Below are positions 1-51,513 of a DNA stretch of 51,513 bases, piece by piece (within the stretch, counting starts at the first letter, position 1; each line of letters starts with the position of its first letter). This DNA comes from Myxococcota bacterium (GTDB taxonomy: Bacteria; Myxococcota_A; Polyangia; Polyangiales; Houyiibacteriaceae), in assembly GCA_028284955.1 (NCBI GenBank), contig JANQQS010000044.1, positions 1 through 51,513 on the forward strand, read 5' to 3'. Below the pieces are notes generated by a model. It saw only the letters and a list, made by a program, of their open reading frames with translations. It was not told where the DNA came from and did not search any database. The position numbers and the translations under genes are program-made.

Positions 1-80
1 GTCACGTGCGTCCTGGCGGGGGAGCTTGGGTGAATCGGCGGGGTCGTACCCCGACGAGAGGGTCTGGGTGCCAGACCCTC
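1..80. repeat. Hairpin repeat copy R1 (80-bp core unit)
   Basis: The window opens with one core unit of the dispersed family. It reads, in reverse orientation to R3a/R3c/R4/R5, from CACGTG through the TGGCGGGGGA and TTGGGTGAATCG blocks to hairpin B (CGGGGT-CGT-ACCCCG, 39-53) and hairpin A (10-bp arms, loop GTG, 58-80). Its reverse complement matches R5 at 50212-50291 at 78 of 80 positions by eye. A stray half of hairpin A (CCCAGACCC) follows at 92-100, directly against the stop codon of the permease. The left edge may continue outside the window. No open reading frame, transposase or T-tract is present. Confidence 0.85.
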
Positions 81-100
81 AAACAACAGAGCCCAGACCC

Positions 101-1390
101 TTAATTAACAGACCTGCCGAAGAAGAAGTACAGCACCGCGCCGATGGCCAATGCGATCGCGCCGCCGATGAGTTGGGCGGCCGTGGCTTGGGTCAAAAGG
201 AGGATGCAGAAGCATATGGCAAGTAAGGAAGCGACTCGAGCCAGCGGCATCGCTTTGATGGGCGCCGACACAACGAGAGGCGGATTGTTCCGGAACACCC
301 AGACTGATGCGCATGCGGGCAGGTATTGCGCAATGCGCGCGACGACGCTGATGATCGCGAGCTGTTCGAACGATGAACTAAGGGCTACCACGATGGTAAG
401 CGCAGCGGTCAGGGCGATCGAGGCAACGGGGGTGCTGTACGTTGGGTGGATGATGCTGAGCACTCGAGGAAGCTCGCCTCGTTCCGACATCGCGTAGAAC
501 GCTCGTGGAACCACGACCGCTTGACCAGCGGCGAAGCCAAATGTCGACACCGTGACACCCGCGGCGACGAACGCGCCGCCGGCGTTGCCGAGCGTGGCTT
601 GCGCCGCGTCCGCGAGTGGATTCTTGGAGGTCGCCAGCCCATCCCACACGCCTACCGCGACGCTGTGGGTGGTCAGATAGAGCAGACTGACCACCGCGAT
701 CACCACGAGCAATGCGCGCGGAATCGCTCGCTCCGGAGAGAGCACTTCACCAGCGGGAATGGTGAGCACTTCGAATCCCACGAACATATAAAAAGCGACG
801 AGAACTGCTTCGCCGAAACGAGACCAGCCGACCGGCGCGAACGGCACAAACTTTGAAAAGTCGACGTAGAGCGCGCCCACGACGACGAAAATCAACAAGG
901 TAATCACCTTGGCTGCGCTGAACCACGTCGAAACCTTGGCGCCCTCTTTGCTTCCGCGGATGTTGACCACCGCGAGTCCGGCAATGAGCGCCACCAACGC
1001 GAGCGCACGCGTTGCCCCGTCGCGTACGGAGGGTACGAAGTAGGATAGGGCCAACACGAATGCGTTGGCGGCTGCCCCGAAACCAAGCACGCGCGCCGCG
1101 CAGGTCATCCATCCGACCTCGAAGCCAACAAAGCTGCCAAAGGCTTCGCGCGCGTACAGGTAGGCACCTCCTGTGGCGCGAAAAAAGCGTCCCGCATCGG
1201 CAAACGAAACCGTGACGAGCAGCCCGAGGAATCCTGCCGCGACCATGGCGACGAGGGACGCTGGCCCGAGCCGATCCACCAGCACGCCGGGAAGGAGAAA
1301 AATTCCCGACCCGATGACCCCGTTGATGCCCAATGCCACGACATCGAGCGTGGACAGCCTTCTGCGTAGCGCTTCACGCACGGCGCGCAC
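101..1390 (-). CDS. APC-family amino acid permease
   Basis: Likely inner-membrane amino acid or polyamine transporter of the APC superfamily. The 429-residue length, about 12 hydrophobic segments and the first helix motif NGVIGSGIFLLPG (the family's unwound-helix substrate-binding signature) support this. A conserved-looking block near residues 195-215 (VAFYMFVGFEVLTIPAGEV) matches helix 6 of the family. The substrate cannot be read from sequence. The start is GTG at 1388-1390 because no in-frame ATG lies upstream of the first helix. The stop lies 20 bases from the hairpin repeat R1. The next gene upstream on the same strand (HExxH protein) ends 24 bases before this start, so the two may be cotranscribed. 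Confidence 0.85.
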   Translation of the reverse strand: MRAVREALRRRLSTLDVVALGINGVIGSGIFLLPGVLVDRLGPASLVAMVAAGFLGLLVTVSFADAGRFFRATGGAYLYAREAFGSFVGFEVGWMTCAARVLGFGAAANAFVLALSYFVPSVRDGATRALALVALIAGLAVVNIRGSKEGAKVSTWFSAAKVITLLIFVVVGALYVDFSKFVPFAPVGWSRFGEAVLVAFYMFVGFEVLTIPAGEVLSPERAIPRALLVVIAVVSLLYLTTHSVAVGVWDGLATSKNPLADAAQATLGNAGGAFVAAGVTVSTFGFAAGQAVVVPRAFYAMSERGELPRVLSIIHPTYSTPVASIALTAALTIVVALSSSFEQLAIISVVARIAQYLPACASVWVFRNNPPLVVSAPIKAMPLARVASLLAICFCILLLTQATAAQLIGGAIALAIGAVLYFFFGRSVN

Positions 1391-1414
1391 CCTAGCTCCA
1401 CTGGTTTGTGTCGT

Positions 1415-1972
1415 CTAGAGCAAGCCCAACTCCCGAAGTGCAGACGGATTGAGCCCCAGCGTGACCATGAGCTCGTCGCGTTGTTCAAGGGAAACTTCGC
1501 CTGCGCGGTCGAGTTGCCACACCAGCGACGCGCCTAGGCACAAGAACGTTTGTTCGAGCGGATTGTAGGCGTGCACGCGGCTGGGGACTCGCCCCGGCAG
1601 TATGAGAGACAATAGGAAGCTGATCGACTGAGCAGTGATGTGGAGAGGCAAATAGAGCGGTCCGAGCACGTCGTGCTGTCGGGTATGCGCGAGTTCGTGC
1701 GCGAGCACGTAAGGAAGAACTTCAGGGCGAAATCGTTCGCGACTAATTAGAATCGCGTGGCCGAGGGCGACCGCTACACGAAGTCGTGCAGGAACCCAAT
1801 ACACGTATCCAACCGCGGATGGACCGCGCACTGCGCGCGGCAGGCGCCCTGTACAGAGCAGCCCCGCGGTATGTCCGACGACGTTGGTGGGGAGCGTCCA
1901 CAGCGCTCGAACACATTGGACCAGAGCGTGATCTCTTCTCGGCGAGGGGAGCGCCCAGTTTGGTTTCAGCAT
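1415..1972 (-). CDS. Small membrane protein with HELAH zinc-peptidase-like motif
   Basis: A 185-residue protein. It contains [12 protein letters not shown] around residue 98, an HExxH motif followed by a further histidine, the signature of zinc-dependent metallopeptidase-like proteins; the HELAHxxQ form recalls DUF4157-type and M48-type sequences. Hydrophobic stretches flank the motif ([20 protein letters not shown]), suggesting membrane attachment. A more distal third zinc ligand is not obvious, so activity is uncertain. I chose ATG at 1970-1972 rather than the longer open frame to 2152, because the longer form would overlap argG and its extra residues look non-coding. It is divergent from argG (82-base gap) and followed closely by the permease. 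Function unknown. Confidence 0.6.
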
Positions 1973-2054
1973 CCACCTCGAGCGCATGGTCCGGATCGTA
2001 GCATGCGCCCGCATACTTGCATGGCCCGAGGACTCGCCTATTGTGGATGCCGTC

Positions 2055-3254
2055 ATGAGCAGCGAGCAACGAAAAATCGTACTAGCGTACAGCGGAGGCC
2101 TCGATACTTCGGTCATTTTGACCTGGCTCAAGGAGCAATACGACGCGGACATAGTCGCGTTCTGCGCCGACGTCGGTCAAGGCGCGGGGGAGCTTGCCGG
2201 CCTTGAAAAGAAAGCCGCGGATACTGGCGCATCGAGATGCGTGGTCCAGGATTTGCGCGAGGAATTTGTCCGGGATTTCTGTTTTCCCATGTTGCGGGCG
2301 AACGCCGTGTACGAAGGCGACTATCTGCTCGGCACATCGATCGCACGCCCGGTGATCGCGAAGGCCATGGTTACGCTCGCCCAAGACGTCGGGGCAGATG
2401 CAATCGCACATGGCGCGACGGGTAAGGGCAACGACCAGGTTCGGTTCGAGTTAACGGCCGCCGCGCTGGATCCGTCGATCGACATCATTGCTCCCTGGCG
2501 CATGTGGGATCTCAGGTCCCGTGCGGATTGCGTTGCCTACGCGAAAGAGCGAAATATTCCCATCGAAGTCACCCCAGAAAAACCCTACTCGATGGACGCA
2601 AATGCATTTCACATTTCCTATGAAGGAGGGGTTTTAGAAGACCCTTGGGCTGAGCCGAATCCGGCGATGTTCCGGTGGACGAAGAGCCCGGAGGAGGCGC
2701 CGGACAGCCCTACGTATGTCGTGATTCAATACGAGCAAGGCAACCCTGTCGCAGTCGATGGGGAGGCGCTTGCGCCCCACAAGCTGCTTGAGCGCGTCAA
2801 TGCGTTGGGGGCCGAACATGGGGTGGGGCGCATTGACATTGTGGAAAATCGGTTCGTGGGGATGAAATCGCGAGGCGTGTATGAAACGCCCGGGGGTACT
2901 ATTCTTCACCTGGCCCACCGCGCGGTCGAATCGCTTACCTTGGATCGGGAAGTTTTGCGCATTCGCGACGGCCTGATTCCTGAATACGCATCGCTCGTCT
3001 ACCGTGGCTTTTGGTTCGCCCCTGAGCGCGAAGCGCTGCAGGCGCTCGTCGACGAGTCGCAGAAGAACGTCAGCGGTGAAGCGCGGCTCCGCCTCTACAA
3101 GGGACAGGCTTCGGTCGTGGGACGTCGCAGCGACCAGTCACTCTACGATCCAAGCCTCGCCACGTTCGAACGCGACGACGTTTACAACCAAGCCGACGCC
3201 ACCGGATTCATCCGGCTACAGTCGCTGCGGCTTAGGACGTTAGCAGGGAGATGA
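2055..3254 (+). CDS. argG: Argininosuccinate synthase
   Basis: Joins citrulline and aspartate with ATP to give argininosuccinate, the seventh step of arginine synthesis, in the cytoplasm. The 399-residue length is normal. The N-terminal PP-loop is clear ([12 protein letters not shown], residues about 9-20), and [14 protein letters not shown] near residue 118 is the family's second signature. I chose ATG at 2055, followed by [14 protein letters not shown]; the upstream in-frame extension to 1986 has no family character. The gene stands alone on the plus strand and converges with the other arg genes: its last 23 bases overlap the 3' end of the M20 deacetylase gene. Confidence 0.97.
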
Positions 3255-4377
3255 AAAAGTCTGTCATGGTGTCGACTTGATCGACCTCGACGAACTCTCG
3301 GGAAGTGTGGGCTTGGGCGATCGAACCGGGGCCCATGACCACGCCGGGCCAGCCGGCTTCGGCGAAGACGCCAGCGTCTGTGGCAAACGCCACGGCGCCG
3401 GGCTCGATGGCGAGTCCGCACGCGGCCAGTGATTGTTGACATCGCGCGACCGCGGAGTGATCGGAGGGCGTGGCGAGCGCAGGTTTGCCAAGCACAAACT
3501 CCTCCACTGTGACGTCGTCGATATCGTTCCGCCGAAGCGCCTCTTCGAGCTCTCGTCGCATACTTTGCGGGGTTTCACCGGGAAGCACGCGGCGGTCGGT
3601 CATCAGCCAGGCGTCGTCAGGCACGATGTTCACCGCTTGTCCACCGCCGATGATGCCGACGTTCAACGAGGGAGTTCCCAAATCAGGATCGCTGCGCTCG
3701 GCGAGTCGATCGGAAAGTTGCTCGATGGCCAGGGCGGCGCGGCATAGGCTTGTGATCGCGTTGCGGCCGCGTTTTGGATCTGAGCTGTGCACAGAGCACC
3801 CACGCGCACGAAGCTTGGCCGCTCCGATCCCCTTGTGTTTTGTGATCAGGCGAAGCTCGGTGGGCTCTGTTGCGAGCACCCAGTCGGGAGGCTGTCCTCC
3901 TAGTCGCGCAAGCACGTCGCGGGCACCCTGACTGCTGTGGGCTTCTTCGTCTGATTCCCCCACGACTACGACGTTCGAGCGCAGTGTGCCGCCAGGGAGA
4001 ACCTTGGAGAGCGCGGCCAAGAGTGCAGCCATTCCGCCTTTCGTATCGCAGGAGCCGCGTCCGTAGAGCCGGTTGCCTTTGACGACAGGATCGAATGGGT
4101 CGATCTCCATGCCGTCCACGGGGACCGTATCCAGGTGAGACGCGATGAGAATGGTTTGCCGTGCTTTTGGTACGCGTACCTCCGCGACAACGCTTTGTCG
4201 CCCTTCTCGACCCAAGAGCTCAGCGTCCACGCCCATGCGCCGCAGCTGTTCGCGAACGTGTTCTGCGTAGCGGCTTTCCCCGGTTTGCTCGGCCGGTAGA
4301 TCGGTACGGTCGCCGGGATTCACCGAGGGTATCGCGATGTAGTCACGAAGCGACCGAACCGCCGGCGACAGCTTCAT
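3232..4377 (-). CDS. argE: M20-family deacetylase, probable acetylornithine deacetylase (ArgE-like)
   Basis: Predicted to release ornithine from N-acetylornithine, a zinc/cobalt-dependent M20 reaction. The 381-residue protein shows the first metal-site motif [10 protein letters not shown] (about 110-119), then [11 protein letters not shown] with the bridging aspartate, and GESDEEAHS carrying the catalytic glutamate pair. Members of this family also act on succinyl-diaminopimelate (DapE) or other amides, so substrate assignment rests on the arg operon context. ATG at 4375-4377 overlaps the argF stop by four bases (ATGA), which implies coupled translation; the longer open frame to 4602 lies inside argF. 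It is last in the argB-argD-argF-argE order and converges with argG by a 23-base overlap. Confidence 0.85.
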
Positions 4378-5342
4378 GGCGCGGTTCGCTGCGTCGCCGG
4401 AGGGGAGCTTTCTACAGCGGCGTCGGCGCTTGAAGGTTGAAGCAAGTGCTCGAGTAAAGCCTTCTGGGCGTGTAGCCGGTTTTCCGCTTCGTCCCATACG
4501 CGCGACTGTGCACCATCGATGACGTCTGCGGTGACTTCTTCTCCCCGGTGGGCGGGTAGACAATGCAAAAAGATTGCGTCCTGCGCTGCACGACTCATGC
4601 ACGAATCGTCGACTTGGAACGAAGCAAACGCAGCTTTTCGTTTCTGCGCTTCTTCTTCTTGACCCATGCTCGCCCAGACGTCTGTGGTGACGACGTCCGC
4701 CCCTTCTGCAGCCGCGGCCACATCATGTGTAACCATGATGCGCCCTGCGTCCAGAGACTGCCCTCGCTTCACGATCGAGGCATCAGGTTCGTAGCCCGGG
4801 GGGCACGCCAGGCGCAGATCCATCCCCATAGCGCCAGCTGCGAGAATCCATGAGTGGGCCACATTGTTGCCGTCTCCGACCCAGCAGACTTTTGTGCCTC
4901 TGAGTTCTCGACCAGATTCCTGTACGGTCATCAAGTCTGCGAGGATTTGGCACGGATGATAGTCGTCCGATAGTCCGTTGATGACGGGTACGTTCGCTTC
5001 TGACGCCATCGTTTCGATCCGTGTATGTTCAAACGTTCGATACACCACTGCGTCAACATATCGACCCAGTAGTCGGGCGGTGTCTTCGAGCGGTTCACCA
5101 CGACCCATCTGCGTGCGCGCGGCGTCGAGCATGACGGGGGTGGCTCCAAGCTCGTGAATCCCGAGTTCGAATGAAATCCTAGTTCGAGTAGACGCTTTCT
5201 CGAATACGACGGCGACTGAACGTCTCGCGAGCGGCGTAGGGTGGGACGCGGTGCCGCGAAGTTGTTTGAGTTGGTGGGCCCGAGCGAGCACGGTCAATAT
5301 CTCGTGCTCGCTCAGATCGAGCAGCGTACGAAAATGCTTCAT
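4374..5342 (-). CDS. argF: Ornithine carbamoyltransferase
   Basis: Makes citrulline from ornithine and carbamoyl phosphate. The 322-residue protein has the carbamoyl-phosphate motif STRTR (within FEKASTRTRISFE, about residues 50-62), the ornithine-side DDYHPCQ motif near residue 130, and the HCLPAHRGEE catalytic-loop motif near residue 265, all diagnostic. The Shine-Dalgarno-like AGGA lies about 8 bases before the ATG at 5342. Only three bases separate it from the argD stop upstream and it overlaps the deacetylase start by four bases, so it sits in the middle of a tightly packed operon. Confidence 0.96.
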   Translation of the reverse strand: MKHFRTLLDLSEHEILTVLARAHQLKQLRGTASHPTPLARRSVAVVFEKASTRTRISFELGIHELGATPVMLDAARTQMGRGEPLEDTARLLGRYVDAVVYRTFEHTRIETMASEANVPVINGLSDDYHPCQILADLMTVQESGRELRGTKVCWVGDGNNVAHSWILAAGAMGMDLRLACPPGYEPDASIVKRGQSLDAGRIMVTHDVAAAAEGADVVTTDVWASMGQEEEAQKRKAAFASFQVDDSCMSRAAQDAIFLHCLPAHRGEEVTADVIDGAQSRVWDEAENRLHAQKALLEHLLQPSSADAAVESSPPATQRTAP

Positions 5343-5345
5343 CGC

Positions 5346-6560
5346 CTATTTCCTGGGAGGGTTTTTGAGGACAGCCTGCACGACGTCGATCCCTTCATCG
5401 ATTTCGCTAGTTGTCGCAATGAGCGGAGGCACCACGCGGAGCACCGTCCCGCCGGCCAAGGTGGCGAGAACACCGCGTTCGCGAACGGCCGCGAGTACCC
5501 CGATTGGATCGACGTCGGGCGCCATCGCCACTCCGCGCAGCAGCCCGAGCCCGCGTGCTTCAACGACACTCTCGCAGTCTGTAAGCTGCTCCAAGCGGCG
5601 GCCCAGATGGGCTCCCGTTTCGGATGCGCGTTGGATCAAATGTTCGTCGTCGAATATCTGAAGGACCGCTAAACCAGCAGCGCAGGCGAGGGCGTTTCCG
5701 CCAAATGTGCTCGCGTGGCTTCCTGGTGGCAGACCATTTGCGAACGAGTCGGAAACCACCATTGCTCCGAGCGGAAAACCTCCCGCAATGCCCTTTGCAA
5801 GCGAGCAAGCGTCGGGCACCACGTCGCTCCATTCGGCGGCGAGAAACCTGCCCGTGCGGCCATATCCTGTTTGCACCTCGTCGAGCAACATCAAGGCACC
5901 GGTTTCGTCGCAAAGCTTCCGTACTCCCTGCATGTATGCCGTTTCGCCGACGATGATTCCTCCTTCGGCTTGGACGGGTTCGAGAATCACCGCCGCAGTT
6001 CGATCACTGACCGCGCTCCGTAGGGCGTCTAGATCGTTGTACGGGACATGATGCACCCCTGGAATCAACGGATTCATGCCGACATGATATTTTTTTTGAC
6101 CGGTGACGCTTAGCGCGCCCATGGTTCGGCCGTGAAAACTTCCCAAGGTTGCGACGAGTTCCGTGCGCTCCGTATCGCCTCGGTCGTGGTGAACCCGGCG
6201 CGCAAGCTTGATCATCGCTTCGTTCGCTTCGGTTCCGCTGTTGGCGAAGAAGACTTTGCCAAGTGATGTCCGTTGCACCAGTTCATGAGCCAGCTCGATT
6301 GCCCGGTCGTTGTAAAAAAGATTGGAGACGTGCATCAATCGGGCGGCTTGGTCGGCGATTGCTTGGGTGAGCCGAGGATGAGCGTGCCCCACCGACAACA
6401 CCGCGATTCCTCCGGAGAGGTCTAGGTACGAACGTCCTGCGACGTCCTCAACGCGACAGCCCTGGCCGCGCGTAAGCACGAAGGGGGCAGGTCGGTAGTT
6501 GCCGAGCTGCACCTCTTTGGCAGTTTCGAGCAGCTCTTGTTCGCGTTGGGAATCGGCCAT
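5346..6560 (-). CDS. argD: Acetylornithine aminotransferase
   Basis: PLP-dependent class III aminotransferase converting N-acetylglutamate semialdehyde to N-acetylornithine. The 404-residue length fits. Visible features are FFANSGTEANEAMIKLAR (phosphate-binding turn), FHGRTMGALS, the PLP aspartate in LLDEVQTGYGRTG, and the Schiff-base lysine in SLAKGIAGGFPLGA. The start is ATG at 6558-6560 (MADSQREQE); the longer open frame to 6695 would run into argB. argB lies 58 bases upstream and argF three bases downstream. Confidence 0.95.
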   Translation of the reverse strand: MADSQREQELLETAKEVQLGNYRPAPFVLTRGQGCRVEDVAGRSYLDLSGGIAVLSVGHAHPRLTQAIADQAARLMHVSNLFYNDRAIELAHELVQRTSLGKVFFANSGTEANEAMIKLARRVHHDRGDTERTELVATLGSFHGRTMGALSVTGQKKYHVGMNPLIPGVHHVPYNDLDALRSAVSDRTAAVILEPVQAEGGIIVGETAYMQGVRKLCDETGALMLLDEVQTGYGRTGRFLAAEWSDVVPDACSLAKGIAGGFPLGAMVVSDSFANGLPPGSHASTFGGNALACAAGLAVLQIFDDEHLIQRASETGAHLGRRLEQLTDCESVVEARGLGLLRGVAMAPDVDPIGVLAAVRERGVLATLAGGTVLRVVPPLIATTSEIDEGIDVVQAVLKNPPRK

Positions 6561-6618
6561 AGAGTTTCGGTCTAGCACATCAAAGATGCTGGGTCTGTCC
6601 CGAACAAGATCGAGAGAA

Positions 6619-7491
6619 TCAGCCCGCGACGATTTCTGTGCCGACCCCTTGGTCGGTGAAAATCTCGAGCAAGACCGCGTGCTGCACGCGGCCATCGATG
6701 ATGTGCGCTTTGCGGACTCCAGCCGATAGAGCCTTCAGCGCGCATTCGACTTTGGGAATCATGCCTCCTTGAATCACGCCTGCGTTTCGTAGTCGCTCGA
6801 TCTCGGTCGCCGAAAGCGAGCTCGCAACCGCACCGGTGTCGTCTTGCACGCCAGCGATGTCGGTCATCACCACAAACTTGCGCGCGGGCAACGCTGCGGC
6901 GAGCGCTCCGGCGATGGTGTCCGCGTTGACGTTGAGGGATGCGCCTTTTTCATCCACTGCGATCGGTGCGATGACGGGGATAAAATCGTCTTTCACGAGG
7001 CGATGAATCACATCGGGGTTGACGTCCGTGACCGCGCCCACTCGACCCGGATCGACCATCGTTCCGTCGCGAGTCTTCATGAGAGGAACGCGTTTCGCGC
7101 GGACGAATGTATCGTCCCGTCCCGTGAGGCCCACGGCTCGGCCGCCGTGGTTGCCAATCAACGACACGATTTGCTGGTTGATTTTTCCCCCCAGCACCAT
7201 TTCGACGACTTCCATGGTGCGATCGTCGGTCACGCGCAGGCCTTGCAAGCGCGCCGACTTCACACCCATCGATGCCAACGTTTCGTCGATCTGCGGGCCT
7301 CCACCGTGAACCACCACCGGGCGAATGCCAACGTACTTCAGGAGAACGACATCTCGCGCGAAGCTATCGCGCAGCTGCGGATCGACCATGGCGTGCCCGC
7401 CATATTTGATGACAAAGATCTCTTTGTGAAAAGTGCGGATGTAGGGCAGCGCTTCCTGCAGCACCTCTGCTTTTTCAATCAGCTCTTGCAT
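6619..7491 (-). CDS. argB: Acetylglutamate kinase
   Basis: Phosphorylates N-acetylglutamate, usually the feedback-controlled step of arginine synthesis. The 290-residue protein has the N-terminal lysine motif FVIKYGGHAM, the substrate loop VVVHGGGPQID, and the C-terminal ADTIAGALAAAL and GGMIPKVECAL stretches of the amino acid kinase fold. The N-terminal helix (LIEKAEVLQEALPYIRTFHKE) is of the kind found in arginine-sensitive hexameric enzymes, so arginine inhibition is plausible but inferred. It is first in the arg set; the kinase gene on the same strand ends only 45 bases upstream. A TATAAG sequence in the gap may give it its own promoter. Confidence 0.96.
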   Translation of the reverse strand: MQELIEKAEVLQEALPYIRTFHKEIFVIKYGGHAMVDPQLRDSFARDVVLLKYVGIRPVVVHGGGPQIDETLASMGVKSARLQGLRVTDDRTMEVVEMVLGGKINQQIVSLIGNHGGRAVGLTGRDDTFVRAKRVPLMKTRDGTMVDPGRVGAVTDVNPDVIHRLVKDDFIPVIAPIAVDEKGASLNVNADTIAGALAAALPARKFVVMTDIAGVQDDTGAVASSLSATEIERLRNAGVIQGGMIPKVECALKALSAGVRKAHIIDGRVQHAVLLEIFTDQGVGTEIVAG

Positions 7492-7500
7492 CGAGCGAGT

Positions 7501-7506
7501 CTTATA
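7501..7506 (-). promoter_or_regulatory. Possible -10 element for argB
   Basis: Read on the minus strand the gap before argB contains TGCTATAAG, an extended -10-like sequence about 10 bases before the ATG. No convincing -35 box lies at the right distance, and the very short leader is unusual. It is listed because it would decide whether the arg genes have their own promoter or depend on read-through from the kinase operon. Confidence 0.2.
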
Positions 7507-7536
7507 GCACCGGATCGGCGCCTAGAATTCTCGAAA

Positions 7537-9360
7537 TTAGTCCGATTCGGCGCTGTCGATGCTGCGTTGTGCGGCGAGCAGAATGCGATCACGAACGTGT
7601 TCCAGTCGTGCGCGCTCCGCGGGCCTGGTTTCGGGGCGTTCGAGCATCCGCTCCAAAGCCCCGAGTGCTTCGGTTGAAAACGCGCGGACGAGCAGTTCTT
7701 CCGCTCGCAGGCCGACCCGTTTGTCCGATGCGAAGCGCAGGAGGTCACGGAGCATGCGCGGATCTCCGCGGCTTTCGGGGTCGAACTGATGAGCTAATTC
7801 ATATCGCTCGAGAGCCGCGCTCAGCGCGCCGTCGTTGGCGTACGATTGGGCCAATACCAAGTGGGGACGGGCGTCGGACCGTGCTTTGCGCGCGTACGAA
7901 CGGAGCGCGCGGATTTGCTCCCGGCCCAGCACGCGATCATGAATGACTGCGCGGCGGGTGCGTGTGAGTAGCGCAGGTCGGCGAGTCCGCCATGGGTTTT
8001 TCGCCGTCACCTCGGTGGGCATCGGTGTTTCGGGTTCTATGACTTCGGGCGGCGCCTCGGTGGTGTCTGGAGGGGATGGAGCGAGAAATGTCGTGGGTTC
8101 TGCAGCCTCTGCGTTTGATTCTTCAGCGCGTACGTCGCCGCTGTGCGATGTGGCAGGGCTGCTTGCGCCTTCTGTCGCGACGTTTTGTGGCGTCGTGCGC
8201 GTAGAATTCGTACTTCTCGGCCACCAGAGGGCGGCGCTTGCGATCGCGGCGAGCGCGAGCGTCCCGACCAGCGCAAAGATCACAACTCTTTGCTTTCTTC
8301 GTCGCACGCGGCTTGGCCGCGGCCAGGGCACTGAATCGGCAAGGGATGAGTCCGTCGCGTTCGGATCTCCGGATCCGGCAGCATACGATGCGCCCGGATG
8401 CGCTCGATGTGGCGCTTTTCGGCGTACGTTTGGCTCTTCGACGATTGCTTTTGCCGGTAAGCGCTGAATGGCGTCCAAGAACTGGGCGGCGTTTTCGTAT
8501 CGGTCGTAGTGCTTTTTCGACAGCGCTCGCATCAGGAGAGCGTTCAGCTCGGAACTCGGTTTGATCGCGGGACACACCTCCTGCATCGGCGGAGCCGCTT
8601 CCGTGAGGTGTTGGCGCGCGACCTCGGGCGGGTCTCCTTGAAAGGGTTTGATTCCTGTGAGCATTTCGTAGAGCAGGATGCCGACCGAATACACATCCGA
8701 ATGCGGGCCCGTTTCGCCGCCAAAGATTTGTTCCGGAGGCATATAGCCGATCGTTCCGAAGACCACGCCGGATTGGGTCAGTGATGAGCTAAATGAAACG
8801 TCGGGAGAAAAAAACTTTACGAATCCGAAATCGAGAATCTTCAGTTGCTCGAGCGATGACTCTTCCGATGAGGGGGGTTCAAGGAGCATGATATTGCCCG
8901 GCTTCAAATCGCGATGCACCACGCCCTGTCGATGCGCGTACGTCAGCCCACGCAAGAGTTCTGATGTAATGTGGAGGGCTCGCGTTCCTTGCAGCCTTCC
9001 TTCTTCATCCAGCACCGATCGCAATGTGCGTCCGCGAATCAGCTCCATGACCAAATAAGGAAGTTCATTCGCGATTCCGTAGTCGGTGATCGAAACGATG
9101 TTGGGATGGCTTAGTGCGGCGAGTGCCTTGGCTTCGCGGTCGAACCGAGAACGCATGAACGCGTGCGAGACAAACTTGCTTTGCAGCACTTTGACGGCGA
9201 CGGCGCGCCCGAGCTTGAGGTGTTCCGCTTCGAACACCACCCCGACACCTCCCTCGCCGAGCGGTCGGGTGAGCCGATAGCGGCCCTCCAGCACCGTGCC
9301 GATGGACGGCGCGGAAACTGGAGCGGGCTCCATGGGGTCGTGAGTCAAGTTCGATGCCAT
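7537..9360 (-). CDS. Membrane-anchored Ser/Thr protein kinase with C-terminal TPR-like region
   Basis: Hanks-type kinase of 607 residues. The kinase domain spans about 28-300: glycine loop GEGGVG (35-40), ATP lysine in AVAVKVL (57), catalytic loop HRDLKPGN (149-156), DFG (177-179), and YMPPEQ in place of APE. A Ser/Thr/Pro-rich basic linker follows, then a transmembrane helix at about 358-380 and an outer region with helical repeats (LVLAQSYANDGALSAALERYELA) resembling a TPR. All catalytic residues are present. Start choice is uncertain: ATG at 9358-9360 is used, but a GTG at 9447 overlaps the upstream stop as GTGA and could be translationally coupled; neither has a good ribosome site. It is the last gene of the J-domain/Hsp70 unit and lies just upstream of argB. 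Confidence 0.9.
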   Translation of the reverse strand: MASNLTHDPMEPAPVSAPSIGTVLEGRYRLTRPLGEGGVGVVFEAEHLKLGRAVAVKVLQSKFVSHAFMRSRFDREAKALAALSHPNIVSITDYGIANELPYLVMELIRGRTLRSVLDEEGRLQGTRALHITSELLRGLTYAHRQGVVHRDLKPGNIMLLEPPSSEESSLEQLKILDFGFVKFFSPDVSFSSSLTQSGVVFGTIGYMPPEQIFGGETGPHSDVYSVGILLYEMLTGIKPFQGDPPEVARQHLTEAAPPMQEVCPAIKPSSELNALLMRALSKKHYDRYENAAQFLDAIQRLPAKAIVEEPNVRRKAPHRAHPGASYAAGSGDPNATDSSLADSVPWPRPSRVRRRKQRVVIFALVGTLALAAIASAALWWPRSTNSTRTTPQNVATEGASSPATSHSGDVRAEESNAEAAEPTTFLAPSPPDTTEAPPEVIEPETPMPTEVTAKNPWRTRRPALLTRTRRAVIHDRVLGREQIRALRSYARKARSDARPHLVLAQSYANDGALSAALERYELAHQFDPESRGDPRMLRDLLRFASDKRVGLRAEELLVRAFSTEALGALERMLERPETRPAERARLEHVRDRILLAAQRSIDSAESD

Positions 9361-9443
9361 ACCGAACGAAGCAAATTCGTTGTGTACATGATAACCCACA
9401 TTCCGGGGCGGATCTCTGCGCCTGCGTCGCGCAGCCACCAAGC

Positions 9444-10430
9444 TCACACGATTTCGATCGCCCGCAGACTCACCAATTCCGCCAATGTTTTAAGCGTTTC
9501 GAGCCGAGGCATTCCGCTGACATCCAGAAGCTCCTCGAGGGTGTACCGGCCGTCGATTCGCGAGAGGACAAAGCCCGCGCGATGGTCGAGCCCGAGCCAC
9601 CGAACGTCGTTTTCCGGAACGATGACGCGGGCCACGCCGGTCAGGGAGCCCAGTCGGGACGTATAGAGTTGTTCGAGTCGCTCTCGAGAGCTCGCTGCAT
9701 ACTGTCGCGCGCCAGCGTGATCAGGTTCTCGCCCGAGGAGCAACTCGGCCGCGGTGAGAGCACCCGTGAAATCGCCGAGCGCGTACCGTTCCGCCATCTC
9801 GGTCGCGAGATCGAGCGCTCGAGCAGGGGGGCGGGACGATCGGTCGACAAGCTGGAGTGCGGCCTGCGCATCATCGGCAGCGCCGGAAGAATGTTCCCGA
9901 CCAATCCTCGAGGAGCCTCGCTCAGATTCGGAGGCCTCCCGAGCGAGGCCGGACTGCGGAGTCTCGACGTCGACATCCGAGAGCCCTGGAAGCGGAGGCA
10001 GCGTCGCGGTCACCACGCCTTCGGAATCTACGGCCGGTACGGGTGTGCTGCGTTCGACGCGATCCATGGTCCACGCATCTTGTTGATCGTCGTCCGGCTC
10101 CGAAAAACCGGAGAGGTCGAGCGATAGAGGGTAGAGCGAGCGTGGGCCTGATTCTGGAGGGGTGTTTTCGAGCTTCCCAGGCTCTGGGTCTCTCAGCTCG
10201 GTCACATCAAGCAGCAGCGCAGCGCCAGCTTGGGTCGTTCGAGAAGATGGCGCACGCGCGGCAGCCTCGCTGGAAGTCTCGGAAGATGTCGTCGAGGAAG
10301 ACTGGGTCGCCGCCGGGCGCGACACCGGCGCGTCCCCCTCCTCCTCAGGGACCTCTCCGCTTGGTCGAAGCTCGTCGAGTGCGCTTTCGTGAGCGTCGCT
10401 GCCGTCGCCGCCTTCTTCACCCGTCACCAC
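9444..10430 (-). CDS. Unknown acidic/low-complexity protein with C-terminal GFVLSRI domain
   Basis: A 328-residue protein. The first half is acidic and rich in Ser, Glu, Pro and Thr, probably disordered. The middle (about 205-260) is alanine-rich helix of TPR-like character. The last 50 residues (LGLDHRAGFVLSRIDGRYTLEELLDVSG onward, in two parts) resemble the N-terminal domain of the J-domain protein two genes upstream, which has LPLDPMEGFVLSRIQG followed by a similar helix-turn-helix-like pattern. GTG at 10428-10430 has GAGG four bases upstream, overlapping the dnaK stop region. It sits six bases after dnaK and overlaps the possible alternative start of the kinase. Function unknown; the shared domain suggests it belongs to the same complex or pathway. 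Confidence 0.7.
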   Translation of the reverse strand: MVTGEEGGDGSDAHESALDELRPSGEVPEEEGDAPVSRPAATQSSSTTSSETSSEAAARAPSSRTTQAGAALLLDVTELRDPEPGKLENTPPESGPRSLYPLSLDLSGFSEPDDDQQDAWTMDRVERSTPVPAVDSEGVVTATLPPLPGLSDVDVETPQSGLAREASESERGSSRIGREHSSGAADDAQAALQLVDRSSRPPARALDLATEMAERYALGDFTGALTAAELLLGREPDHAGARQYAASSRERLEQLYTSRLGSLTGVARVIVPENDVRWLGLDHRAGFVLSRIDGRYTLEELLDVSGMPRLETLKTLAELVSLRAIEIV

Positions 10431-10436
10431 GATGCC

Positions 10437-12269
10437 TCACGAAGATTTTCCTACGACCCCCTTGAACATTCGCTGGGTACGAGAGAGCGCTTCGATTTGG
10501 TCTCGGATTCCCGGAGCGTCGCCTCGTTCCATGAGGGAGCGTGCTCGATCGACCACCGTGCGCGCCTTTTCAATGGCGTCGCGACCGAAATCACTTCCCT
10601 CCACCACCGCTTCCACTTGCGGGAAGAGCGTTTCGATTTCCGCAATCAGGGTTTCTGCCTCCTGGCGCGCTCGCTCGGTTTCTTCGTCTTGTCGTCGCGC
10701 GACTGCGTACTCCTTCGCATCTTGCATCATGTGCTCGATTTCGTCGGAGGTTAGGCCGCTCGTCGCGGTGACGGTGATCGATTGTTCTTTTCCGGTCTCC
10801 AGATCTTTCGCGTGCACGCTGACGATTCCATCGGCATTGATTTCGAACGTCACGTCGACCTCGACTTGGCCGGCGGGAGCGCGCCGAAGGCCGGTGAGAA
10901 TGAATTCTCCGAGTAGCTCGTTGTCCTCCGCGCGACGAGATTCCCCTTGGAGTACGAGGATTTTCACCGCGGTTTGGTTGTCGCGCACGGTGGTAAACGG
11001 TTTGGAGCGCGACGTCGGCACAGTCGTATTCTGCGGAATAAGCTCCTCGAAGTATCCGCCGACGACCATGATGCCGAGGGTGTGAGGCGTGACATCGAGC
11101 AACACCATATCCATTTCGGGGGTGTCCTCGATCAGCGCGGCCCCTTGAATTGCAGCGCCAAGCCCCACCACTTCGTCTGGATGAACGCCTTTGCAGGCGT
11201 CACGTCCGAAGAATTCGCTCACCGATTGTTGCACCATGGGCATTCGGGTCATGCCGCCCACCAGAATGACTTCTTCGATTTCGTCCTTTTCCAGCCCGGC
11301 TTCCTCCAGCGTCATGCCGCAAATCTGCACGGTTCGCTTTGTGAGATCGGCGGTGAGCTCTTCGAGCTGCGTGCGTGAAATCATGCGCTGCAAATGAAGG
11401 GCTTCGTTGTGCGCGCTGGAAATAATGAACGGCAGGTTCACTTCTGTTTCCGTTACTGACGAGAGCTCACATTTTGCCTTTTCCGAAGCGTCCTTCAGTC
11501 GCTGAAGGGCCATGCGGTCCTGACGCAGGTCAACTCCGTGCTCCTCCATGAATCCATCGACCAACCATTGAATGACCCGCTGGTCGTAGTCTTCGCCGCC
11601 GAGGAATGTGTCGCCGGCGGTGCTCACGACCTTGAATACCCCCGAGCTTGAGATCTCCAGAATCGAAATATCGAACGTTCCGCCGCCGAGGTCATACACC
11701 GCGACCGTGCGATCGATATTTTTTCCAAACCCGTAGGCGAGCGCAGCCGCGGTGGGTTCGTTGATGATGCGAATCACCTCTAAGCCACTGATCGCTCCCG
11801 CGTCTTTGGTGGCTTGGCGCTGCCCGTCGTTGAAGTACGCAGGGACCGTGACCACCGCCTTCGACACCTCGTGTCCCAGATAGTCTTCGGCGATCATCTT
11901 CATTTCCTGGAGGATCATCGCGCTGATTTCGGGAACCGAATACACCTTGTCGCGCAGCTGAATCCGGCAATCGCCGTGCGGACCTTCCACAATGCGATAC
12001 GGGCAGCTCGTCATGGAGTTTTTGACCTGCGGGCTTTCCCATTTTCGGCCGATCAGCCGCTTCGCGGCGAACACGGTATTTTCCGCGTTGGTGACCGCTT
12101 GTCGCTTCGCAATATGGCCAACCAGACGCTTGCCGGCTTCGGTAAGCGCAACCATGGAGGGGGTTACTTTGTAACCACCTCGGTTGGCGACCACGACCGG
12201 CGCCCCGGCTTCTACGACGGCGACGCACGAATTGAACGTTCCCAGGTCGATTCCGATTACTTTTTCCAT
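10437..12269 (-). CDS. dnaK: Hsp70 (DnaK-type) chaperone, variant
   Basis: ATP-driven chaperone of 610 residues. Signatures are VIGIDLGTFNSCVAV (5-19), VTVPAYFNDGQRQATKDAG, NEPTAAALAYG, VYDLGGGTFDISIL, and VILVGGMTRMP. Substrate-binding and lid regions follow (about 380-610). Two oddities: the phosphate-1 loop reads GTFNS instead of the usual GTTNS, so residue 12 is Phe where Escherichia coli DnaK has Thr; and the protein ends in ...FKGVVGKSS without the Gly-rich, acidic EEV-type tail. These suggest a second, specialised Hsp70 rather than the housekeeping copy. The ATG at 12269 has a strong GGGGAG site. The J-domain gene lies 33 bases upstream; no grpE is nearby. Confidence 0.95.
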   Translation of the reverse strand: MEKVIGIDLGTFNSCVAVVEAGAPVVVANRGGYKVTPSMVALTEAGKRLVGHIAKRQAVTNAENTVFAAKRLIGRKWESPQVKNSMTSCPYRIVEGPHGDCRIQLRDKVYSVPEISAMILQEMKMIAEDYLGHEVSKAVVTVPAYFNDGQRQATKDAGAISGLEVIRIINEPTAAALAYGFGKNIDRTVAVYDLGGGTFDISILEISSSGVFKVVSTAGDTFLGGEDYDQRVIQWLVDGFMEEHGVDLRQDRMALQRLKDASEKAKCELSSVTETEVNLPFIISSAHNEALHLQRMISRTQLEELTADLTKRTVQICGMTLEEAGLEKDEIEEVILVGGMTRMPMVQQSVSEFFGRDACKGVHPDEVVGLGAAIQGAALIEDTPEMDMVLLDVTPHTLGIMVVGGYFEELIPQNTTVPTSRSKPFTTVRDNQTAVKILVLQGESRRAEDNELLGEFILTGLRRAPAGQVEVDVTFEINADGIVSVHAKDLETGKEQSITVTATSGLTSDEIEHMMQDAKEYAVARRQDEETERARQEAETLIAEIETLFPQVEAVVEGSDFGRDAIEKARTVVDRARSLMERGDAPGIRDQIEALSRTQRMFKGVVGKSS

Positions 12270-12302
12270 TCAGGCTCCCCACAAGGCCCGCGTGGCAACG
12301 CG

Positions 12303-13829
12303 CTAAAGCCTCCGCACCTCGCGCAATAGATTTTTCACCATCTCGTCTTTCGAATCCAGCTTTGCGGCCATATCGAGCTCTCGTTTGGCATTGAGCTTCA
12401 TCCCGGCGGCAATAAAAACCTCAGCCAACGTGACTCTGGGGCGAACGTCCTCCGGCCTCATGCGCACCGCCGTTTCGGCGAGTTCCTTCGCTTGTTTGTG
12501 CCGACTGGAATCGCCTGTCTTGAGCAACGCGCTCGCGGCGCGCATCAAGGGAGCAATTTTTTCCGGACGCCCCTCGCACACGCGAAGCCAAGATTGAGCA
12601 GCCTCGGCCCATTTGCGATGTTGTTCCTCGTATACGGCCTGTTTTTCGTAGGTCTCCGCCAAACTCGCCGCAAATGCCGCCTTAACCCGCCGGTAGTCCT
12701 CCTTGATGTCCTCGCGTTCGGGGGCCAACGTGGATGCAAAGCGGAGGGCTTTGGTTGCACTCAGCAGATCGTTTGCTTTTTCTGCTGTTTGAGCCTCTTG
12801 CAGGTAATGTTCGACATGGTCTGATTGGCCGGTCACGTCCGACGCACGCTTGAGGGAGCTGGCGAGGCCACGGAGCACGGCTGCGCGATCTGAGTTGCGT
12901 CGGCCGCGAGCCTCATCGTCCGGAGGGGTACTGCCCGGCTGCGCAGGAATCGCTCCCGAGCTGTTTCGGCGCCCTGTGGCTCCGGCCAATCGCTTGGAGA
13001 AGAGCTGTTGCGCGCGACGGCGGCGTTCCTCTACCGATGGTCGTGTTCGTGGCAGGGAAGGGCTTGCGGGAGGTGCGCTTTCCGGAGCGGGCGGTCGGTT
13101 GGTCTCCGCAGCGAGGGTCTGGGCCTCCTCCTCTACCTCTGCGAGCCCGCTCTGCGCTGCCTCGGTGTGCGCGCGAAGAGCCATATAGGAGTCGTATTCT
13201 TCACGCCTACGCTTTTTCCCGAGCACTTCGTAGGCCTCGGTGAGCTGTTTGAACACCGCCTCCATCTTGCGCTTGTACGAACCAAGGTTCTTTCCGTACA
13301 AAGTGTCCGGATGAAACATCTTTGACAGAGCGAAATACGCGCTCCGAATATCTGATTTCGCGGCGTCTAAAGGAACATCCAGCAGTTGGTAGTGGTTCAG
13401 CTCGGAGAGCCGATAGTACGTTCCGAGAACCGTTCGCCGGCGCTCCATACCCAGCTCCACGTCTTCCTCAAGCTCCGCCGGATCATACAAACCGTTCTCT
13501 GAACGAGACGCGTTTGGTATTCCGCCTCCGGCGGCCGGCCCGTTCGCGGTCGTTGCCGTCGAATGGGGCGCAGCCGAATCGGGCGTGCTGACCCAAGCCA
13601 CAGCGCCGAGATCAACGAGTTTGGTGACGACGTTGTGCACCGCGTCTGCGGCCAGTCCCGTGAGATCGGCCACGTCGGTAATGGTCGTGTCGCCTTGGAT
13701 GCGAGAAAGCACGAACCCTTCCATCGGATCGAGGGGGAGCGACTTGAGCTCCACATGTTGACAACGCCTAAAGACTTTCACGCCCCTGTAACTTCGCAGG
13801 TTATCAGATTGCGCACGAACATGGATCAA
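12303..13829 (-). CDS. J-domain (Hsp40-like) protein with N-terminal GFVLSRI domain and C-terminal TPR
   Basis: A 508-residue fusion. Residues about 30-80 form a winged-helix-like domain (DPMEGFVLSRIQG, TDVADLTGLAADAV), a linker follows, then a J domain at about 146-215 with the essential HPD at 173-175 (FHPDTLYG). The zinc-finger and C-terminal domains of true DnaJ are absent. The C-terminal 180 residues are TPR-like helices (ETYEKQAVYEEQHRKWAEAA; LKTGDSSRHKQAKELAETAV). It is first in the unit with Hsp70 33 bases downstream, so it is probably that Hsp70's dedicated partner. Start is unclear: the open frame begins with TTG at 13829 and a GTG lies near 13781; neither has a good ribosome site. 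Confidence 0.88.
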   Translation of the reverse strand: MIHVRAQSDNLRSYRGVKVFRRCQHVELKSLPLDPMEGFVLSRIQGDTTITDVADLTGLAADAVHNVVTKLVDLGAVAWVSTPDSAAPHSTATTANGPAAGGGIPNASRSENGLYDPAELEEDVELGMERRRTVLGTYYRLSELNHYQLLDVPLDAAKSDIRSAYFALSKMFHPDTLYGKNLGSYKRKMEAVFKQLTEAYEVLGKKRRREEYDSYMALRAHTEAAQSGLAEVEEEAQTLAAETNRPPAPESAPPASPSLPRTRPSVEERRRRAQQLFSKRLAGATGRRNSSGAIPAQPGSTPPDDEARGRRNSDRAAVLRGLASSLKRASDVTGQSDHVEHYLQEAQTAEKANDLLSATKALRFASTLAPEREDIKEDYRRVKAAFAASLAETYEKQAVYEEQHRKWAEAAQSWLRVCEGRPEKIAPLMRAASALLKTGDSSRHKQAKELAETAVRMRPEDVRPRVTLAEVFIAAGMKLNAKRELDMAAKLDSKDEMVKNLLREVRRL

Positions 13830-13922
13830 CGAGAACCGGAGACGGGCGTTGTTGCGAAAAGCTGGTGTGATCGCTAACCTGTCGGTGTTGCGGCTGCAGT
13901 CGGTCCGCGCGGGTTAGCGAGA

Positions 13923-15221
13923 TTGGACGATCCAAGTATCGAGATCGTCGCTGGTATCGGCGGCGGAATTCTGCTCGGAGCGTTATTCTCCGTTGTGGAC
14001 GCAGGGCTTACATCCCTGGGTCGCGTGCGTCTTGTTGCGCTCAAAGAAGCCGGGGGCGCCTACGCGAACGTTGCCGCGCGGGCTCTCACGCACAGCGTCG
14101 CGGTCAACGCCCGGCTACGTGCGGGACGGGCGTTGTCGCTCGGCATCTGCCTGGCGCTCACGGTATGGAGCCTTCGTCATCGGGGTATCATCGTGGCGCT
14201 CCTCGCAGCGGGCGTGGTGACATTTCTGTTTGCCGCGGCGAGCGAGGTGGGCCGCAGTGTGGCCGCCGCGAGGCCGAGTCGAAGCACGCTGCGAGCCCTG
14301 CTGTGGCTGCGACCGCTCGAGCTATTGCTGGCCCCGTTGGCGGCACCGCTGGTTTGGGTCGCCGCCCGCACCGCCGAAGCGGTGCCCCCGAAAAGCGAAG
14401 ACGAAAACTCCGAACGGGTGGTTGAGCTGGCGGTGGAACACATGATCGAAGAAGGAGAGGAGACGGGGTCGATTGCCGAAGACCAAGCTCAGCTGCTTAG
14501 GAGCGTGCTCGAGTTCAAGAACACGGTCATCAGAGAAGTGATGGTGCCTCGGACGCAAGTGGTGGCCTTCGAGCACAACACAGAAATCGACGACGCCATC
14601 GCGCAAATCCTCGATTCGGCCCACAGCCGGTATCCGGTGTTTCGAGATCATATCGATCAGGTTGAAGGCGTGGTGTACGCGAAAGATTTGTTTGTTGCGG
14701 TATTCGAGAAGGGACAACAGAACACCACCCTTCAGCAGCTCATGAGACAGCCCGTGTTCCTTACCTCGGAACACGAGAAAATTGGCGCGGTGCTTCGAGA
14801 GATGCAGAGCCGACGTTCCCATTTGGCGGTCGTGGTGGACGAATTCGGCGGGACCAGTGGAATCGTGACGCTGGAAGATATTCTCGAAGAGATTGTGGGC
14901 GAAATCGAGGACGAACATGATGAGGAAAGCGAACGCGTCCGTAGCGTTGGGCCGAGCCGCTATATCGTCGATGCGGATATATCCGTTTATGACCTTGAAG
15001 AAACGTTGGGCAGTCCGTTGAGCTTGTCGGGGGGCGACTACGAATCCCTAGGCGGAATGCTGATTGATAAATCGGGGGCGGTGCCGCACGTCGGAGATGT
15101 GATTCACTCAGGAGACTTCGACTTGATTGTGGTCGACGCGGACGATAGGCACGTTCGCAAGGTCGAGATCGTTCGCCGAGTGACCCCCAGCAAGACCCAC
15201 CCGGTTGCCGACGCCATCTGA
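13923..15221 (+). CDS. CNNM/CorC-like membrane protein with CBS pair
   Basis: A 432-residue protein of the HlyC/CorC (UPF0053) family, linked to magnesium or cobalt export. Residues about 5-150 hold the hydrophobic CNNM-like part with three to four helices. Residues about 190-330 contain two CBS motifs (VMVPRTQVVAFE; HSRYPVFRDHIDQVEGVVYAKDL; VVVDEFGGTSGIVTLEDILEEIVGEI), and the last 90 residues form the CorC_HlyC domain (DYESLGGMLIDKSGAVPHVGD). Only TTG at 13923 is available as a start close to the first helix. It is divergent from the J-domain gene with a 93-base gap, which should hold both promoters. Confidence 0.87.
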   Translation: MDDPSIEIVAGIGGGILLGALFSVVDAGLTSLGRVRLVALKEAGGAYANVAARALTHSVAVNARLRAGRALSLGICLALTVWSLRHRGIIVALLAAGVVTFLFAAASEVGRSVAAARPSRSTLRALLWLRPLELLLAPLAAPLVWVAARTAEAVPPKSEDENSERVVELAVEHMIEEGEETGSIAEDQAQLLRSVLEFKNTVIREVMVPRTQVVAFEHNTEIDDAIAQILDSAHSRYPVFRDHIDQVEGVVYAKDLFVAVFEKGQQNTTLQQLMRQPVFLTSEHEKIGAVLREMQSRRSHLAVVVDEFGGTSGIVTLEDILEEIVGEIEDEHDEESERVRSVGPSRYIVDADISVYDLEETLGSPLSLSGGDYESLGGMLIDKSGAVPHVGDVIHSGDFDLIVVDADDRHVRKVEIVRRVTPSKTHPVADAI

Positions 15222-15405
15222 CCGAATGAATCATCAGCGGGTTGTGCGCTGAGCGTGGCATGGCGCGGCTACCGACGGTGCATGCCCGACGTCATCGGAC
15301 GATGACCCACAAGGGCGAATTCAGTTTTCGGAGAACGATCCCGTTCGCGGTGTTTCGTCGAAATGAGGTTGACAGCGGACTGCAACGCCGGCGCAATTAG
15401 GCGAG

Positions 15406-16623
15406 ATGTCCGTTCCGGTGATCGCGGGAGAAATCCCCGAAGAGGGAATCATTCCGCTGCTCAGCACGATCGAGCACCAGCGGACAACTGGAGTGCTGCG
15501 TTTTACCAACGGCATGCGCGCGGGGCAGGTCAACTTAATTCGCGGGCAGATTGGCCTCGACCAAACGATATTGCCTGACGGAGCGGATCCGGTGGAAACG
15601 TTGCTTGCCTGCACCCATGGGGACTTCGAGGTGTTTCAATGCCTCCCGACCCTTCCAGTGACCGGCGGCGACGAGAATGAGCGTACGGGCTCTCTTGAGG
15701 TGCATGCGCCGGCCGACATCATGAACTACTGCGAAAACGCGGGCCTTACCGGCACGCTGACCTTCGAACAATACCCCGCCAAGTCCGAGATGATCTACGA
15801 CCGAGGAGAAATCCACAGTATTCGATTGGAATACTTGGACGACTTGAACGAGGTCTTCGCGTGGGAAGAAGGAGCGTTTCGGGTTGCGGCGCATACCACT
15901 GCGCCCGTGTACGATCCGGAGCCGGAAGGACCACCCACCGAAAAGTTCAAAATCCCCGACCCTTCGGCGCTCCCTCCGGAACGCACGCGACGGGTGTTGC
16001 CGGACACCGTCACCGGCACCGAGCTTCGCATTGTGGAGGTGCTTCGCGATGAGATCATGGAGGAGAAGGAGCGCCGGCGACCCAAGCGCGGTCCTGCCCA
16101 TGAATCGGAGATCACGAGAGACTCCGTCGAAATGCGCCCGTCCTACCGCGTCGGTCCACCACCGTTTCCATCGGAACCACCATCGACAAAGATTCCGGTC
16201 TTCTATGTGGGTAGCGCGCGGTCGCAACCTGCCGCGGACATCAAAGTGCCCCCGCCGGCTCCGCTCCCGAACACCGACCTGCCGATTGCCATCGTTTCAG
16301 ACGCGTCGGCTTCGGACCGGCCGACCACGAACACGGAAGAGGCGAATGCACAGGCGCCGATGGTGGCTTTCGAAGCAGCCACCGATCCGAAAGCGGCCGT
16401 CGCGGACCCGACGATTGTCGAGCGTAGGCCTCCTTCTTTCGGTGCTTCCCGTTCATCGAAAGGCGCGGCTCTCGGGAACGTGGCCCGCGACGCACGCCGA
16501 CATAAAACTCGGAGCTCTCAGCCTCATGACGAGCACCGCAGCGATTCACGCGGCTTGGCAGTTCTCATCCTCATCGTCGTCGCGCTGGTCGCGGGCATAC
16601 TCCTCTGGCTGCCAAATACTTAG
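15406..16623 (+). CDS. Tail-anchored DUF4388 (PATAN) domain protein
   Basis: A 405-residue protein. The N-terminal 160 residues hold two DUF4388/PATAN-like units: GVLRFTNGMRAGQVNLIRGQI (in two parts, about 30-50) and TGTLTFEQYPAKSEMIYDRGEI (in two parts, about 112-135). PATAN domains are found in signalling proteins, often fused to receiver domains or kinases. A long Pro/Ala-rich, probably disordered region follows (about 180-380), and the protein ends in a single membrane helix (VLILIVVALVAGILLW), so the domain faces the cytoplasm. ATG at 15406. It lies 184 bases after the CorC-like gene and 100 bases before the repeat cluster R2. Confidence 0.75.
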   Translation: MSVPVIAGEIPEEGIIPLLSTIEHQRTTGVLRFTNGMRAGQVNLIRGQIGLDQTILPDGADPVETLLACTHGDFEVFQCLPTLPVTGGDENERTGSLEVHAPADIMNYCENAGLTGTLTFEQYPAKSEMIYDRGEIHSIRLEYLDDLNEVFAWEEGAFRVAAHTTAPVYDPEPEGPPTEKFKIPDPSALPPERTRRVLPDTVTGTELRIVEVLRDEIMEEKERRRPKRGPAHESEITRDSVEMRPSYRVGPPPFPSEPPSTKIPVFYVGSARSQPAADIKVPPPAPLPNTDLPIAIVSDASASDRPTTNTEEANAQAPMVAFEAATDPKAAVADPTIVERRPPSFGASRSSKGAALGNVARDARRHKTRSSQPHDEHRSDSRGLAVLILIVVALVAGILLWLPNT

Positions 16624-16722
16624 ATTCGAGCAGTGGCTTTTGCCCTGATCGCGGCTGCCCTTGCCTATCTATTTGGCCTTCTGATCTGTAAGGGCGCATT
16701 CCGCGAACACCTCGGGAACCAT

Positions 16723-16885
16723 GTCACGTGCCTCCTGGCGGGGGAGCCGTGTTGGGGGGAGGGTTTGAAGCAAACCCTCCCCCCACGGAATACGATTCCG
16801 CGGGGCCCCCCTCCCGACTCCGGCCGCTGTCGCGTCCGCCCCACCGCTACGCGGCGGGGCCCCGGCAGCTCACCCCAACGAAACC
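16723..16885. repeat. Hairpin repeat R2a (GC-rich module, reverse orientation)
   Basis: Starts with GTCACGTGC and CTCCTGGCGGGGGAG of the core, but the core is cut short and replaced by an unusually strong hairpin: 15-base perfect arms at 16753-16767 and 16771-16785 with loop AAG. Next come CGGAAT-ACG-ATTCCG (16786-16800) and the GC-rich block also seen in R3c and R4 in the opposite orientation. The terminal hairpin here has a GGGTTTG arm where R3c and R4 have GGGGCT, so end hairpins seem interchangeable between modules. Confidence 0.75.
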
Positions 16886-16888
16886 TGG

Positions 16889-16967
16889 TAACGTGCGTCC
16901 TGGCGGGGGAGTTCGGGTGAATCGGCGGGGTCGTACCCCGACGAGAGGGTTTGGGTGCCAAACCCTC
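16889..16967. repeat. Hairpin repeat R2b (core unit)
   Basis: A full core in the same orientation as R1. Hairpin B is CGGGGT-CGT-ACCCCG. Hairpin A has arms GAGGGTTTGG (16945-16954) and CCAAACCCTC (16958-16967) with loop GTG; relative to R1 the arm carries C-to-T on one side and G-to-A on the other, a paired change that keeps the stem perfect. Confidence 0.85.
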
Positions 16968-16977
16968 AAATTAACAG

Positions 16978-17032
16978 CCGGGTGAATCGACGGGATCGTA
17001 TCCCGGCGAGAGGGTCTGGGTGCCAGACCCTC
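16978..17032. repeat. Hairpin repeat R2c (short core, hairpins A and B)
   Basis: Third unit in tandem, lacking the CACGTG and TGGCGGGGG blocks and starting at GGGTGAATCG. Hairpin B is CGGGAT-CGT-ATCCCG (16991-17005), with a paired G-to-A / C-to-T change against R2b. Hairpin A (17010-17032) has the same arms as R1. It ends eight bases from the phosphoesterase stop codon. Confidence 0.85.
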
Positions 17033-17039
17033 AATTAGG

Positions 17040-17699
17040 CTAGTATTCGGTCCATTCTTGGGTGATGTCGGTTCTATCCAGGTGGGGAGTGAGGATGGTG
17101 TAGTGGGCAGTTCGTCCCTCGGGAGCTGCTCCAACGGAGCCCACGTTGACCACGAAGACTCCTTCAAGCTCTCGTCGAAAGGGTACGTGGCTGCCTCCGC
17201 AGACGACGATATCCGCGGGGTCGTCGTCGATGAGCGCTGCGATTTCGCGATCTTCCATGTCGTGTGTAATTTCGCGCGAGGGGTCGGAGGGCGACCCGTG
17301 CACCATCACGATTTCGCTGCCGTCGACCATGGGGATCCGCAATCGTTCCGGCATGCGGCGGATTCGTTCGACGACCAAATCGCCCAGCAGCTTTCGGGTT
17401 GAAATAAACCGGTCGGCCATTGAGCGTTCCTCGTCGTTGCCGGGGCTGAGCGTATTGGGGTCGACCATGAAGAGGGCGGTGTCGCTGAGCCCGCGTACGC
17501 AGCGTGCGTCTACTTCGCGGAGGCGCTTCCATACTTCGAGCGGCTCGTCTCCACCAAAAAGCAAGTCTCCTGCCACGAAGATCGCGCTAATTTCACGTCG
17601 CTCGAGATCTTCGAGCACGGCGTTGAGCGCACGGAGATTCCCGTGAACGTCCGACAAGAAGGCCATGGGCCGCGCGGCGAGCGAGTCTTTCGCGGGCAT
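17040..17699 (-). CDS. Calcineurin-like metallophosphoesterase with altered motifs
   Basis: A 219-residue protein of the YfcE/MJ0936-like group. The first metal motif is intact (FLSDVHGN, about 14-21), as is GDLLFGG (about 45) for the GD motif and MVHGSPSD near residue 132. Two standard motifs are changed: the GNHD/E position reads VRGLSDTA and the final GHTH position reads CGGSHVPF. This may mean altered metal binding or altered substrate rather than loss, since spacing is kept. ATG at 17699 has a weak site (TAGGGT); ATG at 17666 (MAFLSDVHG) is an alternative. The gene is divergent from the MerR-TPR regulator and its stop abuts the R2 repeats. Confidence 0.8.
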   Translation of the reverse strand: MPAKDSLAARPMAFLSDVHGNLRALNAVLEDLERREISAIFVAGDLLFGGDEPLEVWKRLREVDARCVRGLSDTALFMVDPNTLSPGNDEERSMADRFISTRKLLGDLVVERIRRMPERLRIPMVDGSEIVMVHGSPSDPSREITHDMEDREIAALIDDDPADIVVCGGSHVPFRRELEGVFVVNVGSVGAAPEGRTAHYTILTPHLDRTDITQEWTEY

Positions 17700-17793
17700 T
17701 CGCGGACCCTACCACCGGAACATCCAGACACCACGAAATTAGTAGGCGGAACTGGACTCAGTTAGGATAGAAATCTAGATAGAGTGGAGCGAA

Positions 17794-18816
17794 GTGACCG
17801 AAGACCAACAACGGGACAACGTGATTCACGTGACCTTCGGGGCCGGCGGGGGCGTCCGACAGCGCAAAAGCGCGCCGCCAGTGAAGCGAACGACTCCGCT
17901 TCCGCCGCCAAATAAGGCCGCCACGCCTTCCGCCGATCCCACATCGGACCTGTACACCCGGCGGGAGGCGGCGAGGCTGTTTGGTCTCAAGGAAAGCCGC
18001 CTCCGGAATTGGGAGCGCACGGGAGTGGTGGAACCTTCCGCAAAAAAAGGTCAGAGACAGCTCTATTCGTTTCAAGACTTGATCGGCATTCGCGTTGCCA
18101 AAGGATTGCTTGACCGAGGGATCCCGCTGCGGGATGTCCGCGCCTCGGTGCTTGCGTTGCGAAGAACGTTGCCAGACGTCACGCGTCCGCTCAGTGAGCT
18201 GCGTGTGGTGGCGGACGGCTCTTCTGTGTTGGTGCGGGACGACCAGGGCACCTTCAACGCGCAAACTGGCCAGCAAGTGCTCGACTTTCAGGTGGAGACG
18301 CTTCGCGAGGACGTCGTTCGCGTGTTGCGGGCGGCTGATGCGGAGACGCGCGATCGCAACGCGGCCTATGAGGCATACCTCGAAGGGTGCCGGCTCGACG
18401 AGGATGAGTCGACGTATGCGCAGGCTGAGGCGGCATATCTGCGCGCGCTCAACCTTGACCCCTCGCTCGCCAACGCATTTACGAATCTTGGCAACCTGGC
18501 GTACCGACGAGGAAACTCCGAGCGGGCAGAGAATCTCTACCAAAAGGCACTTGAGGTGGATCCGGCGCAACCGGAAGCCCTCTACAACCTGGGTTTTCTC
18601 GATCTGGAACGAAATCAAGCGGAGCTTGCAGCATCGCGTTTTGAGCTCGCATTGGAAAGCGATCCAGCGTTCGCCGATGCGCACTTTAATCTCGCCATGG
18701 CCTACGAAACGCTTGGTCGTCTTGACGACGCGCGTCCCCACTGGGAAACATACCTTCTGCTCGAGCCAACCGGATCATGGGCCACAATCGCCCATGAGCA
18801 CCTTCTTTCGACGTAG
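17794..18816 (+). CDS. MerR-type DNA-binding domain fused to TPR repeats
   Basis: A 340-residue protein. After a basic/Pro-rich leader, residues about 50-120 match a MerR HTH: LYTRREAARLFGLKESRLRNW, then ERTGVVEPS and YSFQDLIGIRVAKGLLDRGIPL (each in short form), with the YS-F-DL wing typical of the family. The expected dimer coiled coil and metal-binding C terminus are missing. Instead residues about 185-330 carry three to four TPR units (AFTNLGNLAYRRGNSERAE; ALYNLGFLDLERNQAELAA; AHFNLAMAYETLGRLDDA). It probably binds DNA and a protein partner. GTG start at 17794. Aldehyde dehydrogenase follows after 18 bases, a likely operon partner. Confidence 0.85.
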   Translation: MTEDQQRDNVIHVTFGAGGGVRQRKSAPPVKRTTPLPPPNKAATPSADPTSDLYTRREAARLFGLKESRLRNWERTGVVEPSAKKGQRQLYSFQDLIGIRVAKGLLDRGIPLRDVRASVLALRRTLPDVTRPLSELRVVADGSSVLVRDDQGTFNAQTGQQVLDFQVETLREDVVRVLRAADAETRDRNAAYEAYLEGCRLDEDESTYAQAEAAYLRALNLDPSLANAFTNLGNLAYRRGNSERAENLYQKALEVDPAQPEALYNLGFLDLERNQAELAASRFELALESDPAFADAHFNLAMAYETLGRLDDARPHWETYLLLEPTGSWATIAHEHLLST

Positions 18817-18834
18817 CGCGTGGGACGAGAAGCG

Positions 18835-20223
18835 ATGCATGCGCTCAAAACAGTTTCGCCGATCGATGGGCGTTTGTACGTCGAGCGTATGCTTGCTTCT
18901 GCGAAGGAGATCGACGCGACGCTTGATGCTTTGGTTCAAGGTCGCTCGGCGTGGCGGGCGGTGTCCATACAAGAGCGCGTCGCCCGCGTGATCGCGTTTG
19001 TAGAGCACGCGGTACAAGACGAGAAAGCATTCGCCGAAGAGCTGACCTATCAAATCGGCCGACCCATTTCCCAGGCGCTCGGAGAGCGAGAAGGTTTTCT
19101 TGAACGCGCGCATGCGATGATTCAGATGGCGGAGTCTACGCTGGCAGATGTCTCCTTGCCGGGTCCGCCGGGCTTCCATCGGTTCATTCGTCGCGAACCG
19201 GTGGGCACCGTGCTGGTGCTGAGCCCGTGGAACTACCCGTGGCTCACCGCGGTCAATACGCTGGTTCCCGCGCTCATGTCCGGAAACACCGTGTTGCTCA
19301 AACACTCTGATCAAACGCCGCTCGTCGCGGAGCGGCTCGCAGCTGCGGCCGAGCAAACCCTCCCGCCAGGTGTATTCGCTTTCCTGCATATGAGCCATCG
19401 TCAGGCTGCGCAGGTGATTTCGGATTCGCGTGTCGACTTTGTCGCGTTTACTGGGTCGGTGGAGGGAGGGCGCGCCGTGGCCCAGGCCGCCGCCGAGCGA
19501 TTTGTCGGAGTCGGATGGGAGCTCGGCGGAAAAGATCCGGCATACGTTCGGCCGGATGCTCGCTTGCCGCAAACCGCGGAGAATCTCGCCGACGGTGCGT
19601 TCTTCAATGCTGGCCAAAGCTGCTGCGCGGTTGAGCGTATTTATGTGCATCGGGACATCTACCGTTCGTTCGTGGATGCGTTTGTGGCCGAGACCTACAA
19701 GCTCGTCCTTGGCGACCCGCGCGACCCATCGACCACGCTTGGGCCCGTTGTTCGCGTGGCGAACGCGAAGCGCATTCAGAGTCAAGTCGAGGAAGCCATC
19801 GCCGCGGGCGCGCGACCGCTCGTCGACGCTGGTCGTTTCCACCAAGCTATCGAGCAAGGGTTTCCCTATCTTGCGCCCCAGGTGTTGTTGAATGTGAGCC
19901 ATGGAATGCCCATCATGCGTGAAGAGACCTTTGGTCCTGTGGTCGCCATCAAATCGGTCGCTGACGACCATGAGGCGGTCGCCAAAATGAATGACAGCAG
20001 GTTTGGATTGACGGCTTCGATTTGGACAGAAGATCTCGCCGCTGCGAAAGCCCTCGGGGACCAGCTGGAGACAGGCACGGTGTTCATGAACCGATGTGAC
20101 TACTTGGACCCAGACCTAGCCTGGGTGGGCGTGAAGGATTCGGGGCACGGATGTACCCTCTCGCGCCTGGGCTACGAGCAGCTGACTCGCCCCAAGTCAT
20201 TCCACTTGCGACATAGGCTTTAG
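18835..20223 (+). CDS. NAD(P)-dependent aldehyde dehydrogenase
   Basis: Oxidises an aldehyde to the acid; substrate unknown, though succinate-semialdehyde-type enzymes are similar. The 462-residue protein has SPWNYPWLTAVNTLVPAL and LKHSDQTPL for cofactor binding, FTGSVEGG, the general-base glutamate in WELGGKDPAYV, and the catalytic cysteine in FNAGQSCCAVERIYV. FGPVVAI and a truncated C-terminal oligomerisation strand are visible. I chose ATG at 18835, which has GAGAA just upstream, over GTG at 18820. Eighteen bases separate it from the MerR-TPR gene. Confidence 0.9.
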   Translation: MHALKTVSPIDGRLYVERMLASAKEIDATLDALVQGRSAWRAVSIQERVARVIAFVEHAVQDEKAFAEELTYQIGRPISQALGEREGFLERAHAMIQMAESTLADVSLPGPPGFHRFIRREPVGTVLVLSPWNYPWLTAVNTLVPALMSGNTVLLKHSDQTPLVAERLAAAAEQTLPPGVFAFLHMSHRQAAQVISDSRVDFVAFTGSVEGGRAVAQAAAERFVGVGWELGGKDPAYVRPDARLPQTAENLADGAFFNAGQSCCAVERIYVHRDIYRSFVDAFVAETYKLVLGDPRDPSTTLGPVVRVANAKRIQSQVEEAIAAGARPLVDAGRFHQAIEQGFPYLAPQVLLNVSHGMPIMREETFGPVVAIKSVADDHEAVAKMNDSRFGLTASIWTEDLAAAKALGDQLETGTVFMNRCDYLDPDLAWVGVKDSGHGCTLSRLGYEQLTRPKSFHLRHRL

Positions 20224-20281
20224 TACCTCGCTCGTCGTCTGTCCGATCAGATTCAATACCGACCAAACCCAGCAGCGGACG

Positions 20282-20674
20282 CTACCAGACCGTCGGCACG
20301 ATGTTGAAGTCGGCCAGGGCTTGATCCTTCGTCAATAGCTTTCCATGGAGCGATCGCGTCGCGGCCACGATTAGTCGATCAAACGGGTCACGAATCACCC
20401 CATGTGCAGAAAAGTGATCCAGCTGACTAAGGTCGAGCGGTAGAAAGGAGAAATTCGAGGCAGCCGCAAACACTTCTCGCAGCTCCGCTAGACCGACGGC
20501 GGTTCGACCGAGTTCATGGAGCAAGACGATCTCGGCAACGACCGCCGCAGGGATCCAAGCGCGCGGGCCGCCACGCTCGACCCGTCGCAGGGCTTTCCGC
20601 GCATGGGCGCCAAGCTTCTTGGGCGCGATCAGCGCGTAGAGACAAGCGTGGGTGTCGAGGATGTAGTCAGGCAC
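20282..20674 (-). CDS. PIN-domain toxin (VapC-like ribonuclease)
   Basis: A 130-residue PIN protein. The start is GTG at 20672-20674 (VPDYILDTHACLYAL), since the open frame further upstream lies inside the antitoxin. The acidic residues expected for the Mg-dependent nuclease site are present: Asp in YILDTH, Glu in VVAEIVLLHE, Asp in RDPFDRLIVA, and Asp in LLTKDQAL. The LDTH start is typical of one VapC subgroup. It overlaps the antitoxin stop by eight bases (GTGCCTGA), the usual antitoxin-first arrangement. Likely an RNase acting on tRNA or rRNA when unbound; the target is not predictable. Confidence 0.87.
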   Translation of the reverse strand: MPDYILDTHACLYALIAPKKLGAHARKALRRVERGGPRAWIPAAVVAEIVLLHELGRTAVGLAELREVFAAASNFSFLPLDLSQLDHFSAHGVIRDPFDRLIVAATRSLHGKLLTKDQALADFNIVPTVW

Positions 20675-20957
20675 GCCTACCCAATGTGCCCCTACCCAAT
20701 GTGCCCCAAAGTAGCTTTCGCACTTCTTGAATATCTTCGTCGGTCGGCACAGTCGGCGTCGGCGTCGTTGACGATGCGAAATCTTCAAAGATGCCTAGAA
20801 AACGTCCCGGTTTTCCGGCCGCTTCACGTTGCAAGAGCTGATCGAGATCGTACGCGATCTGCGCGGACAGACTACGATGTTGCCGCGTGGCGCGAGTCTC
20901 GAGCTCGGCTCTCAGTTCTTCGCTGAGACGCAACGTGATCGCCGGATTCTTTGCCAT
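20667..20957 (-). CDS. Ribbon-helix-helix antitoxin
   Basis: A 96-residue partner of the PIN toxin. Residues about 5-42 (AITLRLSEELRAELETRA, then HRSLSAQIAYDLDQLL) form an Arc/CopG-like RHH DNA-binding fold; the C-terminal half, rich in Pro, Thr and acidic residues, should wrap the toxin. ATG at 20957 (MAKNPAI) is used; the open frame to 20996 adds residues with no family match. The C-terminus carries a five-residue repeat, GTLGRGTLGR, from a 15-bp tandem duplication. The pair probably represses its own promoter. Confidence 0.82.
   Translation of the reverse strand: MAKNPAITLRLSEELRAELETRATRQHRSLSAQIAYDLDQLLQREAAGKPGRFLGIFEDFASSTTPTPTVPTDEDIQEVRKLLWGTLGRGTLGRRA
20676..20705 (-). repeat. 15-bp tandem duplication in antitoxin 3' end
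   Basis: Two perfect head-to-tail copies of CCTACCCAATGTGCC (plus-strand view). They add five residues in frame to the antitoxin and move its stop to just inside the toxin start. Perfect identity suggests a recent slippage event. Confidence 0.85.
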
Positions 20958-21013
20958 AGATGCAAAATGATGCACATTGCATCTATTGTCAATCAACCGT
21001 CTTCGCGGCCCGC

Positions 21014-21119
21014 CGATTCACCCAAGCTGCTGTTTATTAGGGTCTGGCACCCAGACCCTCTCGTTCGGGATACGATCCCGAACGATTCACCCAAGCTCCC
21101 CCGCCAGGAGGCACGTGAC
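21014..21119. repeat. Hairpin repeat R3a core (plus a 16-bp remnant)
   Basis: A short remnant (CGATTCACCCAAGCT, 21014-21028) precedes a full core. Hairpin A: GGGTCTGG-CAC-CCAGACCC (21040-21058). Hairpin B has 11-base arms at 21061-21071 and 21075-21085 around loop ACG (TTCGGGAT against ATCCCGAA), a longer and different stem from R1 and R5. The TTCACCCAAGCTCCCCC block and GCACGTGAC follow. This copy is oriented opposite to R1. Confidence 0.85.
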
Positions 21120-21250
21120 TCGGTTGCGTCGGGAAAATCTGATGGGGCCCCCGCCGCTCCGGGGTGGGGCGGCCGCAAAGCGGCCGGAGTCGGGAGGGGG
21201 ACCTGAGCGGGTCGTACCCGCGCGGGGGAGGGTTTGCCTCAAACCCTCCG
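21120..21250. repeat. Hairpin repeat R3a GC-rich module
   Basis: Downstream module of the longer repeat form. It holds GGCCGC-AAA-GCGGCC (21171-21185), GCGGGT-CGT-ACCCGC (21207-21221) with the recurring CGT loop on yet another stem sequence, and a closing hairpin with 10-base arms at 21227-21236 and 21240-21249, loop CCT. Confidence 0.75.
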
Positions 21251-21258
21251 AACAACAC

Positions 21259-21446
21259 AGCTCCCCCGCCAGGATGCACGCGCGCAGTTACGTAGCGGCG
21301 AAATGGTTGTCGGGATCGAAGTATTGTTGTCGTGTGCAGTCTTGCCCCAACGCTGAAGCCCAACGAACCCGGGGCCCCGTCGCGCAGCGATGGGGCGGCC
21401 GCGGCCGCGGCCGGCGTTGGGAGGGGGGCCCCGCGGCTGTGTTGTT
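21259..21446. repeat. Hairpin repeat R3b, degraded unit
   Basis: Begins in the middle of the core (AGCTCCCCCGCCAGGA then TGCACG) without hairpins A and B, continues with a spacer similar to those of R3c and R4 (TATTGTTGTCGTGTGCAGTC, CGCTGAAGCCCAACGAA) and a GC-rich block with many GGCCGC-type inverted repeats. It looks like a unit that lost its first hairpins when R3a arrived or recombined. Confidence 0.6.
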
Positions 21447-21447
21447 T

Positions 21448-21726
21448 GAGGGTTTGGCACCCAAACCCTCTCGTCCGGGATACGATCCCCGACGATTCAC
21501 CCAAGCTCCCCCGCCACGACGCACGTGAACTGGTTGCCTGACGGTGAACCGCGGTAGCGGATTCGAGGTGTTGTCGTCGTCCGCTGTCTTCACCCACCGC
21601 TGAAGCACAACGAAACCGGGGCCCCGCCGCTCCGCGGTGGGGACGGCCGCAAAACGCGGCCGGCGGCGGGTGGGGGGACCCGCGGAATCGTATTCCGTGG
21701 GGGGAGGGGCTACGGCCAGCCCCTCC
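21448..21726. repeat. Hairpin repeat R3c, full-length about 280-bp unit
   Basis: Complete long form. Hairpin A has arms GAGGGTTTGG (21448-21457) and CCAAACCCTC (21461-21470), loop CAC. Hairpin B is a slightly imperfect CGGGAT-ACG stem. After CACGTGA comes a spacer, then CCGGGGCCCCGCCGC, GGCCGC-type hairpins, CGGAAT-CGT-ATTCCG (21683-21697), and a closing hairpin with arms GGAGGGGCT (21703-21711) and AGCCCCTCC (21718-21726). The order and spacing match R4. It lies 57 bases before the transglycosylase start, so the operon promoter must be in or very near the repeat. Confidence 0.85.
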
Positions 21727-21783
21727 GAACAACAGACAGTCGTACGCTTTATGGCCCACGCGCCTCTGAGCTCCTAACATTGC

Positions 21784-23631
21784 TTGGTGGATTGTTTCGC
21801 AACAGCATCGGCCGGACGTGCTTGGTTCGCGAGCGCGCTGCTGGTGGGTATTCTTTTTGACACACAGGCACTGTACGCGGACTCCGAAGGTACATCGGCG
21901 GTTTCGGTAGGAACGGAGTCTAAGGCACTCGAAGGGCTCCGCGAGCTCGATACCCGACGCCAGTTGGAGTCACTGCACCGCGCCGAGCTTGGGATGTTCC
22001 CGGCTTTGGGTTCGACCACGAAAAAAGCTGTGGTGCATCTCGAGCCCCCTCCCGCGCTCACCTCGGTCGCTGCGGAGAGCCCGCGCCTTCAGGTGCCTGC
22101 ACGACTCGAATGGCTTCAAGGAATCGCGTCCCCCGACCTGCCCGTGCGATGGCGTGAGCAAGTCGTGAAGTATCTTGAGTATTTTCGAAACGACCCGCGC
22201 GGGCACGCGCTGATGCGCGCCTGGGTACAGCGGTCTACCCGATACGACCAAGTGATTCGGACCGCGCTTCGCGAACGCCGTCTCCCCGAAGATCTTCGTT
22301 GCGTAGCGCTTGCCGAAAGCGGTTTCGACCCAAGCGTTCGTTCATCCGCGGGCGCGGTAGGCCTTTGGCAGTTTGTCGCTCCGACCGCGAAGGAATACTC
22401 GCTGCGCATCGACCACTGGGCCGATGAGCGCCTCGATCCCTATCGCTCGACCGCCGCTGCCGCGCGCTACCTCGCCGACCTGCACCAACGCTTCGGCGCA
22501 TGGGAACCGGCTCTCGCAGCGTACAACATGGGATACGGTGCGCTGCTCCGTTCGATGCGGAAATACAATACCAACGACTACTGGGTACTCAGCCAGTTGG
22601 AAGGGGGGCTCCCATTCGAGACCACGGTGTACGTAGCGAAAATCCTCGCTTGTGCGATCGTATTGCGCAATCTCGATCGCTTCGCGTTTCATGGTGTCGC
22701 ATTCGATGCGCCGGTGCAGGCGACCGCGGTGCCGGTAGGCGGCGGTCTCTCACTCAAGCGCATCGCGCGAGTCGCGAAAGTCGACGTTGATTCGCTCAGC
22801 ACTCTCAATCCTGCGCTTCGCCGTGGGCGCACCCCACCCGGCGGAACGTACCTCGTTCGCGTTCCCGCAAGCGAAGCGGCGGCGATTCAGCGAGTCTCCA
22901 CGCGACTGCGGCCGAAGAAACCTGCCACCCAACCTTACCAAGTCCGCCTGGGAGACAACATCGAGCTGATTGCTCGACGCTATCGAACCACGCCGGAGGC
23001 GCTCAGAACACTGAACGATATGGCAGACGGTGAGCCCGCCGCAATGACCACCATCCTGGTCCCCAAAGTCTCTCCGCTCAAAGACGAGCCGCTATCCTCG
23101 AAACCAGTGGTGGGCGTACCCGACGAAACGTTCCACTACGCGGATCGACGCCAGGTATTCTTCCGTTGCGATGGGCGCACACGGATGGACGATATTGTGG
23201 ATTTCTTCCGCGTCACGAAGGAGGAAGTCGGGCGATGGAATCTCATCGATCCGCACGCCGCGCTCCATCAAGGCTTGATCCTTCAACTCTTCGCGCCGCG
23301 CGACATAGACCTCAAACAGGCGCATGTACTGAAATCGGATCAAGTGCGCGTGCTCAAAGTAGGAAGCGAAGAGTTTCTCGACCACCGGGAACGGGCCCAG
23401 GGTCGCGTTCGGTTCCGCTATCGCGTGCGATCGGGCGATAGCCTCTCTTCGCTTGCCAAGCGCTTTGGCCTGTCGGTCGGGAGCATTGCGCGAATCAACC
23501 GATTCCCTCGCTCTACCGAACTGAAAGTTGACCAAGAAATCGTGCTCTACGCCGATCCTGCGGTGGTTCCGAGCGATGTGCTTCGCGAATGGACCGATGC
23601 GGATCCCGCAAGCCAAGGTATGATGGAGTGA
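21784..23631 (+). CDS. Membrane-bound lytic murein transglycosylase (MltD-like) with several LysM domains
   Basis: Cleaves peptidoglycan glycan strands. The 615-residue protein has an N-terminal hydrophobic signal (WFASALLVGILF), an SLT domain at about 150-310 with the catalytic glutamate in ALAESGFDP, then GAVGLWQF and AAYNMGYG, the family hallmarks. Several LysM-like repeats follow (about 320-365, 377-425, 440-500, 540-590), the clearest being YRVRSGDSLSSLAKRFGLS, for glycan binding. An in-frame stop at 21775 forces a TTG (21784) or GTG (21787) start. The next gene begins one base after the stop, so this enzyme heads the envelope operon. Confidence 0.9.
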   Translation: MVDCFATASAGRAWFASALLVGILFDTQALYADSEGTSAVSVGTESKALEGLRELDTRRQLESLHRAELGMFPALGSTTKKAVVHLEPPPALTSVAAESPRLQVPARLEWLQGIASPDLPVRWREQVVKYLEYFRNDPRGHALMRAWVQRSTRYDQVIRTALRERRLPEDLRCVALAESGFDPSVRSSAGAVGLWQFVAPTAKEYSLRIDHWADERLDPYRSTAAAARYLADLHQRFGAWEPALAAYNMGYGALLRSMRKYNTNDYWVLSQLEGGLPFETTVYVAKILACAIVLRNLDRFAFHGVAFDAPVQATAVPVGGGLSLKRIARVAKVDVDSLSTLNPALRRGRTPPGGTYLVRVPASEAAAIQRVSTRLRPKKPATQPYQVRLGDNIELIARRYRTTPEALRTLNDMADGEPAAMTTILVPKVSPLKDEPLSSKPVVGVPDETFHYADRRQVFFRCDGRTRMDDIVDFFRVTKEEVGRWNLIDPHAALHQGLILQLFAPRDIDLKQAHVLKSDQVRVLKVGSEEFLDHRERAQGRVRFRYRVRSGDSLSSLAKRFGLSVGSIARINRFPRSTELKVDQEIVLYADPAVVPSDVLREWTDADPASQGMME

Positions 23632-23632
23632 A

Positions 23633-25621
23633 TTGACGTCTTCCATGTCGGAACTGCATGGTCAGGTTGACCGCGTATCACGCCGGATTCGGCTCGTGCG
23701 AGCGCTCCATGCGACCGTCTTGCTGAGCCTCGCCGGGTTTGCGCTTGCGGCGCTTGTTGTCGCGGCGGCCAAACTTCAGCTCTCGCCCTGGCACGAGCTG
23801 CCCCGGCAGGGATCGAACATCTGGCTCGGAGTCGCCGCGGCACTGCCATTCCTGGGTGGTTTGATCGGTCTCCTTCGTCCCGTTTCGAAACTGCGCGCCG
23901 CAGCGTTGATCGATCGCACACACAATCTCCACTCTCGGGTAGCCAACGCGCTTGAGTTTCAGGCGCTCCCCGAATCGGAGCGCTCGCCGTTCATGATCGC
24001 GAGCCTGCGTGATGCGATCCGGCACGCACCTCATATCCATCCCCAGCGCGCCATGCCGCTCACCATTCCTCGAGGTTTGGGTGCGTCGGTCGGAGGGTTT
24101 ATGGGGCTCGTGGCGGTGTTGTTGCTCGAGGTCCCCCAGGTTGAACCGCAGCGCGCCCACGCGACCTTCACCCCGTTGCGCGTGGACGCCGAAGACTTGG
24201 AGCCCTTTGCCGCAAAGGTACAGAAGCTCGAGATGTCGCCGGAAACCCCCGAAGAGGTACGCGCCGCGGTCCGCGCGTTCAACAAGATTTTGGAAGACCT
24301 GGCCGCGCAGCGCCTTACCCGTTCAGAAGCGATTCGGCGCGTCGCGGCACTGGATCGTCGCCTCGCCGAAGGTCGAACGATGGATGTCGAGGCGCTCGAA
24401 CAATCGCTTCGCGACCTTGGACGAAACCTCGAGCGATCAAAGCTGACCGAGCCAGCCTCCGAAGCGCTCCAGCAGAGCAAGCTTTCCGCGGCCGCGCGAA
24501 AACTAGAGGAGCTCGCGAAAAAGCTCAAACAAGACCCTCCTTCTCGCGCCGAACTCGATCGCTTGCGCAAGGCGCTCCGCAAAGCGTCAAAACAAACTTC
24601 ACGCCCCCAAACTAAGTCGCTCGACCGGGCGCGAGAACGGGTCAATCGACTCCTCAAACGTCGACAAAAGCAAAAACTCGCGGCGCGGGAACGACGCTTG
24701 CTCAAACAGCGTCGGCGCGAACTTGAGCGGCTCCAGCGCTCGGAACAGCAACGCGCCGAACAACGCCGGCAACTTCAGCGACTCCGCCGTGAGCTCCAGC
24801 GCTCCGCAGCATCGCTGAACCAGCAAAATCCAAGCGGCGCAGCCGACGCACTCGAACGAGGAGCCGAAGATCTCAACCGTATGGCGCGGGACCAGTTGAG
24901 CGAGCAACAGCGACAAAACCTGGCTCGACAACTGCGCCAGCTTCGCGAAATGATTCGTCGCCAGCGCGGAAACCAAGGACAATCTCAAGGCAAGCAGGGT
25001 GGCCGATCAGCGCGCATGAAACGGTTTCGGCTCTCCGCCAAGGGCCGCGGCAGCCGCTTGTTGATGCCCGGCCAAGGCCAAGGGAATCAGCGCCAAGGCA
25101 ATCAGGGCCAGGGCAATCAAGGCCAGGGAGGCCGCCCCGGGCAATCGCAGGGCCCCGGGCAAGGAACCAAACAAGGGGGACGCGAACCGGGCAGCGTACT
25201 CAAGCTTGGAGGCCAAGGGAGAGGGAACGCGATGCTCGAACTGCCTGGGGGTCAAATGCCAGGCGGCCAAACCGCAAACAACGGAGGACGCGGATCATCT
25301 CTCGCGCCGGGAGGCGGCGCGGGAACCGAGCACGACCCCAGCATGCTAGGCAAACCGACAAACCTCCCGACGCAAGCTCGCAACACCCGCGTCGAAGGCG
25401 ATGAAGCCGAGGGTCCGTCGACCAGCGAAGTCATTCTTGGCGCAGCAGACCGCGGCTTTGCATCGAAAGCGTATCGAAAAGTGCACGCTACGTACGACGA
25501 TCACGCGGAAGAGGTGCTTGAACGCGACGATATCCCGCCGGGGTATCGCTTTTATGTCCGCCGCTATTTTCAACTCATTCGGCCTCGCGAAGCCCCCCGC
25601 ACGACCCAGCCTTCGCCCTGA
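23633..25621 (+). CDS. DUF4175-like membrane protein with long coiled coil and Gln/Gly-rich region
   Basis: A 662-residue protein. Three membrane helices lie in the first 175 residues (about 24-47, 64-80, 145-165). The stretch AAALIDRTHNLHSRVANALEF resembles DUF4175 proteins, an assignment I hold as tentative. Residues about 185-450 are extended charged helices, very rich in Arg, Leu, Gln and Glu, likely coiled coil. Residues about 440-580 are Gln/Gly/Asn-rich with near-repeats such as GNQGQGNQGQGG. The C-terminal 70 residues (YRKVHATYDDHAEEVLERDD, GYRFYVRRYFQLIR) are well ordered. TTG at 23633 has GGAG four bases upstream; ATG at 23645 is the alternative. It sits between the transglycosylase and MoxR. 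Confidence 0.65.
   Translation: MTSSMSELHGQVDRVSRRIRLVRALHATVLLSLAGFALAALVVAAAKLQLSPWHELPRQGSNIWLGVAAALPFLGGLIGLLRPVSKLRAAALIDRTHNLHSRVANALEFQALPESERSPFMIASLRDAIRHAPHIHPQRAMPLTIPRGLGASVGGFMGLVAVLLLEVPQVEPQRAHATFTPLRVDAEDLEPFAAKVQKLEMSPETPEEVRAAVRAFNKILEDLAAQRLTRSEAIRRVAALDRRLAEGRTMDVEALEQSLRDLGRNLERSKLTEPASEALQQSKLSAAARKLEELAKKLKQDPPSRAELDRLRKALRKASKQTSRPQTKSLDRARERVNRLLKRRQKQKLAARERRLLKQRRRELERLQRSEQQRAEQRRQLQRLRRELQRSAASLNQQNPSGAADALERGAEDLNRMARDQLSEQQRQNLARQLRQLREMIRRQRGNQGQSQGKQGGRSARMKRFRLSAKGRGSRLLMPGQGQGNQRQGNQGQGNQGQGGRPGQSQGPGQGTKQGGREPGSVLKLGGQGRGNAMLELPGGQMPGGQTANNGGRGSSLAPGGGAGTEHDPSMLGKPTNLPTQARNTRVEGDEAEGPSTSEVILGAADRGFASKAYRKVHATYDDHAEEVLERDDIPPGYRFYVRRYFQLIRPREAPRTTQPSP
25071..25140 (+). 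repeat. Approximate 15-bp tandem repeats inside the DUF4175-like gene
   Basis: Imperfect units around GGCCAGGGCAATCA repeat about four times and encode the GNQGQ run. The in-frame 15-bp period allows copy-number change without breaking the frame. Confidence 0.7.
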
Positions 25622-25649
25622 CAGAAGGTCATCGACAAGGAGAGCACAC

Positions 25650-26681
25650 ATGAACGAGTCCTCCGCAGACTCTAGCGATCGAAAAAGCCACAACGCGGCG
25701 GAGCAAGCCGTGGAACACTTCGAACGAGATATCGAGCGCGCTCGAGCCGAAATCTCGAAGGTGATTGTCGGCCAATCGGAAATCGTCGACGGGGTGCTCA
25801 TCTGTCTGCTCTCTTCGGGACATGCGCTGCTCGAAGGGGTTCCCGGGCTAGGAAAGACGATGTTGGTGCGTACGCTCGCCGAGACTCTGCAGCTCGAGTT
25901 TTCGCGGATTCAGTTTACGCCCGACCTCATGCCAGCGGACATTCTCGGGACGACGGTGCTCAGCGAAGACGAGTCCGGAGGGCGCGGCTTCGAGTTTCGC
26001 CCCGGCCCAGTGTTTGCGAACATCGTGTTGGCGGACGAAGTCAACCGAGCCACGCCGAAAACGCAAAGCGCGATGCTCGAAGTCATGCAGGAGCATTCGG
26101 TCACGGTGGCGAATCGGACACACGTCCTCGACGAACCCTATTTCGTTTTGGCAACCCAGAACCCTCTGGAAATGGAGGGCACCTACCCGCTCCCCGAGGC
26201 GCAACTCGACCGATTCCTGCTCAAACTTCAGGTTCCGTTTCCCACCCACGAAGAGCTGCATCAGATCGTCGATCGCACCACCGGGGCCGCGATGCCGCAT
26301 GCCCACCCTGCTCTGGACCGCACCAGAATCTTAGAAATGCGCGGCGTCGTTCGCGACGTGGCAGTGTCTCGCCACGTGCAGGATTTCGCCATTCGCGTGC
26401 TCACCGCGACGCACCCCGAGCAGCCCGCCGCCCCTGCCTCGATCCGAAGGTTTGTTCGATTCGGAGCGAGCCCGCGAGGCGTTCAAGCCACGCTGCTCGC
26501 GGCGAAAGCGCGAGCCCTGTTTGAGGGACGATTCAGCGCATCGATCGACGATGTACGGCGCATGGCCAAACCTGCTCTTCGACACCGCATCATCTTGAAC
26601 TTCGAAGGCGAAGCAGAGGGCATTCATGCCGACCAGGTGCTTGACGAAGTTCTCCGCGAAACTCCAGAAACCGCATCCTAA
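25650..26681 (+). CDS. MoxR-family AAA+ ATPase
   Basis: Chaperone-like ATPase that usually acts with vWA proteins. The 343-residue protein has Walker A GVPGLGKT (63-70), Walker B IVLADE (125-130) followed by VNRATPKTQSAMLE, sensor 1 in LATQNPLEMEGTYPL, and the arginine-rich lid region near residue 260. ATG at 25650 has AAGGAG about seven bases upstream; the open frame begins earlier (25401) inside the previous gene and is not credible. The DUF58 gene follows after 36 bases. This MoxR-DUF58-vWA order is common in bacteria and in some cases is linked to envelope integrity or metal-cofactor insertion; the role here is unknown. Confidence 0.93.
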   Translation: MNESSADSSDRKSHNAAEQAVEHFERDIERARAEISKVIVGQSEIVDGVLICLLSSGHALLEGVPGLGKTMLVRTLAETLQLEFSRIQFTPDLMPADILGTTVLSEDESGGRGFEFRPGPVFANIVLADEVNRATPKTQSAMLEVMQEHSVTVANRTHVLDEPYFVLATQNPLEMEGTYPLPEAQLDRFLLKLQVPFPTHEELHQIVDRTTGAAMPHAHPALDRTRILEMRGVVRDVAVSRHVQDFAIRVLTATHPEQPAAPASIRRFVRFGASPRGVQATLLAAKARALFEGRFSASIDDVRRMAKPALRHRIILNFEGEAEGIHADQVLDEVLRETPETAS

Positions 26682-26717
26682 CCTTCGAAACAGCCCAACT
26701 CTGGAGGAACCCTCCGA

Positions 26718-27647
26718 ATGCTTTCGTGGCTTCGAAAAACACGAAACCGACAAGCCCTGGCGGACGACTCGGGCGAACTTTTCGACGAGAATTTTCAGCG
26801 TCGCCTCGAATCTCTGGTCATTGCCTCGCGCCGTGCCTACCGAGGCCGCGCTCGCGCCGAACGCCGCTCGAAGAAATCAGGTAGCGGCATCGAGTTCGCC
26901 GACCATCGCGTCTACACGCCGGGCGATGACTTTCGCTACTTGGACTGGAACGTATACCGACGCACCGGCCGCCTCTTGGTTCGTCTTTTTGAGGAAGAAG
27001 AAGACCTTTCGGTGTACATCTTGCTCGATACGTCGCAATCCATGGGCTCGGACAATGCGCGCAAACTCAACTACGCGAAACGCGTCGCCGCCGCCCTCGC
27101 CTACGTAGCGCTCGCCCATCTCGATCGCGTCTCCATTCTCACCTTCAGCGATCGTATGCAGCATCGCCTCCCCCCTACCCGAGGAAAAAACCGAGTGTTC
27201 AAGGTGTTCGATTTTCTTCGACCGATCGATTCCAGCGGCCCAACCGACCTTGCCGCATCGCTCAAAACCTTCGCGGCGCAGAACAAACGCCGGGGCGTGG
27301 CGATTCTTATCAGCGACCTCTATGATCCCGCGGGCTTCGACGCAGGCATCAATACGCTTCGATACGCGCGCTTCGAGCCGTGTGTCATTCAGACGTTCGA
27401 CGCCGACGCTGCCCGTCCCGATCTTCACGGCGACGCCATGCTTGTCGACACCGAAACCGGGGAGGAGCGCATGGTCACCGTCACGCCGCAGCTACTCGAC
27501 CGCTACGAACGCGCGCACGTCGCGTATCGCCACGAGATAGGACGATTCTGTGCCGAGAAACAGGTTTCTTACTTTGACATGCCGATTCATGTGCCGGTGG
27601 AAGATGCGGTCCTTAGTCTTCTCCGCCGGGGAGCGTTTTTGATCTGA
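26718..27647 (+). CDS. DUF58 protein with vWA-like fold
   Basis: A 309-residue soluble protein. The DUF58 signature is DHRVYTPGDDFRYLDWNVY (about 62-80) followed by RTGRLLVRLFEEEEDL. A vWA-type metal site, DTSQSMG, lies at about residue 103, with SGPTDLAASL and ILISDLYDP completing the fold. It normally partners MoxR. Good ribosome site (CTGGAGGAA) ahead of the ATG at 26718. The next gene begins one base after the stop. Confidence 0.92.
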   Translation: MLSWLRKTRNRQALADDSGELFDENFQRRLESLVIASRRAYRGRARAERRSKKSGSGIEFADHRVYTPGDDFRYLDWNVYRRTGRLLVRLFEEEEDLSVYILLDTSQSMGSDNARKLNYAKRVAAALAYVALAHLDRVSILTFSDRMQHRLPPTRGKNRVFKVFDFLRPIDSSGPTDLAASLKTFAAQNKRRGVAILISDLYDPAGFDAGINTLRYARFEPCVIQTFDADAARPDLHGDAMLVDTETGEERMVTVTPQLLDRYERAHVAYRHEIGRFCAEKQVSYFDMPIHVPVEDAVLSLLRRGAFLI

Positions 27648-27648
27648 T

Positions 27649-29559
27649 ATGGAGCTCACGGGACTCGGCGCTACGCAGTTGCTCACCGTGCTCGGAATCG
27701 CGAGCGCGATCGCGGTGGTGCTCTATCTGTTGCGCCTCCGGCGGCGGCGGGTGTTCGTTCCCTTCGTTCGATTGTGGGATACCGTGCTCTCAGAGCAGAA
27801 ATCCACGAGACTCTTTTCAAAACTCAAGCGCTGGCTCTCCTTGCTTGTCGCGCTCTGCATCATCGCGCTGCTTTCCTTCGCGCTAGGCGATCCGCGCTTC
27901 GCAGGAGCGCATCAAGACGGCCGCACCATGGTCGTGCTGATGGATACCAGCGCCTCGATGCAAGCCACCGATGTGGCTCCCTCTCGGCTGCACGCGGCGA
28001 TCAAACAAGTTCAGCGTCTGATTCGCCGATTGGGCCCCGCCGACCGTATGCTGATCGCCCGCTTCGACGCGGCGGCAACACCGCTCTCGCCTCTCACCGG
28101 AGATGTCGCGGTGCTCGAACGAGCGCTTCGTGGCCTAAACGCTTCGGACGTGCCGGCCAATCTCGCAGGCGGAGTCCATCTCGCCCTCAATGTGCTCTCC
28201 GAAACATCACGCCCCGAAATCGTGATTGCATCGGATGGACAACTCCAACACGCGCACTCCGTCCGCGAACGGATCAAGCGGAGCAAAGTCCGTGTAAGCT
28301 GGATTCGGGTCGGTTCAAAATCCGAAAACTTGGGCATCACATCGTTCGGCGTGCGTCGTTACCCGCTCGACAAATCTCAAGTGGAAGCACTCATCGAAAT
28401 CTGGAATCCCACGGCCAAAGAGCGCTCCGTGGAAATCACGCTGTTCGGCGATGGCAAGCCCATTGATGTGCAAACACTCCAGGTGCGCCCGGGCGAGCGA
28501 CTGCGAAGATTTTTTGGAGACCTATCGGGCATCGACCGTACGCTCGAAGCGCGCCTCAGAGCTGCCGATCGCGGAAACGATCACCTCGCGGTGGACAACC
28601 GCGCCTATGCCACGCTGTCGCAGCGGCGACGCGCGCGCGTTCTCGCCGTCACCGAAGGAAACCTCTACCTACAAGCCGCGCTGTTGCTCGACGAATATCT
28701 CGACGTCGAAGAGATCGCGCCCGCCGACTATCCGAACCTCGAAAAGCAAGATGGGCTCAAACGCTTCGACGTCGTGCTCTTCGACAACTGGGTGCCGCGG
28801 TCCGCTCCTTCGCGGCCTGCGCTCTATCTTAACCCAAGCCCAAGCAGTAAATCAGACGCGTCAGCCTTTCGGCTGTTCTCCGTCCGCGGTGAAACGGTCG
28901 ATCCATATTTCGCAAAGCTCAAGTCGAAGCATCCGATTTTGCGCTGGACCGCCCTCCGCGATGTGAACATTGCCCGTGCGCATCAAGTTGTCCCGGAGCC
29001 CGGCGATGATGTCATCGGCGGCGATCAAGGAACACCGCTTATTGTGTCGGGTGAGCGAGACAGCCAGCCCATGGTGGCGTTCACGTTTGATATTCGGCAA
29101 AGCGACTTGCCGTTGCGCGTAGCCTGGCCTCTGCTCTTACTCAATACCATCGATTTCTTTGTTGAAGATTCGTCCGATGACCGTTCGAGCCTGCGTACCG
29201 GGGAAACGTGGCGTATTCCTGTAAGCGCGGAGGCGACGCGCGCCAAGCTCGTACCGCCACGCGGCGATTCTCGCTTCGTTCCCGTGCAGCGCGGTCACGC
29301 CGTGCACGTGGGGACGCAAACGGGCATCTACTCCTTGCGGACCAAACGGGACCACGCCGTATTCGCAGCCAACCTCGGCGACAGCGCGGAAAGCGACATT
29401 CGACCCGTCGAGACGCTCCGCGTCGATGGCATGCGCGCGGGCGCAGTCAGCTCTGGTCGCCCAGGGCTACGAAAAGAAATCTGGCTATATCTGGTTTTCG
29501 CCGCGCTCTGCATACTCATCGTCGAATGGTTTACCTACCACCGTAGGCACACGGTATGA
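27649..29559 (+). CDS. BatA-like membrane protein with vWA domain
   Basis: A 636-residue protein. Two membrane helices (about 11-29 and 62-80) flank a basic loop, the usual BatA layout. The vWA domain follows with a complete-looking MIDAS: DTSAS (99-103), a Thr/Ser-containing SDVPANLAGG region, and IVIASDGQ. The remaining 380 residues contain a beta-rich, possibly CARDB-like segment (VEALIEIWNPTAKERSVEITL, in parts), a region resembling the glutamine-amidotransferase-like part of the next protein, and a C-terminal helix (IWLYLVFAALCILIVEW). Its stop overlaps the next ATG by four bases. Confidence 0.87.
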   Translation: MELTGLGATQLLTVLGIASAIAVVLYLLRLRRRRVFVPFVRLWDTVLSEQKSTRLFSKLKRWLSLLVALCIIALLSFALGDPRFAGAHQDGRTMVVLMDTSASMQATDVAPSRLHAAIKQVQRLIRRLGPADRMLIARFDAAATPLSPLTGDVAVLERALRGLNASDVPANLAGGVHLALNVLSETSRPEIVIASDGQLQHAHSVRERIKRSKVRVSWIRVGSKSENLGITSFGVRRYPLDKSQVEALIEIWNPTAKERSVEITLFGDGKPIDVQTLQVRPGERLRRFFGDLSGIDRTLEARLRAADRGNDHLAVDNRAYATLSQRRRARVLAVTEGNLYLQAALLLDEYLDVEEIAPADYPNLEKQDGLKRFDVVLFDNWVPRSAPSRPALYLNPSPSSKSDASAFRLFSVRGETVDPYFAKLKSKHPILRWTALRDVNIARAHQVVPEPGDDVIGGDQGTPLIVSGERDSQPMVAFTFDIRQSDLPLRVAWPLLLLNTIDFFVEDSSDDRSSLRTGETWRIPVSAEATRAKLVPPRGDSRFVPVQRGHAVHVGTQTGIYSLRTKRDHAVFAANLGDSAESDIRPVETLRVDGMRAGAVSSGRPGLRKEIWLYLVFAALCILIVEWFTYHRRHTV

Positions 29560-32336
29560 AACGGTTACGGATCATCACCGGCATCATCGCCATCGCGTGC
29601 GCCGGAGCGCTGGCCGGGGCGGTGCGCGAGCTTATCTCGCGTTCTGCGCTGGCTTTTGAGATGTACGGCGCGTCGTACGAAGTGCTCGCGCCGCATTGGC
29701 TCTATGCAATAACCGTCGCGCCATTTTTCTTTTGGATGACCACTTGGTCGCTCGCCGATTTGCCGCACGCCCAGCGCCTGCTTGGAGCCGCGCTGCGCAC
29801 ATGCCTTGTTGTCGCGCTCGCGCTCGCACTCGCCCGGCTGGCCCGCACCGACGAAACCAACCGCATCAGCGCGGCCTTGCTGGTCGACGTTTCGGATTCC
29901 ATGCCGGACGAAGCCTTGGCTGAAGCCGAGCGATGGATCGACCAAGTCTACGCGCGACGCGGCGACCACGACCTGCACGTAGTCGCGTTTGCCCGAACCG
30001 CAGAGCGGCTCCAGCCACCAGACCCCGAAGGTTCCGACTCGGGAAGCCATGCAAGCCGCGATTCGGACCGCGGACCACAGGCCGACACACCGCGACTACG
30101 CCGGCTGGGCAAGCGAGGCGCCGCGACCAACCTCCAGGCAGCGGTACAGCTCGCGTACGGCCTCTTTCCGCCAAACCATCTTCGCCGCGCGGTGCTGCTC
30201 ACCGATGGGCAGCAGACGAGCGGTGATATTGTCGGAGAAGCGACGCGCGCCGCGTCGCTCGGGGTGCAACTGTTTGCGCGCCCCAGCCGCGCCGGCGTCC
30301 CCCCAGAAATCGCGGTGACCGAGCTCGACGTTCCGAACGACGTCAAAGTCGGCCAACCGTTCATGGTCCGCGCACAGGTTTTCGCCAGCCGCGACGCGCG
30401 CGCCCGAATTCGCTTGTACCAAGGGGAAACCCTCAACGGGCTAGACTCGATTCGCGAGCTCGATCTGAAGAAAGGAACTCAGGAAGTAGCGTTTCGATCG
30501 ATCGTTCGCGTTCCCGGCCCGGTCACCTACCGCGCAGCGCTGAAACCACTCGGCGAAGATCGATTCGCCGACAACAACTCGTTCGCCCAAAGCACCATCG
30601 TCCCCGGCCGCCCCGCGGTGCTCTACGTGGAAGGCTCGCGCCACGCCAACTATCTCGCGCGCGCGCTCGCCGCCGCCGAGCTCGACGTCGACGTGCGCTC
30701 GGGTCGTGCCATCCCTTCGAGCCTGCGGGAGATGGAACGCTTCGACTTCATGATTCTCTCCGACGTGCCCGCGGACCAGGTGTCGCCATCGCAGATCGAC
30801 ACCATCGAACGCTATGTCCGCGACGTAGGCGGCGGATTCTTGATGGCGGGAGGCGAGAGCGGGTTTGGGCTTGGCGGCTGGCAAGGCACCCGCATGGAGC
30901 GGCTCTTGCCCGTGCGGATGGACGGCCAGCGACGGCGCGATCAACCCACGCTCGCGCTCACGCTGGTGATCGACCGCTCGGGTTCAATGAATGGCCAAAA
31001 AATCGAGCTCGCCAAGGAAGCCGCGAAGTCTACCGCGGGGCTATTGTCGAGCGACGACTCGATCTCAGTGGTGGGGTTCGACGCGCAGCCCGAACGCATC
31101 GTGCGCATGCAGAGCGCGAGCAACCGCCTGCGCATTGCTCGCGATATCAGCCGCCTCGCGGCACGAGGGGGAACCGCCATCTTTCCCGCGCTCGACGCGG
31201 CGTACGAAGACCTTTCGGTCACCCGCGCGCGCATCAAACACGTGATTTTGCTCACCGACGGCCAGAGCCCGGAGCGCGGCATCTCCGAGCTCGTGCAAGT
31301 CATGCGCGCCGAATCGATCACCGTGTCGACGGTGGGCCTCGGCGCCGACGTCAATCGCGCGCTCTTGCAATCAGTGGCCCGCGACGGCGGCGGGCGCTCC
31401 TATTTCACCAACGACCCCCACAACGTGCCGCGCATCTTCATGAAAGAAACCTCGGCCGTAGCCCGCTCTGCCGCGGTCGAAGAATACGTCCGCGCCGTTC
31501 CCGTGGGGCGCGCAGATTTTCTCAAAGCGGTCGACGTCGGCAGCGCTCCGTTCTTGCACGGCTACGTCGCGACCCGTGAAAAGCCCGCGCCCGCGCAAGT
31601 GGTGCTGCAGAGCGAGCTATCCGAACCGCTGCTCGCTCGCTGGCGCGTGGGCCTTGGCTGGTCGCTCGCATGGACGAGCGACGTCAAAAACCGGTGGGCG
31701 GTCGAATGGGTACGCTGGCGCGGTTTTTCTCGTTTTTGGGCGCAGCTCGTCCGTGAACATATGCGGCGACGACGACGCACCCAGCTGGATATGACCGTCG
31801 CCCTGCGCGAAGGCCCAAGCCCCATGGTCCAGGCCGCCGTCAACGCCATCGACGCAAACGACCGCTTCATGAACGGCCTCGACTCCGAAGTCACCATCGA
31901 TGAAGTCGGACCAACGTCAGCCCGCGCGCGCCGCGCACAGCGCAAAACCGAACCGACGCCCATGCATCAGACAGCCCCCGGTCGATACGAAGCCCGCCTC
32001 CCGCTTCCGGGCTACGGCTCGTTCGTAGTTCGCGCCACCCATCGCCGCGACGGCCGAGTCGTCGCGGAAAGCACCGCCCAGCTCGCACACCCCTACCCAA
32101 CCGAATATAGCACCGTCGCGCCCGATCTTCGCCCCTTGCGCGAAGCCGTCGCGCTCTCGAACGGAACGGTCAACCCGACCACCAAAAAGCTGCTCGACGC
32201 TGGAGACGAAACCATCCGCGCTCACGAAGAGCTTTGGCCCAAGATGTTGTTCCTCGCGCTGGGCCTGTTTCTACTGGATTTGCTCTTGCGGAGAGTACGG
32301 CTGACTAACGATCAACTGCGGGTTAATCGGACGTAG
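29556..32336 (+). CDS. Large membrane protein with two vWA domains and a GATase-like region
   Basis: A 926-residue protein. N-terminal helices at about 5-23, 45-66 and 75-95 precede a first vWA domain with DVSDS (111-115). A beta-sandwich segment (about 250-345) is followed by a class I glutamine-amidotransferase-like fold (about 352-455; VLYVEGSRHANYL, GGGFLMAGGESGFGLGGW) of the kind found in large vWA proteins; I see no obvious catalytic triad. A second vWA domain starts at VIDRSGSMNG (DRSGS, 473-477) with GGTAIFPAL and VILLTDGQS. A C-terminal helix lies near 893-915. ATGA overlap with the preceding gene. Its last 66 bases overlap the convergent lipoprotein gene. Confidence 0.85.
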   Translation: MKRLRIITGIIAIACAGALAGAVRELISRSALAFEMYGASYEVLAPHWLYAITVAPFFFWMTTWSLADLPHAQRLLGAALRTCLVVALALALARLARTDETNRISAALLVDVSDSMPDEALAEAERWIDQVYARRGDHDLHVVAFARTAERLQPPDPEGSDSGSHASRDSDRGPQADTPRLRRLGKRGAATNLQAAVQLAYGLFPPNHLRRAVLLTDGQQTSGDIVGEATRAASLGVQLFARPSRAGVPPEIAVTELDVPNDVKVGQPFMVRAQVFASRDARARIRLYQGETLNGLDSIRELDLKKGTQEVAFRSIVRVPGPVTYRAALKPLGEDRFADNNSFAQSTIVPGRPAVLYVEGSRHANYLARALAAAELDVDVRSGRAIPSSLREMERFDFMILSDVPADQVSPSQIDTIERYVRDVGGGFLMAGGESGFGLGGWQGTRMERLLPVRMDGQRRRDQPTLALTLVIDRSGSMNGQKIELAKEAAKSTAGLLSSDDSISVVGFDAQPERIVRMQSASNRLRIARDISRLAARGGTAIFPALDAAYEDLSVTRARIKHVILLTDGQSPERGISELVQVMRAESITVSTVGLGADVNRALLQSVARDGGGRSYFTNDPHNVPRIFMKETSAVARSAAVEEYVRAVPVGRADFLKAVDVGSAPFLHGYVATREKPAPAQVVLQSELSEPLLARWRVGLGWSLAWTSDVKNRWAVEWVRWRGFSRFWAQLVREHMRRRRRTQLDMTVALREGPSPMVQAAVNAIDANDRFMNGLDSEVTIDEVGPTSARARRAQRKTEPTPMHQTAPGRYEARLPLPGYGSFVVRATHRRDGRVVAESTAQLAHPYPTEYSTVAPDLRPLREAVALSNGTVNPTTKKLLDAGDETIRAHEELWPKMLFLALGLFLLDLLLRRVRLTNDQLRVNRT

Positions 32337-33062
32337 GTCCTCTCCGCAGCGTTTGTCCTTCGTCACGCGGTCCAAGAAATCGTCCGGCGATTCTCCAGGC
32401 GCTCTCTCGACGCAGTGTTGCGGAAGCGTAGGTTCTTCCGCGAAGGCTGTACCCCCCACGCCCGACTGCGCGACGATGACCGACAAATACCCCTTCAGTT
32501 CCGTTTCCACGTAGCAGTAAGACGCCTGGGCGAAGCTTGTAACTACGATGACCATTTCCGGCACATTCGGCGGCTGGCCTTGCACGTAGGCGTTGCGCAA
32601 GTCTTTCCATCCGGGCCCCCTAATTGTGCGAGGCGCAGATCTTCTCGTGCCGCGGAAGACTGTCTCGGTCCCAAATACGGTGACGTCGTCGACCCCGATC
32701 GTGGACCGCGCGTTGGTACAAGTTCGATACTCCTTCGTCGCCGCCATCAACTTCAGGTAACAATAGTGAGTACCGACGGACACGTGACAGGCTGAGGCTC
32801 CAGGGAGCTTCAGCCCGTAGTAACCGAGTTTTCTGCTCGGAATGAGCAAGGGATCGCGATTCACGTTGGGCCCGCCTTCGTGCAGCTTGCTGGTCAGGTC
32901 GTCACCCCCATCAACACTGGCGACACAACCGAACGCCCCTACGGCGAGTGCTGTAGCAACCGCCAAGCACAACGGGGACCGCCGCGCAGATGACCGCCGC
33001 GCACGCGCGTATGCTTCGTGCTCGTTCGTACACCCATGAATTCCGATAGATAGCCAGTCCAT
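32271..33062 (-). CDS. Putative secreted lipoprotein of unknown function
   Basis: A 263-residue protein with a basic N-terminus, a hydrophobic stretch (LCLAVATALAVGAFGC) and a lipobox-like AFGC with Cys46, then a soluble Cys-containing domain (HYCYLKLMAATKEY, RTCTNARS, QASYCYVETEL, QHCVERA, KRCGEDL). Six or so cysteines spread through the mature part could form disulfides. The 45-residue leader is longer than usual. ATG at 33062 has GAGGGA about five bases upstream. I recognise no family. The 3' end overlaps the large vWA gene on the other strand by 66 bases, so one of the two C-termini may be longer than needed. Confidence 0.65.
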   Translation of the reverse strand: MDWLSIGIHGCTNEHEAYARARRSSARRSPLCLAVATALAVGAFGCVASVDGGDDLTSKLHEGGPNVNRDPLLIPSRKLGYYGLKLPGASACHVSVGTHYCYLKLMAATKEYRTCTNARSTIGVDDVTVFGTETVFRGTRRSAPRTIRGPGWKDLRNAYVQGQPPNVPEMVIVVTSFAQASYCYVETELKGYLSVIVAQSGVGGTAFAEEPTLPQHCVERAPGESPDDFLDRVTKDKRCGEDLRPINPQLIVSQPYSPQEQIQ

Positions 33063-33470
33063 CTCATCCCTCGTCGAATGTTGGCGCTCTCGCGCTCGTT
33101 GCCACGTCCCCCGCTATCGTTTCCGATCCCTCGCCGGTCGAAAACCGTGCTCTACACCACAAAACCCCTGGAATGTCCACAAAATATGTGTGTGTTCATC
33201 CGCGGTAGCACACACACCCCTGCACTTCAACACAGATCGACATCAACTTCTCTTTTTCCGTGTCCATGTTTCATGCATGTTTCCAAACAGTTACGTCCAT
33301 TATCGGCGACTGAACACGTGGGCGGCGTACCCCTAGAAACCACGTAGCGCCGCATAAAACGTGACTTTTTCTTCTGGTCATTTGCACTTTTGCACAGTGA
33401 AGCTAACCTGCAGTCAGACAGTGACCGAAAGTCAGTATCTTTCACCAATGAGCCCGCTTGAACGGCCGTC
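33063..33470. other. 408-bp intergenic region upstream of tetR
   Basis: Noticeably less GC-rich than its surroundings. It must hold the promoters of the lipoprotein gene (-) and the efflux operon (+). It contains an inverted repeat of TGTGTGTG (33187-33194) and CACACACA (33209-33216) with a 14-base loop, and closely spaced GTCAGACAGTGACC / GTCAGT sequences near 33412-33436 that could be a regulator site. The short open frames within it have no coding character. Confidence 0.45.
33382..33409 (+). promoter_or_regulatory. Candidate promoter for the tetR-RND operon
   Basis: TTGCAC (33382-33387) and TAACCT (33404-33409) are separated by 16 bases, roughly fitting a housekeeping promoter, 61 bases before the tetR start. 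The repeated GTCAG/GTGAC words that follow would be placed for autoregulation. Weak evidence. Confidence 0.25.
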
Positions 33471-34145
33471 ATGCCGATTTCCGATCGACGAGAGCGAGAA
33501 CGAGAAGCCCGACGCGCCCTGATTTTGAGCGCGGCGGAAACAGTCGTGTCGAGTCGCGGCTATGCCGCGATGACGATGGACGACGTGGCCGACGCAGCCG
33601 AACTGAGCAAAGGCACCCTCTACCTCTACTTTCAAAACAAAGACGCCCTGTGTGCGGCAGTGGCCGAGCGCAAGCTCGCCGGTTTCATTCCGGGCTTGGA
33701 GCGCGTTGTCCGGGCGGGCTCAACTGGCCTCGACCAGATTCACCGCATGATGACCCACTACGTCGAGTTCTTCGAACAGCACCCCCAAAACTTCCGTTTT
33801 TTGCTTAGCTGGATCATTCCCTCGCAGCGCCTCGACGATTCGTCGCCCAGCTTTCAAGCGTATCGCGCGCGCGTGGGCGCGGCCTATCAGCTGGCTCTCG
33901 AGAGCATCGAGCGCGGCAAACACGACGGCTCGATTCGAGAGGATGTTCCCGCGATGGTGCAAGCGCTGCAGATCTGGTCCAGCTTGATCGGCGTGCTCAT
34001 TGCGCATTTCGCTCCCGACGTATTTCGTCAACGCATTCCCTTTCCCATCGACATGAGCCGCCTGCTCTCCACCCACATCCACACCGTGCTCCGCGCCCTC
34101 GCGGGGCCGAACGCGTCGATCGCCACCCCGGATACCGAATCGTGA
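33471..34145 (+). CDS. TetR/AcrR-family transcriptional regulator
   Basis: A 224-residue protein with an N-terminal TetR HTH: ALILSAAETVVSSRGYAAMT, VADAAELSKGTLYLYFQNKD, residues about 17-60, followed by an all-helical ligand domain. It almost certainly represses the RND efflux genes with which it is cotranscribed: its stop overlaps the next start as GTGA. The inducing ligand is unknown. No clear Shine-Dalgarno site precedes the ATG at 33471. Confidence 0.92.
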   Translation: MPISDRREREREARRALILSAAETVVSSRGYAAMTMDDVADAAELSKGTLYLYFQNKDALCAAVAERKLAGFIPGLERVVRAGSTGLDQIHRMMTHYVEFFEQHPQNFRFLLSWIIPSQRLDDSSPSFQAYRARVGAAYQLALESIERGKHDGSIREDVPAMVQALQIWSSLIGVLIAHFAPDVFRQRIPFPIDMSRLLSTHIHTVLRALAGPNASIATPDTES

Positions 34146-35683
34146 ACCGCCCACGCTCAATCGACCCCCAAGCAGCAGCCTATCTTCAGGCAGCGACGTG
34201 GCTGATCGTCGCCGTAGGCTGCGGCAAACAAGTGGCTGATGATCCTCCGCCGCTCACCGTTCCTTCGACATTCGCCTCAGGAAGCGAAGAGCCACCCGAC
34301 GCGAAAGATCAAAAGCCCAATGACCGAGCCGACGATGATGAGGCGACTCGCGACAGGTCTGCCCGCACCCGTAAAGACGGCAATCTCAACGGAGATTCGC
34401 AATGGTGGACGGAGTTTGGTGACCCTCAGCTCAACGAGCTCGTTGAAGAAGCGCTCCGCAACAACCGCAGCGTGCGTGCGCGGTGGGCGCGCGTGCAGCA
34501 AGCACATCATTTCTCCCGCCAAGCGCGAGCCGCGCGATTGCCCCAGGTGGGCGCGTCGGTCGCGCTCACTCGGGCGCGCGGCATCAATGTCGCGCTCGGC
34601 AGCAGCGTAGACACCACCGTGCTCAACGCGTCGTTGCCCGTCAGCTACGAACTCAATCTCTACGGACGATTCGCACGGGAACACAACGCCACTCGACTCG
34701 AGCGCGATGCCACCCGCAGCGACCTCGAAACGCTCTCGCTGGGGCTCGCCGCCGAAGTCAGCGAAGCTTTTTTCGATCTCGTCGATGCGCGCGCGCGACA
34801 AGCACTGCTCGCCGAGCAGCTCCAGACCAACCAAACGTTCTACGAACTTGTCCGGCTTCGCTTCGAACGAGGACTCACCTCGGTCGTCGATGTACACCAG
34901 CAGCGACAGCAAGTCGCCGCGTCGAAAGCCGATCTCGCTTTGGTCGAAGGCCAAGCGGGCGTGCTCGAAAAACAGCTCGCGGTGCTGATCGGTTCAGAGC
35001 CGGGACGCAAGTTCGCCACCGCCATCGAAGGCATGCCCAAACTGGCCGGCGAGCCCCAACTCGGCGCGCCCGCCTCTGTGCTCGCTCAGCGCCCCGACAT
35101 CAAGGCGATTCAGCAACGTCTCAAAGCCGCCGATCGGCGGGTTCACGCCGCCATTGGTGCGCACCTCCCCTCGCTCTCGCTGAACTTCACCCCCGGCTAT
35201 CAGCGGCTCTCCGTCGACACGTCGATGGGCGATTCAACGCAAGACGGGTTTGTCTTCAGCGCCGGCGCCACCCTAAGCGCGCCGCTATTTGATGGCGTCC
35301 GCATTCCTGCCCAGATCAAACAAAACCGAGCCGTCGTGAGCGAGCTGGTCGAGCAGTATGCCGACGCAGTGTTGAACGCTTTGCTCGAAGTAGAGCGAGC
35401 GGTCGTGCTCGAGCGTCAGCAACGGACCCAGATTCGCCATCTCCACGACCAAGTGAAAATCGCGTCTGAACTATTGACCGCGTCTCGAGAACGCTATCGC
35501 ACAGGCCTGAGCGACTTCTTGCCCGTGCTGACCGCCCTGCGCACCGAACAAGGCAGCCAAGTCGCGCTGCTCTCCGCGAAACGGGAGCTCATTTCGAGTC
35601 GTATTCAACTCTACCGAGCGCTCGGCGGCCGTTGGCCATCGAAACTTTCCGAGCCCGATGATTTGGGAGAACGCTCGCCATGA
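34142..35683 (+). CDS. RND efflux outer-membrane factor (TolC/NodT-type)
   Basis: Outer-membrane channel of a tripartite pump, 513 residues. The N-terminus has a hydrophobic stretch ending in VAVGC (Cys27), a NodT-type lipoprotein signal. An acidic spacer follows, then the two duplicated OEP regions: WWTEFGDPQLNELVEEALRN (about 83-102), a repeat of long helices (RARWARVQQAHHFSRQARAA), and LAQRPDIKAIQQRLKAAD near residue 320, the conserved second-half motif. GTG start at 34142 overlaps tetR by four bases, and its own stop overlaps the membrane-fusion gene by four. Confidence 0.92.
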   Translation: MNRPRSIDPQAAAYLQAATWLIVAVGCGKQVADDPPPLTVPSTFASGSEEPPDAKDQKPNDRADDDEATRDRSARTRKDGNLNGDSQWWTEFGDPQLNELVEEALRNNRSVRARWARVQQAHHFSRQARAARLPQVGASVALTRARGINVALGSSVDTTVLNASLPVSYELNLYGRFAREHNATRLERDATRSDLETLSLGLAAEVSEAFFDLVDARARQALLAEQLQTNQTFYELVRLRFERGLTSVVDVHQQRQQVAASKADLALVEGQAGVLEKQLAVLIGSEPGRKFATAIEGMPKLAGEPQLGAPASVLAQRPDIKAIQQRLKAADRRVHAAIGAHLPSLSLNFTPGYQRLSVDTSMGDSTQDGFVFSAGATLSAPLFDGVRIPAQIKQNRAVVSELVEQYADAVLNALLEVERAVVLERQQRTQIRHLHDQVKIASELLTASRERYRTGLSDFLPVLTALRTEQGSQVALLSAKRELISSRIQLYRALGGRWPSKLSEPDDLGERSP

Positions 35684-37029
35684 CCCACGCCTCGCGATCC
35701 TCGAACCCACCGCCGTTCGAGCAGACCTCAGTCTCCGATCAATCGTCGATCACGGATGGGTCATCGGGCCCTCACCAGACATCGACCCACCCTTCGATTC
35801 GTCGGGCGATGATCCTCAAGGTCGTGCTCCCATTGTTTGCTGTGGTACTGGGCGCCGCGGTGACCGTCGCACTCGTGACCACCCGTCCCGAGGCCCAGCG
35901 CACTGAGGTGAAGAGCCGTGGTGTATTGGTGGATACGCTCACGGTGCGCAAACAACGACATGCGGTCGCGGTCCGCGCTCAGGGGACGGTGGTGCCCGCC
36001 GAACAAGTGGTGGTCCAGCCCGAAGTGTCGGGGCGGGTGGTGTGGCTCAGCAAGGAGCTCGTGCCGGGTGGAGAGTTCAAGAAAGGGCAGCGTCTCGCAC
36101 GCGTAGACCCGCGCGATTTTGAGCTTGCACTCGAATCGAGCCGCGCAGAGGTACAGCGCGCGGAGCTCGAACTGGAGCTCGAACGAGGCCGCCAGGTCGT
36201 CGCCAAGCGGGAATGGGAAGCGTTTGGAAGCGAAACCAGCGACCCCGCGCAAGGCCGTTCGCTGGCGCTTCGCGAGCCGCAACTACGCACCGCCGAAGTT
36301 CAGCTCAAGGCGGCGCAGAGCGCACTCAAACAAGCGAGCCTGAACCTCGGACGCACCACGCTTACCGCGCCCTTCAACGCGATGGTGGTCAGCGAAAGCG
36401 CAGAGCGAGGCCAACTCGTCACCCCCCAGACCACGCTGGCCACGCTGGTCGGCACCGACCGCTACTGGGTTCAGGTGTCCATTCCGGTCGAGGCGCTTCA
36501 ATCGATCGAGGTAGGGTCGACCCGTAGCGACGAACACTCAGGATCCGCCGCCCGCATCTGGCACAAAATCGGCAGTCGACGCGTCGAGCGACAGGGGCGC
36601 GTAGTGCGGTTGCTGCCCGATTTGGACACCGTGGGCAGCATGGCGCGCGTCGTGGTGGAAATCGACGATCCGCTGGGCAGAAAGGCGCCTGCGCCAGAGA
36701 CCACAAAAGAAAAACAAGCTGACGGGCCGCGCGCTCCGTTGCTGCTCAACACGTTTGTGCATGTCGAAATCGACGCGCCGGCGCTCGACGATGTGATCGA
36801 GGTTCCGCGCGCCGCAGTGCAAGAAGGCAACCGCGTGCACATCATGAACGACCAACGCAAACTCGAAGTGCGCGACGTCGAAGTCGTGTGGGGAACCCCC
36901 GACGCGGTGCTGGTTCGAACCGGCCTTTCGGATGGCGAGCACGTCGTAACGACCCGCATCGCCACGCCCGTCGCGGGAATGCAGCTACGATCCTCGAGCA
37001 CCAAAAAATCTACTGAGAAGACGCGATGA
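35680..37029 (+). CDS. RND efflux periplasmic adaptor (membrane-fusion protein)
   Basis: Links the inner-membrane pump to the outer channel, 449 residues. After a 45-residue polar leader there is one membrane anchor (LKVVLPLFAVVLGAAVTVAL, about 47-66). The lipoyl/barrel region shows VAVRAQGTVVPAEQ and VQPEVSGRVVWLSKELVPGG, then a helical hairpin (about 150-225) and LTAPFNAMVVSESAERGQLV, a classic HlyD_2/MFP motif. The C-terminal domain ends with LSDGEHVVTTRIATPVAGM. ATGA overlaps with both neighbours imply tight coupling. Confidence 0.93.
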   Translation: MTHASRSSNPPPFEQTSVSDQSSITDGSSGPHQTSTHPSIRRAMILKVVLPLFAVVLGAAVTVALVTTRPEAQRTEVKSRGVLVDTLTVRKQRHAVAVRAQGTVVPAEQVVVQPEVSGRVVWLSKELVPGGEFKKGQRLARVDPRDFELALESSRAEVQRAELELELERGRQVVAKREWEAFGSETSDPAQGRSLALREPQLRTAEVQLKAAQSALKQASLNLGRTTLTAPFNAMVVSESAERGQLVTPQTTLATLVGTDRYWVQVSIPVEALQSIEVGSTRSDEHSGSAARIWHKIGSRRVERQGRVVRLLPDLDTVGSMARVVVEIDDPLGRKAPAPETTKEKQADGPRAPLLLNTFVHVEIDAPALDDVIEVPRAAVQEGNRVHIMNDQRKLEVRDVEVVWGTPDAVLVRTGLSDGEHVVTTRIATPVAGMQLRSSSTKKSTEKTR

Positions 37030-40000
37030 CCCCCTCGGAGTCCGATTCAAAAGGCTCGAGCTCTGGCCCAGTCAGCTTGAGATCGACGCTTAGTTCTTCG
37101 CGAGGGCCGCTTGCCTGGATGGCGCAAAACGGTGTCGCCTCAAACGTATTGATGGCCGTGCTCATCGCCGGCGGTTTGGCGATGCTGTTCACTGGGATCA
37201 AACAGGAAGTATTTCCGGAAGTCGAACTCGACACCATCGTGGTGAACGTCGCGTACCCCGGCGCAAGCCCCGCCGAGGTCGAGCAAGGTGTAATTTTGGC
37301 CGCAGAAGAAGCTGTCCGCGGCGTCGACGGCATCAAAGAAGTTCGCTCTACCGCCAATGAAGGCGTCGGCGTGGTCGCCATCGAGCTTTTGCTCGGAGCC
37401 GACGTCGACCGCGCACTCAACGACGTAAAGAGCGCCATCGACCGAATCACGTCGTTCCCCCAAGACATCGAACGCCCCGTGATCAGCGTCGCCACAAATC
37501 GAACCAAGGTCGTTTCGCTCGTGATCTACGGCGATGAGAGCGAAGCCACCCTCCGCAAACTCGCCGACGACGCGCGCACCGATCTGCTTCAGAGCGAAGA
37601 CATCACCTACGTCGATCTCAGCGGCGTTCGCCCTCTCGAAATCAGCATCGAAATCCCCCAGCAAGAACTCCGTCGTCACGGTCTCACGCTTTCCGGAGTT
37701 GCCGACACCATCCGGGCTTCGTCGCTCGAGGTACCGGCCGGAGGAGTCAAAACGCGGGGCGGAGAGATCCTCCTGCGGACGGCGGGGCGACGCGACGCAG
37801 GAACAGAATTCGGAAATATCGTGCTGTTGAGCCGACCCGACGGGACTCAGCTGCGCATCAAAGACATCGCCGATGTCCGCGATGGATTCCGCGAAGACGA
37901 TCGCGCTGCATATTTCAACGGCAAGCCAGCGGCCATGGTGCAGGTCTTCCGCGTAGGCGACGAAACGCCGCTCACGGTATCCGCGGCGGTCCACGAATAC
38001 GTCAAAGAAAAACAGCCGCAGCTTCCAAGCGGAATCGACATGCAGCTGTGGGGCGACCAGTCCGAAATGTACGAGGCGCGCATTCGCCTGCTCGAACGGA
38101 ATGCCTACATTGGGCTCGCCCTGGTGCTAATTATCCTGGGGCTCTTTCTCGAACCCAAGCTCGCCTTCTGGGTCACCCTCGGCATTCCCATTTCGTTTGC
38201 TGGATCGTTGCTCTTCCTGCCGAGCGCCGACGTATCCATCAACATGATTTCGCTCTTTGCGTTTATCGTCACACTGGGAATGGTCGTCGACGACGCCATC
38301 GTGGTGGGCGAGGCGATCTACAAACAGCGCGCCGATGGTAAATCGCGTACCGAGGCCGCCATCGCGGGGGTTCGCGAAGTCGCGCATCCGGTCACCTTCT
38401 CCATTCTCACGACCTGCATTGCCTTTGCGCCGATGCTTTTCGTGCCTGGGGTGATGGGAAAATTTTTTCGCGTGATTCCCATCGTGGTGATCGCTGTGTT
38501 GCTCATCTCCTTGGTAGAATCGCTCGTCATTCTGCCCGCGCACCTCGCACACCGCATGCCCGCGTGGATGCGCATTGTGCTCTGGCCCTTTTTCGCGTTC
38601 ATGTCGCTACTCGGCAGCGACAAAGTCGGCCAAGCGCTCGAATGGTTTATCGCGCGCGTATACCGACCCACGCTGCGGCAAGCGCTTCGCTGGCGTTACC
38701 TTACCTTCGCGATCTGCGTGGCCACCCTCGTAGCGACGCTTGGCCTGGTCGCGGGAGGACGAATCGAGTTTGCGTTCATGCCCAAAGTGGAGAGCGATGT
38801 GGTGGTGGCGCAGTTGCGCTTGCCGGTAGGCACCCCCGCCGAAGACACGTTGCATATCCAGTCACGCATGGTGGCCGAGGCAGAGCGCATCATCAAAAGG
38901 GAGCGAACGCCTGAGGGCAGCATCTCCCGCGGGATTTTTTCAGACCTCGGCGCACTGACCGCCTACGACCAGGGCCCCACCGTAGGGGTGGCCAGCTCAG
39001 GCAGCCACCTCACCACCATCATGGTGTATCTGGTTGAAAGCGACCGCCGCAATATCTCCGCCGCCAAGTTTGCTCGCGACTGGCGCAACCGCATCGGAGA
39101 AATCCCTGGAGCGGAAGCACTGACGTTTCGATACGCCACCGGCGCGAACGCAGGTTCCGCTATCGACGTCCAGCTCAGCCACCCGAACCCCGCTACCCTA
39201 GAGGGCGCAGCGATGCGTCTTGCTCAAGGCCTCGAGGGCTTTCGCGGGGTCAAAGACATCGACAGTGGAGTGAGCCCCGGCAAAGAGCAGCTCGACTTCA
39301 GCATCACCCCCGAGGGCCAAGCACGAGGCCTCACCGAAGCCGAGCTTGCTCGACAAGTACGGGCCGCATACTACGGATCGGAGGCGGTACGGCAGCAACG
39401 GGGTCGCGATGAAATCCGCGTCTATGTGCGGCGCCCCAAATCAGAGCGCGCCTCTCTCCACGATTTGGAGTCCATGGTCGTGCGCACGCCCTCGGGCGGC
39501 GAGATGCCTTTGTTTGAAGCGGCGAAGATCAAACGGGGCCGAGCCTACACCACCATCCGCCGTACCGACGGCCGACGCACCATCAGCGTCACCGCAGACA
39601 TCGCGGAAGGAGAAGGAAACGCCAACCAAGTGGTGGCCTCACTGACCAAAAACGAGCTCCCCAAGCTCCTCCGTGACGTCTCGGGCCTGAGCTACAAAAT
39701 GGGCGGAGAGCAGCGCGAGCAAGCCGACGCATTGGGCAGCCTTGCCGTTGGATTTGCGCTCGCTTTGTTGGTGATGGGCGGTTTGCTCGCGGTGGCGTTC
39801 CGCAGCTATGTGCAGCCACTCTTGGTCATGACCGCGATTCCTTTTGGAGTCGTGGGAGCGATTTGGGGGCACGCCATCATGAACTTCGACTTGAGCATCA
39901 TGAGCATGATGGGCATCGTGGCGCTTTCCGGCGTCGTGGTGAACGATTCGCTGATCCTAATCGTGGCAGTCAACCGCTATCGGGAGGAGAAGAAACCGAT

Positions 40001-40337
40001 TTGGGAAGCCGTCATGGCGGGCGGAGTGCGACGTTTTCGACCGATTCTGCTCACATCGCTCACCACTTTTTTTGGCTTGGTCCCCATGATTGTCGAGACG
40101 TCGGTGCAAGCCCGTTTCTTGATTCCCATGGCCATCTCGCTCGCGTTTGGCGTCATCTTCGGGACGGTGATTCTCTTGGTCCTGGTTCCCGCCACCTATC
40201 TCATGCTTGAAGACATTCGCTGGGTCGGACGGTACATCGCCGCACGATTACAGGGCGCGCCCGCGCCGCTACGCCTTCATTCCGAACGCCCGCCGCCCAT
40301 CGAGTCGCCGCGCCCCCTGGCCGACGCGGCCGAATGA
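37026..40337 (+). CDS. RND-family efflux permease (AcrB/HAE type)
   Basis: Proton-driven inner-membrane pump of 1103 residues with the usual twelve helices and two large periplasmic loops. Visible marks: AYPGASPAEVEQGVILAAEEAVRG (in parts), the helix-4 FIVTLGMVVDDAIVVGEAIYK motif with the paired aspartates of the proton relay, LTTCIAFAPMLF, and in the second half GIVALSGVVVNDSLILI and LTSLTTFFGLVPM. A third helix-rich element EAAIAGVREVAHPVTFSILTT is typical of the family. The substrate class is not predictable. The start overlaps the adaptor stop by four bases. Confidence 0.95.
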   Translation: MTPSESDSKGSSSGPVSLRSTLSSSRGPLAWMAQNGVASNVLMAVLIAGGLAMLFTGIKQEVFPEVELDTIVVNVAYPGASPAEVEQGVILAAEEAVRGVDGIKEVRSTANEGVGVVAIELLLGADVDRALNDVKSAIDRITSFPQDIERPVISVATNRTKVVSLVIYGDESEATLRKLADDARTDLLQSEDITYVDLSGVRPLEISIEIPQQELRRHGLTLSGVADTIRASSLEVPAGGVKTRGGEILLRTAGRRDAGTEFGNIVLLSRPDGTQLRIKDIADVRDGFREDDRAAYFNGKPAAMVQVFRVGDETPLTVSAAVHEYVKEKQPQLPSGIDMQLWGDQSEMYEARIRLLERNAYIGLALVLIILGLFLEPKLAFWVTLGIPISFAGSLLFLPSADVSINMISLFAFIVTLGMVVDDAIVVGEAIYKQRADGKSRTEAAIAGVREVAHPVTFSILTTCIAFAPMLFVPGVMGKFFRVIPIVVIAVLLISLVESLVILPAHLAHRMPAWMRIVLWPFFAFMSLLGSDKVGQALEWFIARVYRPTLRQALRWRYLTFAICVATLVATLGLVAGGRIEFAFMPKVESDVVVAQLRLPVGTPAEDTLHIQSRMVAEAERIIKRERTPEGSISRGIFSDLGALTAYDQGPTVGVASSGSHLTTIMVYLVESDRRNISAAKFARDWRNRIGEIPGAEALTFRYATGANAGSAIDVQLSHPNPATLEGAAMRLAQGLEGFRGVKDIDSGVSPGKEQLDFSITPEGQARGLTEAELARQVRAAYYGSEAVRQQRGRDEIRVYVRRPKSERASLHDLESMVVRTPSGGEMPLFEAAKIKRGRAYTTIRRTDGRRTISVTADIAEGEGNANQVVASLTKNELPKLLRDVSGLSYKMGGEQREQADALGSLAVGFALALLVMGGLLAVAFRSYVQPLLVMTAIPFGVVGAIWGHAIMNFDLSIMSMMGIVALSGVVVNDSLILIVAVNRYREEKKPIWEAVMAGGVRRFRPILLTSLTTFFGLVPMIVETSVQARFLIPMAISLAFGVIFGTVILLVLVPATYLMLEDIRWVGRYIAARLQGAPAPLRLHSERPPPIESPRPLADAAE

Positions 40338-40353
40338 TCGCATAAGCAAACAC

Positions 40354-41295
40354 ATGCAATCGATGCGCGCGCGATGGGCGTTTGCCATCAAAACGGGTAG
40401 CTGGCCGAAGCTCTTTGTCCCCACCGCGCTCGGGCAATGCCTCGGCGCAGCCCACCTCGGACGCATCGACATAGCTCCCGCGCTAGCTGGTATCGCCTTC
40501 ACCCTGATGCCCACCCTCGCCATCGTACTACTCAACGATTGGGGCGACCGCGCTGTCGACCGGAAAAAGCGCGTGCTGTTTCCGCACTCGGGCTCGAAAA
40601 AAACGATTCACGATGGGATTCTCCCCGCGGCTCGCGTGCTTTGGGTCGGTCTCGCAGCAGCCGCCGGCACCCTGCTGGCTGCCTACACACTCGAACATTG
40701 GCTCGGGCGTCCCTCGCTCACCGGAATAGCTGTGCTTGGGCTCGCGTTGTTCTGGGCCTATACCTTCCCTCCCATCAAGCTCAACTATCGCGGTGGTGGA
40801 GAGTTGCTCGAAGCGATCGGCGTGGGATTTGTCCTGCCGTGGTTCCACGCATACGTCCAAGGCGGGCTCGGCGCGGAATCGATCCTCTGGCTGCCACGCG
40901 CCTGGGCGGTGCTGCCGGGTTTTGTGTTGCTGAGCTTTTCATCCGCCGTGGCAAGTGGACTAAGCGACGAAGTTTCGGACAAAAAAGGCGGAAAACGCAC
41001 TTTTGTGACCGCGCTGGGCAACCCCCAAGCGCGCCGCCTCTGCGAACTGAGCGCGGCCGTAGGAATCGCGGCCTGGATCTTCGCCGGGATATGCTCAGAG
41101 CGAGCACCACTCGCGGCATGTGCCGTCGCCGGTTGCGTAAGCGCGCTTCACCTCATCAAAGTAGTGCGCGAAAGCCCGTCCGCAATCACCGGCGCATTTC
41201 CCCATCACAAGACATACAAAACACACCTCCATCGCGCGATCTGGCGCGGCGGAACCTGGCTCGCTGCGCTCGTGCTGGCATACAATCTATTGTGA
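40354..41295 (+). CDS. UbiA-type prenyltransferase
   Basis: Integral membrane prenyltransferase of 313 residues, perhaps for quinone or another prenylated lipid. Two Asp-rich motifs bind Mg-prenyl diphosphate: NDWGDRAVDRKKR (about 60-72) and SDEVSDKKGGKRT (about 205-217). About eight helices are seen, and the 1,4-dihydroxy-2-naphthoate branch (MenA-like) is a reasonable guess. ATG at 40354 is used; the longer open frame starts inside the RND gene. It begins 16 bases after the RND stop, so it may be part of that transcript. Its stop lies 24 bases before repeat R4. Confidence 0.85.
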   Translation: MQSMRARWAFAIKTGSWPKLFVPTALGQCLGAAHLGRIDIAPALAGIAFTLMPTLAIVLLNDWGDRAVDRKKRVLFPHSGSKKTIHDGILPAARVLWVGLAAAAGTLLAAYTLEHWLGRPSLTGIAVLGLALFWAYTFPPIKLNYRGGGELLEAIGVGFVLPWFHAYVQGGLGAESILWLPRAWAVLPGFVLLSFSSAVASGLSDEVSDKKGGKRTFVTALGNPQARRLCELSAAVGIAAWIFAGICSERAPLAACAVAGCVSALHLIKVVRESPSAITGAFPHHKTYKTHLHRAIWRGGTWLAALVLAYNLL

Positions 41296-41318
41296 GGATT
41301 TGGCCGTCTGTTTTTCTT

Positions 41319-41397
41319 AGGGTCTGGCACCCAGACCCTCTCGTCGGGGTACGACCCCGCCGATTCACCCAAACTCCCCCGCCAGGAGGCACGTGAC
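41319..41397. repeat. Hairpin repeat R4 core
   Basis: Same orientation as R3c and R5. Hairpin A GGGTCTGG-CAC-CCAGACCC (41320-41338), hairpin B CGGGGT-ACG-ACCCCG (41345-41359), then TTCACCCAAACTCCCCC, CCAGGAGG and CACGTGAC. The preceding GTTTTTCT run ends the UbiA gene's 3' region, but no T-run follows the stem. Confidence 0.88.
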
Positions 41398-41598
41398 CTG
41401 GTTTCGTTAGGGAGAATTGCGGGAGATGGTTCGAGTTGTTGTCGTCGCCTGCACGCAGTCTTGTCCTAAACGATGAAGCACAACGCGACCGGGGCCCCGC
41501 CGCAACGCGGTGGGGACGGCCGCAAACGCGGCCGGCGGCGGGTGGGGGGCCCCGCGGAATCGTATTCCGCGGGGGGAGGGGCTGCGGCCAGCCCCTCC
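41398..41598. repeat. Hairpin repeat R4 spacer and GC-rich module
   Basis: Completes the long unit (41319-41598). The spacer has GTTCGAGTTGTTGTCGTCG and GATGAAGCACAACG as in R3c. The GC block includes GGCCGC-AAAC-GCGGCC, a strong CCCGCGGAAT-CGT-ATTCCGCGGG stem-loop whose two 10-base arms lie at 41551-41560 and 41564-41573, and a closing hairpin with arms at 41575-41584 and 41589-41598, loop CGGC. The GGGGCC and GGCCCC ends of the block can also pair to enclose the inner hairpins. It ends seven bases from the YciO stop. Confidence 0.85.
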
Positions 41599-41604
41599 GA
41601 AAAC

Positions 41605-42204
41605 TTAGATCCAGTCGATGGGGCCGGCGCCTTCTCGCAACACCACGGCCTCATTTTCGCACAGGTCGATGACCGTCGATGGCTCGAGACCCCCATCGCC
41701 CGCATCCAGACACAGCTCAGCGCGCGCATAGCGTTTGGCGAGTTCATCGGGGTCGCTGATCGGTTCACCCTCCCACGACGCCGATGTTGAAACGATGGGT
41801 CGCCCAAGCTCGCGCACCAAACTCAACGCCACCTCATGGTGGGGTACGCGAATACCCACCGTGCGTCGCTTCCGCATGAGCACCCGAGGCACCTCGCGTG
41901 TGGCAGGAAGCACGAAAGTGTACGGCCCAGGCAGCAGGCGGCGCATGACCCGATACGCGGAATCGCTGACGATCGCATACTTCGCAATGTCGCCGAGGTC
42001 AGGACAGACGAAGCCAACCGGATGATCCGATTTGATGCCTTTGAGGCGGTATACCTTTTCGATCGCTCGCTTTTGACGAATGTCGCACCCCACCCCGTAA
42101 ACCGTGTCGGTCGGATACACCACCACCCCACCACGCTCGAGTACGTCCACCGCACGCGCGATCTTCCTCGGCTCAGGATGCGTAGGATGAATCGCTAGCC
42201 GCAT
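41605..42204 (-). CDS. YrdC/Sua5/YciO-family protein
   Basis: Member of the family that makes threonylcarbamoyl-AMP for the tRNA t6A modification, or its YciO paralogue. The 199-residue protein has the nucleotide/bicarbonate-site motifs VVVYPTDTVYGVGCD (about 27-41), KVYRLKGIKSDHP, LLPGPYTFVLPAT and IVSTSASWEGEP. The length without a C-terminal Sua5 domain and the KGIKSDHP form lean to YciO-type. It converges with the UbiA gene, with R4 filling the gap, and shares a six-base gap with the upstream macro-like gene. Confidence 0.88.
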   Translation of the reverse strand: MRLAIHPTHPEPRKIARAVDVLERGGVVVYPTDTVYGVGCDIRQKRAIEKVYRLKGIKSDHPVGFVCPDLGDIAKYAIVSDSAYRVMRRLLPGPYTFVLPATREVPRVLMRKRRTVGIRVPHHEVALSLVRELGRPIVSTSASWEGEPISDPDELAKRYARAELCLDAGDGGLEPSTVIDLCENEAVVLREGAGPIDWI

Positions 42205-42210
42205 GGCTTG

Positions 42211-43077
42211 CTATCGCTCGCCTCGTGCGTGCACCATTTTTCGCGGGCTGCCATCTTCGAACAGCACCAGCACAGAGTTCGGAAGATGCACCTCTCTCAC
42301 CTGCCCCACCCCAAATTTGGAGTGCACGAGCCAATCTCCAACCTGATAGGTATGGCGCATATTGTATTGCTCCGCGGACACCCGCGCGGAAGCAACCTCG
42401 TCCGCAGGAAGCGCCAATTTCGAGCGACCACGCGCGCGTTTTGTTTTTGTGGAGGCTTTGCGCTTGGAAGCGCTCGAAACGACGGGAGCCGACTCTTCAA
42501 CCCGAGCCAAATGGCTCACTTTCGTTCTCGCGGCGCGAAACACCGTCGCCTGCGGTTCACATACCAGCACTTCTTCCACAACCGAGGGACGCCCTTCTCG
42601 AAAGCACGTCTCCGAGTACGCATGCGCCGCACTGACAATGTCGACCAAACGTTCCGCGCGCGCCAACTCTTCTGGGCCCTCGCCAAGCGCAGGAATGGCC
42701 ACGCGCTCCACCGAGCGCTGAGCGACGAACGAAAGCAACCCGAATACGCTCGCTCGCAATAGCTCACGATTCGGCGCGGGCTGTCGATTCTCTCCTGGCT
42801 CGGGCGGCCGCGTGGCGCACCACGCCAGGAAGTCACAATGGAGCCGGCCCGGGTGGACGCGACAAACCCCTGGCACCGGAAGCGTTCCCCCCGTGATTCG
42901 GCGAATCTCTTTGTCGAGCGCGGCCTGTAGCCCGTCTCCGTACGCGTGACGCAAATCACGATCGGCCCCGGGCCCGGGCCATAGCTGCATATCGGCAGCT
43001 CCGTCATGCGCAATCGCGCCGACCCGGCGTTTCGACGGGAGCTCGTACGCGGATTTTCGAAGAAGGATCACATCCAT
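42211..43077 (-). CDS. Macro-domain-like protein fused to a CarD/UvrD-type Tudor-like domain
   Basis: A 288-residue two-part protein. Residues 1-180 resemble a macro (ADP-ribose-binding) fold: ADMQLWPGPGADRDLRHAYG early, and the late motif VERVAIPALGEGPEELARA, which parallels the AFPALGTG loop of macro domains. This assignment is tentative. A Lys/Arg-rich linker (about 203-222) leads to a C-terminal domain (about 243-288; YQVGDWLVHSKFGVGQV, VLFEDGSPRKMVH) closely resembling the small Tudor-like RNA-polymerase-binding fold of CarD and UvrD/PcrA tails. It could bring ADP-ribose recognition or hydrolysis to transcription. ATG at 43077; the YciO gene follows by six bases. Confidence 0.6.
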   Translation of the reverse strand: MDVILLRKSAYELPSKRRVGAIAHDGAADMQLWPGPGADRDLRHAYGDGLQAALDKEIRRITGGTLPVPGVCRVHPGRLHCDFLAWCATRPPEPGENRQPAPNRELLRASVFGLLSFVAQRSVERVAIPALGEGPEELARAERLVDIVSAAHAYSETCFREGRPSVVEEVLVCEPQATVFRAARTKVSHLARVEESAPVVSSASKRKASTKTKRARGRSKLALPADEVASARVSAEQYNMRHTYQVGDWLVHSKFGVGQVREVHLPNSVLVLFEDGSPRKMVHARGER

Positions 43078-43177
43078 GCGCGACTCCTAGCATACGAGCG
43101 ACGTCCACGCGCATGCATGGCTCATTCCGCCCATTCGCGCACTACCCAGTCGCCAGAGATTGCGCTAGGGACACCCC

Positions 43178-43696
43178 GTGAGCTCAGCCGAATCTTCTCC
43201 TAGTCCCGAACCGTTCGTTCTGGTGACCGTCTTGCTCGACGGTGCAGCGCGACCCGCCGCGGTCACCAGAAGCCACGGGAACGCGCTTGAGCGCGCCATC
43301 AACGCCACCGCCTCGCAAGCGGTCGCAGGGTTGGACCTCGTCGAAATGCCCATTCAACCGGCTGTGTTCGATGCGCTCAGAAAAGCACTATCGCTCGACG
43401 CCGAAACAGTGGGCCTCTACGACTTGTTCCCAATCGCACCCCAAGTCGACGAGACGGTCCGCAAGGTGGCGGGCCAATTTCTCGCCGCCGAGGCCATTTG
43501 GACGCTCGAAGAGCAAGGTCAGCTCGGTGGAGTACCCATCAATATCACCCTCGAGCTACCCGGCGGTTGGAACAAGGACCCTCGCAAAGTCCATGAGCGA
43601 CTGGTTCAGGCCGGTGCGCTTGAGCTCTCCCCAAGCGCTGTGGCCACGTTCAACTCGGTAAAGTCGGCTTGGGATGCCTCCACCGAAAACGCCTAG
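43178..43696 (+). CDS. Conserved-looking protein of unknown function
   Basis: A 172-residue soluble, acidic protein with no signal or membrane segment and no motif I recognise. Mixed alpha/beta character: a beta-strand start (FVLVTVLLDGAARPAAV), helices, then VGLYDLFPIAPQVDETVRKV and VPINITLELPGGW. GTG at 43178 is preceded by AGGGA at a suitable distance. It is divergent from the macro-like gene (100-base gap) and convergent with the MshEN gene. Confidence 0.6.
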   Translation: MSSAESSPSPEPFVLVTVLLDGAARPAAVTRSHGNALERAINATASQAVAGLDLVEMPIQPAVFDALRKALSLDAETVGLYDLFPIAPQVDETVRKVAGQFLAAEAIWTLEEQGQLGGVPINITLELPGGWNKDPRKVHERLVQAGALELSPSAVATFNSVKSAWDASTENA

Positions 43697-43714
43697 CGTT
43701 CGATAAGGCTTGAG

Positions 43715-43737
43715 GCGTGCGACGCAGGTACGCACGC
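43715..43737. terminator. Hairpin between convergent genes
   Basis: GCGTGCG (43715-43721) and CGCACGC (43731-43737) form a 7-bp stem with a nine-base loop, 18 bases after the stop of the unknown gene and about 76 bases from the stop of the MshEN gene. There is no T-run, so it is at most a weak bidirectional terminator. Confidence 0.3.
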
Positions 43738-43812
43738 GCTGAACTGGCAAGTACGATTCGACAACGCAAACCTCGGCGCCAGAGCGGCCATGCTCACGGG
43801 AGAAATCCTCCA

Positions 43813-44640
43813 TTACGACTGCCGCTTAGTCCATTCGTCGACGAATTCCCAATCCGCGATGAGGCCTTTTCGGATGAGCAGGGTAAGCAGTGTGGCAAAG
43901 AGCGCCTCCCAACGTTCGTCGGGCAAGATGTCGGAAACGTCGGCTCCCTGGGCTCGCGCCAGCAACGCGCCGACCAAATCTGACGCGGTAAGCGACTGAT
44001 TGCCTTCGTCCTCTTCCGTCGCCTCATTTTCTTTGGTGGGGGCAGGCAACCGGACTTGAGTCCCATCGAGCAAGGTAAGCGTGATCATCCTTGGCTTCTC
44101 GCTCGGGGGAGCGCTCGGTTCTTTCGCCAAACTGGCCTCAGGGGGTGGAGGCTCGGTCCTTTGGGCACGTCGCGGCGGAGCCGACTTGGGTTTCGCGCCA
44201 AAGTAGTACACGCGCACCGCGTTCCGGATATCTGCGGGAGGCGCGACCATAGGCCGAACTGGCATTCCGGTGAGCTCCTCAAGCTGAGCAAGCACGTCGT
44301 CGCTCGTCGGATCGACCATCGCCACGAACAGTGTGTTCCCTGCGCGACGTACCGAACGCACGTACACCGGAATCACCCCGTGTTGATCCGCAAGCTCGGC
44401 TGGGATCAAATTCAACAGCTCGCGAGAAAACTCGATGCGATTGAGCGACACCCAGGGAAGGGAAAACTGATTCGACAGCACTTGGGTGAGCTGGACCTCG
44501 TCCAGGATTCCCGTCGCAACCAGCTCTTCACCAAGTTTGCGACCGGATTTGCCTTGCGCTTCGAGCGCAGATTCGACCTGTTGCTCGGTGACCAGCCCTG
44601 CTTTCACCAACATATCGCCGAGTCGCGGACGATTCTCCAC
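43813..44640 (-). CDS. Stand-alone MshEN (GspE N-terminal) domain protein, likely c-di-GMP receptor
   Basis: The N-terminal 110 residues match the MshEN domain: RLGDMLVKAGLVTEQQVESA followed by an EAQG end, then KLGEELVATGILDEVQLTQV and LSNQF. Both of the repeated RLGxxL..xG motifs that bind cyclic di-GMP in MshE-type ATPases are present. The PilB/GspE ATPase that usually follows is missing; instead there is a Pro/Glu-rich linker and a C-terminal helical segment (ALFATLLTLLIRKGLIADWEF). It may be a signalling adaptor. Start uncertain: GTG at 44640 has GGAG close by, TTG at 44679 is possible. It lies downstream of the orphan response regulator on the same strand. Confidence 0.8.
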   Translation of the reverse strand: MENRPRLGDMLVKAGLVTEQQVESALEAQGKSGRKLGEELVATGILDEVQLTQVLSNQFSLPWVSLNRIEFSRELLNLIPAELADQHGVIPVYVRSVRRAGNTLFVAMVDPTSDDVLAQLEELTGMPVRPMVAPPADIRNAVRVYYFGAKPKSAPPRRAQRTEPPPPEASLAKEPSAPPSEKPRMITLTLLDGTQVRLPAPTKENEATEEDEGNQSLTASDLVGALLARAQGADVSDILPDERWEALFATLLTLLIRKGLIADWEFVDEWTKRQS

Positions 44641-44721
44641 GTCTCCATGGTACCCGCCTGCTCGTCTATTGGGAACCAATCAACACGAGAACAGTGACCC
44701 ATCGAACCGTGATCAAACGGA

Positions 44722-46077
44722 CTATGGCCAACGAACTTCGAGGCGCTTCATCTTTCGCCACAAGGTAGTCGAGCTCAGGCCCAGGACTTCAGCCGCGCGC
44801 TCTTTGTTGCCGTCCACTTCCCGCAACACATGTTCGATCGCCTCTCGTTCGGCTCCGTCCACCACATCCTGAAGCGACCGGCCGGACCCTGCTCCAGGGG
44901 CGCTCGCCGGTCCGCGCATCTCCGGAGGCACGACGTCATCCAAATGAATCACCCCGTCGATCGCGAGGGCAACACCCTGCTCGATCAAGTTTTCTAGCTC
45001 TCGAACGTTCCCTGGGAAGTCATACCGCCCCAAATATTCGAGCACGCCATCCCCAAGGCGCGCCTTGCGTCGCATCTTGTGGCCATATTTGTGCAGAAAG
45101 TGCTCCACAAGAGGTGGAATATCCTCGCGCCGCTCCCGCAGCGGCGGAAGAATAAATCGAGCGACATTCAGACGGTAGTAGAGGTCCTCCCGAAACTGCT
45201 TCTCCGCAATCATCTGTTTGAGATCGCGGTTGGTCGCGGCAATGATGCGAACGTCCACATGGATGGGTTTGTTGTCGCCGATGCGACGAATCTCTCCTTC
45301 TTGAATCGCGCGAAGCAGCTTTGCCTGGAACACCAGCGGCGTTTCCGCAATCTCATCGAAGAAGAACGTGCCTCCATTGGCTTCCTCGAAGAGGCCCTTT
45401 CGCGACGATACGGCGCCGGTAAACGACCCCCGGGCATGGCCAAAAAGTTCGCTTTCGAGGAGCGTTTCGGTGATCGCCGCGCAATTCACGGGAACGAACG
45501 GCCGATCTGAACGTGGTGAGTTGGCGTGAATCGCCTTGGCCACCAGCTCTTTTCCGGTACCACTCTCCCCAGTGATGAGCACCGTGGCGTCGGTTGGAGC
45601 AAAGCGAACGGTACGACTGAGCACGTCGCGAATCGCCTGGGAACGGCCGATGATGTTCTCGAAATGGTACCGCTCACGAAACTCGGCCGCCATGACCGAC
45701 ACCTCGCCCGCCAGCTTCCGCTTTTCGACCGCCTTCTGCACTTTGACGAGGAGCTCTTCTTCCGCGAAAGGCTTCTGAATGTAGTCGTAGGCTCCGATGC
45801 GCATGGCCTCGACCGCGCTCTCGATCGTCCCGTACGCGGTCATCACGATCACTTCCGTCAGCGGCGCGTTTTCGCGCACGTGCCGCAACACTGCGATGCC
45901 GTCGGTCGCGCCCATCTTCAGGTCCGTGAGCACAAGGTCGTACATGTCGGCTTCAATTCGCTCGCAAGCTTCGTCGCCGTCCTGTGCTTGAACCACGTCG
46001 TGACCGCCGCCACGAAGCATCATCGCCAACGTGGTGCGCATGTTGGGTTGGTCGTCCGCTATAAGAATTTTAGCCAT
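44722..46077 (-). CDS. NtrC-family sigma-54 response regulator
   Basis: A 451-residue activator of sigma-54 promoters. The receiver domain (1-120) has the acidic pair DD (8-9), phospho-acceptor Asp52 (VLTDLKMG), and Lys in YIQKPF. The AAA+ domain has Walker A GESGTGKE, Walker B GGTFFFDEI, and the sigma-54 contact loop as GSFTGA rather than GAFTGA. A Fis-type HTH ends the protein (KERAAEVLGLSSTTLWRKMKR, in short). ATG at 46077 is used; the open frame to 46128 adds unrelated residues. No sensor kinase lies nearby, so it is an orphan. The gene downstream is MshEN, perhaps coupling to c-di-GMP. Confidence 0.93.
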   Translation of the reverse strand: MAKILIADDQPNMRTTLAMMLRGGGHDVVQAQDGDEACERIEADMYDLVLTDLKMGATDGIAVLRHVRENAPLTEVIVMTAYGTIESAVEAMRIGAYDYIQKPFAEEELLVKVQKAVEKRKLAGEVSVMAAEFRERYHFENIIGRSQAIRDVLSRTVRFAPTDATVLITGESGTGKELVAKAIHANSPRSDRPFVPVNCAAITETLLESELFGHARGSFTGAVSSRKGLFEEANGGTFFFDEIAETPLVFQAKLLRAIQEGEIRRIGDNKPIHVDVRIIAATNRDLKQMIAEKQFREDLYYRLNVARFILPPLRERREDIPPLVEHFLHKYGHKMRRKARLGDGVLEYLGRYDFPGNVRELENLIEQGVALAIDGVIHLDDVVPPEMRGPASAPGAGSGRSLQDVVDGAEREAIEHVLREVDGNKERAAEVLGLSSTTLWRKMKRLEVRWP

Positions 46078-46245
46078 CGCCCACCGACCATCCGATGCCC
46101 GCAATGATGGGCCCATCCCATGGAACAAGCCGCGCCGCTATCGCCCATCGCACGGAACGGATGATTATCGCCGGTTTGAGTCCCGAATCCAAGAGCGGCG
46201 CGTCAACCTCAGTGGTTTTCGCCGACGCACGGTCTGAGAAATCGC

Positions 46246-47556
46246 TCACGCGAACACCTGGCGCACTGCGCGCGCTACAGGTTCCCTCCATTCACCTGGA
46301 AAAATCAAACGAGGGCGAGCGATTTCCTTGTTCCGAAGTTCGCCAAGAAGAAACGATTCTCCTCCGAGCCGGCGCGCCGGCAGATCGCGCAGAAGCACCC
46401 AAAGCCCCTCGGGGGACCTCCCCTCAGGCTCGACGAACGGAACATCGGTCGCGACATCGAGCTCAACTCCGAGCGGTGGATCGGTCGACAGAGTCGTCGA
46501 ATCCACACCTACCGCGGATTGGGCTGCGTGAAGCGCTTTGGACCAAAGGTGCTTTTGATCGCGCGGAAGCGCGATCGTTTTCGGCAGCCCACGATTCTGG
46601 GCCCGCCTCGCCAACTCGCTCAGCGCCGAATCGGCGGCGCGCGACCAGGCGGCAAACGCATTGAGCATCACCGCGTCGTCCAAGTCCAAATAGGCGCCCA
46701 CGCTCACAGTGTCGCCCCGCGCCGCCAAACGCATCGCGGGCGGTGTCGCCTCGGGCGGACGTCCATCTCTCACCATATGCGTGACCCGTCGAAATAGTGC
46801 CCGAATCAGAACTTCGGCCGCGCGGGTCGTCTTGTGGTGATACACCTGCTGGTACATGAAGTTTCGCCCCAGAAAAAACGCCTCGACCGGTGGCAGCCCT
46901 TTTCTCCCCTCGACGGCAAGCACCCATTCTCCGTCGATGTTGCCGAAACTAAACGCCTGGAGGAGCCAGTCGAGATCGTAGAGCCCGTAGCGAACTCCGG
47001 TCATGTGGCTATCGCGAAGCAAGTAGTCCGCGCGATCCACATCCAGCACGCCACTCACCGCACGCGACAAGTAGCCGAGGGGCGCACGCCCCGCCAGGAG
47101 GTCAACGACCCGCTCTGCCCGACCCCGCGACGACCGTTCGAGCGCTTGGTGCACCTCCGTACCCGAGTCGGAAATAAGCTCCGCGGTCCACGTTTCGTGA
47201 TGGCGAGCGCCGGGCATCGCGTCCTCGAATAGATGCGAGAACGGCCCGTGGCCAAGATCATGGAGTAGCGCGGCGCTAAGAGCGTCGTGGGCCGCCTGAT
47301 GGTCCATCCGAGCGTCGGGCGGAAGGTCGGTTTCTCTCGCGCGAATTCGTTGCTGAAGCCGCACCATCACGTACGCCGCGCCGACCGCGTGCGCAAAACG
47401 CGAATGCTCCGCGCCTGGAAACGCAAACGATGTAAATCCAAGCTGACGCACGCGACGAAGTCGTTGCACCTCGCGCGTGCGCAGCAAAGACGATATGAGC
47501 GAGTCGTCGGCGCCGTCAAACGCCATCAGCCCGTGAACCGGGTCCCGAAGAATCAC
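46246..47556 (-). CDS. HD-domain phosphohydrolase (dGTPase/SAMHD1-like)
   Basis: A 436-residue HD protein. N-terminal motifs are RDPVHGLMAFDG, LRRVRQLGFTSFAFPGAEHSR (in parts) with the first His, ALLHDLGHGPFSHLFED carrying the HD pair, HETWTAELI, and SGVLDVDRADYLLRD with the final Asp, so all four metal ligands of the family appear present. This form, about 400-450 residues with DRADYLLRDS, is close to SAMHD1-like triphosphohydrolases, which cut dNTPs; some relatives act in phage defence, but nothing nearby suggests that here. GTG start at 47554-47556. Confidence 0.88.
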   Translation of the reverse strand: MILRDPVHGLMAFDGADDSLISSLLRTREVQRLRRVRQLGFTSFAFPGAEHSRFAHAVGAAYVMVRLQQRIRARETDLPPDARMDHQAAHDALSAALLHDLGHGPFSHLFEDAMPGARHHETWTAELISDSGTEVHQALERSSRGRAERVVDLLAGRAPLGYLSRAVSGVLDVDRADYLLRDSHMTGVRYGLYDLDWLLQAFSFGNIDGEWVLAVEGRKGLPPVEAFFLGRNFMYQQVYHHKTTRAAEVLIRALFRRVTHMVRDGRPPEATPPAMRLAARGDTVSVGAYLDLDDAVMLNAFAAWSRAADSALSELARRAQNRGLPKTIALPRDQKHLWSKALHAAQSAVGVDSTTLSTDPPLGVELDVATDVPFVEPEGRSPEGLWVLLRDLPARRLGGESFLLGELRNKEIARPRLIFPGEWREPVARAVRQVFA

Positions 47557-47587
47557 GACAGCCCGCGTTCAAGAACCGAACACAAAC

Positions 47588-48175
47588 TCATCCGGCTGAC
47601 TTCAGATTCTCCGCCACAAAGTCCCAATTCACGAGTTTCTCAAGAAACACTTTGAGGAATGCGCCGCGGTCATTGCGATAGTCGATGTAGTAAGCGTGCT
47701 CCCAAACGTCGGTCGTGAGCAACGGAGTGGCCGAGCTCGTAAGCGGCGTTTCGGCATTCGAAGTTTTCACGATTTTGGCCTTGCCCTGATCGAGGACCAG
47801 CCAAACCCATCCCGACCCGAATTGCCCTGCGCCGTCCTTGAGCCATTGCGCCCGAAACGCATCCACGCTTCCGAAATCACGCTCCAGCAAGCTCGCCACG
47901 TCCCCGGATGGATCGCCGCCGCCCCCGGGTTTGATGCTCTTCCAGAAGAACGAGTGGTTCCACACTTGGGCGGCGTTGTTGAAGTTGCCGCCACTCGCGG
48001 AGCGAATGAAATCCTCGAGGCTCTTGCTCGCGTCCGGGGTGCCTTCCACCGCCGCCTTGAGCTTCTTCATATAGCCCTGGTGGTGCTTTTCGTAGTGGAA
48101 GTTGAGCGTTTCCTCGCTCATCGCGGGAGCGAGGGCGTCTTTGCTATACGGTAGCGACGGGACTTCAAAATCCAT
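47588..48175 (-). CDS. sodB: Iron superoxide dismutase
   Basis: Converts superoxide to peroxide and oxygen. The 195-residue length is standard. Metal ligands are His27, His74 (NNAAQVWNHSFFW), Asp156 and His160 (DVWEHAYYIDY). Gln70 in NAAQ, rather than a Gln in the GSGW region alone, and GGGGDP favour the iron form. Ribosome site AAGGAG lies seven bases before the ATG. A TATAAA sequence on the minus strand at 48265-48270 could be the -10 of its promoter. No signal peptide, so cytoplasmic. Confidence 0.95.
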   Translation of the reverse strand: MDFEVPSLPYSKDALAPAMSEETLNFHYEKHHQGYMKKLKAAVEGTPDASKSLEDFIRSASGGNFNNAAQVWNHSFFWKSIKPGGGGDPSGDVASLLERDFGSVDAFRAQWLKDGAGQFGSGWVWLVLDQGKAKIVKTSNAETPLTSSATPLLTTDVWEHAYYIDYRNDRGAFLKVFLEKLVNWDFVAENLKSAG

Positions 48176-48373
48176 GATTCGGCTCCTTGCCTTCGTGTGT
48201 CGTTGCCTTTGGGTACGTGCTTTCCCAGGGGGTGCACTGCGAACTGATTGGCGTGTGCAGCCGGTTTATAGTGCGAGGTGCTAGGGGGCAGCAAGACCCG
48301 CGGGTGAGTTTCTCAATCCCACATTGGTCCCGCGCGCTCGTCGCCCACGGTATCGCGCGGTACAGTCTGCCCC

Positions 48374-49879
48374 GTGCCCAAACACGCATACCTGGTCGCC
48401 GTTGCGCTCTGCACGGTCACCCTCCTCAGAACTTCAGGCGTCGCCCAGTCACCGGGCAACCGACAACACGACGGGCCCCAATCAGAGCGCCTGCGCGAGC
48501 TCACAGGCGAGATACGGAGCCTCGTTCGCAACGCCTCGTTCGACAACAGCATCGGAGTTTCAGTCCTCGACACCGCCACCGGCCAGGCTTTGTTCGCCCA
48601 CAATTCCTCAAAGGGGTTCAATCCCGCCTCCAATATGAAAGTGCTCACTGCCGCCGCCGCGCTGGTTGCCCTCGGACCAGAATTCCGAGCGCGTACCGGA
48701 CTCTACGGTCGGGTGGAAGGCGGCCAAGTCCAGACCTTGGTCTTGAAGGGATTCGGCGACCCCACGCTCTCCACCAGCGCACTGGTGGAGCTGGCTCAAT
48801 CCGCCGCCGATCGCGGCGTGCGCGCCGTGGAGCAAGTCTACGTAGACGGGGGCTATTTCGACGACCAAACCTTGCCTCCCGCATTCGAACAGCAACCGAA
48901 CGAAGTTGCACCGTTTCGTTCAGCCGTCGCCGCCGTCAGCGTTGACCGTAGCTCCTATCTATTGCACGTGCTCCCTGGGGCCGAAGCGGGGCACAAAGCG
49001 ATTGTCCGACTCGCTGCCCCCGGATACTTCGAGTTGGACAACCAGCTCAATACCGCGACCGGCGCGCCAAAAGTCATTGCGATTCAGCGCGCCACACCGC
49101 GCGGGACCATGACGCTGAGCCTACGCGGGTCGGTTCCCCCGGGGTCGCTGGCAGTATCGTATCGACGCCGGGTCGAAGACCCGCTCGCGCACGCCGCACA
49201 TGCGCTCACAGCCGCGCTTTCGAGAGCTGGTATCCGCGGACCGCGCCGCGTCGTGAACCCTTCCGCGGCAAACCATGCGGTCCCAAACAATCTGCCACTG
49301 CTTGCGTCCCGACGTTCGCCGCGGCTCGCCCAAATGCTCTACGAGCTCGGCAAACGAAGCGACAACTACTACGCCGAGATGACGCTAAAAATCATGGGCG
49401 CCGAACGCAAAAAACCTGGCTCATCGCGCGGCGGGCTCGAAACCGTCCGCGCTTTGCTCAAAACCGCCGACGCGTCATCCAACGCCAACGCATTCGTCAA
49501 CGGCTCCGGGCTCTTCGAAGGCAATCGAATCGCCCCGGCGACAGTGACCAAACTCCTCCGCTATATGTACCGCCATTCCGGCTACCGCGCGGAGTTCGTG
49601 TCCCACCTGTCCGTCGGCGGAATCGATGGCACGCTCAAGCGACGATTCAAAGACCTTGCTCCTCCGCGGTCGGTGCGCGCAAAGACCGGCACCCTAAACG
49701 ACGTCATCGCGCTCTCAGGATACGCCCTCGGACGCGCTCCGAACGACGCGCTCGCGTTCAGCATCCTCATCAATGGAGCCAAAGGCCGCCACGGCCCTGC
49801 CCGCGCACTCTGCGACGCCATCGCCGCGGCCCTCGTTCGCCATCTTCACGAACCCTCCCGTGGGAGAAGCCAAACTTAG
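48374..49879 (+). CDS. dacB: D-alanyl-D-alanine carboxypeptidase/endopeptidase (PBP4, S13 family)
   Basis: Periplasmic class C penicillin-binding protein of 501 residues that trims or cuts peptidoglycan cross-links. The N-terminal signal is YLVAVALCTVTLLRTSGVAQ. The active-site set is intact: SxxK as SNMK (86-89, within FNPASNMKVLTAAAAL), SxN as SDN (in KRSDNYYAEMTLK), and KTG (in RAKTGTLNDVIALSGY). Start is GTG at 48374. It is divergent from sodB. Together with the LysM transglycosylase at 22 kb it gives the window two wall enzymes, though far apart. Confidence 0.92.
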   Translation: MPKHAYLVAVALCTVTLLRTSGVAQSPGNRQHDGPQSERLRELTGEIRSLVRNASFDNSIGVSVLDTATGQALFAHNSSKGFNPASNMKVLTAAAALVALGPEFRARTGLYGRVEGGQVQTLVLKGFGDPTLSTSALVELAQSAADRGVRAVEQVYVDGGYFDDQTLPPAFEQQPNEVAPFRSAVAAVSVDRSSYLLHVLPGAEAGHKAIVRLAAPGYFELDNQLNTATGAPKVIAIQRATPRGTMTLSLRGSVPPGSLAVSYRRRVEDPLAHAAHALTAALSRAGIRGPRRVVNPSAANHAVPNNLPLLASRRSPRLAQMLYELGKRSDNYYAEMTLKIMGAERKKPGSSRGGLETVRALLKTADASSNANAFVNGSGLFEGNRIAPATVTKLLRYMYRHSGYRAEFVSHLSVGGIDGTLKRRFKDLAPPRSVRAKTGTLNDVIALSGYALGRAPNDALAFSILINGAKGRHGPARALCDAIAAALVRHLHEPSRGRSQT

Positions 49880-49937
49880 CATCTGCTGCAAAGTTGTCGC
49901 CACAGTTAACGCCCAAGCTTCACGTACCTGACGCTTT

Positions 49938-50192
49938 GTGTTTTTCTTCCGCCCCAATACGCTCGACCAATCCATTTTTGAGCAAGTCAACCACGAAAAC
50001 GAATATCGCCTGCCAAAGACCTTCCGATCGACCGATGTCGTCATCGATATCGGCGCTCATATCGGATCGTTCGCGCACGCGGTTCTCAAGCGCGGGGCCG
50101 GCCACGTGTATGCTTTCGAACCCGACCCTGAGAGCTTCGAGCTGGCCCATCGCAACAACACCCTCGATCAACGCAAGCAGGCACTGCTCTAG
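49938..50192 (+). pseudogene. Truncated FkbM-family methyltransferase remnant
   Basis: An 84-residue open frame starting with GTG. It matches the first part of an FkbM SAM-dependent methyltransferase: VVIDIGAHIGSFAHAVLKRGA (in parts, motif I) and VYAFEPDPESFE (motif II). The family fold needs roughly 100 further residues, which are absent; the frame stops at 50192, 19 bases before repeat R5, and no continuing fragment appears on the far side. It is therefore probably a decayed gene whose end was lost when the repeat or adjacent rearrangement occurred. The neighbouring TylF-like gene suggests a former sugar- or polyketide-modification cluster. Confidence 0.7.
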
Positions 50193-50211
50193 AGCGCTGA
50201 TCAGTTTGCCT

Positions 50212-50291
50212 GAGGGTCTGGCACCCAGACCCTCTCGTCGGGGTACGACCCCGACGATTCACCCAAGCTCCCCCGCCAGGAGGCACGTGAC
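50212..50291. repeat. Hairpin repeat R5 (80-bp core unit)
   Basis: Cleanest core. Hairpin A: arms GAGGGTCTGG (50212-50221) and CCAGACCCTC (50225-50234), loop CAC. Hairpin B: 10-base arms TCGTCGGGGT (50235-50244) and ACCCCGACGA (50248-50257), loop ACG, starting directly after hairpin A. Then TTCACCCAAGCTCCCCC, GCCAGGAGG and CACGTGAC. It ends exactly where R1 begins in mirror image, so the 80-bp limits are supported by two independent copies. Confidence 0.88.
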
Positions 50292-50456
50292 ATGGTTGCC
50301 GGGGAGTTCGTCGGATGTCTTTGCGCTGCGTGATTTCGATCGACCACACTGACCACTGCACTGCCAAGCAGTGATCAGATTGGTTGACTGCAGCTCAAGT
50401 CGCATCCCATAGAGCAGTGGAATTTTGAGTCTGAGCTTGAGCGCCCCGGCAGCGCA

Positions 50457-50491
50457 GCCCGGATGACGCACGAATAGTGCTTCGTCCGGGC
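50457..50491. other. Long imperfect inverted repeat
   Basis: Arms GCCCGGATGACGCAC (50457-50471) and GTGCTTCGTCCGGGC (50477-50491) pair at 13 of 15 positions around a five-base loop. It lies 45 bases beyond the stop of the TylF-like gene and could act in 3'-end formation on the minus strand. A shorter inverted repeat (CACTGC / GCAGTG, 50354-50373) lies nearby. Neither resembles the R1-R5 hairpins. I see no gene in 50292-50535. Confidence 0.45.
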
Positions 50492-50535
50492 GAGCAGGGG
50501 AGGTAAGCCAAGATCAGGCCAAAAGGCCACTGCTC

Positions 50536-51324
50536 TTAGCGTTTGATGGCGACGCGGCCGGTATGATCAAGCCGATTAAGCAGCAACGAGATACCGTGCT
50601 CGGCAAAGTATTCGTCCACCGCGCGACGGGCGCCCTGCCAGTGCCCGTAGTCGTCGAGAATCAGCACGCCGCCGGACACCAGCTTCGGGTAGAGGTGAAT
50701 CAGCTCGTGGCGCGTGGATTCATACCAGTCGGTGTCGAGCCGCAAGACCGCAATGCGTTCGGGAACCGTCTCCGGAATCGTGTCTTCGACTTTGCCGGCT
50801 ACGAACACCACGTGCTCGCTCGGATATCCCGTCGAGGCCATGTTGCGCTCGACCTCGTCGATCCCCGAATAGCACCACTCACTCCCCGCGCCGCGGCGAA
50901 GCGCGTTCCATTTCGTGGCCGCGGTTTCCCCGCGATAGTCGACGTCGAGCGAAGAAGGCTCGGGCAACCCTTCGTAGGTATCGTAGAGATAGAGTTTGCG
51001 CGATGTGTCGCCGTGCGATTTTAGGGTCAGCGCGGCGTTCATTGAACTCCCCCCGCGCCACACCCCGCATTCGACGAAGTCGCCAGGCACGCCCGCCCGC
51101 GATACGTAATCGACCGCCTGATAGAGCCCGAACATCCGTTCAAAACTCGTCATCGTGTAGGGCTTCGCAGCCTCCCAGATGTTCGCGAACTCGGGATATG
51201 ACCGCAGCTCGTCTCGAGCTTTGTCGACCACATCGAGATTGGCCGGTGCCAACACCTTTCGCGCCACTTTGGCCAAGTCTTTGCGTGCTCGCGTCCGTAA
51301 CCGTGTGAATTGCGTTTCGTTCAT
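50536..51324 (-). CDS. TylF/MycF-like O-methyltransferase
   Basis: A 262-residue SAM-dependent methyltransferase of the macrocin-O-methyltransferase family, acting on sugar or lipid hydroxyls. Features: SFERMFGLYQAVDYVSRAG, FVECGVWRGGSSMNAA (SAM motif I), LYDTYEGLPEPSSLD, then RLDTDWYESTRHELIHLYPK and VLILDDYGHWQGARRAVDEYF, where the DTDWYEST / DDYGHW acidic residues bind the metal and substrate in this family. ATG at 51324 (MNETQFTRL) is used; the open frame to 51384 is less likely. It probably belonged to the same surface-glycan or secondary-metabolite region as the broken FkbM gene. Confidence 0.9.
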   Translation of the reverse strand: MNETQFTRLRTRARKDLAKVARKVLAPANLDVVDKARDELRSYPEFANIWEAAKPYTMTSFERMFGLYQAVDYVSRAGVPGDFVECGVWRGGSSMNAALTLKSHGDTSRKLYLYDTYEGLPEPSSLDVDYRGETAATKWNALRRGAGSEWCYSGIDEVERNMASTGYPSEHVVFVAGKVEDTIPETVPERIAVLRLDTDWYESTRHELIHLYPKLVSGGVLILDDYGHWQGARRAVDEYFAEHGISLLLNRLDHTGRVAIKR

Positions 51325-51513
51325 GGGAAAATCGGCCCAGTTTGCAGGGCACGCTAGCCTGCATCCTCCGTTGAGCACTGGCAAGCGGCGTATCTGTTGA
51401 CCCGCCCCTCCCGAGCCTCACTAGGAACGGTTTTGTGCAAAGTAGCGGCAGCTCGATCCGCTTGAGCGAAGCGATTCTTACGGTAGGGGTGAAGATTGGT
51501 GGACCGAGTTCAC
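51325..51513. other. Unassigned end of window
   Basis: Upstream region of the TylF-like gene. No coding frame, repeat unit or convincing promoter is visible; the window stops before the next gene. Confidence 0.5.

Follow-up and report, generated by a model that had tools for sequence, protein, structure and literature searches.

Palindromic repeats of the REP kind are usually ascribed to a dedicated RAYT enzyme or, in the case of the CGTC group, left unexplained. They are located at most 20 bp from 3' ends (PMC3733652). Rho-dependent termination is reportedly aided by them (PMC2817692), and those no further than 15 nt from a stop codon have been reported to lower translation (PMC12306157). 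For the CGTC-tagged REPs, which are also found near 3' ends and include elements of Rickettsia, no dedicated transposase is known (PMC3733652). Members of the IS1202 group have TGT ends and are associated with duplications of 16-28 bp (PMC10132070). The element described here, found in the genome of a Myxococcota bacterium, is REP-like in the broad sense, i.e. a high-copy palindromic extragenic repeat located near 3' ends and mainly between convergent or unidirectional genes. The data presented below suggest that it is an undescribed mobile gene-end signal.

The window, i.e. the whole stretch of 51,513 nucleotides that was analysed, is one entire contig (C215) of a 6.07-Mb genome assembled in 223 contigs (G000), and its left end falls inside a copy of the element. 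The copy at 50212-50291 had been noted to resemble the reverse complement of positions 1-80, and recomputation of this comparison gave the same 78 identical positions out of 80. Repeat finding in the window placed related copies at 16.9, 17.0, 21.0, 21.4, 41.3 and 50.2 kb, and a search with a core covariance model returned seven modules with E-values from 1.6e-16 to 3.5e-13, so that the related cores reported in the original prediction were recovered by both methods. The window copy folds, as had been predicted, into two abutting hairpins; both have 10-bp stems and 3-nt loops. Hairpin A (50212-50234, + strand; GAGGGTCTGG-CAC-CCAGACCCTC) is backed by the fold and by covariation, and hairpin B (50236-50256, +; CGTCGGGG-TACGA-CCCCGACG, with a closer loop of 3 nt on folding) by the fold, stem variants and covariation. 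Within the genome of the window, hairpin A takes the form GAGGGTYTGG-CAC-CCARACCCTC. In the core, a short link of pyrimidines separates hairpin A from hairpin B, and B is followed by ATTCACCC and then by a C-rich tail. The unpaired ATTCACCC 3' of hairpin B (50257-50264, +) is near-invariant: of the 42 copies in the alignment, 40 contain it and two have TTCACCC instead. Sequence comparison of the copies defined the tail as AAGCTCCCCCGCCAGGAGGCACGTGACATGGTT (50265-50297, +), in which CTCCCCCGCC is common to the window's genome and the genus g9. The end CACGTGAC, to which the original prediction had drawn attention, turned out to be the version of the window's genome only.

The 80-bp length given to the element had to be revised: the copies are real, but the 80 bp are part of longer mosaics of two types, termed N and T, in which nested and tandem copies were also found. 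The N type is a hairpin chain of approximately 250-450 bp with the ends TGTTGTT...AACAACA, the left end of which is the 80-bp unit and the right end a weak inverted A-B copy. The T type, to which the 50.2-kb copy belongs, is a unit of approximately 155 bp with the core inside and the ends CTAGAGCAGTG...CACTGCTCTAG (CTAGAGC...GCTCTAG). Both types were delimited in the window from the high-copy intervals and the sequences, giving a complete N-type element at 41312-41603 (+), which nearly fills the gap between two convergent genes, and a whole T-type unit with CTAGAGC...ACTGC ends at 50188-50362 (+) around the 50.2-kb core. The other modules were located by the covariance model. At the left contig end, a module at 28-80 (-) follows a permease gene (101-1390), and a tandem pair is formed by the modules at 16980-17032 (-), 7 nt past the stop codon of the gene at 17040-17699, and, as the second of the two, 16915-16967 (-). 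The module at 21038-21092 (+) is an exception in that it sits between divergent genes, and the one at 21448-21502 (+) is contained in a mosaic extending from 21014 to 21735. The N-type element has its left end in the module at 41318-41370 (+), downstream of the gene at 40207-41295, and its right end in a diverged inverted module at 41547-41597 (-; weak match, E 3e-4), which adjoins the stop codon of the gene at 41605-42204. Two further features were seen around the T-type unit. A fragment of an FkbM-type methyltransferase gene (49997-50192, +) is cut short at the end of a T-type element, with no remainder of the gene seen. At 50367-50536 lies a second repeat type with TAGAGCAGTGGMMTTTTGG...GCTCTA ends, found at many places of the same genome (e.g. 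L049-L068 and L111-L150), in which the frame is constant and the internal hairpin is swapped wholesale among copies (GCGAAAGGCTCGGAGCCTTCC, GAGGTAC..GTACCTC, GGCCAGCCGACG..).

The element is abundant in its own genome, in numbers that chance would not give. BLAST gave 271 first-look candidates and at least 50 listed matches, with E-values down to 3e-42, and many contigs of the assembly end inside a copy. In a sample of 1.16 Mb from this genome, made up of stretches picked partly through matches to the element, 72 core matches were found and the element was the dominant repeat; extrapolation from four long contigs gave approximately 227 modules per genome. The same sample contained many copies of degenerate hexamer-like repeat islands (CCGAACCCGACGCC..., TTCGGGATCGGCGTC...; contigs C155, C183, C184, C88 and C151).

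The original prediction stated that no flanking coding gene was associated with the element; this was contradicted by the gene map, in which the element abuts stop codons. With gene ends taken from simple ORF calls, 24 copies of the window's genome were found to have a gene end no more than 80 nt from the edge of hairpin A; in all 24 it is a 3' end and the core is in sense to the gene, compared to 172 three-prime and 190 five-prime ends at random intergenic positions. In the genera g9 and g77 and in more distant genera, the nearest gene end is at most 60 nt away in 17 copies, and it is a 3' end in 15 of these and a 5' end in two. Pooled over these limits of 60-80 nt, 39 of 41 copies are in sense with hairpin A just past the stop codon. 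The distance depends on the type: N-type copies begin mostly 0-11 nt past the stop and T-type copies mostly 18-20 nt past it, the TAG of the CTAG end often being the stop itself. Convergent gene pairs surround 15 of 29 loci, against a background of approximately 20%. Read in the sense direction, the links contain much C and little G (C:G 8.3), a composition that would suit a Rho-dependent termination signal, for which C-rich, G-poor unstructured RNA is expected upstream of the 3' ends. Over the 80 nt past the stop, the median C/G ratio was 1.42 with and 1.04 without the element, with a p-value of 1.5e-7 that overstates the evidence because near-identical copies are not independent.

We assessed the structure on aligned copies from several genera. 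In a set of 30 distinct sequences, no cell of hairpin A was unpaired, and double-change cells numbered 22 compared to 8.0 in shuffled data (0/500). For hairpins A and B together, the covariation score over five genera was 0.271 against 0.095 after shuffling (0/500). In 41 distinct sequences 85% of the cells pair, as opposed to at most 62% with slid partners (0/500), on an alignment that was fitted to the model and leans to it. The stem sequences are unrelated among genera, yet still complementary. These results agree with the earlier suggestion of a structured nucleic acid. In long perfect palindromes, template switching during replication can keep complementarity without selection. Preserved pairing alone is therefore not proof of selection, because palindromes can be corrected during replication, and conservation of the unpaired links is the stronger sign. 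Judged from these alignments, the structure is under constraint or correction.

In order to follow the element beyond its own genome, sequence and covariance searches were combined. A plain DNA search of 58 relatives detected it clearly only in g9, a genus of the same family represented by two species (G008 and G015), and a covariance model built from the window's genome and g9 found it in the genus g77 of another family, where different stems (GGGGGACGC-CTC-GCGTCCCCC and CGTCCGGGC-AAA-GCCCGGACG) surround unchanged links. A second covariance model comprising A, B and the links was then run on 318 genomes of the class with a cut-off of E <=1e-4 per genome and identified 26 of them, from 16 genera and seven families, as carriers, usually with several copies each. 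The distant loci inspected keep the order of A, CTCTC or similar, B and ATTCACCC with new stem sequences, modules stand in tandem in G253 and G010, and the links CCCTCTC and ATTCACCC are near-invariant among carriers. One weak distant match that was inspected (L274) lacks ATTCACCC and may not belong to the family, and the tally of 26 may therefore include false members among its weakest genomes. Pattern matches in records of Parcubacteria and Acetobacteraceae had no hairpins and were taken as chance, and searches of viral contigs (with the exact pattern), plasmids and phages gave no match. At g77 loci (L218-L233, L261-L266), TAGAGC...GCTCTA hairpins were seen beside the module, the TAG of which is sometimes the stop codon, like in the T type of the window's genome.

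Empty sites in close relatives, the search for which had been proposed, were found between the two g9 species. Each species has a copy at ilvB-ilvN that is absent from the other: that of G008 lies at the start of ilvN, and that of G015 within the 3' part of ilvB; the latter (locus L154) is read in frame near the C-terminus of acetolactate synthase and adds residues that are absent from G008. In the gene for PDH E2, G015 has a copy with a duplication, so that the start of the gene is present in two versions, one on either side of the copy; G008 has one start and no copy. Target duplications of 21, 23 and 28 bp accompany three g9 insertions and include the start codon of the next gene; a duplication is recognisable in some g9 copies only. 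Around whole repeat islands of the window's genome, two or three pairs of direct duplications exceeded the controls, but these consisted of low-complexity or other repeat sequence or were weakly alike, and no target duplication was recognised there. Terminal inverted repeats are present in the N- and T-type units and absent from the g9 module. Between rpsB and tsf, both g9 species have a copy, the hairpin A of which is changed but has kept its full pairing, and copies can therefore also persist. Together with the copy number and dispersal, the filled and empty orthologous sites and the target duplications uphold the proposal of a non-autonomous mobile element: by these comparisons of sites, the element is mobile.

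Which enzyme might move the element was considered on the basis of the transposase and reverse transcriptase loci fetched from carrier genomes, none of which had the module in its flanks, and of the 1.16-Mb sample, in which no long repeated insertion sequences of IS type were recognised. Copy number, palindromes, intergenic 3' location and the single Y1 gene of the window's genome (Pfam E 1.7e-6) would fit a REP mobilised by a RAYT transposase (TnpA_REP, a Y1 HUH enzyme). However, no module flanks this Y1 gene, those of G008 and G015 have inverted repeats of another sequence than the element at their sides and are apparently separate REP systems, and a GTAG at the stem foot is absent in the genera inspected, which have TTTGA, TTGCCTGA and similar before A and TCT or TCTC before B. 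Moreover, Y1 was undetected in four carriers (G155, G156, G157 and G010) and present without the element in many relatives, and the RAYT-like or HUH partner of matching distribution that had been envisaged found no support. We thus rejected membership in the GTAG/RAYT-type REPs, given the lack of the tag, the lack of a module next to any Y1 locus examined and the mismatched distribution, and regard mobilisation by RAYT as very improbable and largely refuted. A MITE of a DDE insertion sequence is improbable as well; candidates would be the IS1202 group, a possible lead with its long duplications and TGT ends, and, in the case of the T-type frame, an IS630-like element with TA ends. The duplications of 21-28 bp, which overlap in length with those of IS1202 elements (16-28 bp; PMC10132070), and the inverted ends of the N and T types speak for it; against this, the window's genome gave no match to DDE_3 (or reverse transcriptase) and a sole match to the general rve model that is not flanked by the element, inverted repeats of the form TGT...ACA do not make up the ends in g9, g77 and f22, and it is the internal hairpins and links that are conserved. 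As a separate observation, the RAYT-like Y1 genes of the g9 species have long inverted repeats at 1322-1388/2131-2197 (L090), 1115-1193/1975-2053 (L091) and 1122-1152/1953-1983 (L093).

Position behind stop codons and conserved structure could also be expected of an intrinsic terminator or a ligand-sensing cis-regulatory RNA that is inherited by descent and not mobile. This reading is mostly refuted and hardly credible any longer, since near-identical copies behind unrelated genes, together with the filled and empty sites, require copying; the element is not an intrinsic terminator because no T run follows either hairpin (TCTCG or CTCTC comes after A), and no terminator-like matches fell on the elements. 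With moderate confidence, we regard it as a non-autonomous mobile REP/BIME-like 3'-UTR element, in which A and B are joined by C-rich links and lie in sense past stop codons, and which most likely acts in RNA. A possible, though clearly less probable, account is selfish DNA only, according to which transposition directed to single-stranded DNA or to stop regions yields the one orientation and the hairpins and links are recognition sites of the enzyme that are idle in RNA. Indeed, the same orientation could come from a directional insertion mechanism without any RNA function; mobility with duplications, mosaic and nested copies, and the replacement of stems with retention of links, as expected for recognition by an enzyme, are in line with this account, whereas the failure to find an enzyme flanked by the element and the rpsB-tsf site, where the changed but paired hairpin A in both g9 species suggests maintenance (independent insertion being possible), speak against it. 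Rather doubtful is the broader proposal that structured RNA elements of gene ends form an undescribed family throughout the class with its own copying route, maybe via a folded single strand, with duplications of 20-30 bp, one-directional landing past stops and a putative mobilising enzyme, so that the element would be a portable signal for transcript ends.

If the element acts in RNA as we favour, hairpin A would form in the transcript immediately after the ribosome that terminates, and the C-rich links, being exposed, might serve as a Rho loading site, or the hairpins as a barrier to 3' exonucleases, by which the end of the transcript would be marked. The inverted pair in N-type elements could provide such an end signal for both genes of a convergent pair. 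A putative enzyme acting in trans may recognise the strand in its folded form and make the copies, which may survive at gene ends, being useful or harmless there. A role as transcript-end signal through Rho loading, exonuclease block or both is the most economical reading, and if it is true, many transcript ends in this organism would be shaped by a mobile element. The filled and empty site pairs and the covariance model are direct test material for the mobilising enzyme and for the gene-end function of palindromic repeats.

Among the described systems, the GTAG-tagged, RAYT-associated REP/BIME share with the element hundreds of palindromic copies, location close past stop codons, convergent genes, mosaic arrays and compensatory stem changes (PMC3733652, PMC2817692). 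The element differs from them in that it lacks the GTAG tag and has two hairpins and near-invariant links rich in C instead of one tagged hairpin, and by a strict sense orientation, duplications of 21-28 bp at some sites and no cognate RAYT found. CGTC-tagged REPs are also near 3' ends, and hairpin B of the window starts with CGTC. In these REPs, however, an unpaired CGTC, TGTC or CCTC tag goes along with a stem of 8-9 bp, whereas the CGTC of the element is inside the stem, is paired with GACG and varies (CGCC, CGTT, GGCT, CACC); the AT pairs at the stem foot and the CCA tail are lacking, and CCCTCTC and ATTCACCC are conserved instead, so that membership as defined in PMC3733652 was rejected. 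Like the Rickettsia palindromic elements (RPE), the element is a small palindromic mobile element that can lie in frame inside a conserved gene (ilvB of G015), but it is found mostly at gene ends, with one clear intragenic case, and has another sequence and architecture. With the IS1202 group and its possible MITEs it has in common long target duplications and, in the N type, TGT...ACA ends; it differs in that no transposase was found here, its conserved parts are internal and its ends differ between genera. A scan of the window against Rfam gave no matches, and a permissive scan of 41250-41650 gave chance-level E-values of 2.6 and 4 at best; this, and the absence of the GTAG and CGTC tags of the REP super-families (PMC3733652), agrees with the original remark that it was not recognised as a known repeat family. 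The family combines a two-hairpin code with constant single-stranded motifs, class-wide spread and visible insertions, with no Y1 partner found. By the sequence evidence assembled here, it is a class-wide family of REP-like double-hairpin elements that stands apart from the RAYT-type REPs, the CGTC REPs and the Rfam families.
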